In this document: positions 1 to 64,000 of the stretch, in pieces
How positions within the stretch are numbered: position 1 is the stretch's first letter
Layout of the letters: each line of letters begins with the position of its first letter
Source of the DNA: an uncultured Gammaproteobacteria bacterium
GTDB taxonomy: Bacteria; Pseudomonadota; Gammaproteobacteria; Steroidobacterales; GCA-2729495
Length of the DNA: 64,000 nt
Assembly (NCBI GenBank): GCA_937921935.1
Contig: CAKZWQ010000007.1
Location: 1 to 64,000, forward strand
Direction: 5' to 3'
Made by a program: the position numbers and the translations under genes
Notes under the pieces: generated by a model
Told to the model about the DNA's origin: nothing
Seen by the model: only the letters and a program-made list of their open reading frames with translations
Databases searched by the model: none

Positions 1-163
1 ACGAGAATGTTAGACCGGTCGTATTGAGGCTGCCACCATCCGTTGAAAATACAACGTCACCTCCAGATTCAACAGCGGTAATAATTACAGCTGCGTTCGC
101 TGTTCCAGTTATCTAAAGCATCGCAGCGAGGACGCCCGCACAAATAAATCGAGTTCCCTTCAT
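1..163 (-). pseudogene. N-terminal part of a PEP-CTERM-type secreted protein paralog with an in-frame TAG in the signal peptide; runs off the window start
   Basis: Reverse complement reads MKGTRFICAGVLAAML*ITGTANAAVIITAVESGGDVVFSTDGGSLNTTGLTFS, aligning with the 536..1117 product (AAVVVTAAESGGDVILSTSPGGSLDLSGLTFF). ATG at 163..161, TAG at 115..113. Confidence 0.7.
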
Positions 164-182
164 GATAGAAACACCACTTGTA

Positions 183-197
183 TGGCGCCAAGCGCCA
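183..197 (-). promoter_or_regulatory. 5' leader hairpin B of the leftward paralog (TGGCGC-TTG-GCGCCA)
   Basis: Perfect 6-bp stem about 20 nt upstream of the ATG at 163; matches the palindrome at 506..521. Confidence 0.5.
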
Positions 198-222
198 GTA
201 ATTCTACTTCGTATAAATTTTG

Positions 223-235
223 GGACGACCCGTCC
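223..235 (-). promoter_or_regulatory. 5' leader hairpin A of the leftward paralog (GGACG-GGT-CGTCC)
   Basis: Perfect 5-bp stem; equivalent position to hairpin 470..481 of the rightward paralog, with compensatory base change. Confidence 0.5.
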
Positions 236-241
236 TGAAGA

Positions 242-270
242 TTGCGTCATCGGGAAAGTCGTTAACTAAA
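242..270 (-). promoter_or_regulatory. Conserved upstream element, copy 1 (TTTAGTTAAC-N5-TCCCGATGACGCAA-type, read leftward)
   Basis: Plus strand TTGCGTCATCGGGAaagtcGTTAACTAAA; near-identical inverted copy at 433..462. Confidence 0.65.
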
Positions 271-432
271 ACCTACCAGCGTCGCTGGCCATGACAGGTC
301 AATATTCGCGCCTTATCCAATAAACGGTCAATCGGAGATTATGTATACAACTCTGATGCCCCACGTAACGTCCGCCTATCGGCAATCCATGCCGATTATG
401 TCGCCTTGCCCGGGGCCACTGTCGGGAGTACA

Positions 433-462
433 TTTAGTTAACGGATAGTCCCGATGACGCAA
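433..462 (+). promoter_or_regulatory. Conserved upstream element, copy 2 (TTTAGTTAACggatagTCCCGATGACGCAA, read rightward)
   Basis: Inverted near-identical copy of 242..270; ends 74 nt before the ATG at 536, versus 79 nt for copy 1. Confidence 0.65.
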
Positions 463-469
463 CCTTCTG

Positions 470-481
470 GGCCGGTCGGCC
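470..481 (+). promoter_or_regulatory. 5' leader hairpin A (GGCCG-GT-CGGCC)
   Basis: Stem-loop at the same position as 223..235 relative to its gene. Confidence 0.5.
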
Positions 482-505
482 AACAACTAACGAATAGTGG
501 GAAGA

Positions 506-521
506 ACGGCGCTAGCGCCGT
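506..521 (+). promoter_or_regulatory. 5' leader hairpin/palindrome B (ACGGCGCTAGCGCCGT)
   Basis: 16-nt perfect palindrome, 15 nt upstream of the ATG at 536. Confidence 0.5.
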
Positions 522-535
522 AAGGTGAAATTCCT

Positions 536-1117
536 ATGAACCTGAAACTCATCGGGTGTGCTTGCGCATGGGCCATTGTCCTCGCGATTAGTCCAGCTCG
601 GGCCGCGGTAGTAGTCACTGCAGCAGAAAGCGGTGGTGACGTTATCTTAAGCACCTCTCCTGGAGGTAGTCTCGATCTATCTGGGCTAACCTTTTTCAGT
701 GATAGCACTTGCAATTCCTCGGTCTTTCCATCGATTGCTACTTTCTTATTGGGTGGCGCTAACGAGGCTCCGTGTGACACTTATCGTGGTTCTATTTTCG
801 GGCCCACGGACTTTGGTTCTGGGGGTATAACTTTCTCAACCAATGGGTCGGGCGATATTTTTGGTCTTTCTCTCGGCGGGCCACCTACTGTAATTGTTCC
901 CGATTCGTATGTATCGGGCGATCTATTAAGCGGGACATTAACTTTCACCGGTGAATCTCTCGCAAACCTCGGCTTAGTGTCGGGCAGCTACGCATGGTCC
1001 TGGTCCAGCGACTCGATTACGCTTAACGTAGTTGCGCCCATCCCTATCCCCGCTGCTATTTGGTTGTTTGGCTCCGCGTTGGGGCTGCTTGGCTGGATGC
1101 GTCGGCGGGCGAGCTGA
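536..1117 (+). CDS. PEP-CTERM sorting domain-type secreted protein
   Basis: N-terminal signal peptide; C-terminal APIPIPAAIWLFGSALGLLGWMRRRAS (P-rich motif, TM helix, basic tail). Confidence 0.8.
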   Translation: MNLKLIGCACAWAIVLAISPARAAVVVTAAESGGDVILSTSPGGSLDLSGLTFFSDSTCNSSVFPSIATFLLGGANEAPCDTYRGSIFGPTDFGSGGITFSTNGSGDIFGLSLGGPPTVIVPDSYVSGDLLSGTLTFTGESLANLGLVSGSYAWSWSSDSITLNVVAPIPIPAAIWLFGSALGLLGWMRRRAS

Positions 1118-1142
1118 CAGCCAACTCTGACGGTATTGAACT

Positions 1143-1167
1143 ACCCGGCCTAGTGCCGGGTTTTTCT
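1143..1167 (+). terminator. Rho-independent terminator after the PEP-CTERM gene
   Basis: acccggcctagtgccgggttttt stem plus U-tract. Confidence 0.75.
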
Positions 1168-1457
1168 TGCCCGGTGAATGTCCGCTTTTGGCCGAAAGCA
1201 GCCGTTCAGGCCGGATTGCCATAGGAATCTATTCTCGCCGTCTTTCTGTTGATCCATGTGACGTTTTGCCAGTAAGGCGCTTCAAGCGCGTGTGCTAGAT
1301 CCAGCTGGCTGTCAGCCGTTGCGGTAGAGGCGCCGCATTTCCGGGCAGAGGTGATTTCCGGGACTGCACCCTTACAGTGTTGATTGCATCATCATTCTCA
1401 TTTTTCCAAAATGAAAGAAATTTTAAAAACAGGTGGTTTTTAGGGGAGGTGGCGGAT

Positions 1458-1922
1458 ATGACTAATATGAAGAGAGATGAATGCATCCAGCTAATTGAGA
1501 ATGACTATTTTGGGAATCTCACTGCGGGGCATCTCTCTGCTGCTATGGAGTGTTTTACCGATGATGCGAGGGTCTATATTCGCCATGGCGATAACCCCAT
1601 AAGGCGATTTTCAAAACTGCCATCTGATGGGATGCAGCCGCTGATGGAGTTTTATGAGCATTTGTGCGGTAATTACTATGTAACTTTTACAGACTTCTGG
1701 CATGTGATTGATATTGATGCGCAGCGTGCCGCGAGTCACTTTACCGTTGGTTTGGCGCCAATGGCTGATGGTCTATATGCTGATGCAGCTAAGCAGGAGC
1801 TGTTAAATTGCAATTTCTTTGAGTTTCGGGATGGACGAATCAGTCATATGATTATCTATTACGCAAATCCCGCGTCCGCTAATGAGAATAATCAGGTAAC
1901 CCCGACGGGGTATCCCCGATAA
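1458..1922 (+). CDS. Nuclear transport factor 2 / SnoaL-like family protein
   Basis: ORF 1377..1922, start refined to ATG 1458 behind gggaggt; SnoaL-like pattern (AAMECFTDDARVYIRHGD...FFEFRDGRISHMIIYYANP). Confidence 0.6.
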   Translation: MTNMKRDECIQLIENDYFGNLTAGHLSAAMECFTDDARVYIRHGDNPIRRFSKLPSDGMQPLMEFYEHLCGNYYVTFTDFWHVIDIDAQRAASHFTVGLAPMADGLYADAAKQELLNCNFFEFRDGRISHMIIYYANPASANENNQVTPTGYPR

Positions 1923-1966
1923 AGGTTGGATGTAAGGTCCTGGAAAAAGAATGCGAGGAGATCAAA

Positions 1967-2230
1967 ATGAAACGTGTGCAGGATCAGGCACCGCTGCGTT
2001 CGGATGAGGAGAGCGATTGGATCTCGAAGAATCTTGCTCAACAGGAAAAGCGCCATGCCAACATCGTAAAAGAAATGGAAGCGCTCGCGCCTCAGAGAGA
2101 TGTCTGGATTGATGAATTTTTTCAGCGTCTTCAAACTCGCGGGTATAACTATAATTGCGACGCTGTGAGGGTTATCGATAAAGAGGATATTCCAGAGAAA
2201 CCGAATAGGCGCTTCAAGGTCGTCTTTTAA
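1967..2230 (+). CDS. Small hypothetical protein (87 aa)
   Basis: ORF in an apparent co-directional cluster; aggag RBS region upstream. Confidence 0.5.
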   Translation: MKRVQDQAPLRSDEESDWISKNLAQQEKRHANIVKEMEALAPQRDVWIDEFFQRLQTRGYNYNCDAVRVIDKEDIPEKPNRRFKVVF

Positions 2231-2257
2231 TCTGCACATTAATCAAGGATCAATGCT

Positions 2258-3106
2258 ATGGCGCGCCCGCATATAGAGCCCTATGTCGAATTAAATGACG
2301 CTTATCAGACATTTGATCTGAGTAGTTTCCCCAAAGGGGCGAATTACAAAGTCTTGAGTATGGATAGTGGTACGGGTGCATGTAGTCTCAAGATGGAATT
2401 TCAGGCCGGGTATAACCGCAAGCCGGGCATGAGTTTCTCAGATGCGGAAATGTTTATTTTGGAAGGCCAGGTAAAAATCGGCAAGCGTGTTTATGGCCGT
2501 GGACACTACTTCTTTATTCCAGCCGGCATCGCCATGGGGGCCATGCATTCAGAAAATGGATTTGAAGCTCTGGTCTTCTATAACGATGGTCCGCCAACTT
2601 TTGTTGAGTCCGATGAAAGCCACCCTCTGGCTTTGAGAGAGGCATTTGTCTCTATGAATGCCTATATGGATGCGCCGTGGCTGAGTGCGGCTCGGCGAAA
2701 CCCGGGCGTTGCAAGTGGTTTTACGGTTAAGTCATTGCGTTTGGACCCCGTAACTAAAGCAAACACATTTTTATACGCGGCTGTACCCACGTTCATGCAA
2801 GACAATATTTCGTATCACGATTGCGCAGAAGAGGCTTACCATATCTATGGTGATTGCTCGATGATGCAATTTGGAGAGCTGCCAACGGGAGGTTATTTTT
2901 GGCGTCCCGCCTACATCAATCATGGCTGTTTTTGGTCGAAACACGGCTGTATAGCCCTGGCTCGGATTGATGGCGAACTCTACAATTATTTTCACTACAA
3001 CCCATGGACGAATCCAGATGAAAATGCACATCGCGCTGTCGCTATGTTGCATAGAGAGAAGCCCCAGCTTCTCGAGTGGACGAGAAAGCATCAACATAAT
3101 CATTAA
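2258..3106 (+). CDS. Cupin-domain protein (DUF4437-like)
   Basis: Cupin-like repeats (MSFSDAEMFILEGQVKIGKRVYGRGHYFFIPAGIAMGAMHSENGFEALVFYNDGPP). Confidence 0.6.
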   Translation: MARPHIEPYVELNDAYQTFDLSSFPKGANYKVLSMDSGTGACSLKMEFQAGYNRKPGMSFSDAEMFILEGQVKIGKRVYGRGHYFFIPAGIAMGAMHSENGFEALVFYNDGPPTFVESDESHPLALREAFVSMNAYMDAPWLSAARRNPGVASGFTVKSLRLDPVTKANTFLYAAVPTFMQDNISYHDCAEEAYHIYGDCSMMQFGELPTGGYFWRPAYINHGCFWSKHGCIALARIDGELYNYFHYNPWTNPDENAHRAVAMLHREKPQLLEWTRKHQHNH

Positions 3107-3148
3107 GTTTCATGCTTGAGCTCGGGGAGAGCTTCCGTGTTCCTCGGT

Positions 3149-4345
3149 TTATTGTGATCTGGGTGTTTGTAAGTATTTATTTAACCCTATGCATAGAATG
3201 CCAATGATGCACACGGCAATCATCATGTCGAAGGCCGGCTGATAACTGTCTGTGCTTTCGCGCACATCCGCTGTGATGCGCGTACCGATGGCACCTGCAA
3301 GCGAGTCTATGACGGTAATGGTGGCGAGTATTTTGCCGTATGAAGGGCCAGCGAAATAGCGGGCGACCAGCAATTGGATTGAGGTGAAGGCGCCACTGAA
3401 GCCAATACCGCAGATTGCTGCATAGGCGAACAACATGACGTTGTCATCGGCACGTATGTTTCGGATGATTAACACGCCAACGATAAAAACAACCACAGAC
3501 AGAATCAATGTAATGCTGACGTCAATATGTTCGCTGAGCCAGCCAAAGAAGACTTTGCCTGCTACGGAAAACATGAATAGTGTTGAAAGGAGCATTGGCA
3601 ATGCATCCGGGTCAAAGCCGATATCTTTAGCGAGATAGATGGTTTGATGTTGGACAAGACCAACGATAACGAACCACAAGGCTCCAGTGGCGACGGTAAT
3701 CAGGTAGAACTTCGATTGGTAAATAGCCTCGCGAAGCGTTGGCCCGCCTGAGATTGCGGCGAACTTTGTCGCTTTATCCATTTCATGGGCGTCAAAAATA
3801 CTGGCGTGCGTGCCTTCGGGTTGATCGAGTATCAAGAAAATTATTGAGGAAATGGCGAGGATGAGCGTGATGCCTGTGAGAAGGATTAATGTTCCGCGCC
3901 ATCCATAGGATTCAAGGCCAGCACCAATAATCAGCGGGAAGAGTGCGCCACCCAGGCTGGCTGCCATTAAAAATAATCCCGTCGCCCGGCCGCGTCTTCG
4001 GCGGAACCAGCGCGTGAGAATAACCATGCAGGCAACTAAACTGCAAAAAGCGAGCGATATACCTAAGAGAATGTATGCGGCGGTGAGCTGCCAAAGCTCA
4101 CTTATTAGCGAAAACAAGGTTAACCCGATTGAAAGGCCAATGATTCCAAGCAGGATGAGGCGACGCGGCGAATAATAGTCAATGAGGATTCCTGCAAGCG
4201 GCGCGGAAAAGGCATTGACAATAAAGAAGGCGGTTGCTGGAATCGTTACCTCAACAGTGTTCCATCCAAACTCATCGATGAGGCTTGGGTAAAATAGTGG
4301 TAGGGAATTCACCACGATACCATTTGCAACGGCATAGATGACCAT
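3149..4345 (-). CDS. MFS transporter; true N-terminus probably extends upstream to about 4411
   Basis: 12-TM MFS-like sequence; upstream in-frame codons encode LLANNRYPSKLYRGWFVLAGLMVIY, typical of MFS TM1. Confidence 0.8.
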   Translation of the reverse strand: MVIYAVANGIVVNSLPLFYPSLIDEFGWNTVEVTIPATAFFIVNAFSAPLAGILIDYYSPRRLILLGIIGLSIGLTLFSLISELWQLTAAYILLGISLAFCSLVACMVILTRWFRRRRGRATGLFLMAASLGGALFPLIIGAGLESYGWRGTLILLTGITLILAISSIIFLILDQPEGTHASIFDAHEMDKATKFAAISGGPTLREAIYQSKFYLITVATGALWFVIVGLVQHQTIYLAKDIGFDPDALPMLLSTLFMFSVAGKVFFGWLSEHIDVSITLILSVVVFIVGVLIIRNIRADDNVMLFAYAAICGIGFSGAFTSIQLLVARYFAGPSYGKILATITVIDSLAGAIGTRITADVRESTDSYQPAFDMMIAVCIIGILCIGLNKYLQTPRSQ

Positions 4346-4647
4346 CAGACCTGCGAGTACAAACCAGCCCCGATAGAGTTTTGATGGATATCTGTTGTTT
4401 GCTAAAAGTATGTTTTTATTCCTTTAGATCTGACATCCACGGCCTGGGGATAGCCGTTCAGAGGAGCTGGCAACTCCAAAATTGCCCCAATAAACTCCTG
4501 CTTTGAGGCCATGCCTGATAGCCCGTTGCGGACCAGGTTTGCGGGAAACCAACGCCCCAGCCAATTAGCTTTTACAATCCGGCGGCTAAACCGCCAGCAC
4601 AAACTGCTGATCTGCAGTGTTTTGCCGGAGTTCTTGAAGCAGTGGCC

Positions 4648-5901
4648 CTAGATATCCACCGGCTGTCGCAAATGCACGCGTGACTGCGCGGCCCGGCCGA
4701 CACGCCGAATGGCCAGGGCGAAGGCGGCGGTCCGGGTGTCGATCTTCTTGTCCTGCTGGACTTCGCGCACGGACGCATAGGCCTTGCACATGATTTTGCC
4801 CAGCTCGTCGCGGACCCGTTCCACGTCCCAGTTGAATTGCTGGATATTCTGGACCCACTCGAAGTAACTCACCGTGACCCCGCCGGCGTTGGCTAGAATG
4901 TCGGGGATCACGTCAATGCCCCGTTCCTGGAAGATGGCGTCGGCCTCCGGTGTGGTGGGGCCATTCGCCGCTTCTACTATTAACTTGGCTTTGACGTCGC
5001 CCGCATTGTCCGCCGTCAGCACATCTTCAATGGCCGCGGGGATCAGCACCTCTGCGTCCCAGGTGAGCACTGCTGTCGGATCAATGGCATCCCCACCGGG
5101 GAAATCCTTGACGGTGCGGTGTTCCTTCACCCATTCCGCCAGGGCATTGGTGTCCAGCCCGCTCGGGTTGGCGACGCCGCCGGCGTGATCACCCACCGCG
5201 ACGATTTTGGCGGCCATTTCATGCTGCAGAATCTTGCCGGCGAAACTGCCGACATTGCCGAAGCCCTGGATCGCGATGGTGAGATCTTCGGGTGTCCGTC
5301 CCTGTTCTTTCATGGCCTCCTGGATACAGATTGCGACCCCGCGTCCCGTTGCTTCCTCGCGACCGGCCGAACCGAACAGATCCAGAGGTTTGCCCGTCAC
5401 CACGGCCGGTGAGAAGCCTTCGTATTTGGAGTATTCGTCCATGATCCAGCCCATCACGGAGGCATCAGTATTCATATCTGGCGCCGGAATATCGACCGTG
5501 GGCCCGATTACATCCTTAGTGTGCTGAACAAAGGCGCGGGTGATCCGGTCCAGTTCACCGCGGGTGACTTGGGATGGATCTACATTGATGCCGCCCTTGG
5601 CGCCGCCGAAGGGCACATTAACCACCGCGGTTTTCCAGGTCATCAGATTGGCCAGGGCGCTGGCATGATCCTCGTCGACGCTGGGGTGATAGCGCAGGCC
5701 GCCTTTCATGGGGCCGCGCACCCGATTGTGCTGCACGCGATAGCCGTAATAGTGCTGCAGCATGCCGCCGTCATCGCGCTCGATGACCAGTTCAACTTTC
5801 ACTACCCTAAATGGAGTCAGCAGAATTTCGCGCAGGTGCTGGGGGAGCTCCAGCGCTTCGGCACCCTGATGAAAATATCGGTGACTGGCCTCGAGCATCA
5901 T
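4648..5901 (-). CDS. Glu/Leu/Phe/Val dehydrogenase (glutamate dehydrogenase)
   Basis: GPMKGGLRYHPSVDEDHASALANLMTWKTAVVNVPFGGAKGGINVDP; AIQGFGNVGSFAG NAD-binding motif. Confidence 0.93.
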   Translation of the reverse strand: MMLEASHRYFHQGAEALELPQHLREILLTPFRVVKVELVIERDDGGMLQHYYGYRVQHNRVRGPMKGGLRYHPSVDEDHASALANLMTWKTAVVNVPFGGAKGGINVDPSQVTRGELDRITRAFVQHTKDVIGPTVDIPAPDMNTDASVMGWIMDEYSKYEGFSPAVVTGKPLDLFGSAGREEATGRGVAICIQEAMKEQGRTPEDLTIAIQGFGNVGSFAGKILQHEMAAKIVAVGDHAGGVANPSGLDTNALAEWVKEHRTVKDFPGGDAIDPTAVLTWDAEVLIPAAIEDVLTADNAGDVKAKLIVEAANGPTTPEADAIFQERGIDVIPDILANAGGVTVSYFEWVQNIQQFNWDVERVRDELGKIMCKAYASVREVQQDKKIDTRTAAFALAIRRVGRAAQSRVHLRQPVDI

Positions 5902-6022
5902 AGTCAGGTTCCTTGAAGGCGATAATTCAAGCCAGACGGAAACTTAGCACAGACGGGGTGCGGATCAATGGATTGTCGCTGGCCCTCTTTGTCTGCAAGA
6001 GGCGCGCAGCACTGCATGCCCT

Positions 6023-6097
6023 TCAGCTGTCGAGCATCTCGAGTACGCCAATCAGGACGATGGCGAAGGCCAGCAATACGAGCCAGATAGTTGTCAT
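6023..6097 (-). CDS. Putative 24-aa single-TM microprotein
   Basis: MTTIWLVLLAFAIVLIGVLEMLDS*, preceded by gggagaattgc (SD-like) on the minus strand. Confidence 0.4.
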   Translation of the reverse strand: MTTIWLVLLAFAIVLIGVLEMLDS

Positions 6098-6204
6098 GCA
6101 ATTCTCCCCAATGGCCATTGGACCCGCCTGAGAGTCTGGGCACCGTGATTTGCGTCACATCCCCCGGGGCCTTTGGCATAATCATTGCCAGCAAGGGGGT
6201 CTCC

Positions 6205-7362
6205 ATGGGCTTTGATTCCGGCGGGTCGGGACAGACTCGACATCCGTTCTTCCTGGTGATGCTGGCTGTGGTCAGCCTCGCCTTTGGTGCCCTGTTGCTG
6301 ATTTTCTGGCAACCGATTTTCTGGGCCGTTGTACTGGGGATTCTGTTTCTGCCGGTGAAAAACTGGCTCGGCCAACGAATCCCCAGCCAGCCAAGCACGG
6401 TGGCCTTGCTGACCGTCGTAATTATTTTCTTCACCGTCCTGGTGCCGGCCTTGTTCGTGGCCTCGGCGGTAGCCTCCGAAGCCTCGCAATTGCTGGCGCG
6501 CATCCAGGCCGGCGATTTCGATCCTGGCGTGATCGTGCGCTGGGTGCAAAATATTGCCCCGGCTGTCACGGACTGGGCGGAGCGCATTGGTATTGACCTG
6601 GCCGAGTGGCAGCGCAAGTTATCCGGGGCTGCTCTGACGGGCAGTCGCTTTGTTGCTTCCCTGGCTCTGTCGGCCGGCCAGAATGTTGCCCGCTTCGTGG
6701 TCTATTTTTTTCTGATGCTCTACGTGCTGTTTTTCGTCATTCGCGACGGCGAGTCGGTGCTTGTGCACATCGAGCGCGCGATGCCCTTGCCCAATGACCT
6801 GGAACGCCAGTTGTTCACCAAGTTCGCGGAAGTCTCGCGGGCCACACTGAAAGGCACCCTGGTAGTCGGCCTGGTGCAGGGCACCCTGGGCGGGCTGATT
6901 TTTGCGGTCCTGGATATTCAGGGCGCGGTGTTCTGGGGCTGCGTGATGGTGATTCTGTCCGTGGTGCCGGCGGTGGGGCCGGGGCTGATCTGGTTGCCGG
7001 CTGCCATTTTCCTGCTGGCCACGGGCGCCGCCACCCAGGGCATCATTCTGATCGTGTTTGGCGTGATAGTGATCGGCCTGGTGGACAATATCCTGCGACC
7101 CGTCCTGGTGGGCCGGGACACGCAGATGCCTGACTACATCATTTTGCTGTCGACCCTGGGTGGGCTGGTGCTGGTTGGCATCTCAGGCTTCGTGCTCGGG
7201 CCCGTGCTGGCCGCATTGTTCCTGACCTGCTGGCAAATGTTTGAAGCTGATTCGGCCCCGAAACTCAGCTCGTCAGCGGCGCCGGCTTCCGCCGCGGCAG
7301 ATCCTCGGCATCCGCCATCCCCGAAGTCTGTAGCTGACGATCCTCGATCCCCAGCAGAATAG
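6205..7362 (+). CDS. AI-2E family transporter (PerM/YdiK-like permease)
   Basis: Start refined to ATG 6205; AI-2E permease pattern (RPVLVGRDTQMPDYIILLSTLGGLVLVGISGFVLGPVLAALFLTCWQMF). Confidence 0.88.
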   Translation: MGFDSGGSGQTRHPFFLVMLAVVSLAFGALLLIFWQPIFWAVVLGILFLPVKNWLGQRIPSQPSTVALLTVVIIFFTVLVPALFVASAVASEASQLLARIQAGDFDPGVIVRWVQNIAPAVTDWAERIGIDLAEWQRKLSGAALTGSRFVASLALSAGQNVARFVVYFFLMLYVLFFVIRDGESVLVHIERAMPLPNDLERQLFTKFAEVSRATLKGTLVVGLVQGTLGGLIFAVLDIQGAVFWGCVMVILSVVPAVGPGLIWLPAAIFLLATGAATQGIILIVFGVIVIGLVDNILRPVLVGRDTQMPDYIILLSTLGGLVLVGISGFVLGPVLAALFLTCWQMFEADSAPKLSSSAAPASAAADPRHPPSPKSVADDPRSPAE

Positions 7363-8542
7363 GTTCGGCAGCGCGGCGGTAGATATTGATCTTGGCGTTA
7401 TAGACGTAGCGCTTCAGGCCATGTTTGTCATGGATGGACAGTCGCCGGATACCAAAGGTCCCGTCGGCTTGCGCTTCGCCCGTCAGGTAGCACTTGATGG
7501 ATTCGATCGCATCCCCGGAAAGTTCCAGCCCGTTGAGCTGCTCCAGACTTTGCTGGGCCTGGGCTACGAATTCGATGGAATCTATTGAGTCCTGATCCAG
7601 ACCGGCTGACGGACCTGTTGACAGGGAGCCGGCGAATTCTCCTACCAGCACCTGGCCGGGCATGGCGCGCTCAACCATACGGGCCAGGTCGACGGTCACC
7701 TCGCCGACGAGGTCGGTATACAAAGTCGGGTTCAGGCCTTCGGCGTGGTAGAACTCATAGCAACTGCCGACCTGGAAGGCGGCGCGCAAATTCGGCACCG
7801 TGCGTCCATGAGCTTTGCGCTGGGCAATAGCATTATCCGCCAGCACCAGGTGCATGAAGTGATACAGGTGCGTGTTGGCGTTCACGCCCAGTTCGCGATT
7901 CCAGATATAAAAACCGTCCCCGGTGCTGGAGCGCGCAAAGTCGATGGTCATGGCGCTCTCCAGCATTTTGCTGTGCGCCGAGTTGAGTGAGTGAGACAGA
8001 CTGTTGAGCTGGGTCATCTGCTCGAAGGGGCTGAGCAGGCCGAAGCCGACGATATCGAACAGGGCCACGGCGCGACCCGCGGCGTAACTCACGCTGTAAC
8101 GCCGGACCAGTTGATCGATCAGCTGGATCTCCGCCGCGGTGTCGCCCACGGCTTGTCGCAGGGACACGGCCACGGGTTCGGCGCCGAGTAACTGCGCCGC
8201 ACTGTGCAGCTGGCGTTCCGAGAAGCATCGGGACCCCGACAACATGCGCGTTATAAAGGCGTGCGATTCTTCATCGGGCATTTCAGTGCCCGTGGCGATG
8301 GCGTAGTCGGCAATGCGATAGTGTGGCACGACCAGCAGGAGCATCTCACCGGCTCTGGGCGTCCAGGAGAGAATGAAGTTTCTGCCCAGTCCCCACAGGC
8401 CGTGGAGCTGCCGATCCAGATCGATCAGGCAGCCGCGCTGGCGCAAATCCAGGGTCGTGTCCAGGTTCAGCAATTGTGTTGCGGGACCCGGGTCGGCGTG
8501 CAGATTGCCGCCGCTGAGCGATGCCTGGCTGAATTCCTCCAT
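7265..8542 (-). CDS. Class III adenylate/guanylate cyclase-like domain protein
   Basis: VALFDIVGFGLLSPFEQ...STGDGFYIWN...AAFQVGSCYEF...LVGEVTVDLARMVERAMPGQVLVGEF resembles a cyclase homology domain with both metal-Asp positions (FDIVGF, GDGF). Confidence 0.6.
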   Translation of the reverse strand: MEEFSQASLSGGNLHADPGPATQLLNLDTTLDLRQRGCLIDLDRQLHGLWGLGRNFILSWTPRAGEMLLLVVPHYRIADYAIATGTEMPDEESHAFITRMLSGSRCFSERQLHSAAQLLGAEPVAVSLRQAVGDTAAEIQLIDQLVRRYSVSYAAGRAVALFDIVGFGLLSPFEQMTQLNSLSHSLNSAHSKMLESAMTIDFARSSTGDGFYIWNRELGVNANTHLYHFMHLVLADNAIAQRKAHGRTVPNLRAAFQVGSCYEFYHAEGLNPTLYTDLVGEVTVDLARMVERAMPGQVLVGEFAGSLSTGPSAGLDQDSIDSIEFVAQAQQSLEQLNGLELSGDAIESIKCYLTGEAQADGTFGIRRLSIHDKHGLKRYVYNAKINIYRRAAEPILLGIEDRQLQTSGMADAEDLPRRKPAPLTS

Positions 8543-8590
8543 GGGGCCCCCTGTGACCGGTAATAGAATCCACGTCCTTGCGGACATACC

Positions 8591-10057
8591 ATGGTCAAGA
8601 TGGAGACGGTAAAGCAAGGCACGGCCGCAGCGCAAGATCCCGGACCCCTGCTGGAGGCCCTGGGCAGCATTGTCGGGCCTGCCAGCCTGTTAACGGATCC
8701 GGTGAGCCTGGAGCCCTATTTGACCGAATGGCGAGGTCGCTATCGGGGCCAGGCCACCGCCCTGGTCATGCCAGGCACCACCGCTGAAGCTGCAGCGGTG
8801 GTCAAAGCCTGTGCCCAGGCCGGCGTGGCCATGGTGCCCCAGGGGGGTAACAGCGGCCTGGTGGGCGGCGCCATCCCCCATGCCGAGCCCGGCCGCCCCG
8901 AGATTATTGTCAGCACCGGGCGGCTGAAGCGCATCCGGGAGCTCGATGCAGCCAATTACACCCTGACGGCGGAAGCGGGCTGCGTGCTGGCCGACCTGCA
9001 GACTGCGGCCGCTGAGGCCAATCGTCTGTTCCCCCTGAGCCTGGGTGCGGAGGGCAGCTGCCAGATTGGCGGCAACATCTCCAGCAATGCCGGGGGTATC
9101 AACGTGCTGCGTTACGGGACCACCCGCGACCTGGTGCTGGGGCTTGAAGTGGTGTTACCCGATGGTCGTCTGTTCGACGGTCTGCGCGGCTTGCGCAAAG
9201 ACAATACCGGCTACGACCTCAAACAGTTGTTTATTGGCGCCGAGGGCACCCTGGGACTGGTCACGGCAGCGACCTGCAAACTGTATCCTCGCCCAGGCAG
9301 TGTGGCGACGGCCCTGGTGGCGGTACGCGACCCGTCAGCGGCCATCGAGTTGTACAGCGCGACTCGTGATGCCCTGGGCGAAGGTCTGGCGGCCTTCGAG
9401 TTATTGAATCGCTTGTCCGTGCAGCTGGTCCTGGAGCATATTCCAGGTGCTCGCGATCCCCTTGATCAGTCCTACGACTGGTATGTGCTGCTGGAGCTGG
9501 CACCGGCCGGTGATTCAGCCCAGGCAGATCTGGAAGCTTTCCTCGGCGGGCGCATGGAAGCTGGCGCCGTGCTGGACGGGACCCTGGCCCAGAGCGAGAG
9601 TCAGCGCGAGGCGCTCTGGCGCATGCGGCATGCCATCTCCGAAGCAGAGAAACACGCCGGCGCTGGCATCAAGCACGATGTGGCTGTGCCCGTATCACGG
9701 GTGGACGAATTTATCCGCACGGCCAGTGCCGCCGCCCTGCAGGAAGTGCCCGGTGCCCTGGTGGTGGCCTTCGGTCACCTGGGCGACGGCAATATCCATT
9801 TCAATCTGAATCAACCGGCCGATCTGGAGCGGGAGGCCTTCCTGGACCGCTGGGATGCGGTGGCGGCCCGGGTCCATGGGATAGCCCATGAACTGGGCGG
9901 CAGCTTCAGCGCCGAACATGGCGTCGGCCGGATGAAGCGTGATCAACTGAAGGAATTCCGGGGCGGCGTCGAGTACGAACTCATGCGCAGCCTGAAGCAG
10001 ACCCTGGACCCGTCCGGGCTGATGAACCCGGGCAAGCTCTTTCCCCCCGCCGACTAA
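8591..10057 (+). CDS. FAD-binding oxidoreductase (GlcD / D-2-hydroxyglutarate dehydrogenase family)
   Basis: VPQGGNSGLVGGAIP, GGNISSNAGGINVLRYGTTRDLVLGLEVVLPDG, C-terminal FGHLGDGNIHFN and SAEHGVGRMKRD. Confidence 0.9.
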   Translation: MVKMETVKQGTAAAQDPGPLLEALGSIVGPASLLTDPVSLEPYLTEWRGRYRGQATALVMPGTTAEAAAVVKACAQAGVAMVPQGGNSGLVGGAIPHAEPGRPEIIVSTGRLKRIRELDAANYTLTAEAGCVLADLQTAAAEANRLFPLSLGAEGSCQIGGNISSNAGGINVLRYGTTRDLVLGLEVVLPDGRLFDGLRGLRKDNTGYDLKQLFIGAEGTLGLVTAATCKLYPRPGSVATALVAVRDPSAAIELYSATRDALGEGLAAFELLNRLSVQLVLEHIPGARDPLDQSYDWYVLLELAPAGDSAQADLEAFLGGRMEAGAVLDGTLAQSESQREALWRMRHAISEAEKHAGAGIKHDVAVPVSRVDEFIRTASAAALQEVPGALVVAFGHLGDGNIHFNLNQPADLEREAFLDRWDAVAARVHGIAHELGGSFSAEHGVGRMKRDQLKEFRGGVEYELMRSLKQTLDPSGLMNPGKLFPPAD

Positions 10058-10127
10058 GGCCCGGGGAGTCGGATTCAGGCGCCCCCCCGTGTAGAATTCC
10101 CGCCTTTTCCCGGCAGGAACCAGGCGG

Positions 10128-11831
10128 ATGAGTAATTCCGAGCATGACGGGCCCGAGGGCCAGGGCGATGAACGCCGCTATTCCAGCGTGGTGGTGGACG
10201 GGGTGGAGCAGGCACCCAGTCGCGCCATGCTGCGTGCTGTGGGCTTTGCCGATGAAGATTTCGCCAAGAGCCAGATCGGGATCGCGTCGACCTGGAGCAT
10301 GGTCACGCCCTGCAACATGCACATCGACAAGCTGGCTGACCAAGCGGCAGCGGGCGCCGATGCTGCCGGTGGCAAGGCGGTGCTGTTCAATACCATCACC
10401 GTGTCCGATGGTATTTCCATGGGCACGCCCGGGATGCGCTATTCGCTGATCTCCCGGGAAGTGATTGCCGACTCCATTGAAACGGTGGTGGCCGGGGAAG
10501 GCTTCGACGGCTTCGTCACGATTGGTGGCTGCGATAAAAATATGCCTGCGTGTGTGATGGCGATGGCGCGGCTGGACCGGCCGTCGGTGTTTGTTTATGG
10601 CGGCACCATTCAGCCGGGCGCCCACCGCCGGGACATCGTCTCGGTGTTTGAGGCCGTCGGCGGCCAGGCCAGCGGCAAGGTTTCCGATGCCGAGTTGCTG
10701 GAAGTGGAACGGACCGCCATTCCGGGCCCGGGTTCCTGCGGCGGCATGTACACGGCCAACACCATGGCCTCGGCTATCGAGGCCCTCGGCCTGAGTCTGC
10801 CCAACAGTTCTGCCCAGGACGCGATTTCCGAACACAAGCTCGAAGACAGCCGCAACGCCGGCGCCGCCGTGGTGGAGTTGCTGCGCCGGGGGATACGGCC
10901 ATCGCACATCCTGACACGTGAGGCCTTTGAAAATGCCATCACCGTGGTGATCGCCCTGGGTGGCAGCACGAACGCGGTGCTGCATTTGCTGGCCATGGCT
11001 TATGAAGCGGGTGTTGACCTGTCCCTGGATGATTTCACCCGCCTGGGTGAAGGTGTCCCGGTGCTCGCCGACCTGCGACCCAGCGGAAAATATGCCATGT
11101 CCGAACTGATCGCCATCGGCGGTATTCAGCCCCTGATGAAGTTACTCCTGGACGCCGGTCTGCTGCACGGCGATTGCCTGACCGTAACGGGCAAGACGCT
11201 GGCGGAGAACCTGGCGGACGTCGCTCCCTACCCGGCGGACCAGAACATCATCCGGCCCCTGTCGAATCCCATCAAGGCAGAGAGTCACCTGGTCGTGTTG
11301 TACGGCAATCTGGCGCCGGAAGGCGCAGTGGCCAAGATCAGTGGCAAGGAAGGGCTGGAGTTTGCCGGTACGGCCCGGGTCTTCGGTTCAGAGGAAGAGT
11401 CTTTGCAGGCTATTCTCGATGGCACCGTGGTGGCCGGTGATGTCCTGGTGCTGCGTTATGAAGGTCCGGTCGGCGGGCCGGGTATGCGCGAGATGCTCAG
11501 CCCCACCGCGGCCATCATGGGTAAAGGTCTGGGTGACAAGGTTGCCCTGATTACCGACGGACGCTTTTCGGGCGGCAGTCACGGCTTTGTGGTGGGACAT
11601 GTCACGCCGGAAGCGGCGGTGGGTGGCCCCCTGGCGTTGGTTAAAGATGGTGACGCCATTCGCATTGATGCCCGCAATCGCGCCATTAGTCTGCAGGTCG
11701 ATGAGGATGAACTGACACGTCGGCGGGCCGCCTGGACGCCGCCTGCGCCCGAAGCCACTCCCGGCCTGCTGCGCAAATATGCGCGGCTGGTGAGTTCCGC
11801 CTCCCTGGGCGCGGTTACCACGCGCGACTGA
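10128..11831 (+). CDS. ilvD: Dihydroxy-acid dehydratase
   Basis: [66 protein letters not shown]. Confidence 0.95.
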
Positions 11832-11858
11832 TTATCCCGGCCCGAGGCCGGCATTCGA

Positions 11859-14456
11859 ATGAACCAAGCACAAACACAGTCCGGTGCCCGTTGGCTGGTC
11901 ATGAAGTTCGGCGGCACAAGCGTCGCGCGAGCGGAAAACTGGCCGACCATTGCCAGCCTGCTGCAGCAGCGACAGGCGGCCGGCCAGCGCGTGGTGCTGG
12001 TGAGTTCAGCCCTGGCGGGTGTGTCTGACTTGCTGGAAGGCGTCCTTGCAAGGGCGACCGACGATCAGGGCAAGACGGATCAAACAGCCATCGCCGACCT
12101 GCACCATGGACTGGCGGCTGAACTGGGGATCGACAGTGCCAGTCTGATCCAGACAGAACTGCTGGAACTGGAGCAATTGCTGACGGGGGTGCGCCTGGTT
12201 CGCGAAGTCAGTCCGCGCGTGCATGCCCGCGTGCTGGCGCTGGGTGAACTGATGGCCAGTCGGCTGGGTGCAGCCTGGCTGACGGCCCAGGGTATCGCTG
12301 TGAGCTGGGTCGATGCCCGCGAAGTGCTGGTGGCCAGCGATGGCGGCCATGAGAACGAACTGGCGCGTTACCTGACGGCCAGCTGTGATTTCGATCCGGA
12401 GCCTGCCCTGGCTGCTCGCCTGGCTGACCTGGACGGTGTCATCGTGACCCAGGGTTTCATCGCCCGCACGGCCCAGGGCGACGATGTCCTGCTGGGACGG
12501 GGCGGTTCAGATACCAGCGCTGCCTACCTGGCCGCCAAGCTGCAGGCCGAGGCCATGGAGATCTGGACCGACGTCCCGGGTATGTTCAGCGCCGATCCGC
12601 GCCTGGTGCCTAACGCGCGCTTGCTCAAGCGCCTGACCTATGCCGAAGCCCAGGAGATTGCGTCCACCGGTGGCTCGGTTTTGCATCCGCGCAGCATCCG
12701 GCCCGCGCGCCGTCACGGGGTTCCGATCCGCGTGTTGTGCACCCGCGAGCCGGAGCGCGACGGCACGCTGATCAGCAGTGATCCTGTGGACGATGCGCCG
12801 CGGGTGACGGCACTGGCCAGCCGCCGGGGCATCGTGGTGATTTCCATGGAAACCGTCGGCATGTGGCACGAGGTGGGCTTCCTGGCCGAAGCCTTTCGCT
12901 GCTTCAGCGATCTGGGCTTGTCCGTCGATCTGATTTCAACGGCAGAAAGTAACGTCACGGTCACGCTGGACACGGCAACGCAGGCAGTCGACGGCGGCGT
13001 ACTGCAGCGGCTGGAAAATCGCCTGGAACAATTCTGCCGGGTGCAGATTATTCAGAATGCCGAAGCTGTCAGCCTGGTAGGCCGCAAGATTCGTGCGACC
13101 CTGCATGAGATCGGACCTGCCCTGCAAGCCTTCGAAGAGCGTCGCATACATTTGATCAGCCAGGCGGCCAATGACCTGAACCTGAGTTTCGTTGTGGAAG
13201 AGGGTGAAGCCCATCGCTTATTGCAGGACTTGCATGCCACCCTGATTCAGCCAGGTAAGCAAGACCCGGTCTTTGGACCCACCTGGGAAGCTCTGCAGGC
13301 AGATTTTGTGGCCGCGGAACCGGCGGTCGATGCCTGGTGGCGTGAGCGGCGCGACGAGTTGCTGGCCATCGCCGCGGACTCACCGTCCGCGTATGTCTAT
13401 GACCTGGGCTCGGTGCAGGGCGCCTGTGAACGTCTGACCTCACTGGAACGTGTCGATCGCGTGTTTTACGCCATCAAGGCGAACAGTAACCCGGATGTAT
13501 TGCGGACCGTGCACGCCAGCGGTGTGAATTTCGAATGTGTCTCGCCGGGCGAGATTCGTCGGGTGCTGGAGCTGTTTCCCGATTTGGATCGGCAGCGCAT
13601 CCTGTTTACGCCGAACTTTGCCCCGCGGGCTGAATATGAGTTCGCGCTGGAGCAGGGCGTGTTTGTCACCCTGGATAACTTGCATCCCCTGCGGGAATGG
13701 CCAGAAGTCTTCCAGGGCAAGGACGTCATCCTGCGGCTGGATACGGGGCAGGGACGCGGTCACCACGAACACGTGCGCACGGCGGGGGCCCAGTCCAAGT
13801 TCGGCATTCCTTTGTTTGAGCTGGAGGAGGTCCGCGAACTCGTGGCAACCGCCGGCAGCCGGGTAGTTGGTCTGCACGCTCACACCGGCAGCGGTATCTT
13901 GAAAGCCGACAACTGGGAAGAAGTGGCCAGCACCCTGGCAGAACTGGCCGCACCCTTTCCGGAGGTTCGCTACCTGGATATCGGCGGCGGACTGGGCGTG
14001 CCCGAAAAGCCTGGTCAGCGGGCCCTGGATATGGCCGCCCTGGATGCCAGCCTGACAGCAATTCGTGCCGCTGCGCCGGACTACGAGCTGTGGCTTGAAC
14101 CGGGTCGTTATATTGCCGCCGAGGCGGGTGTACTACTCGCCACTGTCACCCAGGTAAAAGGCAAAGGCGAAGTGCAGTATGTGGGCGTGAGTACGGGCAT
14201 GAATTCACTGATTCGTCCGGCCCTGTATGGCGCTTATCATGAGATCGTCAATCTCAGTCGCCTGGATGAACCGGCCGAGCAACTGGTCAATGTGGTCGGC
14301 CCGAACTGTGAGTCCGGGGACCGACTGGGTAACGACCGTTTGCTGCCCGTATGCCGCGAAGGCGATGTATTACTGATCGCCACGGCTGGCGCCTATGGCT
14401 ATGTCATGAGTTCCCATTACAACCTGCGTGATCCGGCCCCGGAATTCACGCTTTGA
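11859..14456 (+). CDS. Bifunctional aspartate kinase / diaminopimelate decarboxylase
   Basis: N-terminal aspartokinase (VMKFGGTSVA, LGRGGSDTSAAYLAAKL, ACT region); C-terminal PLP decarboxylase (FYAIKANSNPDVLRTV, GLHAHTGSGI, YLDIGGGLGVPE, GPNCESGDRL). Confidence 0.93.
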   Translation: MNQAQTQSGARWLVMKFGGTSVARAENWPTIASLLQQRQAAGQRVVLVSSALAGVSDLLEGVLARATDDQGKTDQTAIADLHHGLAAELGIDSASLIQTELLELEQLLTGVRLVREVSPRVHARVLALGELMASRLGAAWLTAQGIAVSWVDAREVLVASDGGHENELARYLTASCDFDPEPALAARLADLDGVIVTQGFIARTAQGDDVLLGRGGSDTSAAYLAAKLQAEAMEIWTDVPGMFSADPRLVPNARLLKRLTYAEAQEIASTGGSVLHPRSIRPARRHGVPIRVLCTREPERDGTLISSDPVDDAPRVTALASRRGIVVISMETVGMWHEVGFLAEAFRCFSDLGLSVDLISTAESNVTVTLDTATQAVDGGVLQRLENRLEQFCRVQIIQNAEAVSLVGRKIRATLHEIGPALQAFEERRIHLISQAANDLNLSFVVEEGEAHRLLQDLHATLIQPGKQDPVFGPTWEALQADFVAAEPAVDAWWRERRDELLAIAADSPSAYVYDLGSVQGACERLTSLERVDRVFYAIKANSNPDVLRTVHASGVNFECVSPGEIRRVLELFPDLDRQRILFTPNFAPRAEYEFALEQGVFVTLDNLHPLREWPEVFQGKDVILRLDTGQGRGHHEHVRTAGAQSKFGIPLFELEEVRELVATAGSRVVGLHAHTGSGILKADNWEEVASTLAELAAPFPEVRYLDIGGGLGVPEKPGQRALDMAALDASLTAIRAAAPDYELWLEPGRYIAAEAGVLLATVTQVKGKGEVQYVGVSTGMNSLIRPALYGAYHEIVNLSRLDEPAEQLVNVVGPNCESGDRLGNDRLLPVCREGDVLLIATAGAYGYVMSSHYNLRDPAPEFTL

Positions 14457-14505
14457 TGGGCGTTGATTGCCCCCGCCGGACGACGCTGAAGGCGCCGAGT
14501 AGAGC

Positions 14506-15000
14506 ATGACCCAGGCAGCTGTTTCCCGGATCGGTATTTTCGTCGACGTACAGAACATCTATTACACCTGTCGCGAGGCCTACGGACGGAATTTTGACTA
14601 CAACAAGTTCTGGGCAGTCGCCACTCAGGACTGTGAACTGGTAACAGCCGTGGCCTATGCCACGGATAGCGGCGATGAAAAACAGGGGCAGTTCCAGAAT
14701 ATTTTGCGAGCTATCGGTTTCACCGTGAAGCTCAAGCCGGTGCGCAAGCGCCTGGACGGCACCAGCAAGGCGGACTGGGATGTGGGCATAGCCCTGGATA
14801 TCTACGAAGCGGCGGCGGACTGTGATCGAGTCATTCTCTTGTCGGGGGACGGCGATTTCGGCATTTTGCTGGAGCGTATCCGGGAGCGCTTTTCGACCCA
14901 GTCCATTGTTTATGGCGTGCCGTCCCTGACCTCTGATTTACTCCGTGCGGCTGCCACGAGTTTCGTGGCGATCGACAACAGTCTGCTGATTACCCGCTAG
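14506..15000 (+). CDS. NYN domain / LabA-like protein
   Basis: GIFVDVQNIYY...KADWDVGIALDIYEAAADCDRVILLSGDGDF. Confidence 0.85.
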   Translation: MTQAAVSRIGIFVDVQNIYYTCREAYGRNFDYNKFWAVATQDCELVTAVAYATDSGDEKQGQFQNILRAIGFTVKLKPVRKRLDGTSKADWDVGIALDIYEAAADCDRVILLSGDGDFGILLERIRERFSTQSIVYGVPSLTSDLLRAAATSFVAIDNSLLITR

Positions 15001-15057
15001 GTTTGCTTCCCGGGCCCGTCGCCGACGGTCCTTCCAGCGCTGTATATTGCTCCTGAC

Positions 15058-15396
15058 ATGCAAGCCAAAGAACTGACAGCAATCCGGGAACAACTGCTGG
15101 CCCAGCAGTCCGAGTTGCAGGCCCTGGAAGCCAATGCCAAAGCCTCTGCCGACACCGTAGAACTGGATCAGTCGCGGATGGGCCGGCTCACCCGCATGGA
15201 TGCCCTGCAGGGACAGCAGATGGCCCTGGAAGCCGCGAGGCGGAGGCAGCAGCAGCTGGTCGCTATTGACGGCGCCTTGCAGCGCCTGGCGGCCGGCGAA
15301 TTCGGTGATTGCTTTGTTTGCGGCGAAGAGATCAGCGGCCAGCGTCTGTCTTTTGATCCCACCAGCACCCGGTGTATGGACTGCGTGGATAAATAG
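15058..15396 (+). CDS. TraR/DksA-family C4 zinc-finger protein
   Basis: Coiled-coil N-terminus; [25 protein letters not shown]. Confidence 0.85.
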
Positions 15397-15397
15397 C

Positions 15398-15841
15398 ATG
15401 CGAATCTGGGTAGACGCGGATGCCTGTCCCGGCGTGATCAAGGAGATTCTGTTCCGTGCGGCTGACCGCACCCAGGTGCTGACGACCCTGGTTGCGAATC
15501 ACGCGATGCGGATTCCGCCCTCTCCTCATATCAAGTTCCTGCAGGTTACTTCAGGTTTTGACGTGGCGGACAATGAAATCGTTCGACGCCTGTCAGCAGG
15601 TGACCTGGTGATCACGGCTGACATCCCGCTGGCTGCCGAGGTGATCGAAAAAGGGGGCCAGGCTCTGAATCCGCGCGGCGAACTCTATTCGGCGGACAGT
15701 ATTCGTTCGATACTCAATATGCGTGATTTTATGGATACCATGCGGGCCAGCGGTGAGGATACGGGCGGCCCGCCGCCCCTGAGCCAGGGTGACCGGCAGA
15801 ATTTTGCTAATCACCTGGATAAACTGCTGTCTGCGCGTTGA
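15398..15841 (+). CDS. YaiI/YqxD family protein (UPF0178/DUF188)
   Basis: [24 protein letters not shown]...[30 protein letters not shown]; start refined from ORF 15200. Confidence 0.9.
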
Positions 15842-15903
15842 GGGGCAGGAATCAAATCACAGCCGCCTGCGCTGACTGAAGATTTGCCAACACCGGAGTT
15901 GTC

Positions 15904-16122
15904 ATGCCCTACGTGAATATCAAGATTACCCGCGAAGGCGCCACAGCGGACCAGAAAGCCGCACTCATCCGCGGCGCGACAAAACTGTTGCAGGATGTTC
16001 TGGGCAAGAATCCGGCCACCACCGTGGTGGTGATTGATGAAGTGGAGACAGATAACTGGGGCATTGCCGGTGAAACAGTGACTGTCCGCCGCGATCGCGG
16101 CAGCCAGGGCGCTGGGCAATAG
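15904..16122 (+). CDS. 4-oxalocrotonate tautomerase family protein
   Basis: MPYVNIKITREGATADQKAALIRGATKLLQDVLGKNPATTVVVIDEV, N-terminal Pro after Met. Confidence 0.88.
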   Translation: MPYVNIKITREGATADQKAALIRGATKLLQDVLGKNPATTVVVIDEVETDNWGIAGETVTVRRDRGSQGAGQ

Positions 16123-16317
16123 TTGGTGACGAACTTGGTGGCGATAAAAGCAGTCTTGGCGGCATTGCTGGGTTCCATGCTGTTGATCGGCTGTTCACCG
16201 CAAGTGGGCAGTCAGGCCTGGTGTGAGAAGATGGCTGACAAGCCGAAAGGTGACTGGACGGCTAAGGAAGCGGGCGACTACGCCAGGCATTGTATTTTCG
16301 AAACGGAAGAAAGGTAG
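16123..16317 (+). CDS. DUF3012-like small lipoprotein (TTG or GTG start)
   Basis: Lipobox LLIGC, then SPQVGSQAWCEKMADKPKGDWTAKEAGDYARHCIF. Confidence 0.75.
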   Translation: MVTNLVAIKAVLAALLGSMLLIGCSPQVGSQAWCEKMADKPKGDWTAKEAGDYARHCIFETEER

Positions 16318-16416
16318 CAGGGTTCCGGGGAGGAACTCGCGACTTCCATGTCTGCAGGGATGCTTGGGTAATTTTGTCGGTAGCGCAGTGGCCGACACTC
16401 ATTGCAGGGGACCAAG

Positions 16417-17103
16417 ATGAAGAAGTATTTCGCTGAACTGGTTGGGACTTTCTGGCTGGTGCTGGGCGGCTGCGGCAGTGCCGTGCTGGCCGCCGCCTTT
16501 CCGGAGGTGGGTATTGGTTTGCTGGGTGTCTCCCTGGCCTTTGGTTTGACGGTGCTGACCATGGCCTTTGCTATTGGCCACATTTCCGGTTGTCACCTCA
16601 ATCCGGCGGTCTCTGTGGGTTTGTGGGCAGGTGGCCGTTTTCCCGCTAATGAATTACTGCCCTATATTGTGGCCCAGGTAATTGGCGCGGTGGTTGCCGG
16701 CGGTGTGCTGTTTGTGATCGCCAGCGGAGCGGCAGGATTCGATGTTTCTGCCGGCTTTGCTTCCAATGGCTACGGTGAACATTCTCCGGGCGGTTACAGC
16801 CTGGTTGCTGCCCTGGTGACAGAGATTGTCATGACTATGATGTTCCTGGTCATTATTCTGGGTGCAACGGACGAGAGGGCACCGGCAGGTTTCGCGCCGA
16901 TTGCGATCGGGCTGGGTCTGACCCTGATTCACCTGATCAGCATTCCGGTGACCAATACCTCGGTGAACCCGGCCCGCAGTACCGGCGTGGCCTTGTTTGT
17001 CGGCGACTGGGCCACCGCCCAGCTGTGGCTGTTCTGGGTGGCCCCGATTGTGGGCGGCGTGCTGGGTGCCGCGATATATCGCATCATCGGCAAGCCCGAT
17101 TGA
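16417..17103 (+). CDS. aqpZ: Aquaporin Z
   Basis: [26 protein letters not shown]; two NPA motifs ([19 protein letters not shown]). Confidence 0.93.
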
Positions 17104-17127
17104 GACTCTGCACTGCCCTGGCCTGAG

Positions 17128-17883
17128 ATGGGGAAAGACGGCAGGGATATAGCCAGTTTAGTCTGCGCCCGCCTGAAATCAGGCGGGCGCGTGACTGTGC
17201 TGACCGGGGCCGGGATTTCTGCAGAAAGCGGCCTTGCTACCTTCCGGGATATGGGCGGATTGTGGGAACAGTATCGGGTTGAAGAACTCGCCAGCCCAGA
17301 GGGTTTCGCGCGCAATCCTGCTTTGGTTTATGACTTTTACAATCTTCGCCGTGCGCAGCTGAACAGTATCGAACCCAACTCCGGCCATTTGGCCCTTGCC
17401 ACCCTGGAGCGGCAGGTGGGAGACGGTTTCAGCCTGATCACTCAAAACGTGGATGACCTGCACGAGCGAGCCGGTAGCCGTCAGCCCCTGCACATGCACG
17501 GCGAACTCCGTAAGGCACGATGTCAGGCCTGCGCCAGTGTGCTCAATTGGCCCGACGATCTGGATGCAAAGAGCCAGTGTTCTGCCTGCGGCAGCCACGC
17601 GCTGCGGCCTCATATCGTCTGGTTTGGCGAGATGCCGTTCCACATGGAGGAGAGAATCCCGGCGAGCCTGACAGCCGAGGTGTTTCTGAGTATTGGTACC
17701 AGCGGGCACGTTTATCCGGCTGCCGGCTTCGTGGCCGAAGCTCGCCAACAGGGGGCCCTGACGATTGAGGTGAATCTTGAGCCTTCAGCCAATAGCGAGG
17801 CATTTGATGCCGCACTTTACGGGCCAGCAGGCGAGATATTGCCGCCATTGGTCGATGCCATCATGGCCGGTTTGTCTGAGTGA
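17128..17883 (+). CDS. NAD-dependent protein deacylase (Sir2/CobB family)
   Basis: VLTGAGISAESGLATFRD; TQNVDDLHERAGS; C4 zinc site; PHIVWFGEMPF; IGTSGHVYPAAGF. Confidence 0.93.
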   Translation: MGKDGRDIASLVCARLKSGGRVTVLTGAGISAESGLATFRDMGGLWEQYRVEELASPEGFARNPALVYDFYNLRRAQLNSIEPNSGHLALATLERQVGDGFSLITQNVDDLHERAGSRQPLHMHGELRKARCQACASVLNWPDDLDAKSQCSACGSHALRPHIVWFGEMPFHMEERIPASLTAEVFLSIGTSGHVYPAAGFVAEARQQGALTIEVNLEPSANSEAFDAALYGPAGEILPPLVDAIMAGLSE

Positions 17884-18110
17884 CTCCATCATCGGTGGAA
17901 CAGCCCATCACAGGCTTTCATCAGGACGAGGCGGGCGACTGGGTCGCTGAGCTGGTCTGTGGTCACTATCAGCATGTTCGACACCAACCGCCGTGGATCA
18001 ATCGACCCTGGGTGATGACTGTGCAGGGGCGTCAGGAGAAACTTGGTCGCTCACTGAATTGCAGAAAATGCGCCGAAGGTGCGCCACCGGACACTAGCCC
18101 GGGTGCTTAG
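17880..18110 (+). CDS. DUF3565-like protein
   Basis: ITGFHQDEAGDWVAELVCGHYQHVRHQPPWINRPWV pattern. Confidence 0.8.
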   Translation: MTPSSVEQPITGFHQDEAGDWVAELVCGHYQHVRHQPPWINRPWVMTVQGRQEKLGRSLNCRKCAEGAPPDTSPGA

Positions 18111-18411
18111 CCTGGCTGGCAGCCCGTCGCTGGGCCAGTTCGGCAGCCACGTCTTGCAGACTCAAATCCTGACTACGCAGCAGCACGATGAGGTGATAGA
18201 GCAGGTCGGCCGCTTCGGCCTTCACTCGTGGCTTGTCACCCTGTACTGCCGCAATGGCCACTTCCACGCCTTCTTCACCCACTTTCTGGGCCATCCGTGA
18301 TGTACCCGCCGCGAATAACTGGGCCGTGTAGCTTTCATCGGTGGTCGAGGTCCGGCGACTGTCAATAATTTGCTGTAACTGCAGCAGGTAGTCGATGCCT
18401 GGGGCATTCAT
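18094..18411 (-). CDS. hisE: Phosphoribosyl-ATP pyrophosphatase
   Basis: [42 protein letters not shown]; last gene of the his operon. Confidence 0.93.
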
Positions 18412-19178
18412 TCGCGTATCTCCACAGCCTGCTTGCGCAGGTATTTTTTCAGATCCTGGATGTTGATGGCCGCCGTATGGAAGACGCTGGCTGCCAGGGC
18501 GCCATCGACCCGTGCCTCTTTGAAGGCTTCGACGAAGTGTTCCATGGTGCCCGCGCCGCCCGAGGCTATCAGGGGCACCGAGCAGGCTTCGCGAACCAGT
18601 CTTAATTGCGGTATGTCGTAACCTTGGCGCACGCCGTCCTGATTCATGCAGTTGAGCACGATTTCGCCGGCGCCGCGTTCCTGCACTTCCTTAACCCAGT
18701 CTACGGTCAGGCGGCCGCTGTGTTTGGTTTTGTCCGGATCGCCCGTGTACTGATAAACGCGATAACTGCCATCGCTTTCTTCACGGCTGTCGATCCCCAG
18801 TACCACACACTGGGAGCCGAAGCGGGTAGCCAGTTCAGTGATGAGTTCCGGTCGAGCCAGGGCCGGACTATTAATGGATATTTTGTCAGCGCCGTAGTTC
18901 AGAACTTCCTCGGCATCAGCGACACTGCGTATGCCACCGGCCACCGAGAAGGGGATATCCAGTACCTCGGCAACTCGATTCACCCAGCTGCGATCCACGG
19001 ATCTCCCGTCGGGGCTGGCCGTGATGTCATAAAAGACGAGTTCATCGGCACCTTCCTCCCGATAACGGGCGGCCAGATCCATGATGTCGCCCATCACCAC
19101 GTGATCGCGGAACTGCACGCCCTTGACCACCTGGCCATCGCGCACGTCCAGGCAAGGGATTATGCGTCGCGCAAGAAT
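18408..19178 (-). CDS. hisF: Imidazole glycerol phosphate synthase subunit HisF, probable AUU start
   Basis: (I)[22 protein letters not shown]...[10 protein letters not shown]...[14 protein letters not shown]-terminus placed by family consensus; no ATG/GTG/TTG nearby in frame. Confidence 0.9.
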
Positions 19179-19894
19179 TGTTCTATCTCCGCCAGGGTGA
19201 GTCGGCCGTCCAGCAGGGCTTTGCCCGAAACCACCCCGGCTACGCCCGTGGCCGCCAGGGCCGGCAGATCTGCCGCTTTGCTGACCCCGCCCGAGGCAAT
19301 AAAGCGGGCTTCGGGGTAGCGCTGCACGCACTCTGCGTAGAGTCCCACGTTAGGTCCTTCCAGGGTGCCGTCCAGCGCAATGTCCGTGCACAGCACGTCG
19401 AGGGCACCGGCGGCCAGAAAACGGTCCAGCAGGGACCACAGGGTCACGCCGCTGCCGCGGGTCCAGCCGTGGGTCTGGGCCATGGGTTCACCGTCTTCCA
19501 GGCGCACATCAATGGCCAGCACTATGCGGTCCGCACCCACGGCGTCGCACCAGTCGATGACCTCGGCGGGTTTTTCCACGGCCACCGAGCCGATGACCGC
19601 ACGTTCGGCACCGGCTGCGAGTAAGGCCTCCAGGCGTTCACGGTCGCGAATGCCGCCTCCGGCCTGCACGCGCAGGCCCGTCGCCGCGAAAGCACCGATG
19701 AGTCCCTGATTAATGGGGTCACCGGTCTTTGCGCCATCCAGATCCACCGCGTGCAGTCGCGTCAGGCCAGCATCGAGGTAACGGCGCGCGAGATTGACCG
19801 GGTCCTCGTCATAGCGGGTGACCTGATCAAAATCACCTTTAAACAGCCGGACTACGCCACCGTTCAGCAGATCAATGGCTGGAATAACTTCCAT
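19160..19894 (-). CDS. hisA: Phosphoribosylformimino-5-aminoimidazole carboxamide ribotide isomerase
   Basis: [51 protein letters not shown]. Confidence 0.94.
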
Positions 19895-19903
19895 GCTCGG
19901 GCC

Positions 19904-20512
19904 TTATAGCTCTAAAAAGTTTTGCAGAACCCGGGCACCGTTCGTGCCCGAGCGTTCGGGGTGGAACTGCGTCGCCAGGAAATTATTTTTTTCTACCACC
20001 GCCGAAAAATCATGGCCGTATTCGCAGCGCCCCGTGGTGAAGTCCGTCACGGGTACAGCGTAACTGTGCACGAAATAGAACTGCGCACCGGCCGGTAAAT
20101 CCGCCAGCAGTTTTGAGCCGGGTGTGGGTTGTACGCGGTTCCAGCCCATGTGCGGGACAGCGTGCTCAGCATCGGCAACGAATTTGACGGCGCGGCCGGG
20201 GAGAATTCCCAGGCACTGCGCATCTTCTTCGGCCGAAGCTTCAAACAGCAATTGCAGGCCCAGGCAGATTCCCAGCACGGGCTGGGTCAGCTCGGGTATG
20301 ACGGCGTCCAGGCCGCTTGCACGCAGTCGTGTCATGGCGTCCTTCGCGGCTCCGACACCGGGCAGGATGACGCGCCTGGCAGCCCGGATGCGGCCGGCAT
20401 CGGTCGTCAGTTCGCCGCTAACGCCCAGGCGAGCCAGGGCGAAGGTCAGGGAGGCAATGTTTGCCCCGCCGCCATCGACGATGGCGAGCTGTTTGTCCCT
20501 CGCGTCGCTCAC
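19904..20512 (-). CDS. hisH: Imidazole glycerol phosphate synthase subunit HisH
   Basis: LPGVGAAKDAM; VLGICLGLQLLFEAS; YFVHSYAVP; ATQFHPERSG. Confidence 0.94.
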   Translation of the reverse strand: MSDARDKQLAIVDGGGANIASLTFALARLGVSGELTTDAGRIRAARRVILPGVGAAKDAMTRLRASGLDAVIPELTQPVLGICLGLQLLFEASAEEDAQCLGILPGRAVKFVADAEHAVPHMGWNRVQPTPGSKLLADLPAGAQFYFVHSYAVPVTDFTTGRCEYGHDFSAVVEKNNFLATQFHPERSGTNGARVLQNFLEL

Positions 20513-21582
20513 AGCGTGCCCTTGGTGCTCGGGAGTTGTTCGCCTTCCAGCCGGATGGCCTGGCGCAGGGCCCGGCCGGTGGCTTTGAAGCAGGACTCCA
20601 CCATGTGATGGGTGTTATCCCCCTGCACCGTGACATGCAAAGCAGCACCCAGGCTTTCAGCCAGGGAGCGGAAAAAGTGCGGCACCATTTCCGTGGGCAG
20701 GCCGCCGACTTCCGATCGGCCGAATTCACCTTCGAATACAGAATAGGGGCGACCGGACAGATCGAGGGCGACCTGCGCGCGGGTTTCATCCATGGGCAAC
20801 AGGAAGCCGAAGCGGGCGATGCCGCGTTTGTCACCCAGAGCTTCACGCACGGCCTGGCCCAGGGCCAGGGCCGTGTCCTCAATCGTGTGGTGCTCATCCA
20901 CTTCCAGATCGCCGTCGCAATCCAGCTTCAGGGAAAAGCCGCCGTGTTTGGCAACTTGCTCGAGCATGTGGTCAAAGAAGCCTATCCCCGTGCTGACTTC
21001 AATGGGCCCTTCCGCGTCCAGGTCCACATCGACGCGAATGCGGGTTTCCTTGGTTTCCCGGGTGACCTGCGCAACTCGTGGCCGGTCCACCAGTTCGCGA
21101 ATGATGCCGCTCCAGGCCAGGGGGTTATCCTGATCAATGCGCACGGCCGGCACGCCGATATTGGCGCCGAATTCCACGTCGGTCTGACGGTCGCCCACCA
21201 CAATGCTGTTGGCGCGATCGACTGCTACGCGTTTATAGAAGTCGCCCAGCAGGCCGGCCTTCGGTTTGCGGCAGTCGCAGCCGTCCCGTTGCAAGTGCGG
21301 GCACACAAAGACCTCGAGAAACTCAATGCCCTGGGAGGCGAACAATTTGATGACAAAATCCTGCACCAGCTGAAAGTCCGCTTTCGGAAAGCTCGACGTG
21401 CCCAACCCGTCCTGATTCGTGATCATGACAAACTCGTAGCCGGCCGCCTGCAGCTTGAGCAGGGCAGGTACCACGCCGGGTAACAGGGCGATCTTGTCGA
21501 GCCGATCCACCTGTTTGTCTTCGGGTTCAATGATCAGGGTGCCGTCGCGGTCGAGGAAGGCGATGCGTTTTCCTTGGGCCAT
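20509..21582 (-). CDS. hisB: Bifunctional histidinol-phosphatase / imidazoleglycerol-phosphate dehydratase
   Basis: N-terminal HAD phosphatase (AFLDRDGTLI), C-terminal IGPD (GIGFFDHMLEQVAKHGGF; DEHHTIEDTALALGQA). Confidence 0.94.
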   Translation of the reverse strand: MAQGKRIAFLDRDGTLIIEPEDKQVDRLDKIALLPGVVPALLKLQAAGYEFVMITNQDGLGTSSFPKADFQLVQDFVIKLFASQGIEFLEVFVCPHLQRDGCDCRKPKAGLLGDFYKRVAVDRANSIVVGDRQTDVEFGANIGVPAVRIDQDNPLAWSGIIRELVDRPRVAQVTRETKETRIRVDVDLDAEGPIEVSTGIGFFDHMLEQVAKHGGFSLKLDCDGDLEVDEHHTIEDTALALGQAVREALGDKRGIARFGFLLPMDETRAQVALDLSGRPYSVFEGEFGRSEVGGLPTEMVPHFFRSLAESLGAALHVTVQGDNTHHMVESCFKATGRALRQAIRLEGEQLPSTKGTL

Positions 21583-21585
21583 GGC

Positions 21586-22629
21586 TTACTCCAGTGCAGC
21601 CAGCAGTTGATCATTCTCGGCGGTGTTGCCGATGGTGATTCGTAAACAGCCCGGTGTGGCCGGGTCACGACTGAAATCGCGAATCAGAACCCCGCCGGCT
21701 TTGGCGGCTGCCACCACGCCCGGGGCGTCGGTTGCCTCCACGAGCAGGAAGTTCGCCTGGCTTGGCCAGACCCGGCTGAACCGGGGGTTGTCGGCCAGGG
21801 CGGTGGCCATGCGCTCGCGCTCGCGTATCAGGGCGTCCACCTGGGCCGCGGCGGCGCGCAAGGCCCCAGGCTCCATGGCTGTCAGCACAGCAGCCTCGCA
21901 GGGCGCCGGGAAACTATAGGGCGGCAGGACGCGTCCCAGCATGTCGACAACGGCGGGGTCAGCCAGCAGCGAGCCGCAGCGAACACCGGCCAGGCCCAGG
22001 GCCTTGGACAGGGTTCGCAGCATGACGAAATTCGGGTACTCGCCCAGCAGGGACATGAACGCCTGGCTGTCTGCCGTGAACTCGGCATAGGCGGCATCCA
22101 GCACCACCAGCCCGGTCTCAGCCAGGGCCTTGCACAGGGCAGCAACATCCGTCGGCTCCAGCACACTGCCCGTGGGGTTATTCGGGGAACACAGGAACAA
22201 CAACTTGGTGGTTGGCGTCAGGGCGGCCTCGATACCGGCCCGGTCCAGGGCAAAGTCTGCCGTCGCCAGCAGCGGGACTTTAGTAATCGCCGCACCCTGC
22301 ACCTGGGCGTAGTGGGCGTACATCCCGAAAGTGGGCGGGCACACCAGGATCTCGTCCTGCCCGGGCCGACAGGTCGCCCGTATCAGCACTTCAATGGCAT
22401 CACTGGAACCCCGCGTGACGAGCAGCGTCTCTTCTGAGACCTCATAGTGGGCTGCGAGGCGCTGCGTCAGTACTTCCGGGCGCACGGCGGGATACCGGTT
22501 CAGGCCGGCGCCATCCACGCCCGGGAAAGGCGTCTCATTGGCATTCAGGCGCACCAGGCCGGCTTCATAGGTGGCGGCCTGATACGGCTGCAGAGACCGG
22601 AGTTCCGGTCTGAACAAATCTTCCAGCAT
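21586..22629 (-). CDS. hisC: Histidinol-phosphate aminotransferase
   Basis: RLNANETPFP; CSPNNPTGSVL; LRTLSKALGLAGVRCG. Confidence 0.94.
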   Translation of the reverse strand: MLEDLFRPELRSLQPYQAATYEAGLVRLNANETPFPGVDGAGLNRYPAVRPEVLTQRLAAHYEVSEETLLVTRGSSDAIEVLIRATCRPGQDEILVCPPTFGMYAHYAQVQGAAITKVPLLATADFALDRAGIEAALTPTTKLLFLCSPNNPTGSVLEPTDVAALCKALAETGLVVLDAAYAEFTADSQAFMSLLGEYPNFVMLRTLSKALGLAGVRCGSLLADPAVVDMLGRVLPPYSFPAPCEAAVLTAMEPGALRAAAAQVDALIRERERMATALADNPRFSRVWPSQANFLLVEATDAPGVVAAAKAGGVLIRDFSRDPATPGCLRITIGNTAENDQLLAALE

Positions 22630-22631
22630 GT

Positions 22632-23957
22632 TCAGGCCGCTCCGCGTTCGCCCTGTCGCCGCAGGCGCACCCGCACGGCTTCGGCGTGAGCTTCCAGGCC
22701 TTCCAGGCCGGCGAGGGTGGTCACGGTGTCGCCGAGACCGCGCAGGCCGTCATCGCTGACTTCCTGAAAAGTAATCTGCTTCTGGAAATCCGCCACGGAC
22801 AGGCCGCTGTAGCTGCGGGCATAGCCGTAGGTCGGCAGCACGTGATTGGTGCCGCTGCAATAGTCTCCAACGGATTCAGGCGTCCAGGGCCCCAGGAATA
22901 CCGAGCCTGCATTAATAACAGAATCAATATATTGTCGAGGATTATTCACCTGAAATATTAAGTGCTCAGGCGCGTAGCAATTGACGATTTCCAGCGCCTC
23001 GTCCAGGTCCTGGGTGAGCAGGATTGAACCGTGTTCCAGGGAGGCCGCGATGATCTCCCGGCGGGGCATGTCTGGCAGGGCTGCCGCAATCGCGCCCTGC
23101 ACAGCCTTGGCCAGTTGGGCATCGGTGCAGATCAGGATGGCCTGAGAGTCGGCGCCATGTTCCGCCTGGGACATGAGATCCAGGGCCACGAATTCCGGGT
23201 CGGCCTCACTGTCGGCCACTACCATGACTTCTGACGGACCGGCCGGCATATCCAGGCCGGCACCGGCCGGATCCGCGGCAACCGCGGTCTTGGCCGCCGT
23301 CACCCAGGCATTGCCCGGGCCGAATATCTTGTCGACCTTGGGCACGCTTTCGGTGCCATAGGCCATGGCGGCAACGGCCTGGGCGCCACCGACTTTGAAA
23401 ATTCTCTCTATGCCGCAAGCCTGGGCAGCTACCACCACTGCCGGGTCAGCGCGACCGTCCGGGCGCGGCGGCGTGCACAAAATGCGCACCGGACAGCCGG
23501 CCAGGTCAGCGGGTACGGCCAGCATGATGGCCGTGGAGGGCAGGGGCGCACTGCCTGCGGGCACATAGAGCCCGACGGCGGGTACCGGTCGGGACTGCCG
23601 TTCACAGACCACGCCGGGGGCAGTTTCCACCCGGACCGGCTGGCTTAGTTGGGCAGCGTGGAAGCACCGCACATTGGCGATCGCCGTTTCAATAGCCTTC
23701 AGGGCCGCCGGCCCAAGTTCGGCGCGGGCCCGGGCCGCTTCCTCTGCCCCGACTTCCAGGGCGGTGAGGGTGGCGCCGTCGAGTTCTTCAGCCAGGCTGA
23801 ACAGAGCGCGATCGCCCTCGGCGCGCACGCGTGCGATCAGCTCACTGGCCCGCGCCGCGATCTGCGGATTGGCCGTCACAGCCGGGCGGGTCAAGGCCGC
23901 TTCGCGGGCAGCTGCATCCAGCTCGGCCCAGCGCAGGGTTTTCAGTTCGATCGTCAT
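22632..23957 (-). CDS. hisD: Histidinol dehydrogenase
   Basis: RPVPAVGLYVPAGSAPLPSTAIMLAVPA; DMPAGPSEVMVVAD; SAEHG-like QAEHGADSQAIL. Confidence 0.94.
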   Translation of the reverse strand: MTIELKTLRWAELDAAAREAALTRPAVTANPQIAARASELIARVRAEGDRALFSLAEELDGATLTALEVGAEEAARARAELGPAALKAIETAIANVRCFHAAQLSQPVRVETAPGVVCERQSRPVPAVGLYVPAGSAPLPSTAIMLAVPADLAGCPVRILCTPPRPDGRADPAVVVAAQACGIERIFKVGGAQAVAAMAYGTESVPKVDKIFGPGNAWVTAAKTAVAADPAGAGLDMPAGPSEVMVVADSEADPEFVALDLMSQAEHGADSQAILICTDAQLAKAVQGAIAAALPDMPRREIIAASLEHGSILLTQDLDEALEIVNCYAPEHLIFQVNNPRQYIDSVINAGSVFLGPWTPESVGDYCSGTNHVLPTYGYARSYSGLSVADFQKQITFQEVSDDGLRGLGDTVTTLAGLEGLEAHAEAVRVRLRRQGERGAA

Positions 23958-24862
23958 GCGAGCATCTTCTCGACGGGCACGACCAGCACGGAGCTGGCGC
24001 CGGCGCCCTTGAGGTTTTCCAGGGTTTCCCAGAACACGGTCTCACGACACACCACGTGCACGGCCACGATGTCATCGAGGCCTTCCAGGGGCAGTACCGT
24101 GGGCGCTTCGGAGCCGGGCAGCAACTCGCTGATCCTGGCCAGGGCGCTCTTGGGCGCGTGCATCATGATGTACTTACTTTCGCGCACCTGCATCACGCCA
24201 TCGATGCGCTGCATCAGCCGATCGATCCACTGCTGTTTGCCAGCGGGCAAAGCCACCGGGGTTTGCAGGATCACCGCTTCGCTCTCCAGGAGCGTTTCGC
24301 CCTCGCGGATCTTGTGGGCTGCCATGGTGGTCCCGGTGGACACCAGGTCGCAGATCACGTCGGCGCGACCCAGGCTGGGGGCAATTTCCACTGCGCCGGA
24401 AAACTCCACCACCTCGGCGTCCACGGACTCACGCTTGAGGTAGTCGTTGACGATATTGGGATAGCTGGTGGCAATGCGGCGGCCATTTAGCTGGCTGGCA
24501 GACTGCACCGGGCCGTCCTCGGGATAGCCGAAGGACAGCCGGCAGTGACCGTAGTCCATGCGCCTCAGGACCGAGAAGTGCTCGGTCTCGCTATCATTAT
24601 CCTCGCCGGAACCCAGCCGGGTTTCTTCGACGATATTCAGGCCCACAAAGCCCAGGTCGCAGACATCGTCCCGGACCAGGGCCGGGATATCGTCATCGCG
24701 CACCAGCAGGATGTCCAGGGGCATGTTCTCGCCAAAGCAGATCAGCTGATCGCGGGCCCGGGTGTATTTCAGGCCACAGCGCTGCAGCAGGTCCAGGGAG
24801 TGATCCGTGAGGCGCCCTGACTTCTGGATAGCAATCTTGATTCTTGTTTCTTTATCAATCAT
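23954..24862 (-). CDS. hisG: ATP phosphoribosyltransferase, long form
   Basis: IKIAIQKSGRLTDHSLDLLQRCG; C-terminal regulatory domain (302 aa). Confidence 0.93.
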   Translation of the reverse strand: MIDKETRIKIAIQKSGRLTDHSLDLLQRCGLKYTRARDQLICFGENMPLDILLVRDDDIPALVRDDVCDLGFVGLNIVEETRLGSGEDNDSETEHFSVLRRMDYGHCRLSFGYPEDGPVQSASQLNGRRIATSYPNIVNDYLKRESVDAEVVEFSGAVEIAPSLGRADVICDLVSTGTTMAAHKIREGETLLESEAVILQTPVALPAGKQQWIDRLMQRIDGVMQVRESKYIMMHAPKSALARISELLPGSEAPTVLPLEGLDDIVAVHVVCRETVFWETLENLKGAGASSVLVVPVEKMLA

Positions 24863-24868
24863 TTATAT

Positions 24869-25174
24869 CTACTTCTTAAACCTTTCTAGTACCTTCGAGT
24901 ACCCGCCGGCACCCGCGCTCATATAGCGGGCGACGCGGCTGATGGTGGTCAGGCTGACCCCGGTCAGGTCGTGCACCTGTCGGTAACTGTGGCCCTCAGC
25001 GAGGGCTTCTACGACGGCCCAGCGATCCTTGAGGGCCTGCAACTCGGCGGGTGTGCACAGATCCTGAAAAAAAGCCCGGCATTCGCCCAGGTCCTTGAGG
25101 CTGAGGACGGCTCGGTACAATTCATCTTCCGCTGCCACTTCCTGGCGCGGACTCAATATTCGATGGTCTTTCAT
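24869..25174 (-). CDS. YerC/YecD (TrpR-related) putative his-operon regulator
   Basis: FFQDLCTPAELQALKDRWAVVEALAEGHSYRQVHDLTGVSLTTISRVARYM: TrpR-like HTH. Confidence 0.9.
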   Translation of the reverse strand: MKDHRILSPRQEVAAEDELYRAVLSLKDLGECRAFFQDLCTPAELQALKDRWAVVEALAEGHSYRQVHDLTGVSLTTISRVARYMSAGAGGYSKVLERFKK

Positions 25175-25195
25175 CCCGGCTTCGGCTGTTTCAAT

Positions 25196-25213
25196 GTACT
25201 AATATGCTAATAC
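25196..25213 (-). promoter_or_regulatory. TrpR-box-like near-palindrome GTACTAATATGCTAATAC
   Basis: 13 of 18 positions match GTACTAGTTAACTAGTAC; 22 nt upstream of the yerC-like start. Confidence 0.5.
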
Positions 25214-25341
25214 ACTAGAACAGCTCCTGCAAGGGACTCAGTTGACCCCATTCAGGGCAGGCCCCTAGACTGCGCGGCCCGCGTGACGGTCCCGGCCGGG
25301 GTCAGGCGCGGTTTTTACTCCTACAAGGCAAAGGCACCGCC

Positions 25342-26499
25342 ATGAGCAAGGACACCTCCAGGCAAACCCGGGCCGTGCGCGCCGGAATTGATACCGATAC
25401 GCAACATGGCGCCGTGATGCCGCCGCTGTACCTGAGCTCCAATTTCGCCTTTGCCGGCCTGGGCGAGCCGCGGCCCTATGACTACAGCCGGACGGCCAAT
25501 CCCACCCGGGATACGCTGGCAACGGCCCTGGCCGAGCTGGAAGAGGGCGCCGGCGCCACGGTGACGGCCTCCGGTATGGCGGCTATTCACCTGGTCTGCC
25601 AGCTACTGAACCCGGGCGATCGGGTGATCGGACCAAGGGATTGTTACGGCGGCACTTTCCGGCTGTTCACCCAATGCGCCCGACGGGGACTGTTTGACGT
25701 GGAACTGGTGGACCAGGCCGATCCTGCAGCCCTGACCGCAGCCCTGGCCCGCCAACCGAAACTGATCTGGGTTGAAAGTCCCACCAACCCGCTGATGCGC
25801 ATCATTGATCTGGCGGCTATTGCGGCCCAGGCAAAGGACTGTGGCGCCCTGGTGGCGGTGGACAACACTTTCCTGTCGCCGGCCCTGCAGCGACCCCTCA
25901 CCCTGGGAGCTGACCTGGTGGTGCATTCAACTACCAAGTATCTGAACGGCCACAGCGACATGATCGGCGGTGCGGTGATTGCGGCCACGGCTGAACTGCA
26001 TGAGCAGATGCGTTACTGGGGTAATGCGCTGGGACTGTCCGGTTCGCCTTTCGATAGTTTCCTGAACCTGAGGGGCCTGCGTACCCTGCACGTGCGTATT
26101 CGCCAGCATGAAGCCAATGCCATGGCCCTGGCCGAATTACTGGCCAGTCACCCGGCCGTGTCTGCGGTGCACTACGCGGGCCTGCCTGCCCACCCGGATC
26201 ATGCGCTGGCGACCCGTCAGCAGGACGGTTTCGGCGGCATGCTCAGCTTTGAGCTCAAGGGCGGGGAAGCCGCCGTGCGCGCGTTGTTGTCGCAATTACA
26301 GCTGTACACGCTGGCCGAGTCCCTCGGTGGCGTTGAGAGCCTGATTTGCCATCCGGCCACCATGAGCCATGCGACCTTTGATGCGGACAGCCTGGCAGCC
26401 GCCGGCATCGGTGCCGGCCTGTTAAGGATTTCCACCGGCATCGAAGCGACTGAAGACCTGGTTGCCGACCTGAGCCAGGGACTCGACGCGGCCGTTTAA
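25342..26499 (+). CDS. metB: Cystathionine gamma-synthase / O-succinylhomoserine (thiol)-lyase
   Basis: YDYSRTANPTRDTLATALAELEEGAGATVTASGMAAI; VESPTNPL; HSTTKYLNGHSDMIGG. Confidence 0.88.
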   Translation: MSKDTSRQTRAVRAGIDTDTQHGAVMPPLYLSSNFAFAGLGEPRPYDYSRTANPTRDTLATALAELEEGAGATVTASGMAAIHLVCQLLNPGDRVIGPRDCYGGTFRLFTQCARRGLFDVELVDQADPAALTAALARQPKLIWVESPTNPLMRIIDLAAIAAQAKDCGALVAVDNTFLSPALQRPLTLGADLVVHSTTKYLNGHSDMIGGAVIAATAELHEQMRYWGNALGLSGSPFDSFLNLRGLRTLHVRIRQHEANAMALAELLASHPAVSAVHYAGLPAHPDHALATRQQDGFGGMLSFELKGGEAAVRALLSQLQLYTLAESLGGVESLICHPATMSHATFDADSLAAAGIGAGLLRISTGIEATEDLVADLSQGLDAAV

Positions 26500-27563
26500 G
26501 CCGCGGCGAGGGCGGCCAGGACAGCGTCGCCCATAGCCTCGGTACCGATAGTCTGCCCACCTGCTTCAGCGACATCCGCGGTGCGATGACCGGCGGCGAC
26601 AGCCTGGTAGACGGCGGTCTCGACAGTCGTGGCTAACTCGTCCAGACCCAGGGAATAGCGCAATAGCAGGGCAGCACTGAGGATAGTGCCGCAGGGGTTG
26701 GCAATGCCCTTGCCGGCAATGTCGGGTGCCGACCCATGGATGGGTTCATACAATCCGCGGCGGTCATTGTTCAGCGACGCCGACGGCAGCATGCCCAGGG
26801 ATCCGCACAGCATGGAGGCTTCATCCGTCAGGATGTCACCAAACATGTTTTCCGTCACCAGCACATCGAAATCAGCGGCGCGTGACAACAAGTGCATGGC
26901 CGCGGCGTCCACCAGCAGATGTTCCACTTCCAGATCGCCGTATTCCGCCGTGTAGATTTCTTCGGCTATGCTCCGCCACAGGCGGGAGGTGTCCAGCACA
27001 TTGGCTTTGTCGATAGAGGTCAGCCGGCCGCGGCGTTGCCGGGCCAGGTCACCCGCCATGCGCAGCACGCGCTCGATCTCTTCGCGGTTATAGCTGCAGA
27101 CGTCCCGCGCCGAATTCGCGTCGCGACTTTTCTCGCCAAAATAAATGCCGCCGGTGAGTTCGCGCACCACCAGTATGTCCACACCCTGCAGCCGCTCTGC
27201 CTTCAGGGGGGAGGCGGCGTAGAGGGCAGGGTGGGTCTTTACCGGCCGCAGGTTGGCATACACCTGCATGGCCGCCCGCATGTCCAGCAGGCCCTGTTCG
27301 GGGCGCACCGGCGCGTCGGCATGGCTCCACTTGGGGCCACCGACTGCGCCCAGCAGCACGGCGTCAGCATCCTTGCACAGGCCGCGTGTGGCGGCGGGAA
27401 AGGCTTCCCCCGTGGCATCAATGGCGGCGCCCCCAATCAGGGCTTCGCGAAATTCGAAGTTTTTACCCGCCGCTGAGCCGGCAGCTTCCAGAACCCTTAA
27501 GGCCTGCTTGACGACTTCCGGACCAATGCCGTCGCCCGGCAGAACCGCAATCAAGGCTGCCAT
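26496..27563 (-). CDS. leuB: 3-isopropylmalate dehydrogenase
   Basis: [51 protein letters not shown]. Confidence 0.95.
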
Positions 27564-28135
27564 GAGCGGGCCTTTTCAAACTGGTCGATAGCGGCATCCT
27601 GACTCTGGAGGTAGCCGAGCTGGTCGACACCTTCGAGCAGGCAATGCTGGGAAAAGCCGTCCAGAGGGAATTCCACCGACCGACCATCGGGCAGGGTCAG
27701 GGTTTTGGATGCGACATCCACCGTGACCTTGGCGCCGGGATTGGCCAGCAGCCAGGCATGCACATCGTCGGGCACGATCACGGGAACCAGGCCGTTCTTC
27801 AGCGAGTTGTTGCGAAAAATGTCCGCAATCTGCGTGCTGATCACGGCGCGGAAACCAAAGTCCACGATGCCCCACGGGGCGTGTTCCCGGGATGAACCGC
27901 AACCGAAGTTGTTGCCCGCCACCAGTACCTTGCTACCGGCCGCGCCGGGCCGGTTCAGGGGGAAGTCGGGGATCGGTTTGCCGTCATCGTCATAACGCCA
28001 GTCGGAGAACGCGGCGTCGCCCAGACCTTCCTTGGTGGTGGTTGTCAGGAAGCGCGCGGGCATGATCTGATCCGTGTCGATATCCGTCTGCGGCATCACC
28101 ACCGTGGCTGACTCAATGCGGGTTACTTTTTCCAT
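27551..28135 (-). CDS. leuD: 3-isopropylmalate dehydratase small subunit
   Basis: [38 protein letters not shown]. Confidence 0.95.
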
Positions 28136-28145
28136 GGGGCTGGCC

Positions 28146-29555
28146 TCAGTGGTTCGTCAGTTCGCGAGGATCGGCAATGCTGCCGGCAATGGCAGCGGCG
28201 GCGGCTGTCTGGGGACTGGCCAGTACAGTGCGGGCACCCACACCCTGGCGACCTTCGAAATTCCGGTTGCTGGTGCTGACACACAGTTTGCCCGGGGGCA
28301 CGACATCACCGTTCATGCCCAGACACATGGAGCAACCGGCCTCGCGCCATTCAGCGCCGGCCGCTGTGAAAATTTTATCCAGCCCTTCGGCTTCGGCCTG
28401 CTGCTTGATGCTCTGCGAGCCCGGCACGACCAGCATGCGGACCTGGCCTGACACCTTGCGGCCTTTCAGCACGGCGGCCGTTTCGCGCAGGTCCGACAGG
28501 CGGGAGTTGGTGCAGCTGCCGACGAAAACCACATCCACGGGGGTGCCGATCATGGCCTGGCCGGCCTCCAGGCCCATGTAATCAAGCGCCTTGCGGAAAC
28601 TCAGATCACCGGTGTCGGCAGGAATATGACCCGTGACGGGGACCACCATGCCAGGGTTGGTGCCAAAAGTGACCTGGGGCGCGAGCTTGCTTACATCCAG
28701 GCTGACTTCGCGGTCAAAGTGGGCATCGTCATCAGATGGCAGCGCCAGCCAGCGGGCGACAGCGGCATCCCAGTCAGCGCCCTGCGGCACGCGGGGCCGG
28801 CCGCTCAGGTACTGAACCGTGGTGTCGTCGGGGGCAATCATGCCAGCCCGGGCGCCGCCTTCGATGGTCATGTTGCAGATGGTCATACGCTGTTCCATGG
28901 ACAGGCTGCGAATCACGCTGCCGCGATATTCCATGACATGGCCTACACCGCCGTCGACGCCGATCTGGCCGATCAGGGCCAGCACAACGTCCTTGGCGCC
29001 CACGCCGGGTTTCAAGGTGCCGGTGATGTTGATGGCCATGGTTTTGGGTCGGCGTTGCAGCAGCGTCTGGGTGGCCAGCACATGGCCCACTTCAGTGCTG
29101 CCGATGCCAAAGGCCAGGGCCCCGAAGGCGCCGTGCGTACTGGAGTGGCTATCACCACAGACCATGGTCTTGCCGGGCTGGGTCGCCCCCAGTTCGGGTC
29201 CGATCACGTGCACGATACCGCGGTGCTGACTTTCGAAGCCTTCCAGGGCGATACCGAACTCGTTGCAGTTGTCGATCATCTGGCGAATCTGCCCGGCAGC
29301 CGCCGGCTCCGCGACAATATCCAGGTCGCCCAGGGTAGGCACCGGTACCGTCGGCGTGGAGTGATCCATGGTGGCCAGGGTCAGGTCAGGGCGACGCACC
29401 GGCAGGCCGCGCTCACGCAGGACATCGAAGGCCTGAGGCGTGGTGACTTCGTGGATCAGGTGCAGGTCGATGTACAGCACCGCCGGGTTGGCGTCGCTCT
29501 CCGGCACGACTATATGGTCCTGCCAGACTTTTTCGAACAGTGTTTGCCCGCTCAT
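28146..29555 (-). CDS. leuC: 3-isopropylmalate dehydratase large subunit
   Basis: [59 protein letters not shown]. Confidence 0.96.
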
Positions 29556-29624
29556 GGGTAATGATTCTCCAAGCTTGCGTAGCGGGGATGCCGGGTGGCG
29601 GCAAACCCGATTAACAGGATGCGA

Positions 29625-30584
29625 TTAACTGGATGCGGCGCGATTCTCGTCGGCGGATCCTTCAGCCACAGATTCAAGCCAGCCCCAGCGATCTTCGGTC
29701 TGGCCGTTAAACAAGCCGAAGAAGGCGTCCTGGATCTGTTTGGTGATCGGTCCGCGTCCGCCGGTGCCAACTTCGATGTGATCCACCGAGCGCACGGGTG
29801 TGACTTCCGCCGCGGTGCCCGTCAGGAACATCTCGTCGGCAATGTAGAGCATCTCGCGGGGCATCGATTGTTCCACGACTTCCAGGCCCAGGTCCTTGGC
29901 CAGGACCACCACGGTGTCCCGTGTGATCCCCGTCAGGATGGAAGCGCAGGCCGGCGGCGTGTAAAGGCGGCCGTCGCGCACCACGAAGATATTCTCGCCG
30001 GCGCCTTCGCTGACGGTGCCATCGGTAGCCAGGGCGATGCCTTCGGCAAAGCCACGTTCTTTGGCTTCCAGGCTGACCAGGGTGCTCGACAGGTAGTTAC
30101 CACCGGCTTTGGCCAGGGCTGGAATGGTGTTGGGTGCGACGCGTTGCCAGGAGGAGACGCAGACGTCTACGCCCTTTTCCAGGCCTTCGTCGCCCAGGTA
30201 AGCGCCCCATTCCCAGGCCGCCACGGAGACCTCCACCGGGTGCTCGGGGCCCGGCGCCAGGCCAATATCGCCATAGCCGCGGAAGGCCACGGGCCGGATG
30301 TACGCGCCATTGTTCAGTTTATTGCGCAGAATGACCTGGCGACAGGCATCGTTGATGACCCCGGCAGAGAAGGGCACGCGGATACGATGAATCCGCGCCG
30401 AATCCAGCAGCCGGCGCGTGTGGGCCTGCAGCCGGAAAAACATGGAGCCCTGGGGCGTGGGGTAAACCCGGATCCCTTCAAAGACTGAGGAGCCATAGTG
30501 AAGTGCATGGGTGAGCACGTGCACGGTGGCCTGCTCCCACGGGATCAGTTCGCCGTTGTGCCAGATCCAGTCACTTTTCTTCAT
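29625..30584 (-). CDS. ilvE: Branched-chain amino acid aminotransferase
   Basis: WHNGELIPWEQATVHVLTHALHYGSSVFEGIRVY; SEGAGENIFVVRDG. Confidence 0.94.
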   Translation of the reverse strand: MKKSDWIWHNGELIPWEQATVHVLTHALHYGSSVFEGIRVYPTPQGSMFFRLQAHTRRLLDSARIHRIRVPFSAGVINDACRQVILRNKLNNGAYIRPVAFRGYGDIGLAPGPEHPVEVSVAAWEWGAYLGDEGLEKGVDVCVSSWQRVAPNTIPALAKAGGNYLSSTLVSLEAKERGFAEGIALATDGTVSEGAGENIFVVRDGRLYTPPACASILTGITRDTVVVLAKDLGLEVVEQSMPREMLYIADEMFLTGTAAEVTPVRSVDHIEVGTGGRGPITKQIQDAFFGLFNGQTEDRWGWLESVAEGSADENRAASS

Positions 30585-30616
30585 GCCAAGCTATCCCCCG
30601 GGCCCCTGGCCCGCTG

Positions 30617-32206
30617 CTAAATGGTCGCAATCTTCTGCGAGGTGTCGGTTTCCCCGGCGTCTTGAGTCCGTGTTTTTCGCCGGGCGACACGATTGATAAC
30701 TTCCAGATAGGCGCGGGCTGCAGCCTCGACGATGTCGGTGCTGATGCCGTTGCCCCGAAAGCTCTGGCCATTATATTCCACGGTTACGGTGACCTCACCC
30801 TGCGCATCCTCACCCACGGAAACACTCCGAACCTCAAAGTTACGCAGTTCCAGATCGATGCCCGTGGCCCGTTCCAGCGCGGTGAAAGCCGCCTCAATCG
30901 GACCGTCGCCCACGGCAGCTTCTTTGACCGTGCCGGTTTCTTTATGGGTGAGTTGCACAGCCCCTGCGGCGATCTTGCCGGTACCAGCGGAAATATGCAG
31001 TTCATCAATGCTCCACGGGCCGGTACTGACCCCCTCGGCATTCATGATGATGGCTTCGATGTCCGAGTCGAACAGCTCTTTCTTGCGGTCGGCCAGTTTC
31101 TTGAATTCGTCAAAGGCACGGTTCAGTTCAGAGTCGTCCACCTGGAAACCCAGCTGTTCCACTCGCTCGCGGAAAGCATGCCGCCCGCTGTGTTTGCCCA
31201 GCACCAGATTCGACCGGCTGATGCCAACATCTTCAGGCCGCATTATTTCGTACGTCGAAGCGTTCTTCAGCATGCCGTGCTGATGAATACCCGCTTCGTG
31301 GGCGAACGCGTTCTCACCGACCACGGCTTTATTTTTTGGGACGTGCATACCCGTGATACTCGCCACCAGCCGGCTGGTGGGGTACAGCTTGCGGGTATCA
31401 ATGCCTGTGTCCAGGCCAAAGTGCTCCGCGCGGGTGCTCAGGGCCATGACCACTTCTTCCAGTGAACAGTTGCCGGCGCGTTCGCCGATGCCGTTAATGG
31501 TGCACTCGATTTGCCGGGCACCGGCGCTTACAGCCGCCAGGCTGTTAGCCACCGCCATGCCCAGGTCATCGTGACAGTGCACGCTCAGCACGGCCTGGTC
31601 GATGTTGGAGACATGCTTATTGAGATAGCCAAACAACTCGGCGAACTCTGAGGGCACGGTATAGCCCACTGTGTCCGGGATATTAATCGTGCGGGCACCG
31701 GCCTCGATCACCGCCTGCACGACCTCGGCCAGGTAGGCCGGTTCGGTTCGCGAGGCATCCTCCGGGGAGAATTCCACGTCGTCGCAGGATTCACGCGCCA
31801 GCTTCACCGCATCCACCGCGCGACGAATGATCTCTTCCTTGGCCAGTTCCAGCTTGTACTTGCGATGAATCTCGCTGGTGGCTACGAAGACATGTATGCG
31901 GCGATTGCTCGCCGGCTCCAGTGCCCGCGCCGCCCGCTCGATATCACCGGGGTGACAACGGGCCAGGCTGCAGATAACGGGCCCCTCTATCCCCTCGGCG
32001 ATGGCCTTGACGGCATCAAAGTCACCGGGCGAAGCCGCGGCAAAGCCCGCTTCGATAATGTCGACGCGCAGATCACGGAGCGCCGCGGCAACTCGCAGTT
32101 TTTCCCGGAGCGTCATGCTGCATCCGGGTGCCTGCTCGCCATCGCGCAGGGTCGTGTCGAAAATCCGTACACGCTTGTCTGCTTGCTCGTTCATTGCCAT
32201 CTCCAT
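30617..32206 (-). CDS. leuA: 2-isopropylmalate synthase
   Basis: RIFDTTLRDGEQAPGCSM; HCHDDLGMAVANSLAAVSAGARQIECTINGIGERAGN. Confidence 0.96.
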   Translation of the reverse strand: MEMAMNEQADKRVRIFDTTLRDGEQAPGCSMTLREKLRVAAALRDLRVDIIEAGFAAASPGDFDAVKAIAEGIEGPVICSLARCHPGDIERAARALEPASNRRIHVFVATSEIHRKYKLELAKEEIIRRAVDAVKLARESCDDVEFSPEDASRTEPAYLAEVVQAVIEAGARTINIPDTVGYTVPSEFAELFGYLNKHVSNIDQAVLSVHCHDDLGMAVANSLAAVSAGARQIECTINGIGERAGNCSLEEVVMALSTRAEHFGLDTGIDTRKLYPTSRLVASITGMHVPKNKAVVGENAFAHEAGIHQHGMLKNASTYEIMRPEDVGISRSNLVLGKHSGRHAFRERVEQLGFQVDDSELNRAFDEFKKLADRKKELFDSDIEAIIMNAEGVSTGPWSIDELHISAGTGKIAAGAVQLTHKETGTVKEAAVGDGPIEAAFTALERATGIDLELRNFEVRSVSVGEDAQGEVTVTVEYNGQSFRGNGISTDIVEAAARAYLEVINRVARRKTRTQDAGETDTSQKIATI

Positions 32207-32231
32207 TAACGCCGGGCTTTGTGCCGGGCGG

Positions 32232-33224
32232 TTAGTTCTCCTCGTTCAGCCAGGGCATCCGGCCGCGCAGTTCCGCACCCACTTTTTCAATGGGGTGCTC
32301 CAGGTCCTGTGATAGCAGGCGTTTGAATTCGGGCTGATCGGTTTCGTTTTCAGCGATCCAGCGGCTGGAGAAGGTGCCGTCCTGAATCTCCTTCAGGACT
32401 TCGGACATCCGGTCGCGGACATGCTGGTCGACTACCCGCGGGCCGCTCACCAGGTCGCCCCACTGGGCGGTCTCGCTGATGAACTCGTGCATTTTCGCGA
32501 GTCCGCCTTCGTGAAGCAGGTCCACGATTAGCTTGAGTTCGTGCATGCACTCGAAGTAAGCCACTTCGGGCTGATAGCCGGCATTGACCAGGGTTTCGTA
32601 ACCCGCCAGCACCAGTTCCGTGGCGCCGCCACACAGCACGGCCTGCTCGCCGAACAGGTCTGTCTCGGTTTCCTCGGCAAAGGTGGTTTCCAGCACACCG
32701 CCGCGCGCGCCGCCGATACCGGCAGCGTAGGCCAGCGCGGTCTCCTTGGCGTGACCCGAGGCATCCTGAGCCACGGCCATCAGGCAGGGGACACCCTTGC
32801 CCTGGGCGTACTGACGCCGGACCAGATCGCCCGGGCCCTTGGGCGCGATCAGCACCACATCCAGGTCCTTGCGGGGTTCGATCTGCCCGAAATGGATATT
32901 GAAGCCGTGGGCAAACAGCAGCGTGGCCCCATTGGGAATGGCGCTTTCAATAGAGCCGTAAAACTGGGCCTGAGCCGTATCGGGCAGCAGGAAGGCGATC
33001 AGGTCCGCGCCGGCGCAGGCCGCGGTGGGTTCCTGCACGGTGAAGCCATCAGCCTCAGCCTTGGACCAGGTCTTGCCACCGGGTCGCAGGCCGACGACGA
33101 CGTCCAGTCCGCTATCGCGGAGATTCTGGGCGTGGGCCCGGCCCTGGCTGCCATAGCCGAGTATGGCTATCCGCTTGCCGTTCAGCCGGCCATTGTCCAC
33201 GTCACTGTCTGAATAGATCTTCAT
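32232..33224 (-). CDS. ilvC: Ketol-acid reductoisomerase
   Basis: [39 protein letters not shown]; start refined to ATG 33224 behind aggag. Confidence 0.96.
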
Positions 33225-33272
33225 CAGGTTTCTCCTGGGAAACGTTCTTAAATTGTCCTGTGCAAAGGGCAT

Positions 33273-33304
33273 AAAAAAACCCCGCTACCTGTTCGGGTGC
33301 GGGG
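33273..33304 (-). terminator. Attenuator terminator upstream of ilvC
   Basis: Minus strand ccccgcacccgaacaggtagcggggttttttt: GC stem plus 7 U. Confidence 0.88.
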
Positions 33305-33325
33305 TCCTGGAATCTGTCAGCCTGA

Positions 33326-33409
33326 TCAGGCGCCCAGCGGCCCGCACCTCCGTTGAGTCAACTCAAGGAGCAGCAGTACTGGTTCGCCGAGGACGACGCC
33401 AGTGGGCAT
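33326..33409 (-). CDS. Branched-chain leader peptide (27 aa) controlling ilvC-leuA-ilvE-leuCDB
   Basis: MPTGVVLGEPVLLLLELTQRRCGPLGA*, with Val-Val-Leu and Val-Leu-Leu-Leu-Leu runs, aagg SD 8 nt upstream, attenuator terminator downstream. Confidence 0.8.
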   Translation of the reverse strand: MPTGVVLGEPVLLLLELTQRRCGPLGA

Positions 33410-33644
33410 TGAGCACACCTTAATCATCCGCGGGATACTCGGGGATGGCGCCCCACTTGTCAACCGGCCAGCTCCCTGTGCGGTTGCCGGAGCGGTCCCG
33501 GGCGAGCACCCAAATATTAGGCTGGCGGAGCCCGATTCGGCGTTTCGCTAACGGTGGCATCGGGGGCGGGTGCAGCCGCTCCCCCACCTGTAGTAATCTA
33601 GAGGTGTTTGGCCTTCGCGGTGTGCGTTTGCCGGCACGGGTTAC

Positions 33645-33670
33645 AAAAAAGGCCGCCTGCAGGCGGACGA
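33645..33670 (-). terminator. Orphan terminator-like palindrome on the minus strand
   Basis: gtCCGCCTGCAGGCGGccTTTTTT on the minus strand. Confidence 0.5.
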
Positions 33671-33702
33671 ACTCGATCAAGAATTAGTCAAGGGGATCCC
33701 TC

Positions 33703-34476
33703 ATGAGTCCAAGTAACTGGATGTCGTGGATCGTGACGGGCAGTGCGCTCTGCGTGTTACTGCCGTCGTCGATCATGGCACAGTCTCTCGAGCAAGTGCT
33801 CAATGTTCAGGAGCGTCGCGTTCGCGTCGCCCAGGAATCGCAAGAGCGTATCGATCAAGTCGTCAAGAAGACCCGTAGTCTCGAGGACCAGTACAAGGCT
33901 GTATTGAAAGAGATCGAAGGTCTCGATGTGTACAACACGCTCTTGCAGCGCCAGGTTGATAACCAGGCTGCGCAGCTGATTGACCTGCGGGAATCCATCG
34001 ATCAGGTGGAGGTCATCAATCGGCAGATTGTGCCGATCATGACCAAGATGATCGAAGGCATTGAACAGTTCGTGGAACTCGATGTGCCTTTCCTGCTGGA
34101 AGAGCGCCAGGATCGGGTTGCCTCGCTGCGCGTGCTAATGGAGCGTCAGGACGTGACCGTAGCGGAGAAATTCCGCAAGGTGACTGAAGCCTTCCAGATC
34201 GAGAACGATTACGGCCGCACCATTGAAGCCTATAGCGACACCCTGAATATTGATGGTGAAAAGCGCCTGGTTAGTGTGTTGCGTGTCGGCCGGGTTGCCT
34301 TGCTGTACCAGACGGAGGACGGTGATAAATCCGGCGCCTGGGACCAGAACGCCGGCAGCTGGATCCAGTTAGGTAACGAGTACAAGAATCAGATCAAGTT
34401 TGGTTTGAAGATTGCGCGTAAGCAGGTGGCACCGGATCTCGTGCTTCTGCCTGTTGACGCCCCGGAGGCCGGCTGA
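33703..34476 (+). CDS. DUF3450-like periplasmic coiled-coil protein of a TonB system
   Basis: Signal peptide, coiled coil, operon position before the MotA/TolQ/ExbB gene. Confidence 0.85.
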   Translation: MSPSNWMSWIVTGSALCVLLPSSIMAQSLEQVLNVQERRVRVAQESQERIDQVVKKTRSLEDQYKAVLKEIEGLDVYNTLLQRQVDNQAAQLIDLRESIDQVEVINRQIVPIMTKMIEGIEQFVELDVPFLLEERQDRVASLRVLMERQDVTVAEKFRKVTEAFQIENDYGRTIEAYSDTLNIDGEKRLVSVLRVGRVALLYQTEDGDKSGAWDQNAGSWIQLGNEYKNQIKFGLKIARKQVAPDLVLLPVDAPEAG

Positions 34477-34478
34477 TC

Positions 34479-35864
34479 ATGACTATTTGCAATAGATTTT
34501 TTGCCCTTGCGGCCTGCGCCGCCATGCTGGGCGCTGCACTGCCCGTCGCCGCTCAGGACGATGCCATGTCCATGAGCGAACTTCTGCGCCGTGTGGAGCA
34601 GGGGCGTGTCTCGGATAACCGCGAGAACCAGCAGCGTGAACAGCGCTTCAAGCAGACTCAGGGCGAACAGCAGAAGATGCTGAATGATGGCCAGCAGACC
34701 AAGCGTCGCGCCGAAGCTCGCAGTGAGGAACTGGAAGGCAAGTACGACGTCAACGAGCAAGCCATTGCTGAGCTGAGCGCGGTGCTCGACCAGCGTCTGG
34801 GCTCATTAAAAGAACTGTTCGGTGTGATGCAGCAGGTCTCGGGTGATACCCAGGCACGGTTTGATTCATCGCTGACCAATATTCAGTACCCGGACCGCAG
34901 TGAATTCCTGGAGAACCTGGCCAAGAAGATTGGCAGTAGCTCCAAGCTGCCGTCACTGGAAGAAATCGAGCGCCTGTGGTTTGAACTGCAGCGTGAAATG
35001 ACCGAGAGCGGTCGCGTGGTTCGCTTCAGTACCGCAGTTAACATTGGCGGGACTGAAACCCAGACCGAAGTCGTTCGTGTCGGCTTGTTCAACATCGTCA
35101 CTGACGGCAAGTACCTGAAGTTTGATCCTGTCACCGGCAATGTCTCCGAATTGCCGCGGCAGCCGGAGCAGGACCGGTTCACCAACAGCACCAGCGACCT
35201 GTTTAACGCGACCTCGGGCAAAGTTCGCTTCGGTATGGACCCCACCCTGGGTGGGGTACTCGAGTCATTGGTTGCTCGACCGAATCTGCAGGAACGTGTG
35301 CAGCAGGGTGGCCTGGTGGGTTACCTGATTATCGCCCTGGGTGTGATCGGTATCCTGATTGCCCTGGAACGCCTGGTGGCGCTGGGAATTGCCAGCCGCA
35401 AGGTTACAGCGCAGTTAGGCAGCGACGCTGCCAAGTCTGACAATGCCCTGGGTCGAGTGCTCGGCGTTTACGATGATAATCGCAGTGTCGATACCGAAAC
35501 CCTCGAGTTGAAGATGTCCGAAGCGATCTTCAAGGAAACGCCTGCCCTGAACCGGGCATTGCTGTTCATCAAGATTATCTCGGTGGTTGCGCCGCTGATG
35601 GGGCTGCTTGGAACAGTGACCGGCATGATCCAGACCTTCCAGGCCATTACCCTGTATGGCACCGGTGATCCGAAACTGATGGCCGGCGGTATTTCGCAGG
35701 CCCTGGTGACCACCGTGCTGGGTCTGACCGTGGCGATTCCGATGGTTTTACTGCATACCCTGGTGAGCGGACGCAGCAAGCGTATCGTGCAGGTATTGCA
35801 GGAGCAGAGTGCCGGCATCATTGCCAGGCATGCTGAGAAACATGGCGGGCTGAAGACCGCCTAG
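34479..35864 (+). CDS. MotA/TolQ/ExbB proton channel protein with long periplasmic N-terminal domain (TtpC-like)
   Basis: Signal peptide, coiled coil, C-terminal ExbB domain (APLMGLLGTVTGMIQTFQAITLYGTGDPKLMAGGISQALVTTVLGLTVAIP). Confidence 0.88.
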   Translation: MTICNRFFALAACAAMLGAALPVAAQDDAMSMSELLRRVEQGRVSDNRENQQREQRFKQTQGEQQKMLNDGQQTKRRAEARSEELEGKYDVNEQAIAELSAVLDQRLGSLKELFGVMQQVSGDTQARFDSSLTNIQYPDRSEFLENLAKKIGSSSKLPSLEEIERLWFELQREMTESGRVVRFSTAVNIGGTETQTEVVRVGLFNIVTDGKYLKFDPVTGNVSELPRQPEQDRFTNSTSDLFNATSGKVRFGMDPTLGGVLESLVARPNLQERVQQGGLVGYLIIALGVIGILIALERLVALGIASRKVTAQLGSDAAKSDNALGRVLGVYDDNRSVDTETLELKMSEAIFKETPALNRALLFIKIISVVAPLMGLLGTVTGMIQTFQAITLYGTGDPKLMAGGISQALVTTVLGLTVAIPMVLLHTLVSGRSKRIVQVLQEQSAGIIARHAEKHGGLKTA

Positions 35865-35888
35865 GGCGGTCGCGGGAGGACTGCGCCG

Positions 35889-36416
35889 ATGCAGTGGTTT
35901 TTCGATGCCCTGGAAGCCGTTCGGGATTTTCTCGAAATGGGCGGGCCGATTCTCAGCCTGATTGGTTGGACGATCTTCCTGATGTGGATACTCATCGTGG
36001 AACGATTGATCTATTTCCAGACGGGCCTGAAGGCTCTGGCCAAGGAAGTTTCGGGCAAGTGGGAATCGCGCGGCGAGCATCGCTCCTGGGGTGCTCACCG
36101 GATTCGTGAAAGCATGATCTCGGAATTCTCCATGTCGGCGAATACTGCGATCCCTGTCATTCAGACCCTGGTTGCCTTATGTCCACTGCTGGGCCTGATG
36201 GGCACGGTCACTGGCATGATCGAAGTGTTTGATGTGATGGCCATCTCCGGGAGCGGTAATGCCCGTTCCATGGCATCGGGTGTGTCCCGAGCCACCATTC
36301 CGACCATGGCCGGCATGGTGGGCGCTTTGTCAGGCGTATTTCTGATTACTTTGCTGACTCGCCGGGTAGAGCGGGAAGTCGAAGGTCTGGAAGACAGCCT
36401 GACCATGGAACACTGA
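35889..36416 (+). CDS. MotA/TolQ/ExbB proton channel family protein
   Basis: LCPLLGLMGTVTGMIEVFDVMAISGSGNARSMASGVSRATIPTMAGMVGAL. Confidence 0.9.
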   Translation: MQWFFDALEAVRDFLEMGGPILSLIGWTIFLMWILIVERLIYFQTGLKALAKEVSGKWESRGEHRSWGAHRIRESMISEFSMSANTAIPVIQTLVALCPLLGLMGTVTGMIEVFDVMAISGSGNARSMASGVSRATIPTMAGMVGALSGVFLITLLTRRVEREVEGLEDSLTMEH

Positions 36417-36443
36417 CCGGCTGAACGGGCGGGAAACGGAATC

Positions 36444-36872
36444 ATGAGTACGCGTTTGAATAACCTGGGTCGGGCCCTCTCGGACAACGAGGAAGAGTCC
36501 GAAATCAATCTGACCCCCATGCTCGACGTGGTTTTTATCATGTTGATCTTTTTTATCGTCACCGCGTCCTTCCTGAAGGAAGTGGGCCTGGATGCCCAGC
36601 GGCCGCCGTCGGTCACGCCGGACGATACCAAGTCAGAATCCATCACTATTCGTATCACGAGTACTAACAAAATTCTCGTTGATGGCCGGACGGTAGATCC
36701 CCGCGCTGTCAGTTCCCTGATTACTCGCCGCAAAGCGGAAAACCCCGAGGCACCTCTGGCTGTACTGGCAGGCAAGCGCGCCAGAACAGAGCTGGTCGTC
36801 GGGGTGATTGATGCTGCGCGAGAGGCCGGCTTTCGGAGCGAACCCATTCCTATTAGCCCACTGCCGGAATAA
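36444..36872 (+). CDS. ExbD/TolR biopolymer transport protein
   Basis: INLTPMLDVVFIMLIFFIVTASFLKE. Confidence 0.9.
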   Translation: MSTRLNNLGRALSDNEEESEINLTPMLDVVFIMLIFFIVTASFLKEVGLDAQRPPSVTPDDTKSESITIRITSTNKILVDGRTVDPRAVSSLITRRKAENPEAPLAVLAGKRARTELVVGVIDAAREAGFRSEPIPISPLPE

Positions 36873-36906
36873 TGATGGTTAATATGAACTCAAGCGGGGA
36901 AGTGAA

Positions 36907-37323
36907 ATGAGCGTGCGGCGAAATGTCATGCAGGCCGGCAGCGAAGAAGAGGCCGAAGAAATCAATCTGACGCCGATGCTCGACGTGGTTTTTATCATGC
37001 TTATCTTTTTCATTGTTACAGCTTCCTTCATCAAGGAAGCGGGTATCGATGTGGATCGACCCACCGCAAAAACTGCCACGAAGCAGCAAAGCGCCAGCAT
37101 TTTGATCGCGATCAGTTCCAATAATGAGATCTGGATTGACCGCAAACGCGTCAAGCCCCAGGGCGTTCGGCCGGCTATCGACAAATTGCTGGCCGAGAAC
37201 CCGGAAGGTGAGGTAGTGATTCAGGCTGACCGCGAGTCTCACGCCGAGCCGGTGCTCATCGTGATGGAGGCAGCGCGGGCAGCGGGCGTGAACAATATCG
37301 CGGTTTCCGCGGAACAACAGTAG
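36907..37323 (+). CDS. ExbD/TolR biopolymer transport protein (second copy)
   Basis: INLTPMLDVVFIMLIFFIVTASFIKEAGI. Confidence 0.9.
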   Translation: MSVRRNVMQAGSEEEAEEINLTPMLDVVFIMLIFFIVTASFIKEAGIDVDRPTAKTATKQQSASILIAISSNNEIWIDRKRVKPQGVRPAIDKLLAENPEGEVVIQADRESHAEPVLIVMEAARAAGVNNIAVSAEQQ

Positions 37324-37369
37324 CCATACTTCGGTCTAAGGAACGACGGGTAAGAGGATAAGGAAGCGC

Positions 37370-37972
37370 ATGGTTGGTCGAATTGGCATTTCTCTGGCAG
37401 CTGGCGTCATCATGACCTTCGCCCTGCTGTGGGTCATGCAGATACTGATTGCTACCGGTAAGGATGCCCTGGGCGACGGTAAGGATTACAAGTTCGTCGA
37501 CTTTGTGCGTGTTAACCGTGAAGAAACTATCGAACAGAAAAAACCCAAGCCCAAGAAGCCCCCGGAAGTCGACCAGCCCCCGCCCGATGTGCCGCCCCCG
37601 GCTATGGATGACATTGACCCCAATGCAGGATCCATCAGCATTGGTTCAGTCAACATTGGCACCGACATCAGTATCGGCTTTGGCGGCTTCGATACCGTCG
37701 ATGGCGAGTATCTGCCCATCGTTAAAGTGCAACCCATTTACCCGCGGCGCGCTCAGTCCCGGGGCCTGGCCGGCTATTGCAATCTTAAATTCACGGTAAC
37801 GCGCCTGGGCACGGTGGCCGACCCGCAGATCATCGACTGCACCAGTTCGGTGTTCGAGCGCGCCTCCCTGCAGGCCGTGCTGAAATGGAAGTACAAACCT
37901 CGGGTCGTGAACGGGGAGCCCATTGACGTACCCGGCGTAACCCACCGCGTGACGTATCAGATCGAGGACTGA
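37370..37972 (+). CDS. TonB family energy transducer
   Basis: Pro-rich KPKPKKPPEVDQPPPDVPPP; C-terminal TonB domain (VQPIYPRRAQSRGLAGYCNLKFTVTRLGTV). Confidence 0.92.
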   Translation: MVGRIGISLAAGVIMTFALLWVMQILIATGKDALGDGKDYKFVDFVRVNREETIEQKKPKPKKPPEVDQPPPDVPPPAMDDIDPNAGSISIGSVNIGTDISIGFGGFDTVDGEYLPIVKVQPIYPRRAQSRGLAGYCNLKFTVTRLGTVADPQIIDCTSSVFERASLQAVLKWKYKPRVVNGEPIDVPGVTHRVTYQIED

Positions 37973-37975
37973 GGC

Positions 37976-39358
37976 ATGGCAATGTCGGTTAATTCTTTTA
38001 CTCAGGCTGTCGCAACGCGCAGCCTGAACAGGCTGGCACTGTTGCTGACCGTGCTTTGCCTGGCAGGTGTGTTCGGCGTCACACCCGTCCTCGCACAAGA
38101 GGACGGTGAGGCCGCGGAAGAGCCGCAGGGCAACCGCACCGGCTCCATGAGCGAGAAAACTTATCGCAAGCTGGCCGAAGCCCAGGAGTTGGCGGATGCA
38201 GATGACTTCAACGGCGCCCGTCGGGTGCTCGACGAGTTGAAGGCTTCGCCCAAGCTCTCGGGCTACGAGAAGGCCCAGATCTACAACTTCTACGGGTACA
38301 TCTATTTCTCACAGGATAATTACGCCGCCAGTATCGAGGCCTACAACACGGTTTTGCAGCAACCGGATATTCCCCAGGGTCTGAAAGATGCAACCCTGTA
38401 TACCCTGGCTCAGCTCTACTTTACGACGGAGAAGTGGGCCAAGGCGGTGGAGCTGGTGGAAGAGTGGTTGAAGACCGCGCCCAACCCGGGACCGCAGCCC
38501 TACATTCTGCTGGGTTCAGGTTATTACCAGCTGGCCTCGGATAAAACCAAGGCCTCGGCCGCTGACTGGCAGGCCATGATCAAGCCCATCGAAACGGCCA
38601 TGCGCATTGCCCGGGAGCGGGAGATTGATATCAAGGAACAGTGGTATCTGCTCCTTCGTGTGGCGTATTACGAACTCAACGACCTGGAGCAGGTGAAGGA
38701 CATTCTGGAAGTCCTGGTCGTTAACTGGCCCAAGAAGGACTACTGGACCATGCTATCGGCCATGTATGGCGAGCTGAAGTCTGAGAAGCGACAGCTGGCT
38801 GCCTATGAAGCCGCCTATGATCAGGAGCTGTTGAGCCGCAGCGCCGAGCTGGTTCAGCTGTCGCAGTTATTCATGCAGGCCGAGGTGCCCTACAAGGCCG
38901 CTCGCGTACTCGAGAAAGGTTTGGAAGCAGGTACCGTGGAGAAGAACTCGGAAAATTACCGGCTGCTTTCCAGCGCCTGGCAGCTCTCCGGTGAGGATCG
39001 CAAGGCGATTCCTGCCCTGAAGGAAGCAGCGCGTATGGCCAGCGATGGTGAGCTTGATGTGCGCCTGGCTAACAGCTATCTCAATATCTCCGATTTCGAC
39101 GAGTGCGTTGAAGCCGTGCAGCGTGGCCTGGAACGCGGTGGTGTGAAAAGCGAGGGTAATGCCTATATTGTTCTGGGCATGTGTCAGTTCGAGAAGGATA
39201 ACTACGAGGCAGCGAAAAAAGCTTTCCGCTCGGCGTCCCGCGACGACAAGAGCAAAAAGACGGCGGGCCAGTGGATCCAGTTCATCGAGCGTGAGCAAAA
39301 ACGCCTTGAACAACTTGAACGCTCCATGGAACAGATGCGAAGCGCCAGCACCAGCTAA
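37976..39358 (+). CDS. TPR-repeat protein of the TonB operon
   Basis: Signal sequence and helical TPR-like repeats; 3 nt after tonB. Confidence 0.85.
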   Translation: MAMSVNSFTQAVATRSLNRLALLLTVLCLAGVFGVTPVLAQEDGEAAEEPQGNRTGSMSEKTYRKLAEAQELADADDFNGARRVLDELKASPKLSGYEKAQIYNFYGYIYFSQDNYAASIEAYNTVLQQPDIPQGLKDATLYTLAQLYFTTEKWAKAVELVEEWLKTAPNPGPQPYILLGSGYYQLASDKTKASAADWQAMIKPIETAMRIAREREIDIKEQWYLLLRVAYYELNDLEQVKDILEVLVVNWPKKDYWTMLSAMYGELKSEKRQLAAYEAAYDQELLSRSAELVQLSQLFMQAEVPYKAARVLEKGLEAGTVEKNSENYRLLSSAWQLSGEDRKAIPALKEAARMASDGELDVRLANSYLNISDFDECVEAVQRGLERGGVKSEGNAYIVLGMCQFEKDNYEAAKKAFRSASRDDKSKKTAGQWIQFIEREQKRLEQLERSMEQMRSASTS

Positions 39359-39397
39359 CCGGTCTCCGAATCTCCTCACCGCAGCTGCAGGCCCCTT

Positions 39398-39718
39398 ATG
39401 CCCCGCATTACCTATTTCGATACCGCTGGAACGCGGCATGATCTGGACTTGCCCGTGGGCAGTACGGTCATGGAAGGGGCTATCGACAACGGTGTGGCCG
39501 GCCTGATCGCCGAGTGCGGCGGCGCCTGCGCTTGTGCCACCTGTCATGTCTACGTCGAAGCTGAGTGGTTGGGGCGACTGACTCCCATGCAGGACATGGA
39601 AGATGCCATGCTTGACGCGGCTAGCTCCCGTCAGCCCAACAGCCGACTGAGTTGCCAGCTGGAAGTGTCAGATGAGCTCAATGGTCTGACCGTGCATATC
39701 GCTCCCAACGAGAGCTAG
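39398..39718 (+). CDS. 2Fe-2S ferredoxin
   Basis: CGGACACATCHVYV; SRLSCQLEVSDELNGL. Confidence 0.92.
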   Translation: MPRITYFDTAGTRHDLDLPVGSTVMEGAIDNGVAGLIAECGGACACATCHVYVEAEWLGRLTPMQDMEDAMLDAASSRQPNSRLSCQLEVSDELNGLTVHIAPNES

Positions 39719-39726
39719 ACGCGACC

Positions 39727-40608
39727 ATGCAGCTGGTCACAATTGACAGTCGTGAAGTTGCCGGACGACCCGGCATCATTACAGCTGGCGGCGACATTCT
39801 GGATCTGGTGTCAGCCCCCAGTACCCTGGAAGAAGCGCAGTGGATTCCGCACTCGGTAGTCAGCGTGCTGGCCGCAGGCGAAGAAGGCAAAGAGCATGTT
39901 GCGCGCCTGCTTCAAGCCGCCGCCGGCGCTGACCAGCAAAGTCTTCGTGATGCGGGGGTTTTGCTGCCCTTTGGCCAGACTCGGCTAATGGCGCCGGTGC
40001 GTCGACCCGGCCTGGTGCTGGTCACTGAGCGGGATCAGGCTGGCCCCGGCGAACCGGATCCGGTCGCCTACATCAAAAGTCCCAACACCGTTATTGGCCA
40101 TGGTGCGCAGGCCAGTATTCCGTGGGGCACGGCGGACGGCGTGCTCGTCAGGCCGCTGCTCGGGATTGTCCTCAGTCGGCCCATCCATCGGGCCAGCGAG
40201 GCCCAGGCGGCTCAAGCCATCGCCGCGTATACCCTGCTATTCGATCTGTCGCGCCCCCATCCGGCGATGGGCGAACCGGCCGCGGTGTGGCGCAGCTATC
40301 TGGACAGCAAGCAATTTCCCGGTGCCTGTCCTGTTGGGCCGGGCTTGATCACCGCGGATGAATTTTCCGAGTCCGCCGGGCTTGGTTTCAGCATGAACGG
40401 TGTGGGCGTCAACAACAGCGCTTGCGAGCTTTCGCGTTTGCCGGCCCTGCTGGCCGGCCTGTCCGGCCGCTATGGGTTCAGACCCGGCGATATGGTGGGG
40501 GTGGATATCGGCCTTGCCCAGGCAGAGCAGCGCCGCTATCAGGACGGGGATGAACTGAGCCTGGATCTGGATGGCAAGATGCGGCTTGAGACCCAACTGA
40601 GGATGTGA
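39727..40608 (+). CDS. Fumarylacetoacetate hydrolase family protein
   Basis: MAPVRRPGLVLV; YIKSPNTVIGHGAQASIP; FSMNGVGVNNSA; C-terminal GDMVGVDIGLAQ. Confidence 0.75.
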   Translation: MQLVTIDSREVAGRPGIITAGGDILDLVSAPSTLEEAQWIPHSVVSVLAAGEEGKEHVARLLQAAAGADQQSLRDAGVLLPFGQTRLMAPVRRPGLVLVTERDQAGPGEPDPVAYIKSPNTVIGHGAQASIPWGTADGVLVRPLLGIVLSRPIHRASEAQAAQAIAAYTLLFDLSRPHPAMGEPAAVWRSYLDSKQFPGACPVGPGLITADEFSESAGLGFSMNGVGVNNSACELSRLPALLAGLSGRYGFRPGDMVGVDIGLAQAEQRRYQDGDELSLDLDGKMRLETQLRM

Positions 40609-40665
40609 CTTCCTGCCGGCGGGTTGGTGCCTGTTGCTGTTTGCCGGCGCTGCTATGCTCAGCGC

Positions 40666-41331
40666 ATGTCTAATCAAACTCTGGCTCTGGATGATCGTCT
40701 TTACGATTACCTGTTAGGGGTGTCCCTGCGGGAAGACCCGATTCTGGCGCGTCTGCGCGCCGAAACTTCGGCGCTACCTGAAGCCAATATGCAGATTGCT
40801 CCGGAGCAGGGCCAGTTCATGGCCTTGCTGGCGAAACTGATGGGCGCGCGTCGCTGCCTGGAGGTAGGCACCTTCACGGGCTACAGCGCCCTGGCAATCG
40901 CCCAGGCCTTGCCGGCGGACGGGCAGCTCATTGCCCTGGACGTCAGTGAGCAGTGGACGAGCATCGCTCGCCGCTACTGGGCCGAGGCCGGAGTCGCCGA
41001 GCGTATTGACCTGCGCCTGGGCCCGGCTGCCGACACGATGCATCGCCTGCTCGATACCCGTCAGGGTGAAAGCTTTGATTTCATTTTTGTTGATGCCGAC
41101 AAGACAGGTTATCGCGCTTATTGTGGCCTGGCGCTGGAGCTTTTGCGGCCGGGCGGCTTGTTGTTGCTGGATAACGTCTTGTGGGGCGGCCGGGTGATTG
41201 ACCCGGCGATTAACGACCCTGACACACGCGCCATTCGTGAACTTAACGAATGGCTGTATCAGGAAGAGCGGGTGGACTTATCTCTGGTGCCTATCGGCGA
41301 TGGTCTGACCCTGGCGCGAAAGCTGGCTTGA
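40666..41331 (+). CDS. Class I SAM-dependent O-methyltransferase
   Basis: CLEVGTFTGYSALAIAQALPADGQLIALDVSEQW; FIFVDADKTGY; LLLLDNVLWGGRV. Confidence 0.93.
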   Translation: MSNQTLALDDRLYDYLLGVSLREDPILARLRAETSALPEANMQIAPEQGQFMALLAKLMGARRCLEVGTFTGYSALAIAQALPADGQLIALDVSEQWTSIARRYWAEAGVAERIDLRLGPAADTMHRLLDTRQGESFDFIFVDADKTGYRAYCGLALELLRPGGLLLLDNVLWGGRVIDPAINDPDTRAIRELNEWLYQEERVDLSLVPIGDGLTLARKLA

Positions 41332-41344
41332 GCCCCGGGCCTTA

Positions 41345-42172
41345 TCAGGCGCCCAGTTCCAGGATCTCGCCCGCCGGGCCCCTCAGGCAGCTGCTTTGCT
41401 CGCTGCCAAAGCTCACGATAGCAATGCCCGAAGGCAAACCGCCGTCAGGTGCAGGCCTGGCCGCCGCCGCGCCAGGCATTTCATCCAGTTCAATCAGGCT
41501 CTGGCCGTCCAGAGGCAGGGCAGCAATGGGATAGCGATGTTCAGGGGACAGACCGAATGCCGCTGACATCCCTTTGACCCGCGATTCCATCACCGGGGCG
41601 CGCGGCAGGCCGAAGCGATCCGCATAAAAGGCCTGCAAGTCTTCCATCACGGGGCCGCCCAGAATAACGATGAAGGTTCGGTCAACGTCGCAGCGCGGCG
41701 CGGGGACGTCCAGCCCGGGCACGGGCTTCTTGAACTCCGTCAGGTAAAGCAATTCGCCCCCCGGACCCAGTACCTGCATGGCGCGGATGTCTTCACTGAA
41801 AGACAGATCCTGGGGCTCACCGACGATCTGGAAGCCGGAGCCGCTGAGCCGCTCGGCCAGGGCATCAACATTGCGCACAATCAGTTCCGCCGCATTCCAG
41901 CCAAAGCTCGCGAAGGGTAGGTAGTCAGACGCCACCGGACCCTGGATAACGCGAAAAACAAAATCATCAGCGGCTTGCGGGGCCAGGCTGATCCAGGCTG
42001 ATCCGGCTACGGCCGGGGCATCCCAGGTCTTCGCCTGGGCGGCAGATACCGTTCCGGAATCGATCTGGCGGTAATCCAGAAACTCAGCGTAGAGGGCAGC
42101 CACGGCCGCCAGGTCAGGCGCCGTAAAGGTGACCGCGGTAATCGGCCCGAAGGGAGAGACAGTGTCGACCAT
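41345..42172 (-). CDS. VOC (glyoxalase/bleomycin resistance) family protein
   Basis: Two repeats such as ITAVTFTAPDLAAVAALYAEFLDYRQI and LAERLSGSGFQIVGEPQDL...IRAMQVLGPGGELLYLTEF. Confidence 0.75.
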   Translation of the reverse strand: MVDTVSPFGPITAVTFTAPDLAAVAALYAEFLDYRQIDSGTVSAAQAKTWDAPAVAGSAWISLAPQAADDFVFRVIQGPVASDYLPFASFGWNAAELIVRNVDALAERLSGSGFQIVGEPQDLSFSEDIRAMQVLGPGGELLYLTEFKKPVPGLDVPAPRCDVDRTFIVILGGPVMEDLQAFYADRFGLPRAPVMESRVKGMSAAFGLSPEHRYPIAALPLDGQSLIELDEMPGAAAARPAPDGGLPSGIAIVSFGSEQSSCLRGPAGEILELGA

Positions 42173-42182
42173 GGCAGATGCC

Positions 42183-43397
42183 TCAGATGATGCCGCGGTC
42201 CAGGAGATCGCTTATGCGGTCTTCGCTCATGCCCAGCAACTGCGCATAGATCTCGGCGTTATGTTCCCCGAGTTCCGGGCCGGGTCGATGCACGCCGCCC
42301 GGCGTGGCGGACAGCTTCGGTGCAACGTTCTGCATCCGCAGTTCACCGAACTTGGGATGCAGGGTGGTGATGATGGCTTCGCGGGCACGGAAATGCGCAT
42401 CTTCGAGCATCTCGGGTGCCCGGTAGATTTTTCCTGAGGGAATCCCTGATTCTTCCATCATCTTTTCCAGCTCGTCGGCATTCTGGGTCCGGGTCCAGGT
42501 GGCAACCTTGTCATCCAGTTCGACCTGGTGGGCCCCACGAGCCGAGTGGGTTGCATAGCGTGCATCCTCGGCGAGTTCCGGCTGGCCCATGGCCTCGGCA
42601 AGGCGACGGAACACCGTGTCCTGGTTGGCGGCGATCAGGATCATGCTGCCATCCTTGGTCGGGTAGACATTCGACGGGGCGACGTTGGGCAGGATTGAAC
42701 CCTGTCGTTCTCGCACATAGCCGGCCTTGTCATATTCCGTGACCAGGGACTCCATCATGTTCAGCACAGCTTCGTAGATGGCCGAATCAACCACCTGGCC
42801 TTCGCCGGTGCGCTCGCGATGGTGCAGGGCCATCATGCCGCCCAGACAGGCAAAGGTGGCAGCCAGGGAGTCACCAATACTGATGCCCATGCGGCTGGGC
42901 GGGGCGACAGGGTCCCCGCAGACATAGCGCAGGCCGCCCATGGATTCGCCGACGGCGCCGAAACCGGCACGTTTGGAATAGGGGCCCGTCTGGCCGAAGC
43001 CGGAGACACGAATCATGATCAGGCCCGGATTAATCTTCTTGAGCTCTTCGTAGGACAGGCCCCAGCGTTCCATCGTCCCGGGGCGGAAATTTTCCAGCAG
43101 GAAATCGGCCTTGGAGATCAGCTCCCGAGCCAACTCCTGTCCCTCGGATTCCCGCAGATTCATGGTCACCGACTTCTTGTTGCGGGCGATAACCGGCCAC
43201 CACAGGGACATGCCGTGGGCCTTTTCCTGGCCCCATTCGCGCATCGGATCACCCTGATTAGGGGGTTCGATCTTGATCACCTCGGCGCCGAAATCCCCCA
43301 TGAGCTGGCCGCAAAAGGGTCCGGCCAGGAGGGTGCCCATCTCCACCAGGCGCAGATCGGCCAGCGGCCCCGTGTTCGTTGGCTTTTCTGATGACAT
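42183..43397 (-). CDS. CaiB/BaiF family CoA transferase
   Basis: LRLVEMGTLLAGPFCGQLMGDFGAEVIKIEPPNQGDPMR; GPYSKRAGFGAVGESMGGL. Confidence 0.94.
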   Translation of the reverse strand: MSSEKPTNTGPLADLRLVEMGTLLAGPFCGQLMGDFGAEVIKIEPPNQGDPMREWGQEKAHGMSLWWPVIARNKKSVTMNLRESEGQELARELISKADFLLENFRPGTMERWGLSYEELKKINPGLIMIRVSGFGQTGPYSKRAGFGAVGESMGGLRYVCGDPVAPPSRMGISIGDSLAATFACLGGMMALHHRERTGEGQVVDSAIYEAVLNMMESLVTEYDKAGYVRERQGSILPNVAPSNVYPTKDGSMILIAANQDTVFRRLAEAMGQPELAEDARYATHSARGAHQVELDDKVATWTRTQNADELEKMMEESGIPSGKIYRAPEMLEDAHFRAREAIITTLHPKFGELRMQNVAPKLSATPGGVHRPGPELGEHNAEIYAQLLGMSEDRISDLLDRGII

Positions 43398-43588
43398 TCC
43401 TAAGCGTCTCCCTGGACTCTTTTCAGCAATCTGGACCCCGGCTGCTGGGTGCCGGGTGCCGCAAGGGGACCCCGGGCGACGATGCCCCGGGCCCGGTACG
43501 AGTGCGGCGGAATCAGCGTCGGCTTCGCGGTTGTCTCGCCGAACGACTGCTATACAATATCTGATTTTGACCCGACTTCAAGGTTCCC

Positions 43589-44521
43589 ATGGCCGACGAC
43601 AAGCGCCGCGTTTCTATCATCGAAGTAGGTCCGCGCGATGGACTCCAGAGCGAGCCGGAGATTCTCTCCACGGCCGCCAAGCTGGATTTTATACAGCGTG
43701 CCATTGATGCGGGTATCCGCCGGCTGGAAGTCACCAGTTTTGTGCATCCCAAGCGTGTGCCCCAGATGGCGGACGCCGAAGCGGTCATTGCTGGTCTGCC
43801 CAAGCGTGATGATGTCACGTATATCGGCCTGGTACTGAATCGCAAAGGCTTCGAGCGGGCGCGCGATGCCGGTATTGATGAGATCGGTATGGCGGTAGTG
43901 GCCAGCGATACCTACAACCAGCGCAATCAGGGTGTGCCAACCAGCGAGTCCATCAAGGCGTGGCTGGATATCGCCCGCGATGCCAAAGCCGCGGGTATGC
44001 GCGCTAATGTGATGGTTTCATCCGCCTTTGGTTGCCCCTTTGAGGGCGAAGTACCTTTGGCGCGAGTGCTTGAGATTGTCGACGAGGTAATGGCTGGCGA
44101 ACCGGTTGAGTTGGGCCTGGCGGACAGTATCGGTGTCGGCGTCCCGAGCCAGACGACGGAAATGATGCAGGCCGTGCGCGAGCGCGTGGCTAATACGCCG
44201 ATTCGCTGCCACTTCCACAATACGCGCAACACGGGCCTGGCTAACGCTTTCGCCGCGGTTGAAGCGGGCGTGAATTCGCTGGATGCCAGTATCGGCGGCA
44301 TTGGCGGTTGTCCGTTTGCCCCGGCGGCCACGGGCAATATCCCGACGGATGACCTGCTGTATATGCTGGATCGATCCGGCGTTGCGACCGGTGTGGATCT
44401 GCACAAGATTATCGAGACCAGTAATTGGCTGCAGGAAGCTTTGGGCAAAGCTGTCCCGGCGCTGCTGCCTAAAGCCGGTATTTTCCCGGAAGTTGCCGAA
44501 CAGTTTCGGGAAGCTAGCTGA
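43589..44521 (+). CDS. Hydroxymethylglutaryl-CoA lyase
   Basis: IIEVGPRDGLQSEPEILSTAAKLDFIQRAIDAGIRRLEVTSFVHPKRVPQMADAE; GIGGCPFAPAATGNIPTDDLLYML. Confidence 0.94.
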   Translation: MADDKRRVSIIEVGPRDGLQSEPEILSTAAKLDFIQRAIDAGIRRLEVTSFVHPKRVPQMADAEAVIAGLPKRDDVTYIGLVLNRKGFERARDAGIDEIGMAVVASDTYNQRNQGVPTSESIKAWLDIARDAKAAGMRANVMVSSAFGCPFEGEVPLARVLEIVDEVMAGEPVELGLADSIGVGVPSQTTEMMQAVRERVANTPIRCHFHNTRNTGLANAFAAVEAGVNSLDASIGGIGGCPFAPAATGNIPTDDLLYMLDRSGVATGVDLHKIIETSNWLQEALGKAVPALLPKAGIFPEVAEQFREAS

Positions 44522-44641
44522 CGCGTCCGCTCCGTCGGACCGCGCGAAAGAAGAAGATTTAAGACAATACAGACATGTCACCAGCGGGCCTGCGCGCCGG
44601 CCGGTGTTAATCAAGATAAAGCAGAAAGCTGAGGGAAGCTC

Positions 44642-46702
44642 ATGAGTTACCGTCTAGGCGTTGATGTAGGTGGTACGTTTACCGACCTGCTGTTGATCAG
44701 CGAGGAAACCGGTGAAACCTTCACCGCCAAGGTGCCTTCGACACCGGAAGATTCCTCTGTTGGCGTCCTGAATGGCGTTGCACGGATCTGTGAAGAGTCC
44801 GGCGTCGATCCGAAAAAAATCGGCCGCGTGATGCATGGTACGACGGTTGCGACCAACGCCGTCCTGCAGGGCAAGGGGGCAAAAGTTGGCCTGGTCACGA
44901 CCGAAGGCTACGAACAGACGCTGCAGGTTGCGCGTTCGTTTTGCCCCGGTGGCCTGGGCGGCTGGGTCACCTTCAACAAGAATCCGCTGCTCGCGCCGCT
45001 CGAATTGACGATCGGTGCAAGCGAGCGCATGGATGCCAACGGCAATGTCGTGCGTGAACTCGACGAGGAGGCCTTGCGCAAGAAACTGAAGACCTTGCAT
45101 GCCACCGGCGAGGTCGAGGCACTGACGATCTGTTTCGTGAACGCCTATATTAATGGCGATAACGAGCAGAAAGCCGCGGCAATTGCCCGCGAGGTTTTCG
45201 TCGACACGCCGATCTCGGTCTCCAGTGAAGTCGTGCCGGAAATGCAGGAATACGAGCGCACCGAAACGACGGTCATGAACTCGTACGTCCGCCCCGAAAT
45301 GCAGTTGTACATCGACAACCTGCAGCGCGCGCTGAACGAACGGATGGGCGACGACCTGCTGTTGTCCCTGCTGCGTTCCGACGGTGGCCTGGCGTCCGGC
45401 CGGTCTGCCGCCGATTCTCCGGTCAACATGCTCATGTCCGGCCCGGCGGGCGGCGTGACCGGTGCGATCTATTTCTGCAGTCGCGCCGGTTTCGACGATA
45501 TATTGACCTTCGACATGGGCGGCACGTCGACCGATGTCGCTCTGATTCAGAATTCCAAGGCCCGCGTGCGTCGCGAGACCTTCGTCGGCGACATCAAGGT
45601 TCGTGCGCCGTCAGTTGACGTACGCACGGTCGGTGCCGGTGGCGGCTCGATCGCCTTCGTGCCAGAGTTGACTGGCGCGCTGCGCGTCGGCCCGGAATCT
45701 GCGGGCGCGGTGCCCGGCCCGGCTGCTTATATGAAGGGCGGCGACAAGCCGACCGTCTGCGATGCTAACGTCGTACTAGGCTACCTGCCATCGGACGTGC
45801 AACTGGGCGGCAAGATGGAAATCTCCAAGGATGCCGCCGAGAAGGCCGTCCAGAGCATCGCAGAGCCGCTGGGCATCAGCATGCTCGAGGCCGCAGAAGG
45901 CATCATCAAGGTCGCTAACGAGGCGATGTTCGGCGCGTTGCGCCTCGTGTCGGTCGAGCAGGGCTATGATCCGCGCGACTTCGCGCTGGTCTGTTTCGGC
46001 GGCGCCGGGCCGTTGCATGGCAACGCAATGGGCATTCTGGCGGATGCCTGGCCGGTCATCATTCCGCCGGGTCCTGGCGTGCTGTGTGCGCGCGGTGATG
46101 CCACGACCACCGTGCAGGATGAAGCCACGCGCACCTACATCAAGATGGCTGAAGACGTGACCATGGAAGGGTTGCTGGCCGACCTTAAAGCCCTGGAGGA
46201 GCGTGCGGGCCAGTCGCTGATCGGTGACGGCATCGCCAAGGAAGATCACGTGGTCGTCTACCAGGCTGATATTCGTTACGCGGGCCAGGCATTTGAAATT
46301 ACGCTGGACTTCACCGAGGCCGAGCTCCACACGCGGGGCGTTGCGGTTATCACGGACCAGTTCGATGCAGAGCACGAGCAGCTGTTTAGTTTTAAGCTGA
46401 GTGACGGTCACGAAATCCTGATGATTCGTGCAGTCGTCAAGGCACGAGCGACGGAAATGGCTATGGCTAAGGTGGGCTCGGCGGAAGCCGAACTCAAGGA
46501 CTGCATCATTCATGAGTCGAAGTTCTACTATGACGGTGACTGGTACGATGCGCCGCTGTATGACCGCAACAAGCTACATGCGGGCATCGTTGTTCCCGGT
46601 CCGTCCATCGTGATGGAGATGGACTCGACCACGGTTATCCTGCCGGGACATGACGCCAAGGTTGATAAAGTCGGCAACCTGCTGATCAACCCGAGCAAGT
46701 AA
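44642..46702 (+). CDS. Hydantoinase/oxoprolinase family protein, HyuA-type
   Basis: YRLGVDVGGTFTDLLLI; MHGTTVATNAVLQGKGAKVGLVTTEGYEQTLQVAR; FDMGGTSTDVALI. Confidence 0.94.
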   Translation: MSYRLGVDVGGTFTDLLLISEETGETFTAKVPSTPEDSSVGVLNGVARICEESGVDPKKIGRVMHGTTVATNAVLQGKGAKVGLVTTEGYEQTLQVARSFCPGGLGGWVTFNKNPLLAPLELTIGASERMDANGNVVRELDEEALRKKLKTLHATGEVEALTICFVNAYINGDNEQKAAAIAREVFVDTPISVSSEVVPEMQEYERTETTVMNSYVRPEMQLYIDNLQRALNERMGDDLLLSLLRSDGGLASGRSAADSPVNMLMSGPAGGVTGAIYFCSRAGFDDILTFDMGGTSTDVALIQNSKARVRRETFVGDIKVRAPSVDVRTVGAGGGSIAFVPELTGALRVGPESAGAVPGPAAYMKGGDKPTVCDANVVLGYLPSDVQLGGKMEISKDAAEKAVQSIAEPLGISMLEAAEGIIKVANEAMFGALRLVSVEQGYDPRDFALVCFGGAGPLHGNAMGILADAWPVIIPPGPGVLCARGDATTTVQDEATRTYIKMAEDVTMEGLLADLKALEERAGQSLIGDGIAKEDHVVVYQADIRYAGQAFEITLDFTEAELHTRGVAVITDQFDAEHEQLFSFKLSDGHEILMIRAVVKARATEMAMAKVGSAEAELKDCIIHESKFYYDGDWYDAPLYDRNKLHAGIVVPGPSIVMEMDSTTVILPGHDAKVDKVGNLLINPSK

Positions 46703-46718
46703 GGGAGAGGAAAGCACA

Positions 46719-48590
46719 ATGACTGCCACAATTATCGAAACGAATGATATTCCTCTCAAGAAAGTTGAGGTCGAGGGCGTAACTGCCGACATTATCGAGA
46801 ACGCGCTGAAAAACGCCCGCATAGAGATGGACGCGGTCCTGTTTCGCACGGCGATGTCCCCGGGTATTCGCGAGCAGGGCGACTGCTTCCCGATGATCGC
46901 GAACAAAGAAGGCAAAATGATCGTCGGTCAGTTCGGGTCTTTCATCGGTCCGTTCATGGAGGCCTACAACGACGAGATCGAAGAGGGTGATGTCATCCTG
47001 ACAAACGATCCGTACATGTGTAACGCCGCCGTATCTCACCTGCCCGATTGGCTCGTGCTGGTGCCCGTGTTCAAGGATGGTCGGCACATCGCCTGGACGG
47101 CCATGTTCGGCCACATGTCCGATAACGGCGGCATGGTGCCGGGCTCGATTCCGATCGAAGCTACGACCGTCTACCAGGAAGGCATTCAGATTCCGCCGCT
47201 CAAACTCTACAAGAAAGGCGAGTTGCAGAGCGACATCCTTGAGCTGATTCTGCACAACGTTCGCACCTCGCAATGGAATCGCTTTGATCTGAACGCCTTG
47301 GTCGCCGCGTGTAACACCGCCGCCCGCCGCTGCGTCGAAATGGCGGACCGCTTCGGGGATGACGTGCTGTTCAGTGCGATGGATATCATGCTTGAGCGCA
47401 ACTACAACGCGATGAAGTTCATCATCCAGAACTTTATTCCGGAAGAGCCGCGCACCTTCGAGGATTACATCTGCGACGACGGCATGGGCATGGGGCCGTA
47501 TAAGATCAAGTGCAAGATGTGGCGAGAAGGCGACGTTGCGCATTTTGATTTCGACGGCACGGACCCGCAGGCACAGAGCTCGGTGAACTTCTACCTGAAC
47601 GAAGACATGTTCAAGATGTTCTTCGGCTCGTTCACCATCAACGTCGTTGACCCGCATATCGTGTTCAACGACGGCTTCTACGATCTGGTCGAGGTCAATA
47701 TTCCGGAAGGCACGCTGCTGAAGCCGAAGTTCCCGGCGGCAATCTCCGGGCGCACGCATGCCCTGGGACGAATTTTCGACGTCCTTGGCGCGTTGCTCGG
47801 CGCCGGGGCACCTGAGCAGATGCTCAACGCGGCCGGCTTCTCCGATTCGCCGCACCTGTTCTATTCGGGCTATGACAATCGCGACGGCAAGGACAACGAG
47901 TGGTTCCAGCTGTTCCAGATCGGTTTCGGCGGGGTCCCGGGCCGACCGGCCGGCGACGGTCCGGACGGTCACTCACTCTGGCCTGGTTTCACCAATGTGC
48001 CCAATGAGTTCATTGAGTCTTACTTCCCGCTGCGTATCGAGCGTTATGAGACGATTCCTGACTCGGGTGGTGCTGGCCTGCACCGCGGTGGTAATGGTCT
48101 CTGTGTGGCTTACCGCTTCCTGTCAGATGGCGACATTGCTATCCATGATGATCGCTGGCTGACCTATCCCTGGGGCGTCCTTGGCGGCCAGGTTGGCATG
48201 CGCTCGACCAAGCGACTGATTCGTACGGACGGCACTGAAGAATGGCTGCCGTCCAAGTGTGACGGTATCCATGTCAACGCGGGTGATTTGCTGCATTTCA
48301 ACACCTGGGGCGGTGGCGGCTGGGGTGATCCCCTGGAACGCGATCCGGCCCTGGTGCTGGCCGACGTGAATCGTAATCTGGCCACCGCCGACGGTGCCCG
48401 GGACTACGGTGTAGTGATCACTAACGGTGCGGTGGATGAGGCTGCGACCCAGTCTTTGCGGGCCCAGATGCGCACCAGTCGCGGTAGCGAGATCGGCGTC
48501 TTCAACTTCGGCCCGGGGATCGAAGAGATTCGTGACAATTGCGAAGCGGAGACGGGACTTAAGGCGCCTGAGAAACCGGTTTTCCGCTAG
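46719..48590 (+). CDS. Hydantoinase B/oxoprolinase family protein, HyuB-type
   Basis: MSPGIREQGDCFPMI; GDVILTNDPYMCN; HFDFDGTDPQAQSSVN; GGGGWGDPLERDP. Confidence 0.93.
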   Translation: MTATIIETNDIPLKKVEVEGVTADIIENALKNARIEMDAVLFRTAMSPGIREQGDCFPMIANKEGKMIVGQFGSFIGPFMEAYNDEIEEGDVILTNDPYMCNAAVSHLPDWLVLVPVFKDGRHIAWTAMFGHMSDNGGMVPGSIPIEATTVYQEGIQIPPLKLYKKGELQSDILELILHNVRTSQWNRFDLNALVAACNTAARRCVEMADRFGDDVLFSAMDIMLERNYNAMKFIIQNFIPEEPRTFEDYICDDGMGMGPYKIKCKMWREGDVAHFDFDGTDPQAQSSVNFYLNEDMFKMFFGSFTINVVDPHIVFNDGFYDLVEVNIPEGTLLKPKFPAAISGRTHALGRIFDVLGALLGAGAPEQMLNAAGFSDSPHLFYSGYDNRDGKDNEWFQLFQIGFGGVPGRPAGDGPDGHSLWPGFTNVPNEFIESYFPLRIERYETIPDSGGAGLHRGGNGLCVAYRFLSDGDIAIHDDRWLTYPWGVLGGQVGMRSTKRLIRTDGTEEWLPSKCDGIHVNAGDLLHFNTWGGGGWGDPLERDPALVLADVNRNLATADGARDYGVVITNGAVDEAATQSLRAQMRTSRGSEIGVFNFGPGIEEIRDNCEAETGLKAPEKPVFR

Positions 48591-48644
48591 GCAACGGTTC
48601 CGGTCAGGGCAGGCGCCAGTTGCCGGCTTCTGACCGGTTAATGC

Positions 48645-48680
48645 AAGTCCCGGCTGCGGACGAAGCCGGGACTTTTTCTT
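48645..48680 (+). terminator. Rho-independent terminator after hyuB-type gene (roughly bidirectional)
   Basis: aagtcccggct gcggacga agccgggactt tttctt. Confidence 0.88.
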
Positions 48681-48691
48681 GCCTGGAGAAT

Positions 48692-49516
48692 TTAGTCGGT
48701 GCCGGGCGCCGGCCCGGTGGGCGCTGAAACCAGGGCATCGTGTTCATGCTGGCTCAGGAACTCTTTGGCAATGCGCTGAGCCACGGCCAGTAACTTCGGC
48801 ACGAAGCGTTCCTCGGCATCCTCCACAGTAACCGCCGTGCTGGAGAAGCGAATGGTCAGCGTGGCGAGGAGCCGTTCCTCGGCAAGGATCGGCACGGACA
48901 TGCTGATTTCATCGGAGATACGACGCTTGCGTCGGGATACTGCGTAGCCCTGCTTGCGGGTCTCCACCAGGCTTTCATAAATCTTGTTCCGGTTCCGGGC
49001 CGGGCGATCAGCTTCACGTTTGGATTGTGCGAGCACCTCCATCAAGGTATCGCGCTGTTCTTTCGGGCAGAAGGCCAGGTAGGCCAGTCCGCTGGCCGAA
49101 CCCAGGATCGGCACGCGGAAGCCGGGGCCACGTTTCTCTACCGCCAGGGGGCTCTCGTGGTCAGTGGTCTGGCGGATAAGCATGGTGGCGCCGGACAGGG
49201 TGGCGATAGCCACGGGCCAGACCAGGTCGCGACATAACTCGTATATGTAGGGTCGCGCAATCTGCGTCACCCAGGCTTCATCATCGAAGCCGTCGCTCAA
49301 ACCGCGGACCATGATGGTCAGGCGATAGCGCTCATCGCTCTTGGCGCGATAGGCATAACCGGCGACGCACAGCGTCTCCAGAATTCTATAGGTCGTGGTC
49401 CGCGGCAGGTCGATGGCTGATGCCACCTCCGATACCGTGGCACCGTTGTGCTGGTTAAGTACGTGAAGAACTTCCAGTCCGCGCAGCAAGGCGCGAATGG
49501 GGCGGGTTGAGCTCAT
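48692..49516 (-). CDS. IclR family transcriptional regulator
   Basis: IRALLRGLEVLHVLNQHNGATVSEVASAIDLPRTTTYRILETLCVAGY. Confidence 0.93.
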   Translation of the reverse strand: MSSTRPIRALLRGLEVLHVLNQHNGATVSEVASAIDLPRTTTYRILETLCVAGYAYRAKSDERYRLTIMVRGLSDGFDDEAWVTQIARPYIYELCRDLVWPVAIATLSGATMLIRQTTDHESPLAVEKRGPGFRVPILGSASGLAYLAFCPKEQRDTLMEVLAQSKREADRPARNRNKIYESLVETRKQGYAVSRRKRRISDEISMSVPILAEERLLATLTIRFSSTAVTVEDAEERFVPKLLAVAQRIAKEFLSQHEHDALVSAPTGPAPGTD

Positions 49517-49544
49517 GCGTAGGGAGTTCCTGGAACGACCGACA

Positions 49545-49568
49545 AGCGGTCAATATTAGTCAACCGCT
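49545..49568. promoter_or_regulatory. Inverted repeat AGCGGT-N12-ACCGCT between the IclR gene and cytochrome genes
   Basis: agcggtcaatattagtcaaccgct in the divergent intergenic region. Confidence 0.45.
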
Positions 49569-49689
49569 CTGCGGATTCCAAGTGCCGCTGGGGACATAGC
49601 CGAAGTTCTTGCTATATCGCAGCGAGATGCAATTTACCCCTCTGGTGGCTACCATTCGCGCATCTTTAAGGGTGGGACAGGTTTTCCGG

Positions 49690-50232
49690 ATGTCAGCACA
49701 ATTACCGTCAGGTCAGCAGGATAAGGTGGCTACGTTCCTTGGCTGGGCCTTGTTCGTGGTTTTTTTCGTCCTGTTCTTCAATATCTTGAACTTGCCGCGC
49801 ACGCCGCTCGGGGAGCGCGAGGGGATGCAGTTGTGGCACGACAGCCTCGGCTGGATTGTTGGGGTGCTCTGCATAATCAGGCTCGTCTGGTTCGCCGTCG
49901 GCCCTCGCCCGCGTTCGCCGGAAGGTATGCCGGCCGACTCGTTTGCATACAGCCGCGCCATTCTCTTCATGATTGTTCTGGTGTTCTCTGTCGAGTTTGT
50001 GCTCGGGCTTTTTTATGCCTGGGGAGAGGGTAGAGATGTGAATTTCTTCGGCGCAGTATTCCCACAACTTGCCGAAACTTCGGAAGGGCTGCGTGTGCCG
50101 ACCGGTTATGTTCACAGCGCTTTGGCCTTTTATTATCTAATGTTATTCACCATCTGGTTTGTACTCGGCTGGTGGCAGAATCGCAGGTACGGAAGCGGCT
50201 GGCGTCGTCTGTTTCCCGGGGAGAAAGTCTGA
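49690..50232 (+). CDS. Cytochrome b561-like membrane protein
   Basis: 4-TM pattern with His in WHDSLGWIVG and YVHSALAFYYL; start refined from ORF 49609. Confidence 0.7.
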   Translation: MSAQLPSGQQDKVATFLGWALFVVFFVLFFNILNLPRTPLGEREGMQLWHDSLGWIVGVLCIIRLVWFAVGPRPRSPEGMPADSFAYSRAILFMIVLVFSVEFVLGLFYAWGEGRDVNFFGAVFPQLAETSEGLRVPTGYVHSALAFYYLMLFTIWFVLGWWQNRRYGSGWRRLFPGEKV

Positions 50233-50840
50233 TGAGCGTATCGACCCGCGGAAAACTGAATATTGTCATCGTACTCGGGGGGCTGTTGCTCCTGGCTCTA
50301 TATTTTCCTTACCTGTGGTTTGGGGTAACCCCGTTTGGTTCAGATACCGAGTTCAGCGATGCTGAAATTGCGGCTTTTCTCGATGGTAAAGAGCTTCCAG
50401 ATTTCTATGCCCAAGACTTGCCGGACATCACGGCCGATGAACTGTCTGAACAGAAAGCGGCCTATTCTTGGTGCCGTTTCTGCCATACGCTCGATCAACA
50501 AGGGCACAACCGGGTCGGACCGAATCTCTATGGCATTTTCGGGCAGCCGGCTGCAGTTGTGGACCATTTCCCATATTCCGATGTCTTCGTTGAGTTGCGT
50601 GATCAGGGGCTGGTATGGACGCCCGATAACATGATGGAGTTCATCGGCGATCCGCACGACTTTGCGCCAGGTAATCGCATGCGCTATCCGCCGGCGATCA
50701 TGTATGAGATGTGCGACAAGCGCGACCGGATGATCGTGGAATACCTGTTGCGAATGACAGCGCCGGGCGCGCCTTCCGACGAAACAATCGCCTTGCCAGA
50801 ACTGGCGGAGGGTGAGCAGCCCTTCGATCCCTGCGCGTGA
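50232..50840 (+). CDS. Membrane-anchored class I cytochrome c
   Basis: N-terminal TM; CRFCH heme motif; NRVGPNLYGIFG; PGNRMRYPPAI. Confidence 0.88.
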   Translation: MSVSTRGKLNIVIVLGGLLLLALYFPYLWFGVTPFGSDTEFSDAEIAAFLDGKELPDFYAQDLPDITADELSEQKAAYSWCRFCHTLDQQGHNRVGPNLYGIFGQPAAVVDHFPYSDVFVELRDQGLVWTPDNMMEFIGDPHDFAPGNRMRYPPAIMYEMCDKRDRMIVEYLLRMTAPGAPSDETIALPELAEGEQPFDPCA

Positions 50841-50973
50841 TTTCGCCAACATGGTGCCTGGCAACCGCATGCGCTACCCACCCATGATTGGCTATGAAAC
50901 CAACCCGGAACGGGAACAGCGCATGCTGGACTATCTGCTGCGGATGACGCGGCCCGGGGCCGTGGAGCCTTAG
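50839..50973 (+). pseudogene. Truncated second cytochrome c C-terminus
   Basis: Reads DFANMVPGNRMRYPPMIGYETNPEREQRMLDYLLRMTRPGAVEP*, aligning with DFAPGNRMRYPPAIMYEMCDKRDRMIVEYLLRMTAPGA of the gene just upstream; no heme-binding N-terminus. Confidence 0.7.
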
Positions 50974-51797
50974 GAGTCCGACTCCGCGTCGTGCTGATAG
51001 ACGTGCAGGTCGCGCTGGGGATAGGGGATGGCAATACCTTCCGCATCAAAGCGCTTTTTGATCTGTTCCGTCAGGTCGAAATACACCGGCCAGTAATCCC
51101 CCGTGGCCACCCAGGGCCGCACCACGAAGTTCACGCTGCTGTCAGCCAGTTCCTGCACCGCGATAGTGGGTGCCGGATCCTTTAGCACCCGATCGTCGCC
51201 GTTGACGATATCGGTGAGGACCTGGCGGACTTTATCCAGGTCATCGTCATAACCGCAACCGGCTACCAGATCGACGCGGCGAGTGTCATTAGCGGAATAA
51301 TTTACAATCTCGCCGGCCATCATCTGGCTGTTCGGCACGATGATTTTCTTGTTGTCGCCGGAGCGCATGATGGTGCTGAAGATCTGCACATCTTCCACCA
51401 CACCACTCACGCCACCGCCTTCAATAAAATCACCGACTTTGTAGGGCCGGAAGGCGACGATCAGCACCCCGGAGGCGAAATTTGACAGGGATCCCTGCAG
51501 GGCCAAGCCCACGGCCAGGCCGGCAGCACCCAGGACGGCCAGCAGTGAGGTGGTCTGGATGCCCAGCTGGTTGATCGTGGCAATCACGACAACCACCATC
51601 AGGACGGCGTAGATAAGATTGCACAGGAAGTTCTCCAGCGTGTCTTCCATGTCCGTCCTGGCCATGATGCGACGCGTGAAGTTAGTTAGCCATTTGGCCA
51701 CCAGTCGACCCACAAAGAATATGGCCAGGGCGATCAGGACATTGGTCCCGAACTGCTGGACGAGGGATACGCTGACGTCGGCGGGGTCGGTGGGCAT
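50970..51797 (-). CDS. Mechanosensitive ion channel, MscS family
   Basis: LAVLGAAGLAVGLALQGSLSNFASGVLIVAFRPYKVGDFIEGGGVSGVVEDVQIFSTIMRSGDNKKIIVPN. Confidence 0.94.
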   Translation of the reverse strand: MPTDPADVSVSLVQQFGTNVLIALAIFFVGRLVAKWLTNFTRRIMARTDMEDTLENFLCNLIYAVLMVVVVIATINQLGIQTTSLLAVLGAAGLAVGLALQGSLSNFASGVLIVAFRPYKVGDFIEGGGVSGVVEDVQIFSTIMRSGDNKKIIVPNSQMMAGEIVNYSANDTRRVDLVAGCGYDDDLDKVRQVLTDIVNGDDRVLKDPAPTIAVQELADSSVNFVVRPWVATGDYWPVYFDLTEQIKKRFDAEGIAIPYPQRDLHVYQHDAESDS

Positions 51798-51932
51798 GGC
51801 TAGAGTCCTTCTGGGTGTCTTATGATGCAAACGCCTGTGGAGCGTTCAGTGCCCAATATTGCGTGAGCACCGGGTTTCTTTCAACGCGCGCCATGGGATT
51901 ATCCGCCAACGCAAGAGTTATAAGGAAAAGCA

Positions 51933-52982
51933 ATGCGCTATCTAAAGCTGGGTCGCAGCGGCCTGAAAGTCTCCGAACTGTGCCTCGGGGCCATGACCTT
52001 CGGCGAAGAATTTGGCATCGGTGCCGATGCCAAGGAAAGCCGCCGGGTGTTTGATACCTACACGGAGGCAGGCGGCAACTTTATCGATACGGCCGATATC
52101 TACAATCGTGGCACCAGCGAGCGGATGCTGGGTGAATTTATCACCAGTCAGCGCGATGAGCTGATTGTCGCCAGCAAGTACTCGCTGACCACCCAGCCGG
52201 ACAATCCCAATGCGGGCGGTAATCACCGCAAGAACCTGGTGGTGTCCCTTGAGGACAGCCTGCGGCGACTGAACACGGACTATATCGACCTTTACTGGAT
52301 TCACGGCTGGGATCAGAGCACGCCGGTGGCCGACGTCATGCGGGCTCTCGATGACCAGGTCAGGGCCGGCAAGATTCTGCATGTGGGCATCAGCAACGCG
52401 CCGGCCTGGTGGGTAGCCGCGGCCAATACCCTGGCCGACGAACGCAACCTGACCGCTTTTTCAGCCCTGCAGCTGCATTACAACCTGGTGGAGCGGTCCA
52501 TCGAAGCCGACTTCAACCAGCTGGCCGATGCCCAGGATATGCGCATAACAGCCTGGAGTCCCCTGGCCGGCGGTCTGCTCACGGGCAAATACGATCCTGG
52601 CAGCAATGACGAAGAGCGTAGCGGGGCCCGGCTGGCCAACAGTCCGATGGGAGCCCGCACCCTGAGTGAGATCAACCGGGAGGCCGCCAGGGGCCTGAGT
52701 GCGATCGCTGCCGAAGTGGGCGCCAGTGCGGCCCAGGTGGCCCTTGCCTGGGTCTTGCAGCGACGCACACCGGCGACTATTCCGATTATTGGTGCCCGCA
52801 AGCTGAGCCAGCTGCAGGACAACCTGGCAGCCACGCAGGTGCAGCTGGACGACGACATCATCGTTCGCCTGGATGCCCTGAAGCCGCCACCCGACAGCTA
52901 TCCCTCGGCCCTGCTGCGTAGCGAGTTCTTCCACAATATGATGCTTGGTGAGCATCGTGCCGATCTGCTCGGCTCTGCATGA
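51933..52982 (+). CDS. Aldo/keto reductase
   Basis: MRYLKLGRSGLKVSELCLGAMTFG; GGNFIDTADIYNRGTSERMLGEFI. Confidence 0.95.
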   Translation: MRYLKLGRSGLKVSELCLGAMTFGEEFGIGADAKESRRVFDTYTEAGGNFIDTADIYNRGTSERMLGEFITSQRDELIVASKYSLTTQPDNPNAGGNHRKNLVVSLEDSLRRLNTDYIDLYWIHGWDQSTPVADVMRALDDQVRAGKILHVGISNAPAWWVAAANTLADERNLTAFSALQLHYNLVERSIEADFNQLADAQDMRITAWSPLAGGLLTGKYDPGSNDEERSGARLANSPMGARTLSEINREAARGLSAIAAEVGASAAQVALAWVLQRRTPATIPIIGARKLSQLQDNLAATQVQLDDDIIVRLDALKPPPDSYPSALLRSEFFHNMMLGEHRADLLGSA

Positions 52983-52998
52983 ATAACTGGAGTAAGCC

Positions 52999-53709
52999 AT
53001 GCCCACAGTTCTGATCACCGGCGCCAATCGGGGCATCGGTCTTGAACACGCCCGTGCCTATGCCGCCGCCGGCTGGCAAGTTCTCGCCTGCGCGCGCGAC
53101 CCCGAAGCTTCCCCGGCCCTCCAGGAACTGGCGCAGCAGCACGGCAGCACCGTGCGACCGCTGAAACTTGACGTCACTCATCATGCGGGGGTGGAAGCCC
53201 TGGCCGGCGAACTGAAGGACACCACCATTGACGTGCTGCTCAACAATGCCGGCACCTTTGGTCCGGCAGGCGCACCCGAGGGCATGAGCTACCAGAGCCT
53301 GACCAACATGGACTATCAGATCTGGCGACAGATCCTGGAGGTCAACCTGCTATCGCCGTTCAAAGTGGCGGTCGCCTTCTGTGAAAACCTGCGTCGCTCA
53401 GATCGGCCATTGCTGGTCATGATGTCCAGCGACCTGGGGGCGATCAGCCAGAATACCCAGGGCGGTTCCTACTCCTACCGCTCAAGCAAGGCAGCGCTGA
53501 ATATGGTGAGCAAAGGTATGGCGCTGGAATGGCCCGACATTATTGTCATCGCTATGGCGCCTGGCTGGTGCAAGACCGACCTGGGCGGTGATATTGCGCC
53601 CATTGATCCGGTTGATAGCGTTCGCGATCAACAACAGGCATTTGAACAGCTGACCCTCGAACAAAGCGGCTGCTTTATCGATCGTTTCGGAGAAGAGGTG
53701 GCCTGGTAG
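52999..53709 (+). CDS. Short-chain dehydrogenase/reductase
   Basis: VLITGANRGIGLEHARAYAAAG; LLNNAGTFG; YRSSKAALN. Confidence 0.94.
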   Translation: MPTVLITGANRGIGLEHARAYAAAGWQVLACARDPEASPALQELAQQHGSTVRPLKLDVTHHAGVEALAGELKDTTIDVLLNNAGTFGPAGAPEGMSYQSLTNMDYQIWRQILEVNLLSPFKVAVAFCENLRRSDRPLLVMMSSDLGAISQNTQGGSYSYRSSKAALNMVSKGMALEWPDIIVIAMAPGWCKTDLGGDIAPIDPVDSVRDQQQAFEQLTLEQSGCFIDRFGEEVAW

Positions 53710-53952
53710 GCAGCAGGGCAGCCACGCAGAGAATTACACTATGTTGATTCCCCGGGTTCGGCCGGGCCACTATTGCCTGGGCGGACAAGCCTTACAAACC
53801 AGATTGATCGTTTGCCGGGTAGACTTGGGTATCAGGGAAAAACAATCAGGTGGCGGCTTGGTGTTCCGCTTATTCCAGGGTTCCAGGTAAGCGATGACCG
53901 AAGTCACGCCGAGCCACCACTAACTTGATCTGGCGGCACTGCATGCATAACG

Positions 53953-54795
53953 ATGAATGAAGCCATTGATCAGTTAAAGTCGGCCATTAAGGCCATTTTG
54001 CCACGTTCCCAAATCGTACTGGTCGGGTCTTTCTACTACAACGAGCAGACCTCCAGCAGCGACTACGATTTACTGGTCCTGTCCACATTCCCGGTCAGAA
54101 AAAGCAAGCAGCAGGCGATTGTTACGCGAATGGCGGACGCTAAAATCGAGTACGACATTCACTTCATACCAAAGCTGTTCGTCTGCCTGAACTGGAAACT
54201 CGTTGCCGGCAGGGATCTTGATACAGGCCGGGATATCCGCCTCCGGATGACGACGAGGGTTCGGTCAACAATACGCTCCACGCGCATACGGATGGCCTAT
54301 TATTACTACCTGACCCAGCAGTACGACAAAGCAGTTATCGAACTGTTAAGGGTCAGGCTATTGCCCTATGCAGAAAGCGATGTGGACCTGTTTTCTTATG
54401 CGGGCAAGCAGCAACTGCTAGAGCGGCTGCGCAGACAGTTTGACGAGGACGAATATCAGCTCTACAAGTCAGCCCTGAGCAACAGGTCGAACACGGGTGG
54501 GAAAAAGATCGATACCCGGCTTCTGATTGAGAAAATCAACCAAGTCTTTCAAGGTTTTAAAGACGACTTATTCCAGCTGCAACACAACCTCCAGTACTAC
54601 GCTTATTCTCTTAAGCGAGGCTCCCTGAATCCGCTGGTGAACTATAACAAGGCAATAACCGCGGCCTTGTTCCATTTCGCTAATGGTGAGTTGGATGAGT
54701 CTGCCAGGCAATTGTCAAAGCTTACGAAGGTTACTCAGCTTGACGAGCAACTGAAGGAGTACGCTTTGTTATCCGTCCTTACAATTGAGAATTAG
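53953..54795 (+). CDS. Orphan nucleotidyltransferase-domain protein (pol-beta superfamily) with C-terminal helical region
   Basis: VLVGSFYYNEQTSSSDYDLLVLS (GS-x-DxD) and a third acidic residue in IEYDIHFIP. Confidence 0.7.
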   Translation: MNEAIDQLKSAIKAILPRSQIVLVGSFYYNEQTSSSDYDLLVLSTFPVRKSKQQAIVTRMADAKIEYDIHFIPKLFVCLNWKLVAGRDLDTGRDIRLRMTTRVRSTIRSTRIRMAYYYYLTQQYDKAVIELLRVRLLPYAESDVDLFSYAGKQQLLERLRRQFDEDEYQLYKSALSNRSNTGGKKIDTRLLIEKINQVFQGFKDDLFQLQHNLQYYAYSLKRGSLNPLVNYNKAITAALFHFANGELDESARQLSKLTKVTQLDEQLKEYALLSVLTIEN

Positions 54796-54849
54796 CGAGG
54801 ACTTGGCACGGTGCCGCACTTGCGTCGGAAAGTGAGTTTGAGATTCACG

Positions 54850-54884
54850 CTCCGGCGATAAGAAATCGCGTGGAGTCGTTTTTT
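54850..54884 (+). terminator. Rho-independent terminator after the nucleotidyltransferase gene
   Basis: ctccggcga taagaaa tcgcgtggag tcgtttttt. Confidence 0.65.
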
Positions 54885-54952
54885 CTCAGCTAGGATCAGT
54901 ATCGGCGATATACCTCGCTGCTCCCTGCGACTTGTCTGTAGTCAGCTATTAG

Positions 54953-55339
54953 CTACCCGAACAGCGACCAAAGGCCGCCACCCAATCCGCCCAGTAGCAG
55001 AATAAGCAGTGGCAGCATGCTGATTCCGAATCCCATGCCGCGCCTTGATGGTTCACTGACATAGCCACGCAGGTACAGGAATCTGCCGCCGATAAACACC
55101 AGCCCCAGCACGGCGGCTGCGGAGGCGTTGATGTAGTAACCGAAGAGCAACATGGCGGGAACGAAAATTATCAGCTGCTCCATGGTATTGCAGTGCACGC
55201 GGCAGTAGCGCTCAAAAATCTCATTACCGGTCATGGCCGGCGCCGGGACTTCGTACTTGACCCGGGCGCGGCCGACCAGTGCACCGAAAATAAAATACTG
55301 GACCAGGGCCAGGGCGATAACGACGTAGACGAGGTCCAT
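54953..55339 (-). CDS. MAPEG family membrane protein
   Basis: NEIFERYCRVHCNTMEQLIIFVPAMLLFGYYI; GRFLYLRGYV. Confidence 0.88.
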   Translation of the reverse strand: MDLVYVVIALALVQYFIFGALVGRARVKYEVPAPAMTGNEIFERYCRVHCNTMEQLIIFVPAMLLFGYYINASAAAVLGLVFIGGRFLYLRGYVSEPSRRGMGFGISMLPLLILLLGGLGGGLWSLFG

Positions 55340-55393
55340 GATTAAGCTCCGTTGAGCGGTTACTGGTTGCAGCAGGCGAGCTGGCCCGCCAAT

Positions 55394-56902
55394 TTAGAAC
55401 AGGACCGTGGTGGCCTTGGTTTTCAGGTACGGCTCCAGGCCTTCCATGCCAAATTCCCGGCCCCAGCCTGACTGTTTGTTGCCGCCGAAAGGTATGGCCG
55501 GATCCACTGCTGCATGACAGTTAATGCTGACTTGTCCTGAGTCAATCAGGCCCGCCATCTTGTGGGCCACGGAGATGTCCTTGGTCCAGACGCTGCCCGA
55601 CAGGCCATAGATGGTCGCATTGGCTTCTGCCGCCACATCCTCCAACTCGCTATCACCGAATGCCTGCACGCACATGACCGGGCCGAAGATTTCCTCGCGA
55701 GCGATCTTCATATCCATGTTGGTGCGGCCGAAGACTGTGGGTTTAACGAAGAAGCCTTTGCCTGGCAGAGCCTCGCCCCCACAGCGAAGTTCAGCCGCTG
55801 AGGCCTTGCCGTCTTCTATGTAGCCCATGACCCGGTCGCGCTGGTCGCCAGAAATAAGGGGCCCGAGCATTGATCCCGGATTCAGGCCAGGCCCGGGGGT
55901 CATGCCGCCGGCCATGGCGGCAATGCCCTCGACGACGGGTTCAAAGACATCTTCGTGGACAAACAGCCGGGTGCTGGCCATACAGTTCTGGCCCTGCAGG
56001 AAAAACGCCCCACGCACGGCGCCGGGTATCACGCGTTCCATGTCTGCATCCGGGAACACGACGAAGGGCGATTTGCCACCCAGTTCCAGGGTGACTTTCT
56101 TCAGGTTTCCCGCCGAAGCCTTGATAATGCTTTTGCCGACGGCCGTGGAACCGGTAAAGGATATCTTGTCGACACCGTCGTGTTCGGACAGCGCTGCGCC
56201 GGCTGCCTGGCCGTAGCCGGGGACCACATTGACCACGCCGTCAGGAATACCGGCTTGCTGGGCCAGTTCACCCAGTAACAAGGCTGTCAGCGGCGTCAGC
56301 TCCGCCGGTTTCAGCACAATGGTGCAACCGGTTGCCAGGGTCGGTGCCAGTTTCAGAATGGCCATCGCCAGGGGCGCGTTCCACGGAATGATGGCGCCTA
56401 CCACACCAATCGGTTCGCGTTTGGTGTAGGTCAGGCTTTCGCCGTTGCGCGCTTCCGACGGCGAGACCGGAATCGTCATGCCATGAATCTTGGTCACCCA
56501 GCCGGCGAAGTAGCGCACGAATTCCCCACCAAACTTCGCGATGGTGTATTCGGAGATCATCCGCGGCATGCCGTTCTCAAGCACTTCCACCTCGGCCAGC
56601 AGTGACATGTTCTCTTCGATCAGGTCGGCGAACTTGAACATGAGCCGGGCGCGCTCATAGGAGGTCAGCTTGGCCCACTCACCCTTGAAGGCCTTGCGGG
56701 CTGCTGCCACGGCCCGATCAATATCCTCAGGCCCCGCGCCGGCCACCGTGGTGATGAGCGCTTCCGTCGCCGGGTCAAAGACCTCGATGCGTTCCCCTGA
56801 GGCGGCTGCAACGCGCTGGCCGTCGATGAGTAAATTGTGTTCACCCGCCAGCCATGCCTGCGTCTCGGGAGAGGGGTTGAAGGTTTCCGGGGCGGCGCTC
56901 AT
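55394..56902 (-). CDS. Aldehyde dehydrogenase family protein
   Basis: TLELGGKSPFVVFPDADME; FFLQGQNCMASTRLFV; EEIFGPVMCV. Confidence 0.95.
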   Translation of the reverse strand: MSAAPETFNPSPETQAWLAGEHNLLIDGQRVAAASGERIEVFDPATEALITTVAGAGPEDIDRAVAAARKAFKGEWAKLTSYERARLMFKFADLIEENMSLLAEVEVLENGMPRMISEYTIAKFGGEFVRYFAGWVTKIHGMTIPVSPSEARNGESLTYTKREPIGVVGAIIPWNAPLAMAILKLAPTLATGCTIVLKPAELTPLTALLLGELAQQAGIPDGVVNVVPGYGQAAGAALSEHDGVDKISFTGSTAVGKSIIKASAGNLKKVTLELGGKSPFVVFPDADMERVIPGAVRGAFFLQGQNCMASTRLFVHEDVFEPVVEGIAAMAGGMTPGPGLNPGSMLGPLISGDQRDRVMGYIEDGKASAAELRCGGEALPGKGFFVKPTVFGRTNMDMKIAREEIFGPVMCVQAFGDSELEDVAAEANATIYGLSGSVWTKDISVAHKMAGLIDSGQVSINCHAAVDPAIPFGGNKQSGWGREFGMEGLEPYLKTKATTVLF

Positions 56903-57094
56903 GTTGGTTCCTTGCGGGTAAAAGCGTCAGAATATCGCCCCGGCAAAGGCGCGATCAAGGCATGCGCCCGCCAGCGCCGCGCGTTGGCTGGGTGGTCCGG
57001 ACGGGAGTTCACTGCGGCTGGCGGGCTGATTGTTGCTGCAGGTCGCTTGCAGCCTGTCTTTGCCCTGTTGAACTGGCTGAGGAAGGAGTGTTTC

Positions 57095-57703
57095 ATGACC
57101 CGCATTGAGCCCCTGGCGCCCGATGACTTTCCGGCGGCTTTACAACCGGTCCTGGATTTTGCCCGCGATACCATGGGGTTTACCCCGAATGATGTGTTAA
57201 CCATGGCCCGCTGGCCCGCACTGCTGCAGGCGATGGCGCCGATGGTCGGGGTGATTTTTTCACCCGGTAGCGTATCCATGGAACTCAAGCGATTTGTGGC
57301 GACCATCACCAGTGCTGCCGCGGGTTGCCAGTATTGCGTGGCCCACAATGTGCATGGCATGCAGCAGGATGGTGTGGCCGCCGACAAACAGGCAGCAATT
57401 TGGGAATTCGATACCAGCCCGCTGTTCTCGACGGCCGAGCGTGCCGCCCTGGTTTATGCGCGAGATGCCGGGCAGTCGCCGGCGGCAGTGACGGATGCGA
57501 GTTTTGCCCTGTTGCAGGCCCATTTCGATGCGCAACAGATCCTGGAGATTACCGCTGTTATTGCGCTGTTTGGTTTTCTGAATCGCTGGAATGCCGGCCT
57601 GGGAACGACCCTGGAGGATCAGCCTCTGCAATTTGCCCGGTCCTCCCTGGACGAGGCCGTGTGGTCGGCGGGTGTCCATGCGCCGGCGGGGACAACAGAT
57701 TGA
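57095..57703 (+). CDS. Carboxymuconolactone decarboxylase (AhpD-like) family protein
   Basis: TSAAAGCQYCVAHNVHGMQQDGV; start refined behind ggaaggag. Confidence 0.85.
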   Translation: MTRIEPLAPDDFPAALQPVLDFARDTMGFTPNDVLTMARWPALLQAMAPMVGVIFSPGSVSMELKRFVATITSAAAGCQYCVAHNVHGMQQDGVAADKQAAIWEFDTSPLFSTAERAALVYARDAGQSPAAVTDASFALLQAHFDAQQILEITAVIALFGFLNRWNAGLGTTLEDQPLQFARSSLDEAVWSAGVHAPAGTTD

Positions 57704-57736
57704 TCCGGCGCCGGCCGGTCCGGACGCCCTGAGCCC

Positions 57737-59032
57737 ATGCCCGCCGTTCGCTGGCAGATCGCGATCCTGCTATGCCTGATCACGACGGTTAATTACATCG
57801 ACCGCCAGGCTTTTGCCGTTGCCGGGCCCGTCATCACAGCAGAATTCGGCCTGGACAATACCCAGTTCGGCCTGATTATTTCCGGCTTTTTGTTCGCCTA
57901 TGCCCTGGGCCATTTGCTTGCGGGGCCCGTCATTGATCGCTTGGGAACCAAGCGTGCCTTCAGCCTGGCCGTGGTTGCCTGGAGCGTGGCCGGCATACTC
58001 ACCGCGGCGGGCAGGGGCTTTTGGAGTTTCCTGGGCCTGCGTGCCCTGCTGGGCGTGGCAGAAGCCGCTAACTTTCCGGCGGCTCTGAAATCCGTTGCCG
58101 AATGGTTCCCGGCGCGCGAACGCAGTTTCGCCGTGGGCATCGTCGCCCTGGGCCCGGGCCTGGGCGCGGTCCTGTCGCCGCCTTTGCTGGGTTTTCTTAT
58201 CATCAACTACGGGTGGGAGTGGGCCTTTATCGTGCCCGGGGCAGCCGGCTTTGTGTGGCTGTGGATCTGGCAGCGCTATTACCATCGTCCTGATGAGCAT
58301 CCGCGCCTGAGCGCTGAAGAACGCGCACTGATCGCGGCCGGGCAGCCTGCTGATCCGGAACCCGATGGCCCGCGACGCCCGATTCGGGCCTTGCTACAAC
58401 ACCGGGAGATGTGGGGCCTGATGCTCAGTCGCTTCTGCAACGACGGGGCCTTTTACTTTTATATCTCCTGGCTGCCTCTGTACCTGGCCCAGGCGCGCGG
58501 CTTTGACATCAAACAGATCGCCCTGTTTGCCTGGATCCCCTTTCTGGCCGCTGATCTGGGCAGCCTGGCCGGGGGCTGGCTGGGCAGCCGGCTGATCGCT
58601 GGCGGCATGAGCCTGGACCGGTCTCGCAAGCTGCTCATCTGGGGTGGGGCGTTGCTGGTGCTGGCGACCCTGCCGACCGCCCTGGTGGACTCCGCCTACG
58701 TGGCCCTGGCTCTGATTGGTCTGGCCATGTTTGCTATCCAGGCCAAGGCAGCCAACCTGTTCGCCCTGCCAGCCGACCTGTTCCCGCCGCGAGAAGTGGG
58801 CACCACCTGGGGTTTATTCGGCGCGGTCGGGGCTTTTGGTGGCATGGCCTTTAACGGCGCTGCCGGATGGGTCTCCGAAGTCGTGGGTTTCGGGCCAATT
58901 TTCCTGGCGGTGGGTGTTACGCAAATCCTTTCCGCTCTCTTTGTGAGCTGGCTAATTCCAGAAATAGGCCTTATAAAAACCAATAAAAATAATAAATTAG
59001 ATAATAATAATAAAGTGATTTCTCATGAATAA
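57737..59032 (+). CDS. MFS transporter (ACS-like)
   Basis: NYIDRQAFAVAGPVITAEFGLDNTQFGLIISGFLFAYALGHLLAGPVIDRLGTKRAF. Confidence 0.92.
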   Translation: MPAVRWQIAILLCLITTVNYIDRQAFAVAGPVITAEFGLDNTQFGLIISGFLFAYALGHLLAGPVIDRLGTKRAFSLAVVAWSVAGILTAAGRGFWSFLGLRALLGVAEAANFPAALKSVAEWFPARERSFAVGIVALGPGLGAVLSPPLLGFLIINYGWEWAFIVPGAAGFVWLWIWQRYYHRPDEHPRLSAEERALIAAGQPADPEPDGPRRPIRALLQHREMWGLMLSRFCNDGAFYFYISWLPLYLAQARGFDIKQIALFAWIPFLAADLGSLAGGWLGSRLIAGGMSLDRSRKLLIWGGALLVLATLPTALVDSAYVALALIGLAMFAIQAKAANLFALPADLFPPREVGTTWGLFGAVGAFGGMAFNGAAGWVSEVVGFGPIFLAVGVTQILSALFVSWLIPEIGLIKTNKNNKLDNNNKVISHE

Positions 59033-59558
59033 AAGTCCATCGACCGGCCTTCGCCTGGCCAGTCGCTGGCTAGCCCGGTGCGGCCAGGGTGAGCGGTTGA
59101 TCACCTTTGTGGCCTTCATGATCCTGGTGTTTGTGGTTTTTGCCGATGTGGCTGTCCGCGAGATCAGTGGTACCGGCTTGCACTGGGCCCGACAAATCGG
59201 CGTCTACGCGAACCTCGGCGTCGTGATGCTGGGCATGGGTCTGGCTTCAGCCGACGCTGCGCACCTGCGGCCGCGTTTTGCCGATGCCTGGTTACCCGAA
59301 GCCTGGGCGCCGGCACTGGAAACCCTGGGCCAGTGGTTAATGGCGGCATTTTGCGCGGCCTTTGCCGCCGTTGCCGGGTCGGTGGTCGCTGACAGTCTAA
59401 TCATGCAGGAACGCTCGGCCGTGCTGCGCATTGTGGTCTGGCCCTTTCAGGCGCTGATTCCCCTGGCCTTTGGCCTGGCCGCCATACGCCATGCCCTGTT
59501 TGCTTTATATCCTCCCTTAAGACCGTCGGTACCCGCACCGGCGGAGCAGGGGGGCTGA
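59025..59558 (+). CDS. TRAP transporter small permease (DctQ-like)
   Basis: 4-TM; VFVVFADVAVREISGTGLHWARQIGVYANLGVVMLGMGLA; directly before DctM. Confidence 0.88.
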   Translation: MNKSPSTGLRLASRWLARCGQGERLITFVAFMILVFVVFADVAVREISGTGLHWARQIGVYANLGVVMLGMGLASADAAHLRPRFADAWLPEAWAPALETLGQWLMAAFCAAFAAVAGSVVADSLIMQERSAVLRIVVWPFQALIPLAFGLAAIRHALFALYPPLRPSVPAPAEQGG

Positions 59559-59560
59559 GC

Positions 59561-60823
59561 ATGTGGCCTGCCCTGTTACTCGCCGGCCTGGTCCTGCTGT
59601 TGCTGGCCCTGCGCCAGAATCTGCTGGTGATACTTGGCGTGGTCGCTGCCTATGCCTACGTGGTTTACGGCGATGGCATGGTGGGCAACATCGTGGTGGA
59701 TGCCTGGGATGCAGCCAACCGCGAAGTTCTGCTGTCCATTCCCCTGTACATCCTGGCTGGCAATCTTATGTCCCGCGGTGCGATGGCGCCGCGCCTGATT
59801 CGGCTGATGCGGGCCATCAGCGCCCCCGTGCCCGGCGGCCTGGCCATTGCCACCATTCTTTCCTGCGCGATCTTCGCGGCCGTCTCCGGTTCCGGCACGG
59901 TGACCCTGCTAGCCGTGGGCGGCGTCATGTATCCGGCCCTGCGGCAAGCCGGCTACTCGCGCAGTTTCGCCCTGGGAGCCCTGTGCGCGGCGGGTACCCT
60001 GGGAATTATTGTGCCGCCGAGCATCCCGCTGATTCTGTATGGCGTGATGACCCAGACCTCCGTGGCTGACCTGTTTCTCGCCGGGGTCGGCCCGGCCCTG
60101 CTGTTGACCGGCCTGATGATCGTCTATGCGCTGGTGAGCAACCGGGGCTTTAAGGCTGAAGCTTTTGATGGCAGGGAGGTCGCCGCCGCCTTTCGTGCCG
60201 GCATCTGGGCCTTGTTGATGCCCATCATCATTCTGGGTGGCATCTACAGCGGTTATTTCACGGCCACCGAGTCGGCGGCCGTAGCCGTGGTCTACGCGCT
60301 GTTCGTAGAGACCCTGGTCTACCGTGAAATGGGCGCCCGCGATTTATATGCCGTGGTGGCTGAAACCACCAAGTTGCTGGGTTCACTGTTTCCTGTGCTG
60401 ATGATCGCGCTGAGCCTGAACGTGTTTCTGGCCTACCAGCAGGTCCCCGAAGCCATTGTGTCTGCCCTGACCGGGCGGCTGGATAGCCCAGTGGCGCTGA
60501 TCCTGGGCATTAACCTTTTCCTGCTGCTGGTGGGCTGCGTGATGGACATTGGTTCAGCCATTCTGATCCTCTCGCCAATTCTGCAGCCCTTGGCCGAGGC
60601 CCAGGGCATCGATCCGGTGCATTTCGGCATCATCATGGTGATGAATCTGGAAATCGGTTATCTGACCCCGCCCCTGGGTCTGAATCTGATCGTTGCAATG
60701 ACGGCGTTTCGAGAGGACTTCTGGACTATCTGCCGCGCAGTACTGCCGTTTCTGGTGCTGATGCTAGTCGGGCTGATCACCGTCAGCTTCTGGCCCGGGC
60801 TGGCCCTTGGTCTCGTGCGCTGA
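59561..60823 (+). CDS. TRAP transporter large permease (DctM-like)
   Basis: SIPLYILAGNLMSRGAMAPRLIRL; ILSCAIFAAVSGSGTVTLLAVGGVMYPALRQAGYSRSFALGALCAAGTLGIIVPPSIPLILYGVMTQTSVADLFLAGVGPALL. Confidence 0.95.
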   Translation: MWPALLLAGLVLLLLALRQNLLVILGVVAAYAYVVYGDGMVGNIVVDAWDAANREVLLSIPLYILAGNLMSRGAMAPRLIRLMRAISAPVPGGLAIATILSCAIFAAVSGSGTVTLLAVGGVMYPALRQAGYSRSFALGALCAAGTLGIIVPPSIPLILYGVMTQTSVADLFLAGVGPALLLTGLMIVYALVSNRGFKAEAFDGREVAAAFRAGIWALLMPIIILGGIYSGYFTATESAAVAVVYALFVETLVYREMGARDLYAVVAETTKLLGSLFPVLMIALSLNVFLAYQQVPEAIVSALTGRLDSPVALILGINLFLLLVGCVMDIGSAILILSPILQPLAEAQGIDPVHFGIIMVMNLEIGYLTPPLGLNLIVAMTAFREDFWTICRAVLPFLVLMLVGLITVSFWPGLALGLVR

Positions 60824-60911
60824 TCCCGGCGCCCGGCACCATGTACAATATCGCGCTTTTCCGCGGCCGCCGTCGGCGGTTGCCCGATAACAAAAAACAC
60901 AGGAGTGAGCC

Positions 60912-61394
60912 ATGAGCATCCAGGTGGGAGATCGCATGCCGGAAGGCAGTTTTGCAACCATGTCAGCCGATGGGCCGGACAGCGTGTCCTCGGCGGATCT
61001 GTTTGCCGGGAAAAAGGTTGTGCTGTTTTCCGTGCCGGGCGCCTTCACGCCAACCTGTTCGGCCAAACATCTGCCGGGCTATGTGCAGCAAGCCGCGCAA
61101 CTAAAAGCCAAGGGTGTCGACACCATCGCCTGCATGGCCGTGAATGATGTCTTTGTCATGGACGCCTGGGGCAAGGACCAGAATGTTGGTGACAATGTCT
61201 TGATGCTCGCTGACGGGAACGGCGACTACAGTAAGGCCCTCGGCCTGGATCTGGATGCCAGCGGCTTTGGCATGGGTCAACGCGGGCAGCGCTTCGCACT
61301 GTTGGTTGAGGATGGGGTTGCTACCGGCGTTTATGTTGAAGGCCCGGGTGAATTCAAAGTCAGTGCGGCCGATGCGGTACTGGCGGCTATCTGA
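60912..61394 (+). CDS. Peroxiredoxin (Prx5-like)
   Basis: VVLFSVPGAFTPTCSAKHLPGYVQQA; ACMAVNDVFVMDAWGKDQ. Confidence 0.94.
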   Translation: MSIQVGDRMPEGSFATMSADGPDSVSSADLFAGKKVVLFSVPGAFTPTCSAKHLPGYVQQAAQLKAKGVDTIACMAVNDVFVMDAWGKDQNVGDNVLMLADGNGDYSKALGLDLDASGFGMGQRGQRFALLVEDGVATGVYVEGPGEFKVSAADAVLAAI

Positions 61395-61443
61395 TCGGCC
61401 GCTGCCGATAACAACTCGCTAAAGAATTTCGGGGGAGGGGCGG

Positions 61444-62175
61444 ATGTCTCTGTACGACTGGCTGATTATTTTTCACCTGTTGCTGTTTGTCTACTGGCTC
61501 GGTGGCGATATGGGCGTGTTCTATTCGAGCAATTTCTCAATCGATCCGAAGTTGAGCAACTCGGCGCGTGCGACCGCGGCCAAGATCATGATGGATCTGG
61601 ACTTCGTGCCGCGCATCTGCATGACGCTGATGCTCACGGTCGGTGGTCTGCTCAGTGGCTACAATAATGTCGAGCATCCGCAGTGGCAGACCATTGGTTT
61701 CATCCTGCTTGGTCCGGGCTGGCTATCCATGGTGCTCTACCTGCATTTCGCCCATGGCACGCCGCTGTCGAAGATCATCACCAAGATCGACTACTGGTTC
61801 CGTGTTGTCCTCGTCGTCTACCTGGTCTGGTCGGTCGTGTACTCCTTCGCCTTCACTGAAAAGCTGGCGGCTGCGCCTTGGGTCGGTGCCAAGCTGTTGG
61901 TATTTGCCGGCATGGTGCTGTGTGGTGTGCTTATTCGCCGATACATTCCCGGCTACATTCAGGGCATCGTCACGCTGCGTCAGGAAATCGATCAGCCCTC
62001 CATGAGCGATGAGATGAACCAGACCATGAGCAGCAGTCTCGCCAAGTGTCGGCCGTTCGTCTGGGCGATCTGGGCAGGCTTGTTTATTGAGTGCTGGCTG
62101 GGCGTAGCCAAGCCCGGTAACCAGGTGCCGGTCAGCGAAGTGCTTGGCGCCGCGGCGCCGTTCGCGGGTTTCTGA
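61444..62175 (+). CDS. Conserved multi-TM membrane protein, function unassigned
   Basis: IIFHLLLFVYWLGGDMGVFYSS, multiple TM helices. Confidence 0.7.
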   Translation: MSLYDWLIIFHLLLFVYWLGGDMGVFYSSNFSIDPKLSNSARATAAKIMMDLDFVPRICMTLMLTVGGLLSGYNNVEHPQWQTIGFILLGPGWLSMVLYLHFAHGTPLSKIITKIDYWFRVVLVVYLVWSVVYSFAFTEKLAAAPWVGAKLLVFAGMVLCGVLIRRYIPGYIQGIVTLRQEIDQPSMSDEMNQTMSSSLAKCRPFVWAIWAGLFIECWLGVAKPGNQVPVSEVLGAAAPFAGF

Positions 62176-62181
62176 TTTCCC

Positions 62182-63396
62182 TTAGCGGCGAATCATCCAG
62201 CCGGTGATTGCTGTCAGCGTGGCGGCGACAGCAATCACCAGCGCGATCGGGACGAAACTGCCGGTATAGACAATGCCGGACACAATCGAGAAAGCACCAC
62301 TAAGTACCAGTCCCATGGCGCTGGACAGACCGGAACTGGTGCCGGCGATCTCCGGGCGGTAATTCACCGCACCGGCCATGGAACCGGGTATGACCAGGCC
62401 GCTGGCGCCGGTTAGCAGGGCCAGCAGCGCCATCAACGGCGCAAACTGCACACCCAGGGTCGCGCTCATCAGCAGCATTCCCCAGCCGGCTGTGCAGGTA
62501 AACAGCATGCCGATATAGATAACCCGGCTCATGCCCAGCTTCGGCGTCAGGCGACCGGACAGCCATGCGCCAATGACATAGGCAAATGCCATGGCACCCC
62601 ACAGCAGGCCAAAGGCCTGCTGACCCAGTCCCAGGTCTGTCTCAAACACTGCGGCGCCGACAGCAAGAAAGGCGAAGAAGCCACCCTGCACGCAGCCGAA
62701 CATCAGCGTGTAACCCATGAAGACCCTAGAGCCGAGTAGCTGCCGATAGTCGCGCAGGGTACTGCGCCAGTTCACCGGCGGGGTTGCAGTAGGATCCCAG
62801 GTTTCCGGTAAACGAGACCAGACGATAAGCAGCACGCCGGCGCCAAGCACAGCGCTGGCGATAAATACTGACTGGGGTCCGAAGGCACCGCCCAGCAAAC
62901 CGCCGATCACCGGCGCAATGACCGGCGCGATCCCCATAGCCGCGGCAATGGTCCCCATAGCGGCGGCTGTGCCGATGGCGTCATGGGTATCGCGCACCAC
63001 GGCGCGACTGGCGACCGTGCCAACGCTCACGCCCACTGCCTGCAAAAAACGCAACAGCACCAGGACCTGGATATCCCGCGTATAGGCGCAGGCCAGGCTG
63101 GCCAGCACGAAGACCAAAAAACCACCTAACAATACGGGGCGACGACCCAATCGATCGCACAGCAAACCACTGAAGGGCTGGGCAGCGCCAAGGCCGAACA
63201 GATAGCCCGAGATCAGGAACTGGGCTTCTGCATAACCCATACCGTATTGCCGACCCAGTTCGCTCAGGGTCGGCACGACCACCACCATGCCAAAAGGCGA
63301 CAGGGCGCTGGCCAGACTCAGCAGGGCAATCAGGCCCCGTGATGGGTGCACCGTGGAAGAGCTCCCAGCAGCCGTCGCGCCGGGCTCAGCCGCCAA
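62182..63396 (-). CDS. MFS transporter, Bcr/CflA-like
   Basis: [56 protein letters not shown]. Confidence 0.9.
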
Positions 63397-64000
63397 GCGC
63401 GCGCTCGATTTCCGGTATTACCTCGAACAGGTCACCGACCAGCCCGATGTCGGCCACTTCAAAAATCGGTGCATCAGGATCTTTGTTCACGGCAACAATC
63501 GTGCCCGCGTCTTTGATGCCCGTGAGATGTTGAATCGCCCCGGAAATACCGAAAGCCAGGTACAGGTCCGGCGCAATGATCTTGCCCGTCTGACCCACCT
63601 GCATGTCGTTCGGCACGTAGCCGGCATCCACCGCGGCGCGCGAGGCGCCCACGCCGGCGGCGAGCTTGTCCGCCAGGCCGTAGATCAGGTCGAAGTTATC
63701 GCTGCTGCCCAGGGCGCGACCGCCCGAGACTACCCGGCGGGCCGTCTGCAGGTCGGGGCGATCACCGCCGCCGGCCTGCAAGCCGACGAAGCGGGTATGG
63801 GCCGGCAAGCTTGCATTAATGTCCGCGGCGGTGATGGGTGCCGCCTCGTTGGCGGCGGGGGCGGCGCGAGAAGAGGCGATGCGTACCGTGGCAAAAATTT
63901 TGCTGCCCTCGGGCACACTCACGGTAATGATCGCATTGCCTGCATAGATGGGCCGCTTGAAGCGCCTTGGGCCGGCCACTTCCATAATGTCGCTGACTTG
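63386..64000 (-). CDS. etfA: Electron transfer flavoprotein subunit alpha, C-terminal part; runs off the window end
   Basis: [109 protein letters not shown]; open frame continues past 63985 (QVSDIM...). Confidence 0.95.

Follow-up and report, generated by a model that had tools for sequence, protein, structure and literature searches.

Two divergent PEP-CTERM-type genes at the start of a 64,000-nucleotide stretch of DNA from an uncultured gammaproteobacterium (the window) are each preceded by a copy of the same sequence block in mirror-image arrangement. This raises the question of what the block does. An earlier note took it for a conserved upstream DNA control region shared by exosortase-sorted proteins. 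Here we ask how far the block recurs, where it lies relative to promoter and gene, and whether it is better understood at the level of DNA or of RNA.

A mirrored block precedes two paralogous genes

The features of the region are as follows.

1–163, minus strand: 5′ part of a paralogous PEP-CTERM-type gene, the remainder lying beyond the contig start (open reading frame)
183–197, minus strand: second leader hairpin H2 (TGGCGCTTGGCGCCA; folding and sequence)
220–264, minus strand: predicted leader hairpin H1, with P1 stem ACGAC..GTCGT (model R2, 32.5 bits, rough E-value 2.6e-6)
242–253, minus strand: conserved core CCGATGACGCAA (sequence)
270–275, minus strand: −10-like hexamer TAGGTT (TGGTAGGTT), 18 nt upstream of GATG and preceded by TG at a distance of one base (direct reading)
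394–402, plus strand: GATTATGTC, possible upstream activator site common to a subset of promoters (sequence)
406–434, plus strand: sigma70-like promoter TTGCCC-17-TACATT, predicted transcription start at about 440 (promoter scan)
440–484, plus strand: predicted leader hairpin H1 (model R2, 28.3 bits, rough E-value 6.7e-5)
451–462, plus strand: conserved core CCGATGACGCAA (sequence and leader alignment)
505–522, plus strand: second leader hairpin H2 (GGCGC..GCGCC), just 5′ of the ribosome-binding region (folding)
536–1117, plus strand: PEP/VPLPA-CTERM type secreted protein of 193 amino acids, C-terminus PIPIPAAIWLFGSALGLLGWMRRRAS (open reading frame)

The plus-strand product scores 22 bits against TIGR03370 (VPLPA-CTERM) in hmmscan, just below the cut-off of 25.35, and in the genome search the segment at 1040–1111 lies above the cut-off with 25.8 bits. 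Translation of the minus-strand gene gives MKGTRFICAGVLAAML*ITGTANAAVIITAVESGGDV, the in-frame TAG standing at codon 17, within the signal peptide. This stop codon, and the truncation of the gene by the contig start, suggest a possible pseudogene or an assembly error.

Direct reading of the sequence bears out the positions previously assigned to the mirrored block, 242–270 and 433–462. The minus-side copy consists of TTGCGTCATCGGGA (242–255), aagtc (256–260) and GTTAACTAAA (261–270), and the mirror copy of TTTAGTTAAC (433–442), ggatag (443–448) and TCCCGATGACGCAA (449–462). This match is far from chance; when the first 1,200 bases were shuffled, a 14-base inverted match of any kind appeared in 3 of 2,000 shuffles. 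The spacing from core to ATG, formerly given as 74 and 79 nt, needs correcting to 73 nt on the plus strand (ATG at 536) and 78 nt on the minus strand (ATG at 163). The likeness does continue downstream of the block, as had been claimed, and the two leaders align with 76 identical bases out of 109 against 93 out of 158 in the coding parts, so the non-coding part has been held more strongly. The GTTAAC/TTTAG part of the block is peculiar to the window pair, with partial presence in the copy on contig C43; the general part of the element is CCGATGACGCAA and a variable stem around it.

The core recurs before PEP-CTERM genes in one family

The search for the motif at other PEP-CTERM genes of the host genome, which the earlier note had proposed, revealed its recurrence in front of further such genes. 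TCCCGATGACGCAA has exactly six exact matches in the 3.04 Mb genome, comprising both window copies and copies on contigs C40, C43, C54 and C64. Complete genes with a PEP/VPLPA-CTERM end follow the plus window copy and the copies on C40 and C54, the minus window copy precedes the paralog fragment, and the genes downstream of the copies on C43 and at C64:113 are cut by contig ends. Members with one or two changes are found before PEP/VPLPA-CTERM genes on C25, C21 and C42 and at a second C64 site; C4 also carries the element, upstream of a putative gene. The core lies upstream of 7 of the 13 TIGR03370 matches in the genome, and the remaining matches (C65 twice, C5, C11, C16 and C54:81) have no core or are truncated or doubtful. 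The element is common to many, not all, of the PEP/VPLPA-CTERM genes of this organism. As a separate observation, an intergenic repeat (GTCCGCTTTGGGTCGTTAGCAGAC / CTGCTTTCGGCCAAAAGCGGACATTC) occurs at about 1185–1215 of the window and at about 180–300, 1150–1240 and 2440–2480 of locus L013; its copies turn up close to contig ends, where they may interrupt the assembly.

In 99 relatives, occurrences of the 12-mer CCGATGACGCAA cluster in the organism's own genus (g1) and in genus g6, with up to 15 copies per genome and a count of 0 for the reversed-pattern control; across the class its counts are at background. Loci fetched from genera g1, g2 and g6 provided 57 assessable copies, meaning those that no contig end truncates. 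In 41 of them a PEP-CTERM-type open reading frame, its end called by sequence pattern and not by profile, lies at most 330 nt downstream in the sense orientation. An antisense PEP-CTERM frame occurs at only 2 of the 57, one being the divergent pair of the window. Some of the other 16 copies are chance matches inside long reading frames, and a few stand before other or unassigned genes. Two custom models of the element, R1 and R2, whose E-values are rough, give strong matches confined to a single gammaproteobacterial family (f1). Outside this family, R2 has two single weak matches in the order, with no PEP-CTERM gene found downstream, and no match in 398 further genomes sampled from the phylum. 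The association of the element with PEP-CTERM genes is strong, not exclusive, and the counts in the host genome and in the three genera uphold the suggestion that exosortase-type proteins share a regulatory element.

Since the two window products are paralogous, the mirrored block could simply reflect one gene and its leader having been duplicated in inverted orientation not long ago, the case that the earlier note set against its own proposal. That reading is refuted by the recurrence of the core, which stands at many unlinked places and before otherwise different proteins, and it also sits poorly with a leader identity that exceeds the coding identity; we give it next to no probability.

The element lies directly behind a predicted promoter

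In a sigma70 matrix scan of the leaders, scores peak sharply where the −10 hexamer ends about 16–20 nt before the GATG of the core. The mean score in the 16–19 nt bin is 3.34 versus −0.84 in shuffles (standard error 0.48). The window promoter at 406–434 is weak in the strict scan, which misses it as a single site, and the aggregate support is strong. A start about 7 bases after the −10 hexamer would fall in the 5′ side of the H1 stem P1, so that the mRNA is predicted to begin with this hairpin. On the 3′ side of H1 comes A-rich DNA, often a second hairpin without fixed sequence, and then an AAGGGG ribosome-binding site. The predicted 5′ leader position, the sense orientation and the coherent gene set are features of a cis-regulatory leader RNA.

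Further upstream, ATTATG/CATAAT occurs in 9 of 52 promoters, in every case between −58 and −67 relative to the core GATGACGCAA and including 394–402 of the window. This site (GATTATGTC in the window) looks like an activator site 5′ of the −35 hexamer, and DNA-binding protein regulators may act in addition to the leader RNA in a subset of genes. An inverted repeat, ATCGGCA-N5-TGCCGAT, is also present at 377–398, just 5′ of the plus-strand promoter and overlapping the GATTATGTC site.

A known sequence shared by many proteobacterial PEP-CTERM genes is the PrsR/sigma54 box (Haft 2006, PMC1569441), in which a PrsR enhancer motif ending in TTTACA accompanies a sigma54 promoter; RpoN dependence has been shown for pepA (PMC9850573). 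The host genome encodes PrsR (710.6 bits) and an exosortase (C34:22314–23051, E = 9e-55), and the distance from motif to ATG resembles that of Haft 2006 (PMC1569441). It is nevertheless very improbable that the block is this box. TTTACA occurs in 3 of 44 leaders versus 4 of 44 reversed and is absent from 163–536 of the window, GG at the −24 place is found in 1 of 44 leaders, at odds with a −24 GG / −12 GC promoter, and a sigma70-type promoter stands at a fixed distance instead.

The flanks of the core covary as an RNA stem

When leaders are aligned on the core, CCGATGACGCAA is almost invariant, an invariance partly owed to searching with exact letters (the model searches turned up other cores, few in number), and the flanks have no fixed sequence. 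The flanks pair with each other as a stem, P1, for example ATACCG/CGGTAT, ACGACT/AGTCGT, CCGGC/GCCGG, ATGTCC/GGACAT and TTCGGCG/CGCCGAA. The fairest test of covariation uses 44 sites selected on core sequence and downstream gene, with pairing playing no part in the choice. In none of 20,000 permutations did swapped flanks of this set pair as well as the matched ones (z = 5.4), values that overstate independence owing to the relatedness of the sequences. All six P1 pairs show two-sided changes among 15 seed leaders, and the covariation score over 47 distinct rows is 0.55 versus 0.19 when shuffled and at most 0.12 with the partner slid, bearing in mind that the seed set was picked partly for pairing and that alignment A2 was fitted to the model, so that alignments A1 and A2 lean towards structure. 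A conserved structure supported by covariation is what a cis-regulatory leader RNA should possess.

An inner pairing, CGA:UCG, is common and shows one-sided variation only, making it less sure, and several leaders (L023, L052 and L095) have no good P1. Folding agrees with the comparative picture, with z-scores of −1.42 (SE 0.16) for H1, −0.70 (SE 0.19) for the H2 region and −0.06 (SE 0.16) upstream of the promoter, the last being no better than shuffled sequence. In the window, the minus copy scores 19.2 bits with R1 and its hairpin also forms in folding. The plus copy has a weak P1: its outer stem is degenerate (CGGAT against GGTCG), its R1 match is limited to core positions 13–28, and the minimum free energy fold of its leader lacks P1.

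We looked for a general intramolecular partner of the loop and found none (13.2 versus 12.1 in shuffles). Long-range pairing with the start-codon region was rejected as a general feature, having only a slight excess and no common site; single leaders do contain long loop matches to this region, as in that of the window gene, where CCGATGA matches TCATCGG.

Since the hairpins have variable stems and several copies are close to contig ends, the element might also be a mobile or recombination hairpin of the integron attC or REP type. Such an origin is highly improbable here. The conserved sequence lies in the loop and not in arm core sites, spacing to promoter and gene is fixed with sense orientation, and we saw neither empty sites nor copies away from promoters.

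In five leaders the core forms one arm of a predicted terminator

Most leaders lack a terminator. In five, a predicted intrinsic terminator with the core as its 5′ arm precedes the PEP-CTERM frame. Three are in the host genome (C64 near 955, C42 near 6945 and C21 near 760) and two in the related genome G001. In an example, the core runs into a hairpin and U-run, GACGCAAAACCCCCGCTTCGGGGGCTTTGCGTTTTTTTT. The three that were folded reach −18.6, −22.2 and −21.0 kcal/mol, with z about −3. The stems differ, being CCC/GGG in the host genome and GCGC/GCGC in G001, and the GACGCA arm is kept, a combination suggesting that the conserved strand acts as RNA and that these five members work by attenuation. 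At locus L048 of G001, two PEP-CTERM genes lie side by side, and in each the core is followed immediately by a GACGCA..TGCGTC terminator.

These leaders bear on two other readings of the core. The first, closest to the mechanism implied by the earlier note, is that the core is a transcription-factor site overlapping the start region of PEP-CTERM promoters. Fixed spacing to the promoter, a long invariant core and a regulon-like gene set would all suit such an operator. The core is not palindromic, however, its orientation is nearly always sense, it is kept as a terminator arm in the five leaders above, and the flanks without fixed sequence covary as a stem. The block sits immediately 3′ of the predicted promoter, where the mRNA is expected to begin, and its flanks covary; both disfavour an upstream DNA mechanism, and we regard an operator as unlikely.

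The second is that the ATG of CCG-ATG-ACG-CAA is an upstream start codon, opening a short leader peptide (MTQ...) whose translation regulates either the terminator or the gene behind it. In all five leaders with a terminator this frame stays open across it, and one variant core has GTG for ATG. On the other hand, no residues are conserved past MTQ, no ribosome-binding site is seen 5′ of the core ATG, and the median distance to a stop is 14.5 codons, below that of the +2 frame (22). The variant cores (CCGATGATGGAAC, CCGATGACGCATC, CCGATGGCGCAAC, CCGGTGACGCAAT and GATGACGCCA) change amino acids (GCG, ATG, GAA, CAT and CCA), and none of the changes is silent. A leader peptide is quite unlikely on these grounds.

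A cis-regulatory leader RNA as the proposed explanation

We consider it probable, judging from the sequence comparisons, that the block is a cis-regulatory 5′ leader RNA and not a protein operator. A sigma70-type promoter would start the transcript at the foot of P1, which would comprise 4–8 bp of any sequence and the short inner pairing CGA:UCG, so as to display UGACGCAA in the loop. In most copies H1 would be followed by an A-rich linker, often by the second hairpin, and then by the ribosome-binding site of the PEP-CTERM gene. We infer that the element is transcribed and regulates the gene behind it, and that its loop is bound by one partner; a single trans-acting RNA-binding protein, small RNA or ligand most likely makes contact at the conserved strand. 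Such a partner would set many exosortase-type surface proteins together, after transcription start. Transcription attenuation would fit the five terminator leaders, and the others may act via translation or mRNA stability. It is probable that surface-protein genes of three related genera are controlled through the element, as an RNA switch or landing site not described before.

A more specific version, which we put forward tentatively as a possibility with the odds against it, is a lineage-specific riboswitch-like class of about 40 nt. Its loop UGACGCAA would sense an exopolysaccharide-linked signal, either a cyclic dinucleotide or some other, and the class would switch up to a dozen or more exosortase-sorted proteins, some by terminator remodelling.

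Comparison with known systems

One of the closest known parallels is the c-di-GMP-I (GEMM) riboswitch. The GEMM consensus contains the letters GACGCAA, which the leader element has in common with it, a likeness that may be chance. The leader element is one small hairpin, unlike the larger GEMM fold, and cmscan gave no match to RF01051 (c-di-GMP-I) at the leader loci. The host genome has five c-di-GMP-I riboswitch matches of its own (C5:94119, C66:14685, C11:15993, C29:32596 and C17:81189), none of them at the PEP-CTERM loci examined. A cmscan of eight loci against Rfam (4,227 families, E up to 5) returned four weak matches below gathering threshold, none at the element. The placing of a structured leader RNA before PEP-CTERM genes is common to both, as c-di-GMP-I riboswitches precede PEP-CTERM/VPLPA-CTERM genes in Methylophaga, another gammaproteobacterium (PMC12530212). 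Apart from c-di-GMP riboswitches, we found no PEP-CTERM leader RNA in the literature.

Five leaders resemble attenuators in having an intrinsic terminator between promoter and gene, built with the conserved strand; unlike attenuator leaders, the remaining majority dispense with it. The ops/JUMPStart element of RfaH is a short conserved transcribed element soon after the promoter of cell-surface genes. The leader element is likewise short, conserved and predicted to be transcribed shortly 3′ of a surface-gene promoter, and differs in its variable, covarying stem. RfaH/ops antitermination was considered and rejected for the host: its genome (G000) encodes a single NusG-domain protein and no RfaH-like paralog, which makes an RfaH-type factor unlikely.

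From the PrsR/sigma54 box the leader element differs in motif, promoter type and RNA-level anatomy. Many PEP-CTERM genes have long upstream regions beyond that box, for which further elements were predicted (Haft 2006, PMC1569441). The leader element is a concrete candidate for such a further element in one family of Gammaproteobacteria, and a candidate RNA motif for Rfam. As a compact RNA leader common to sequence-diverse surface proteins, it would offer a way to test how bacteria coordinate biofilm-type proteins of a dispersed family.
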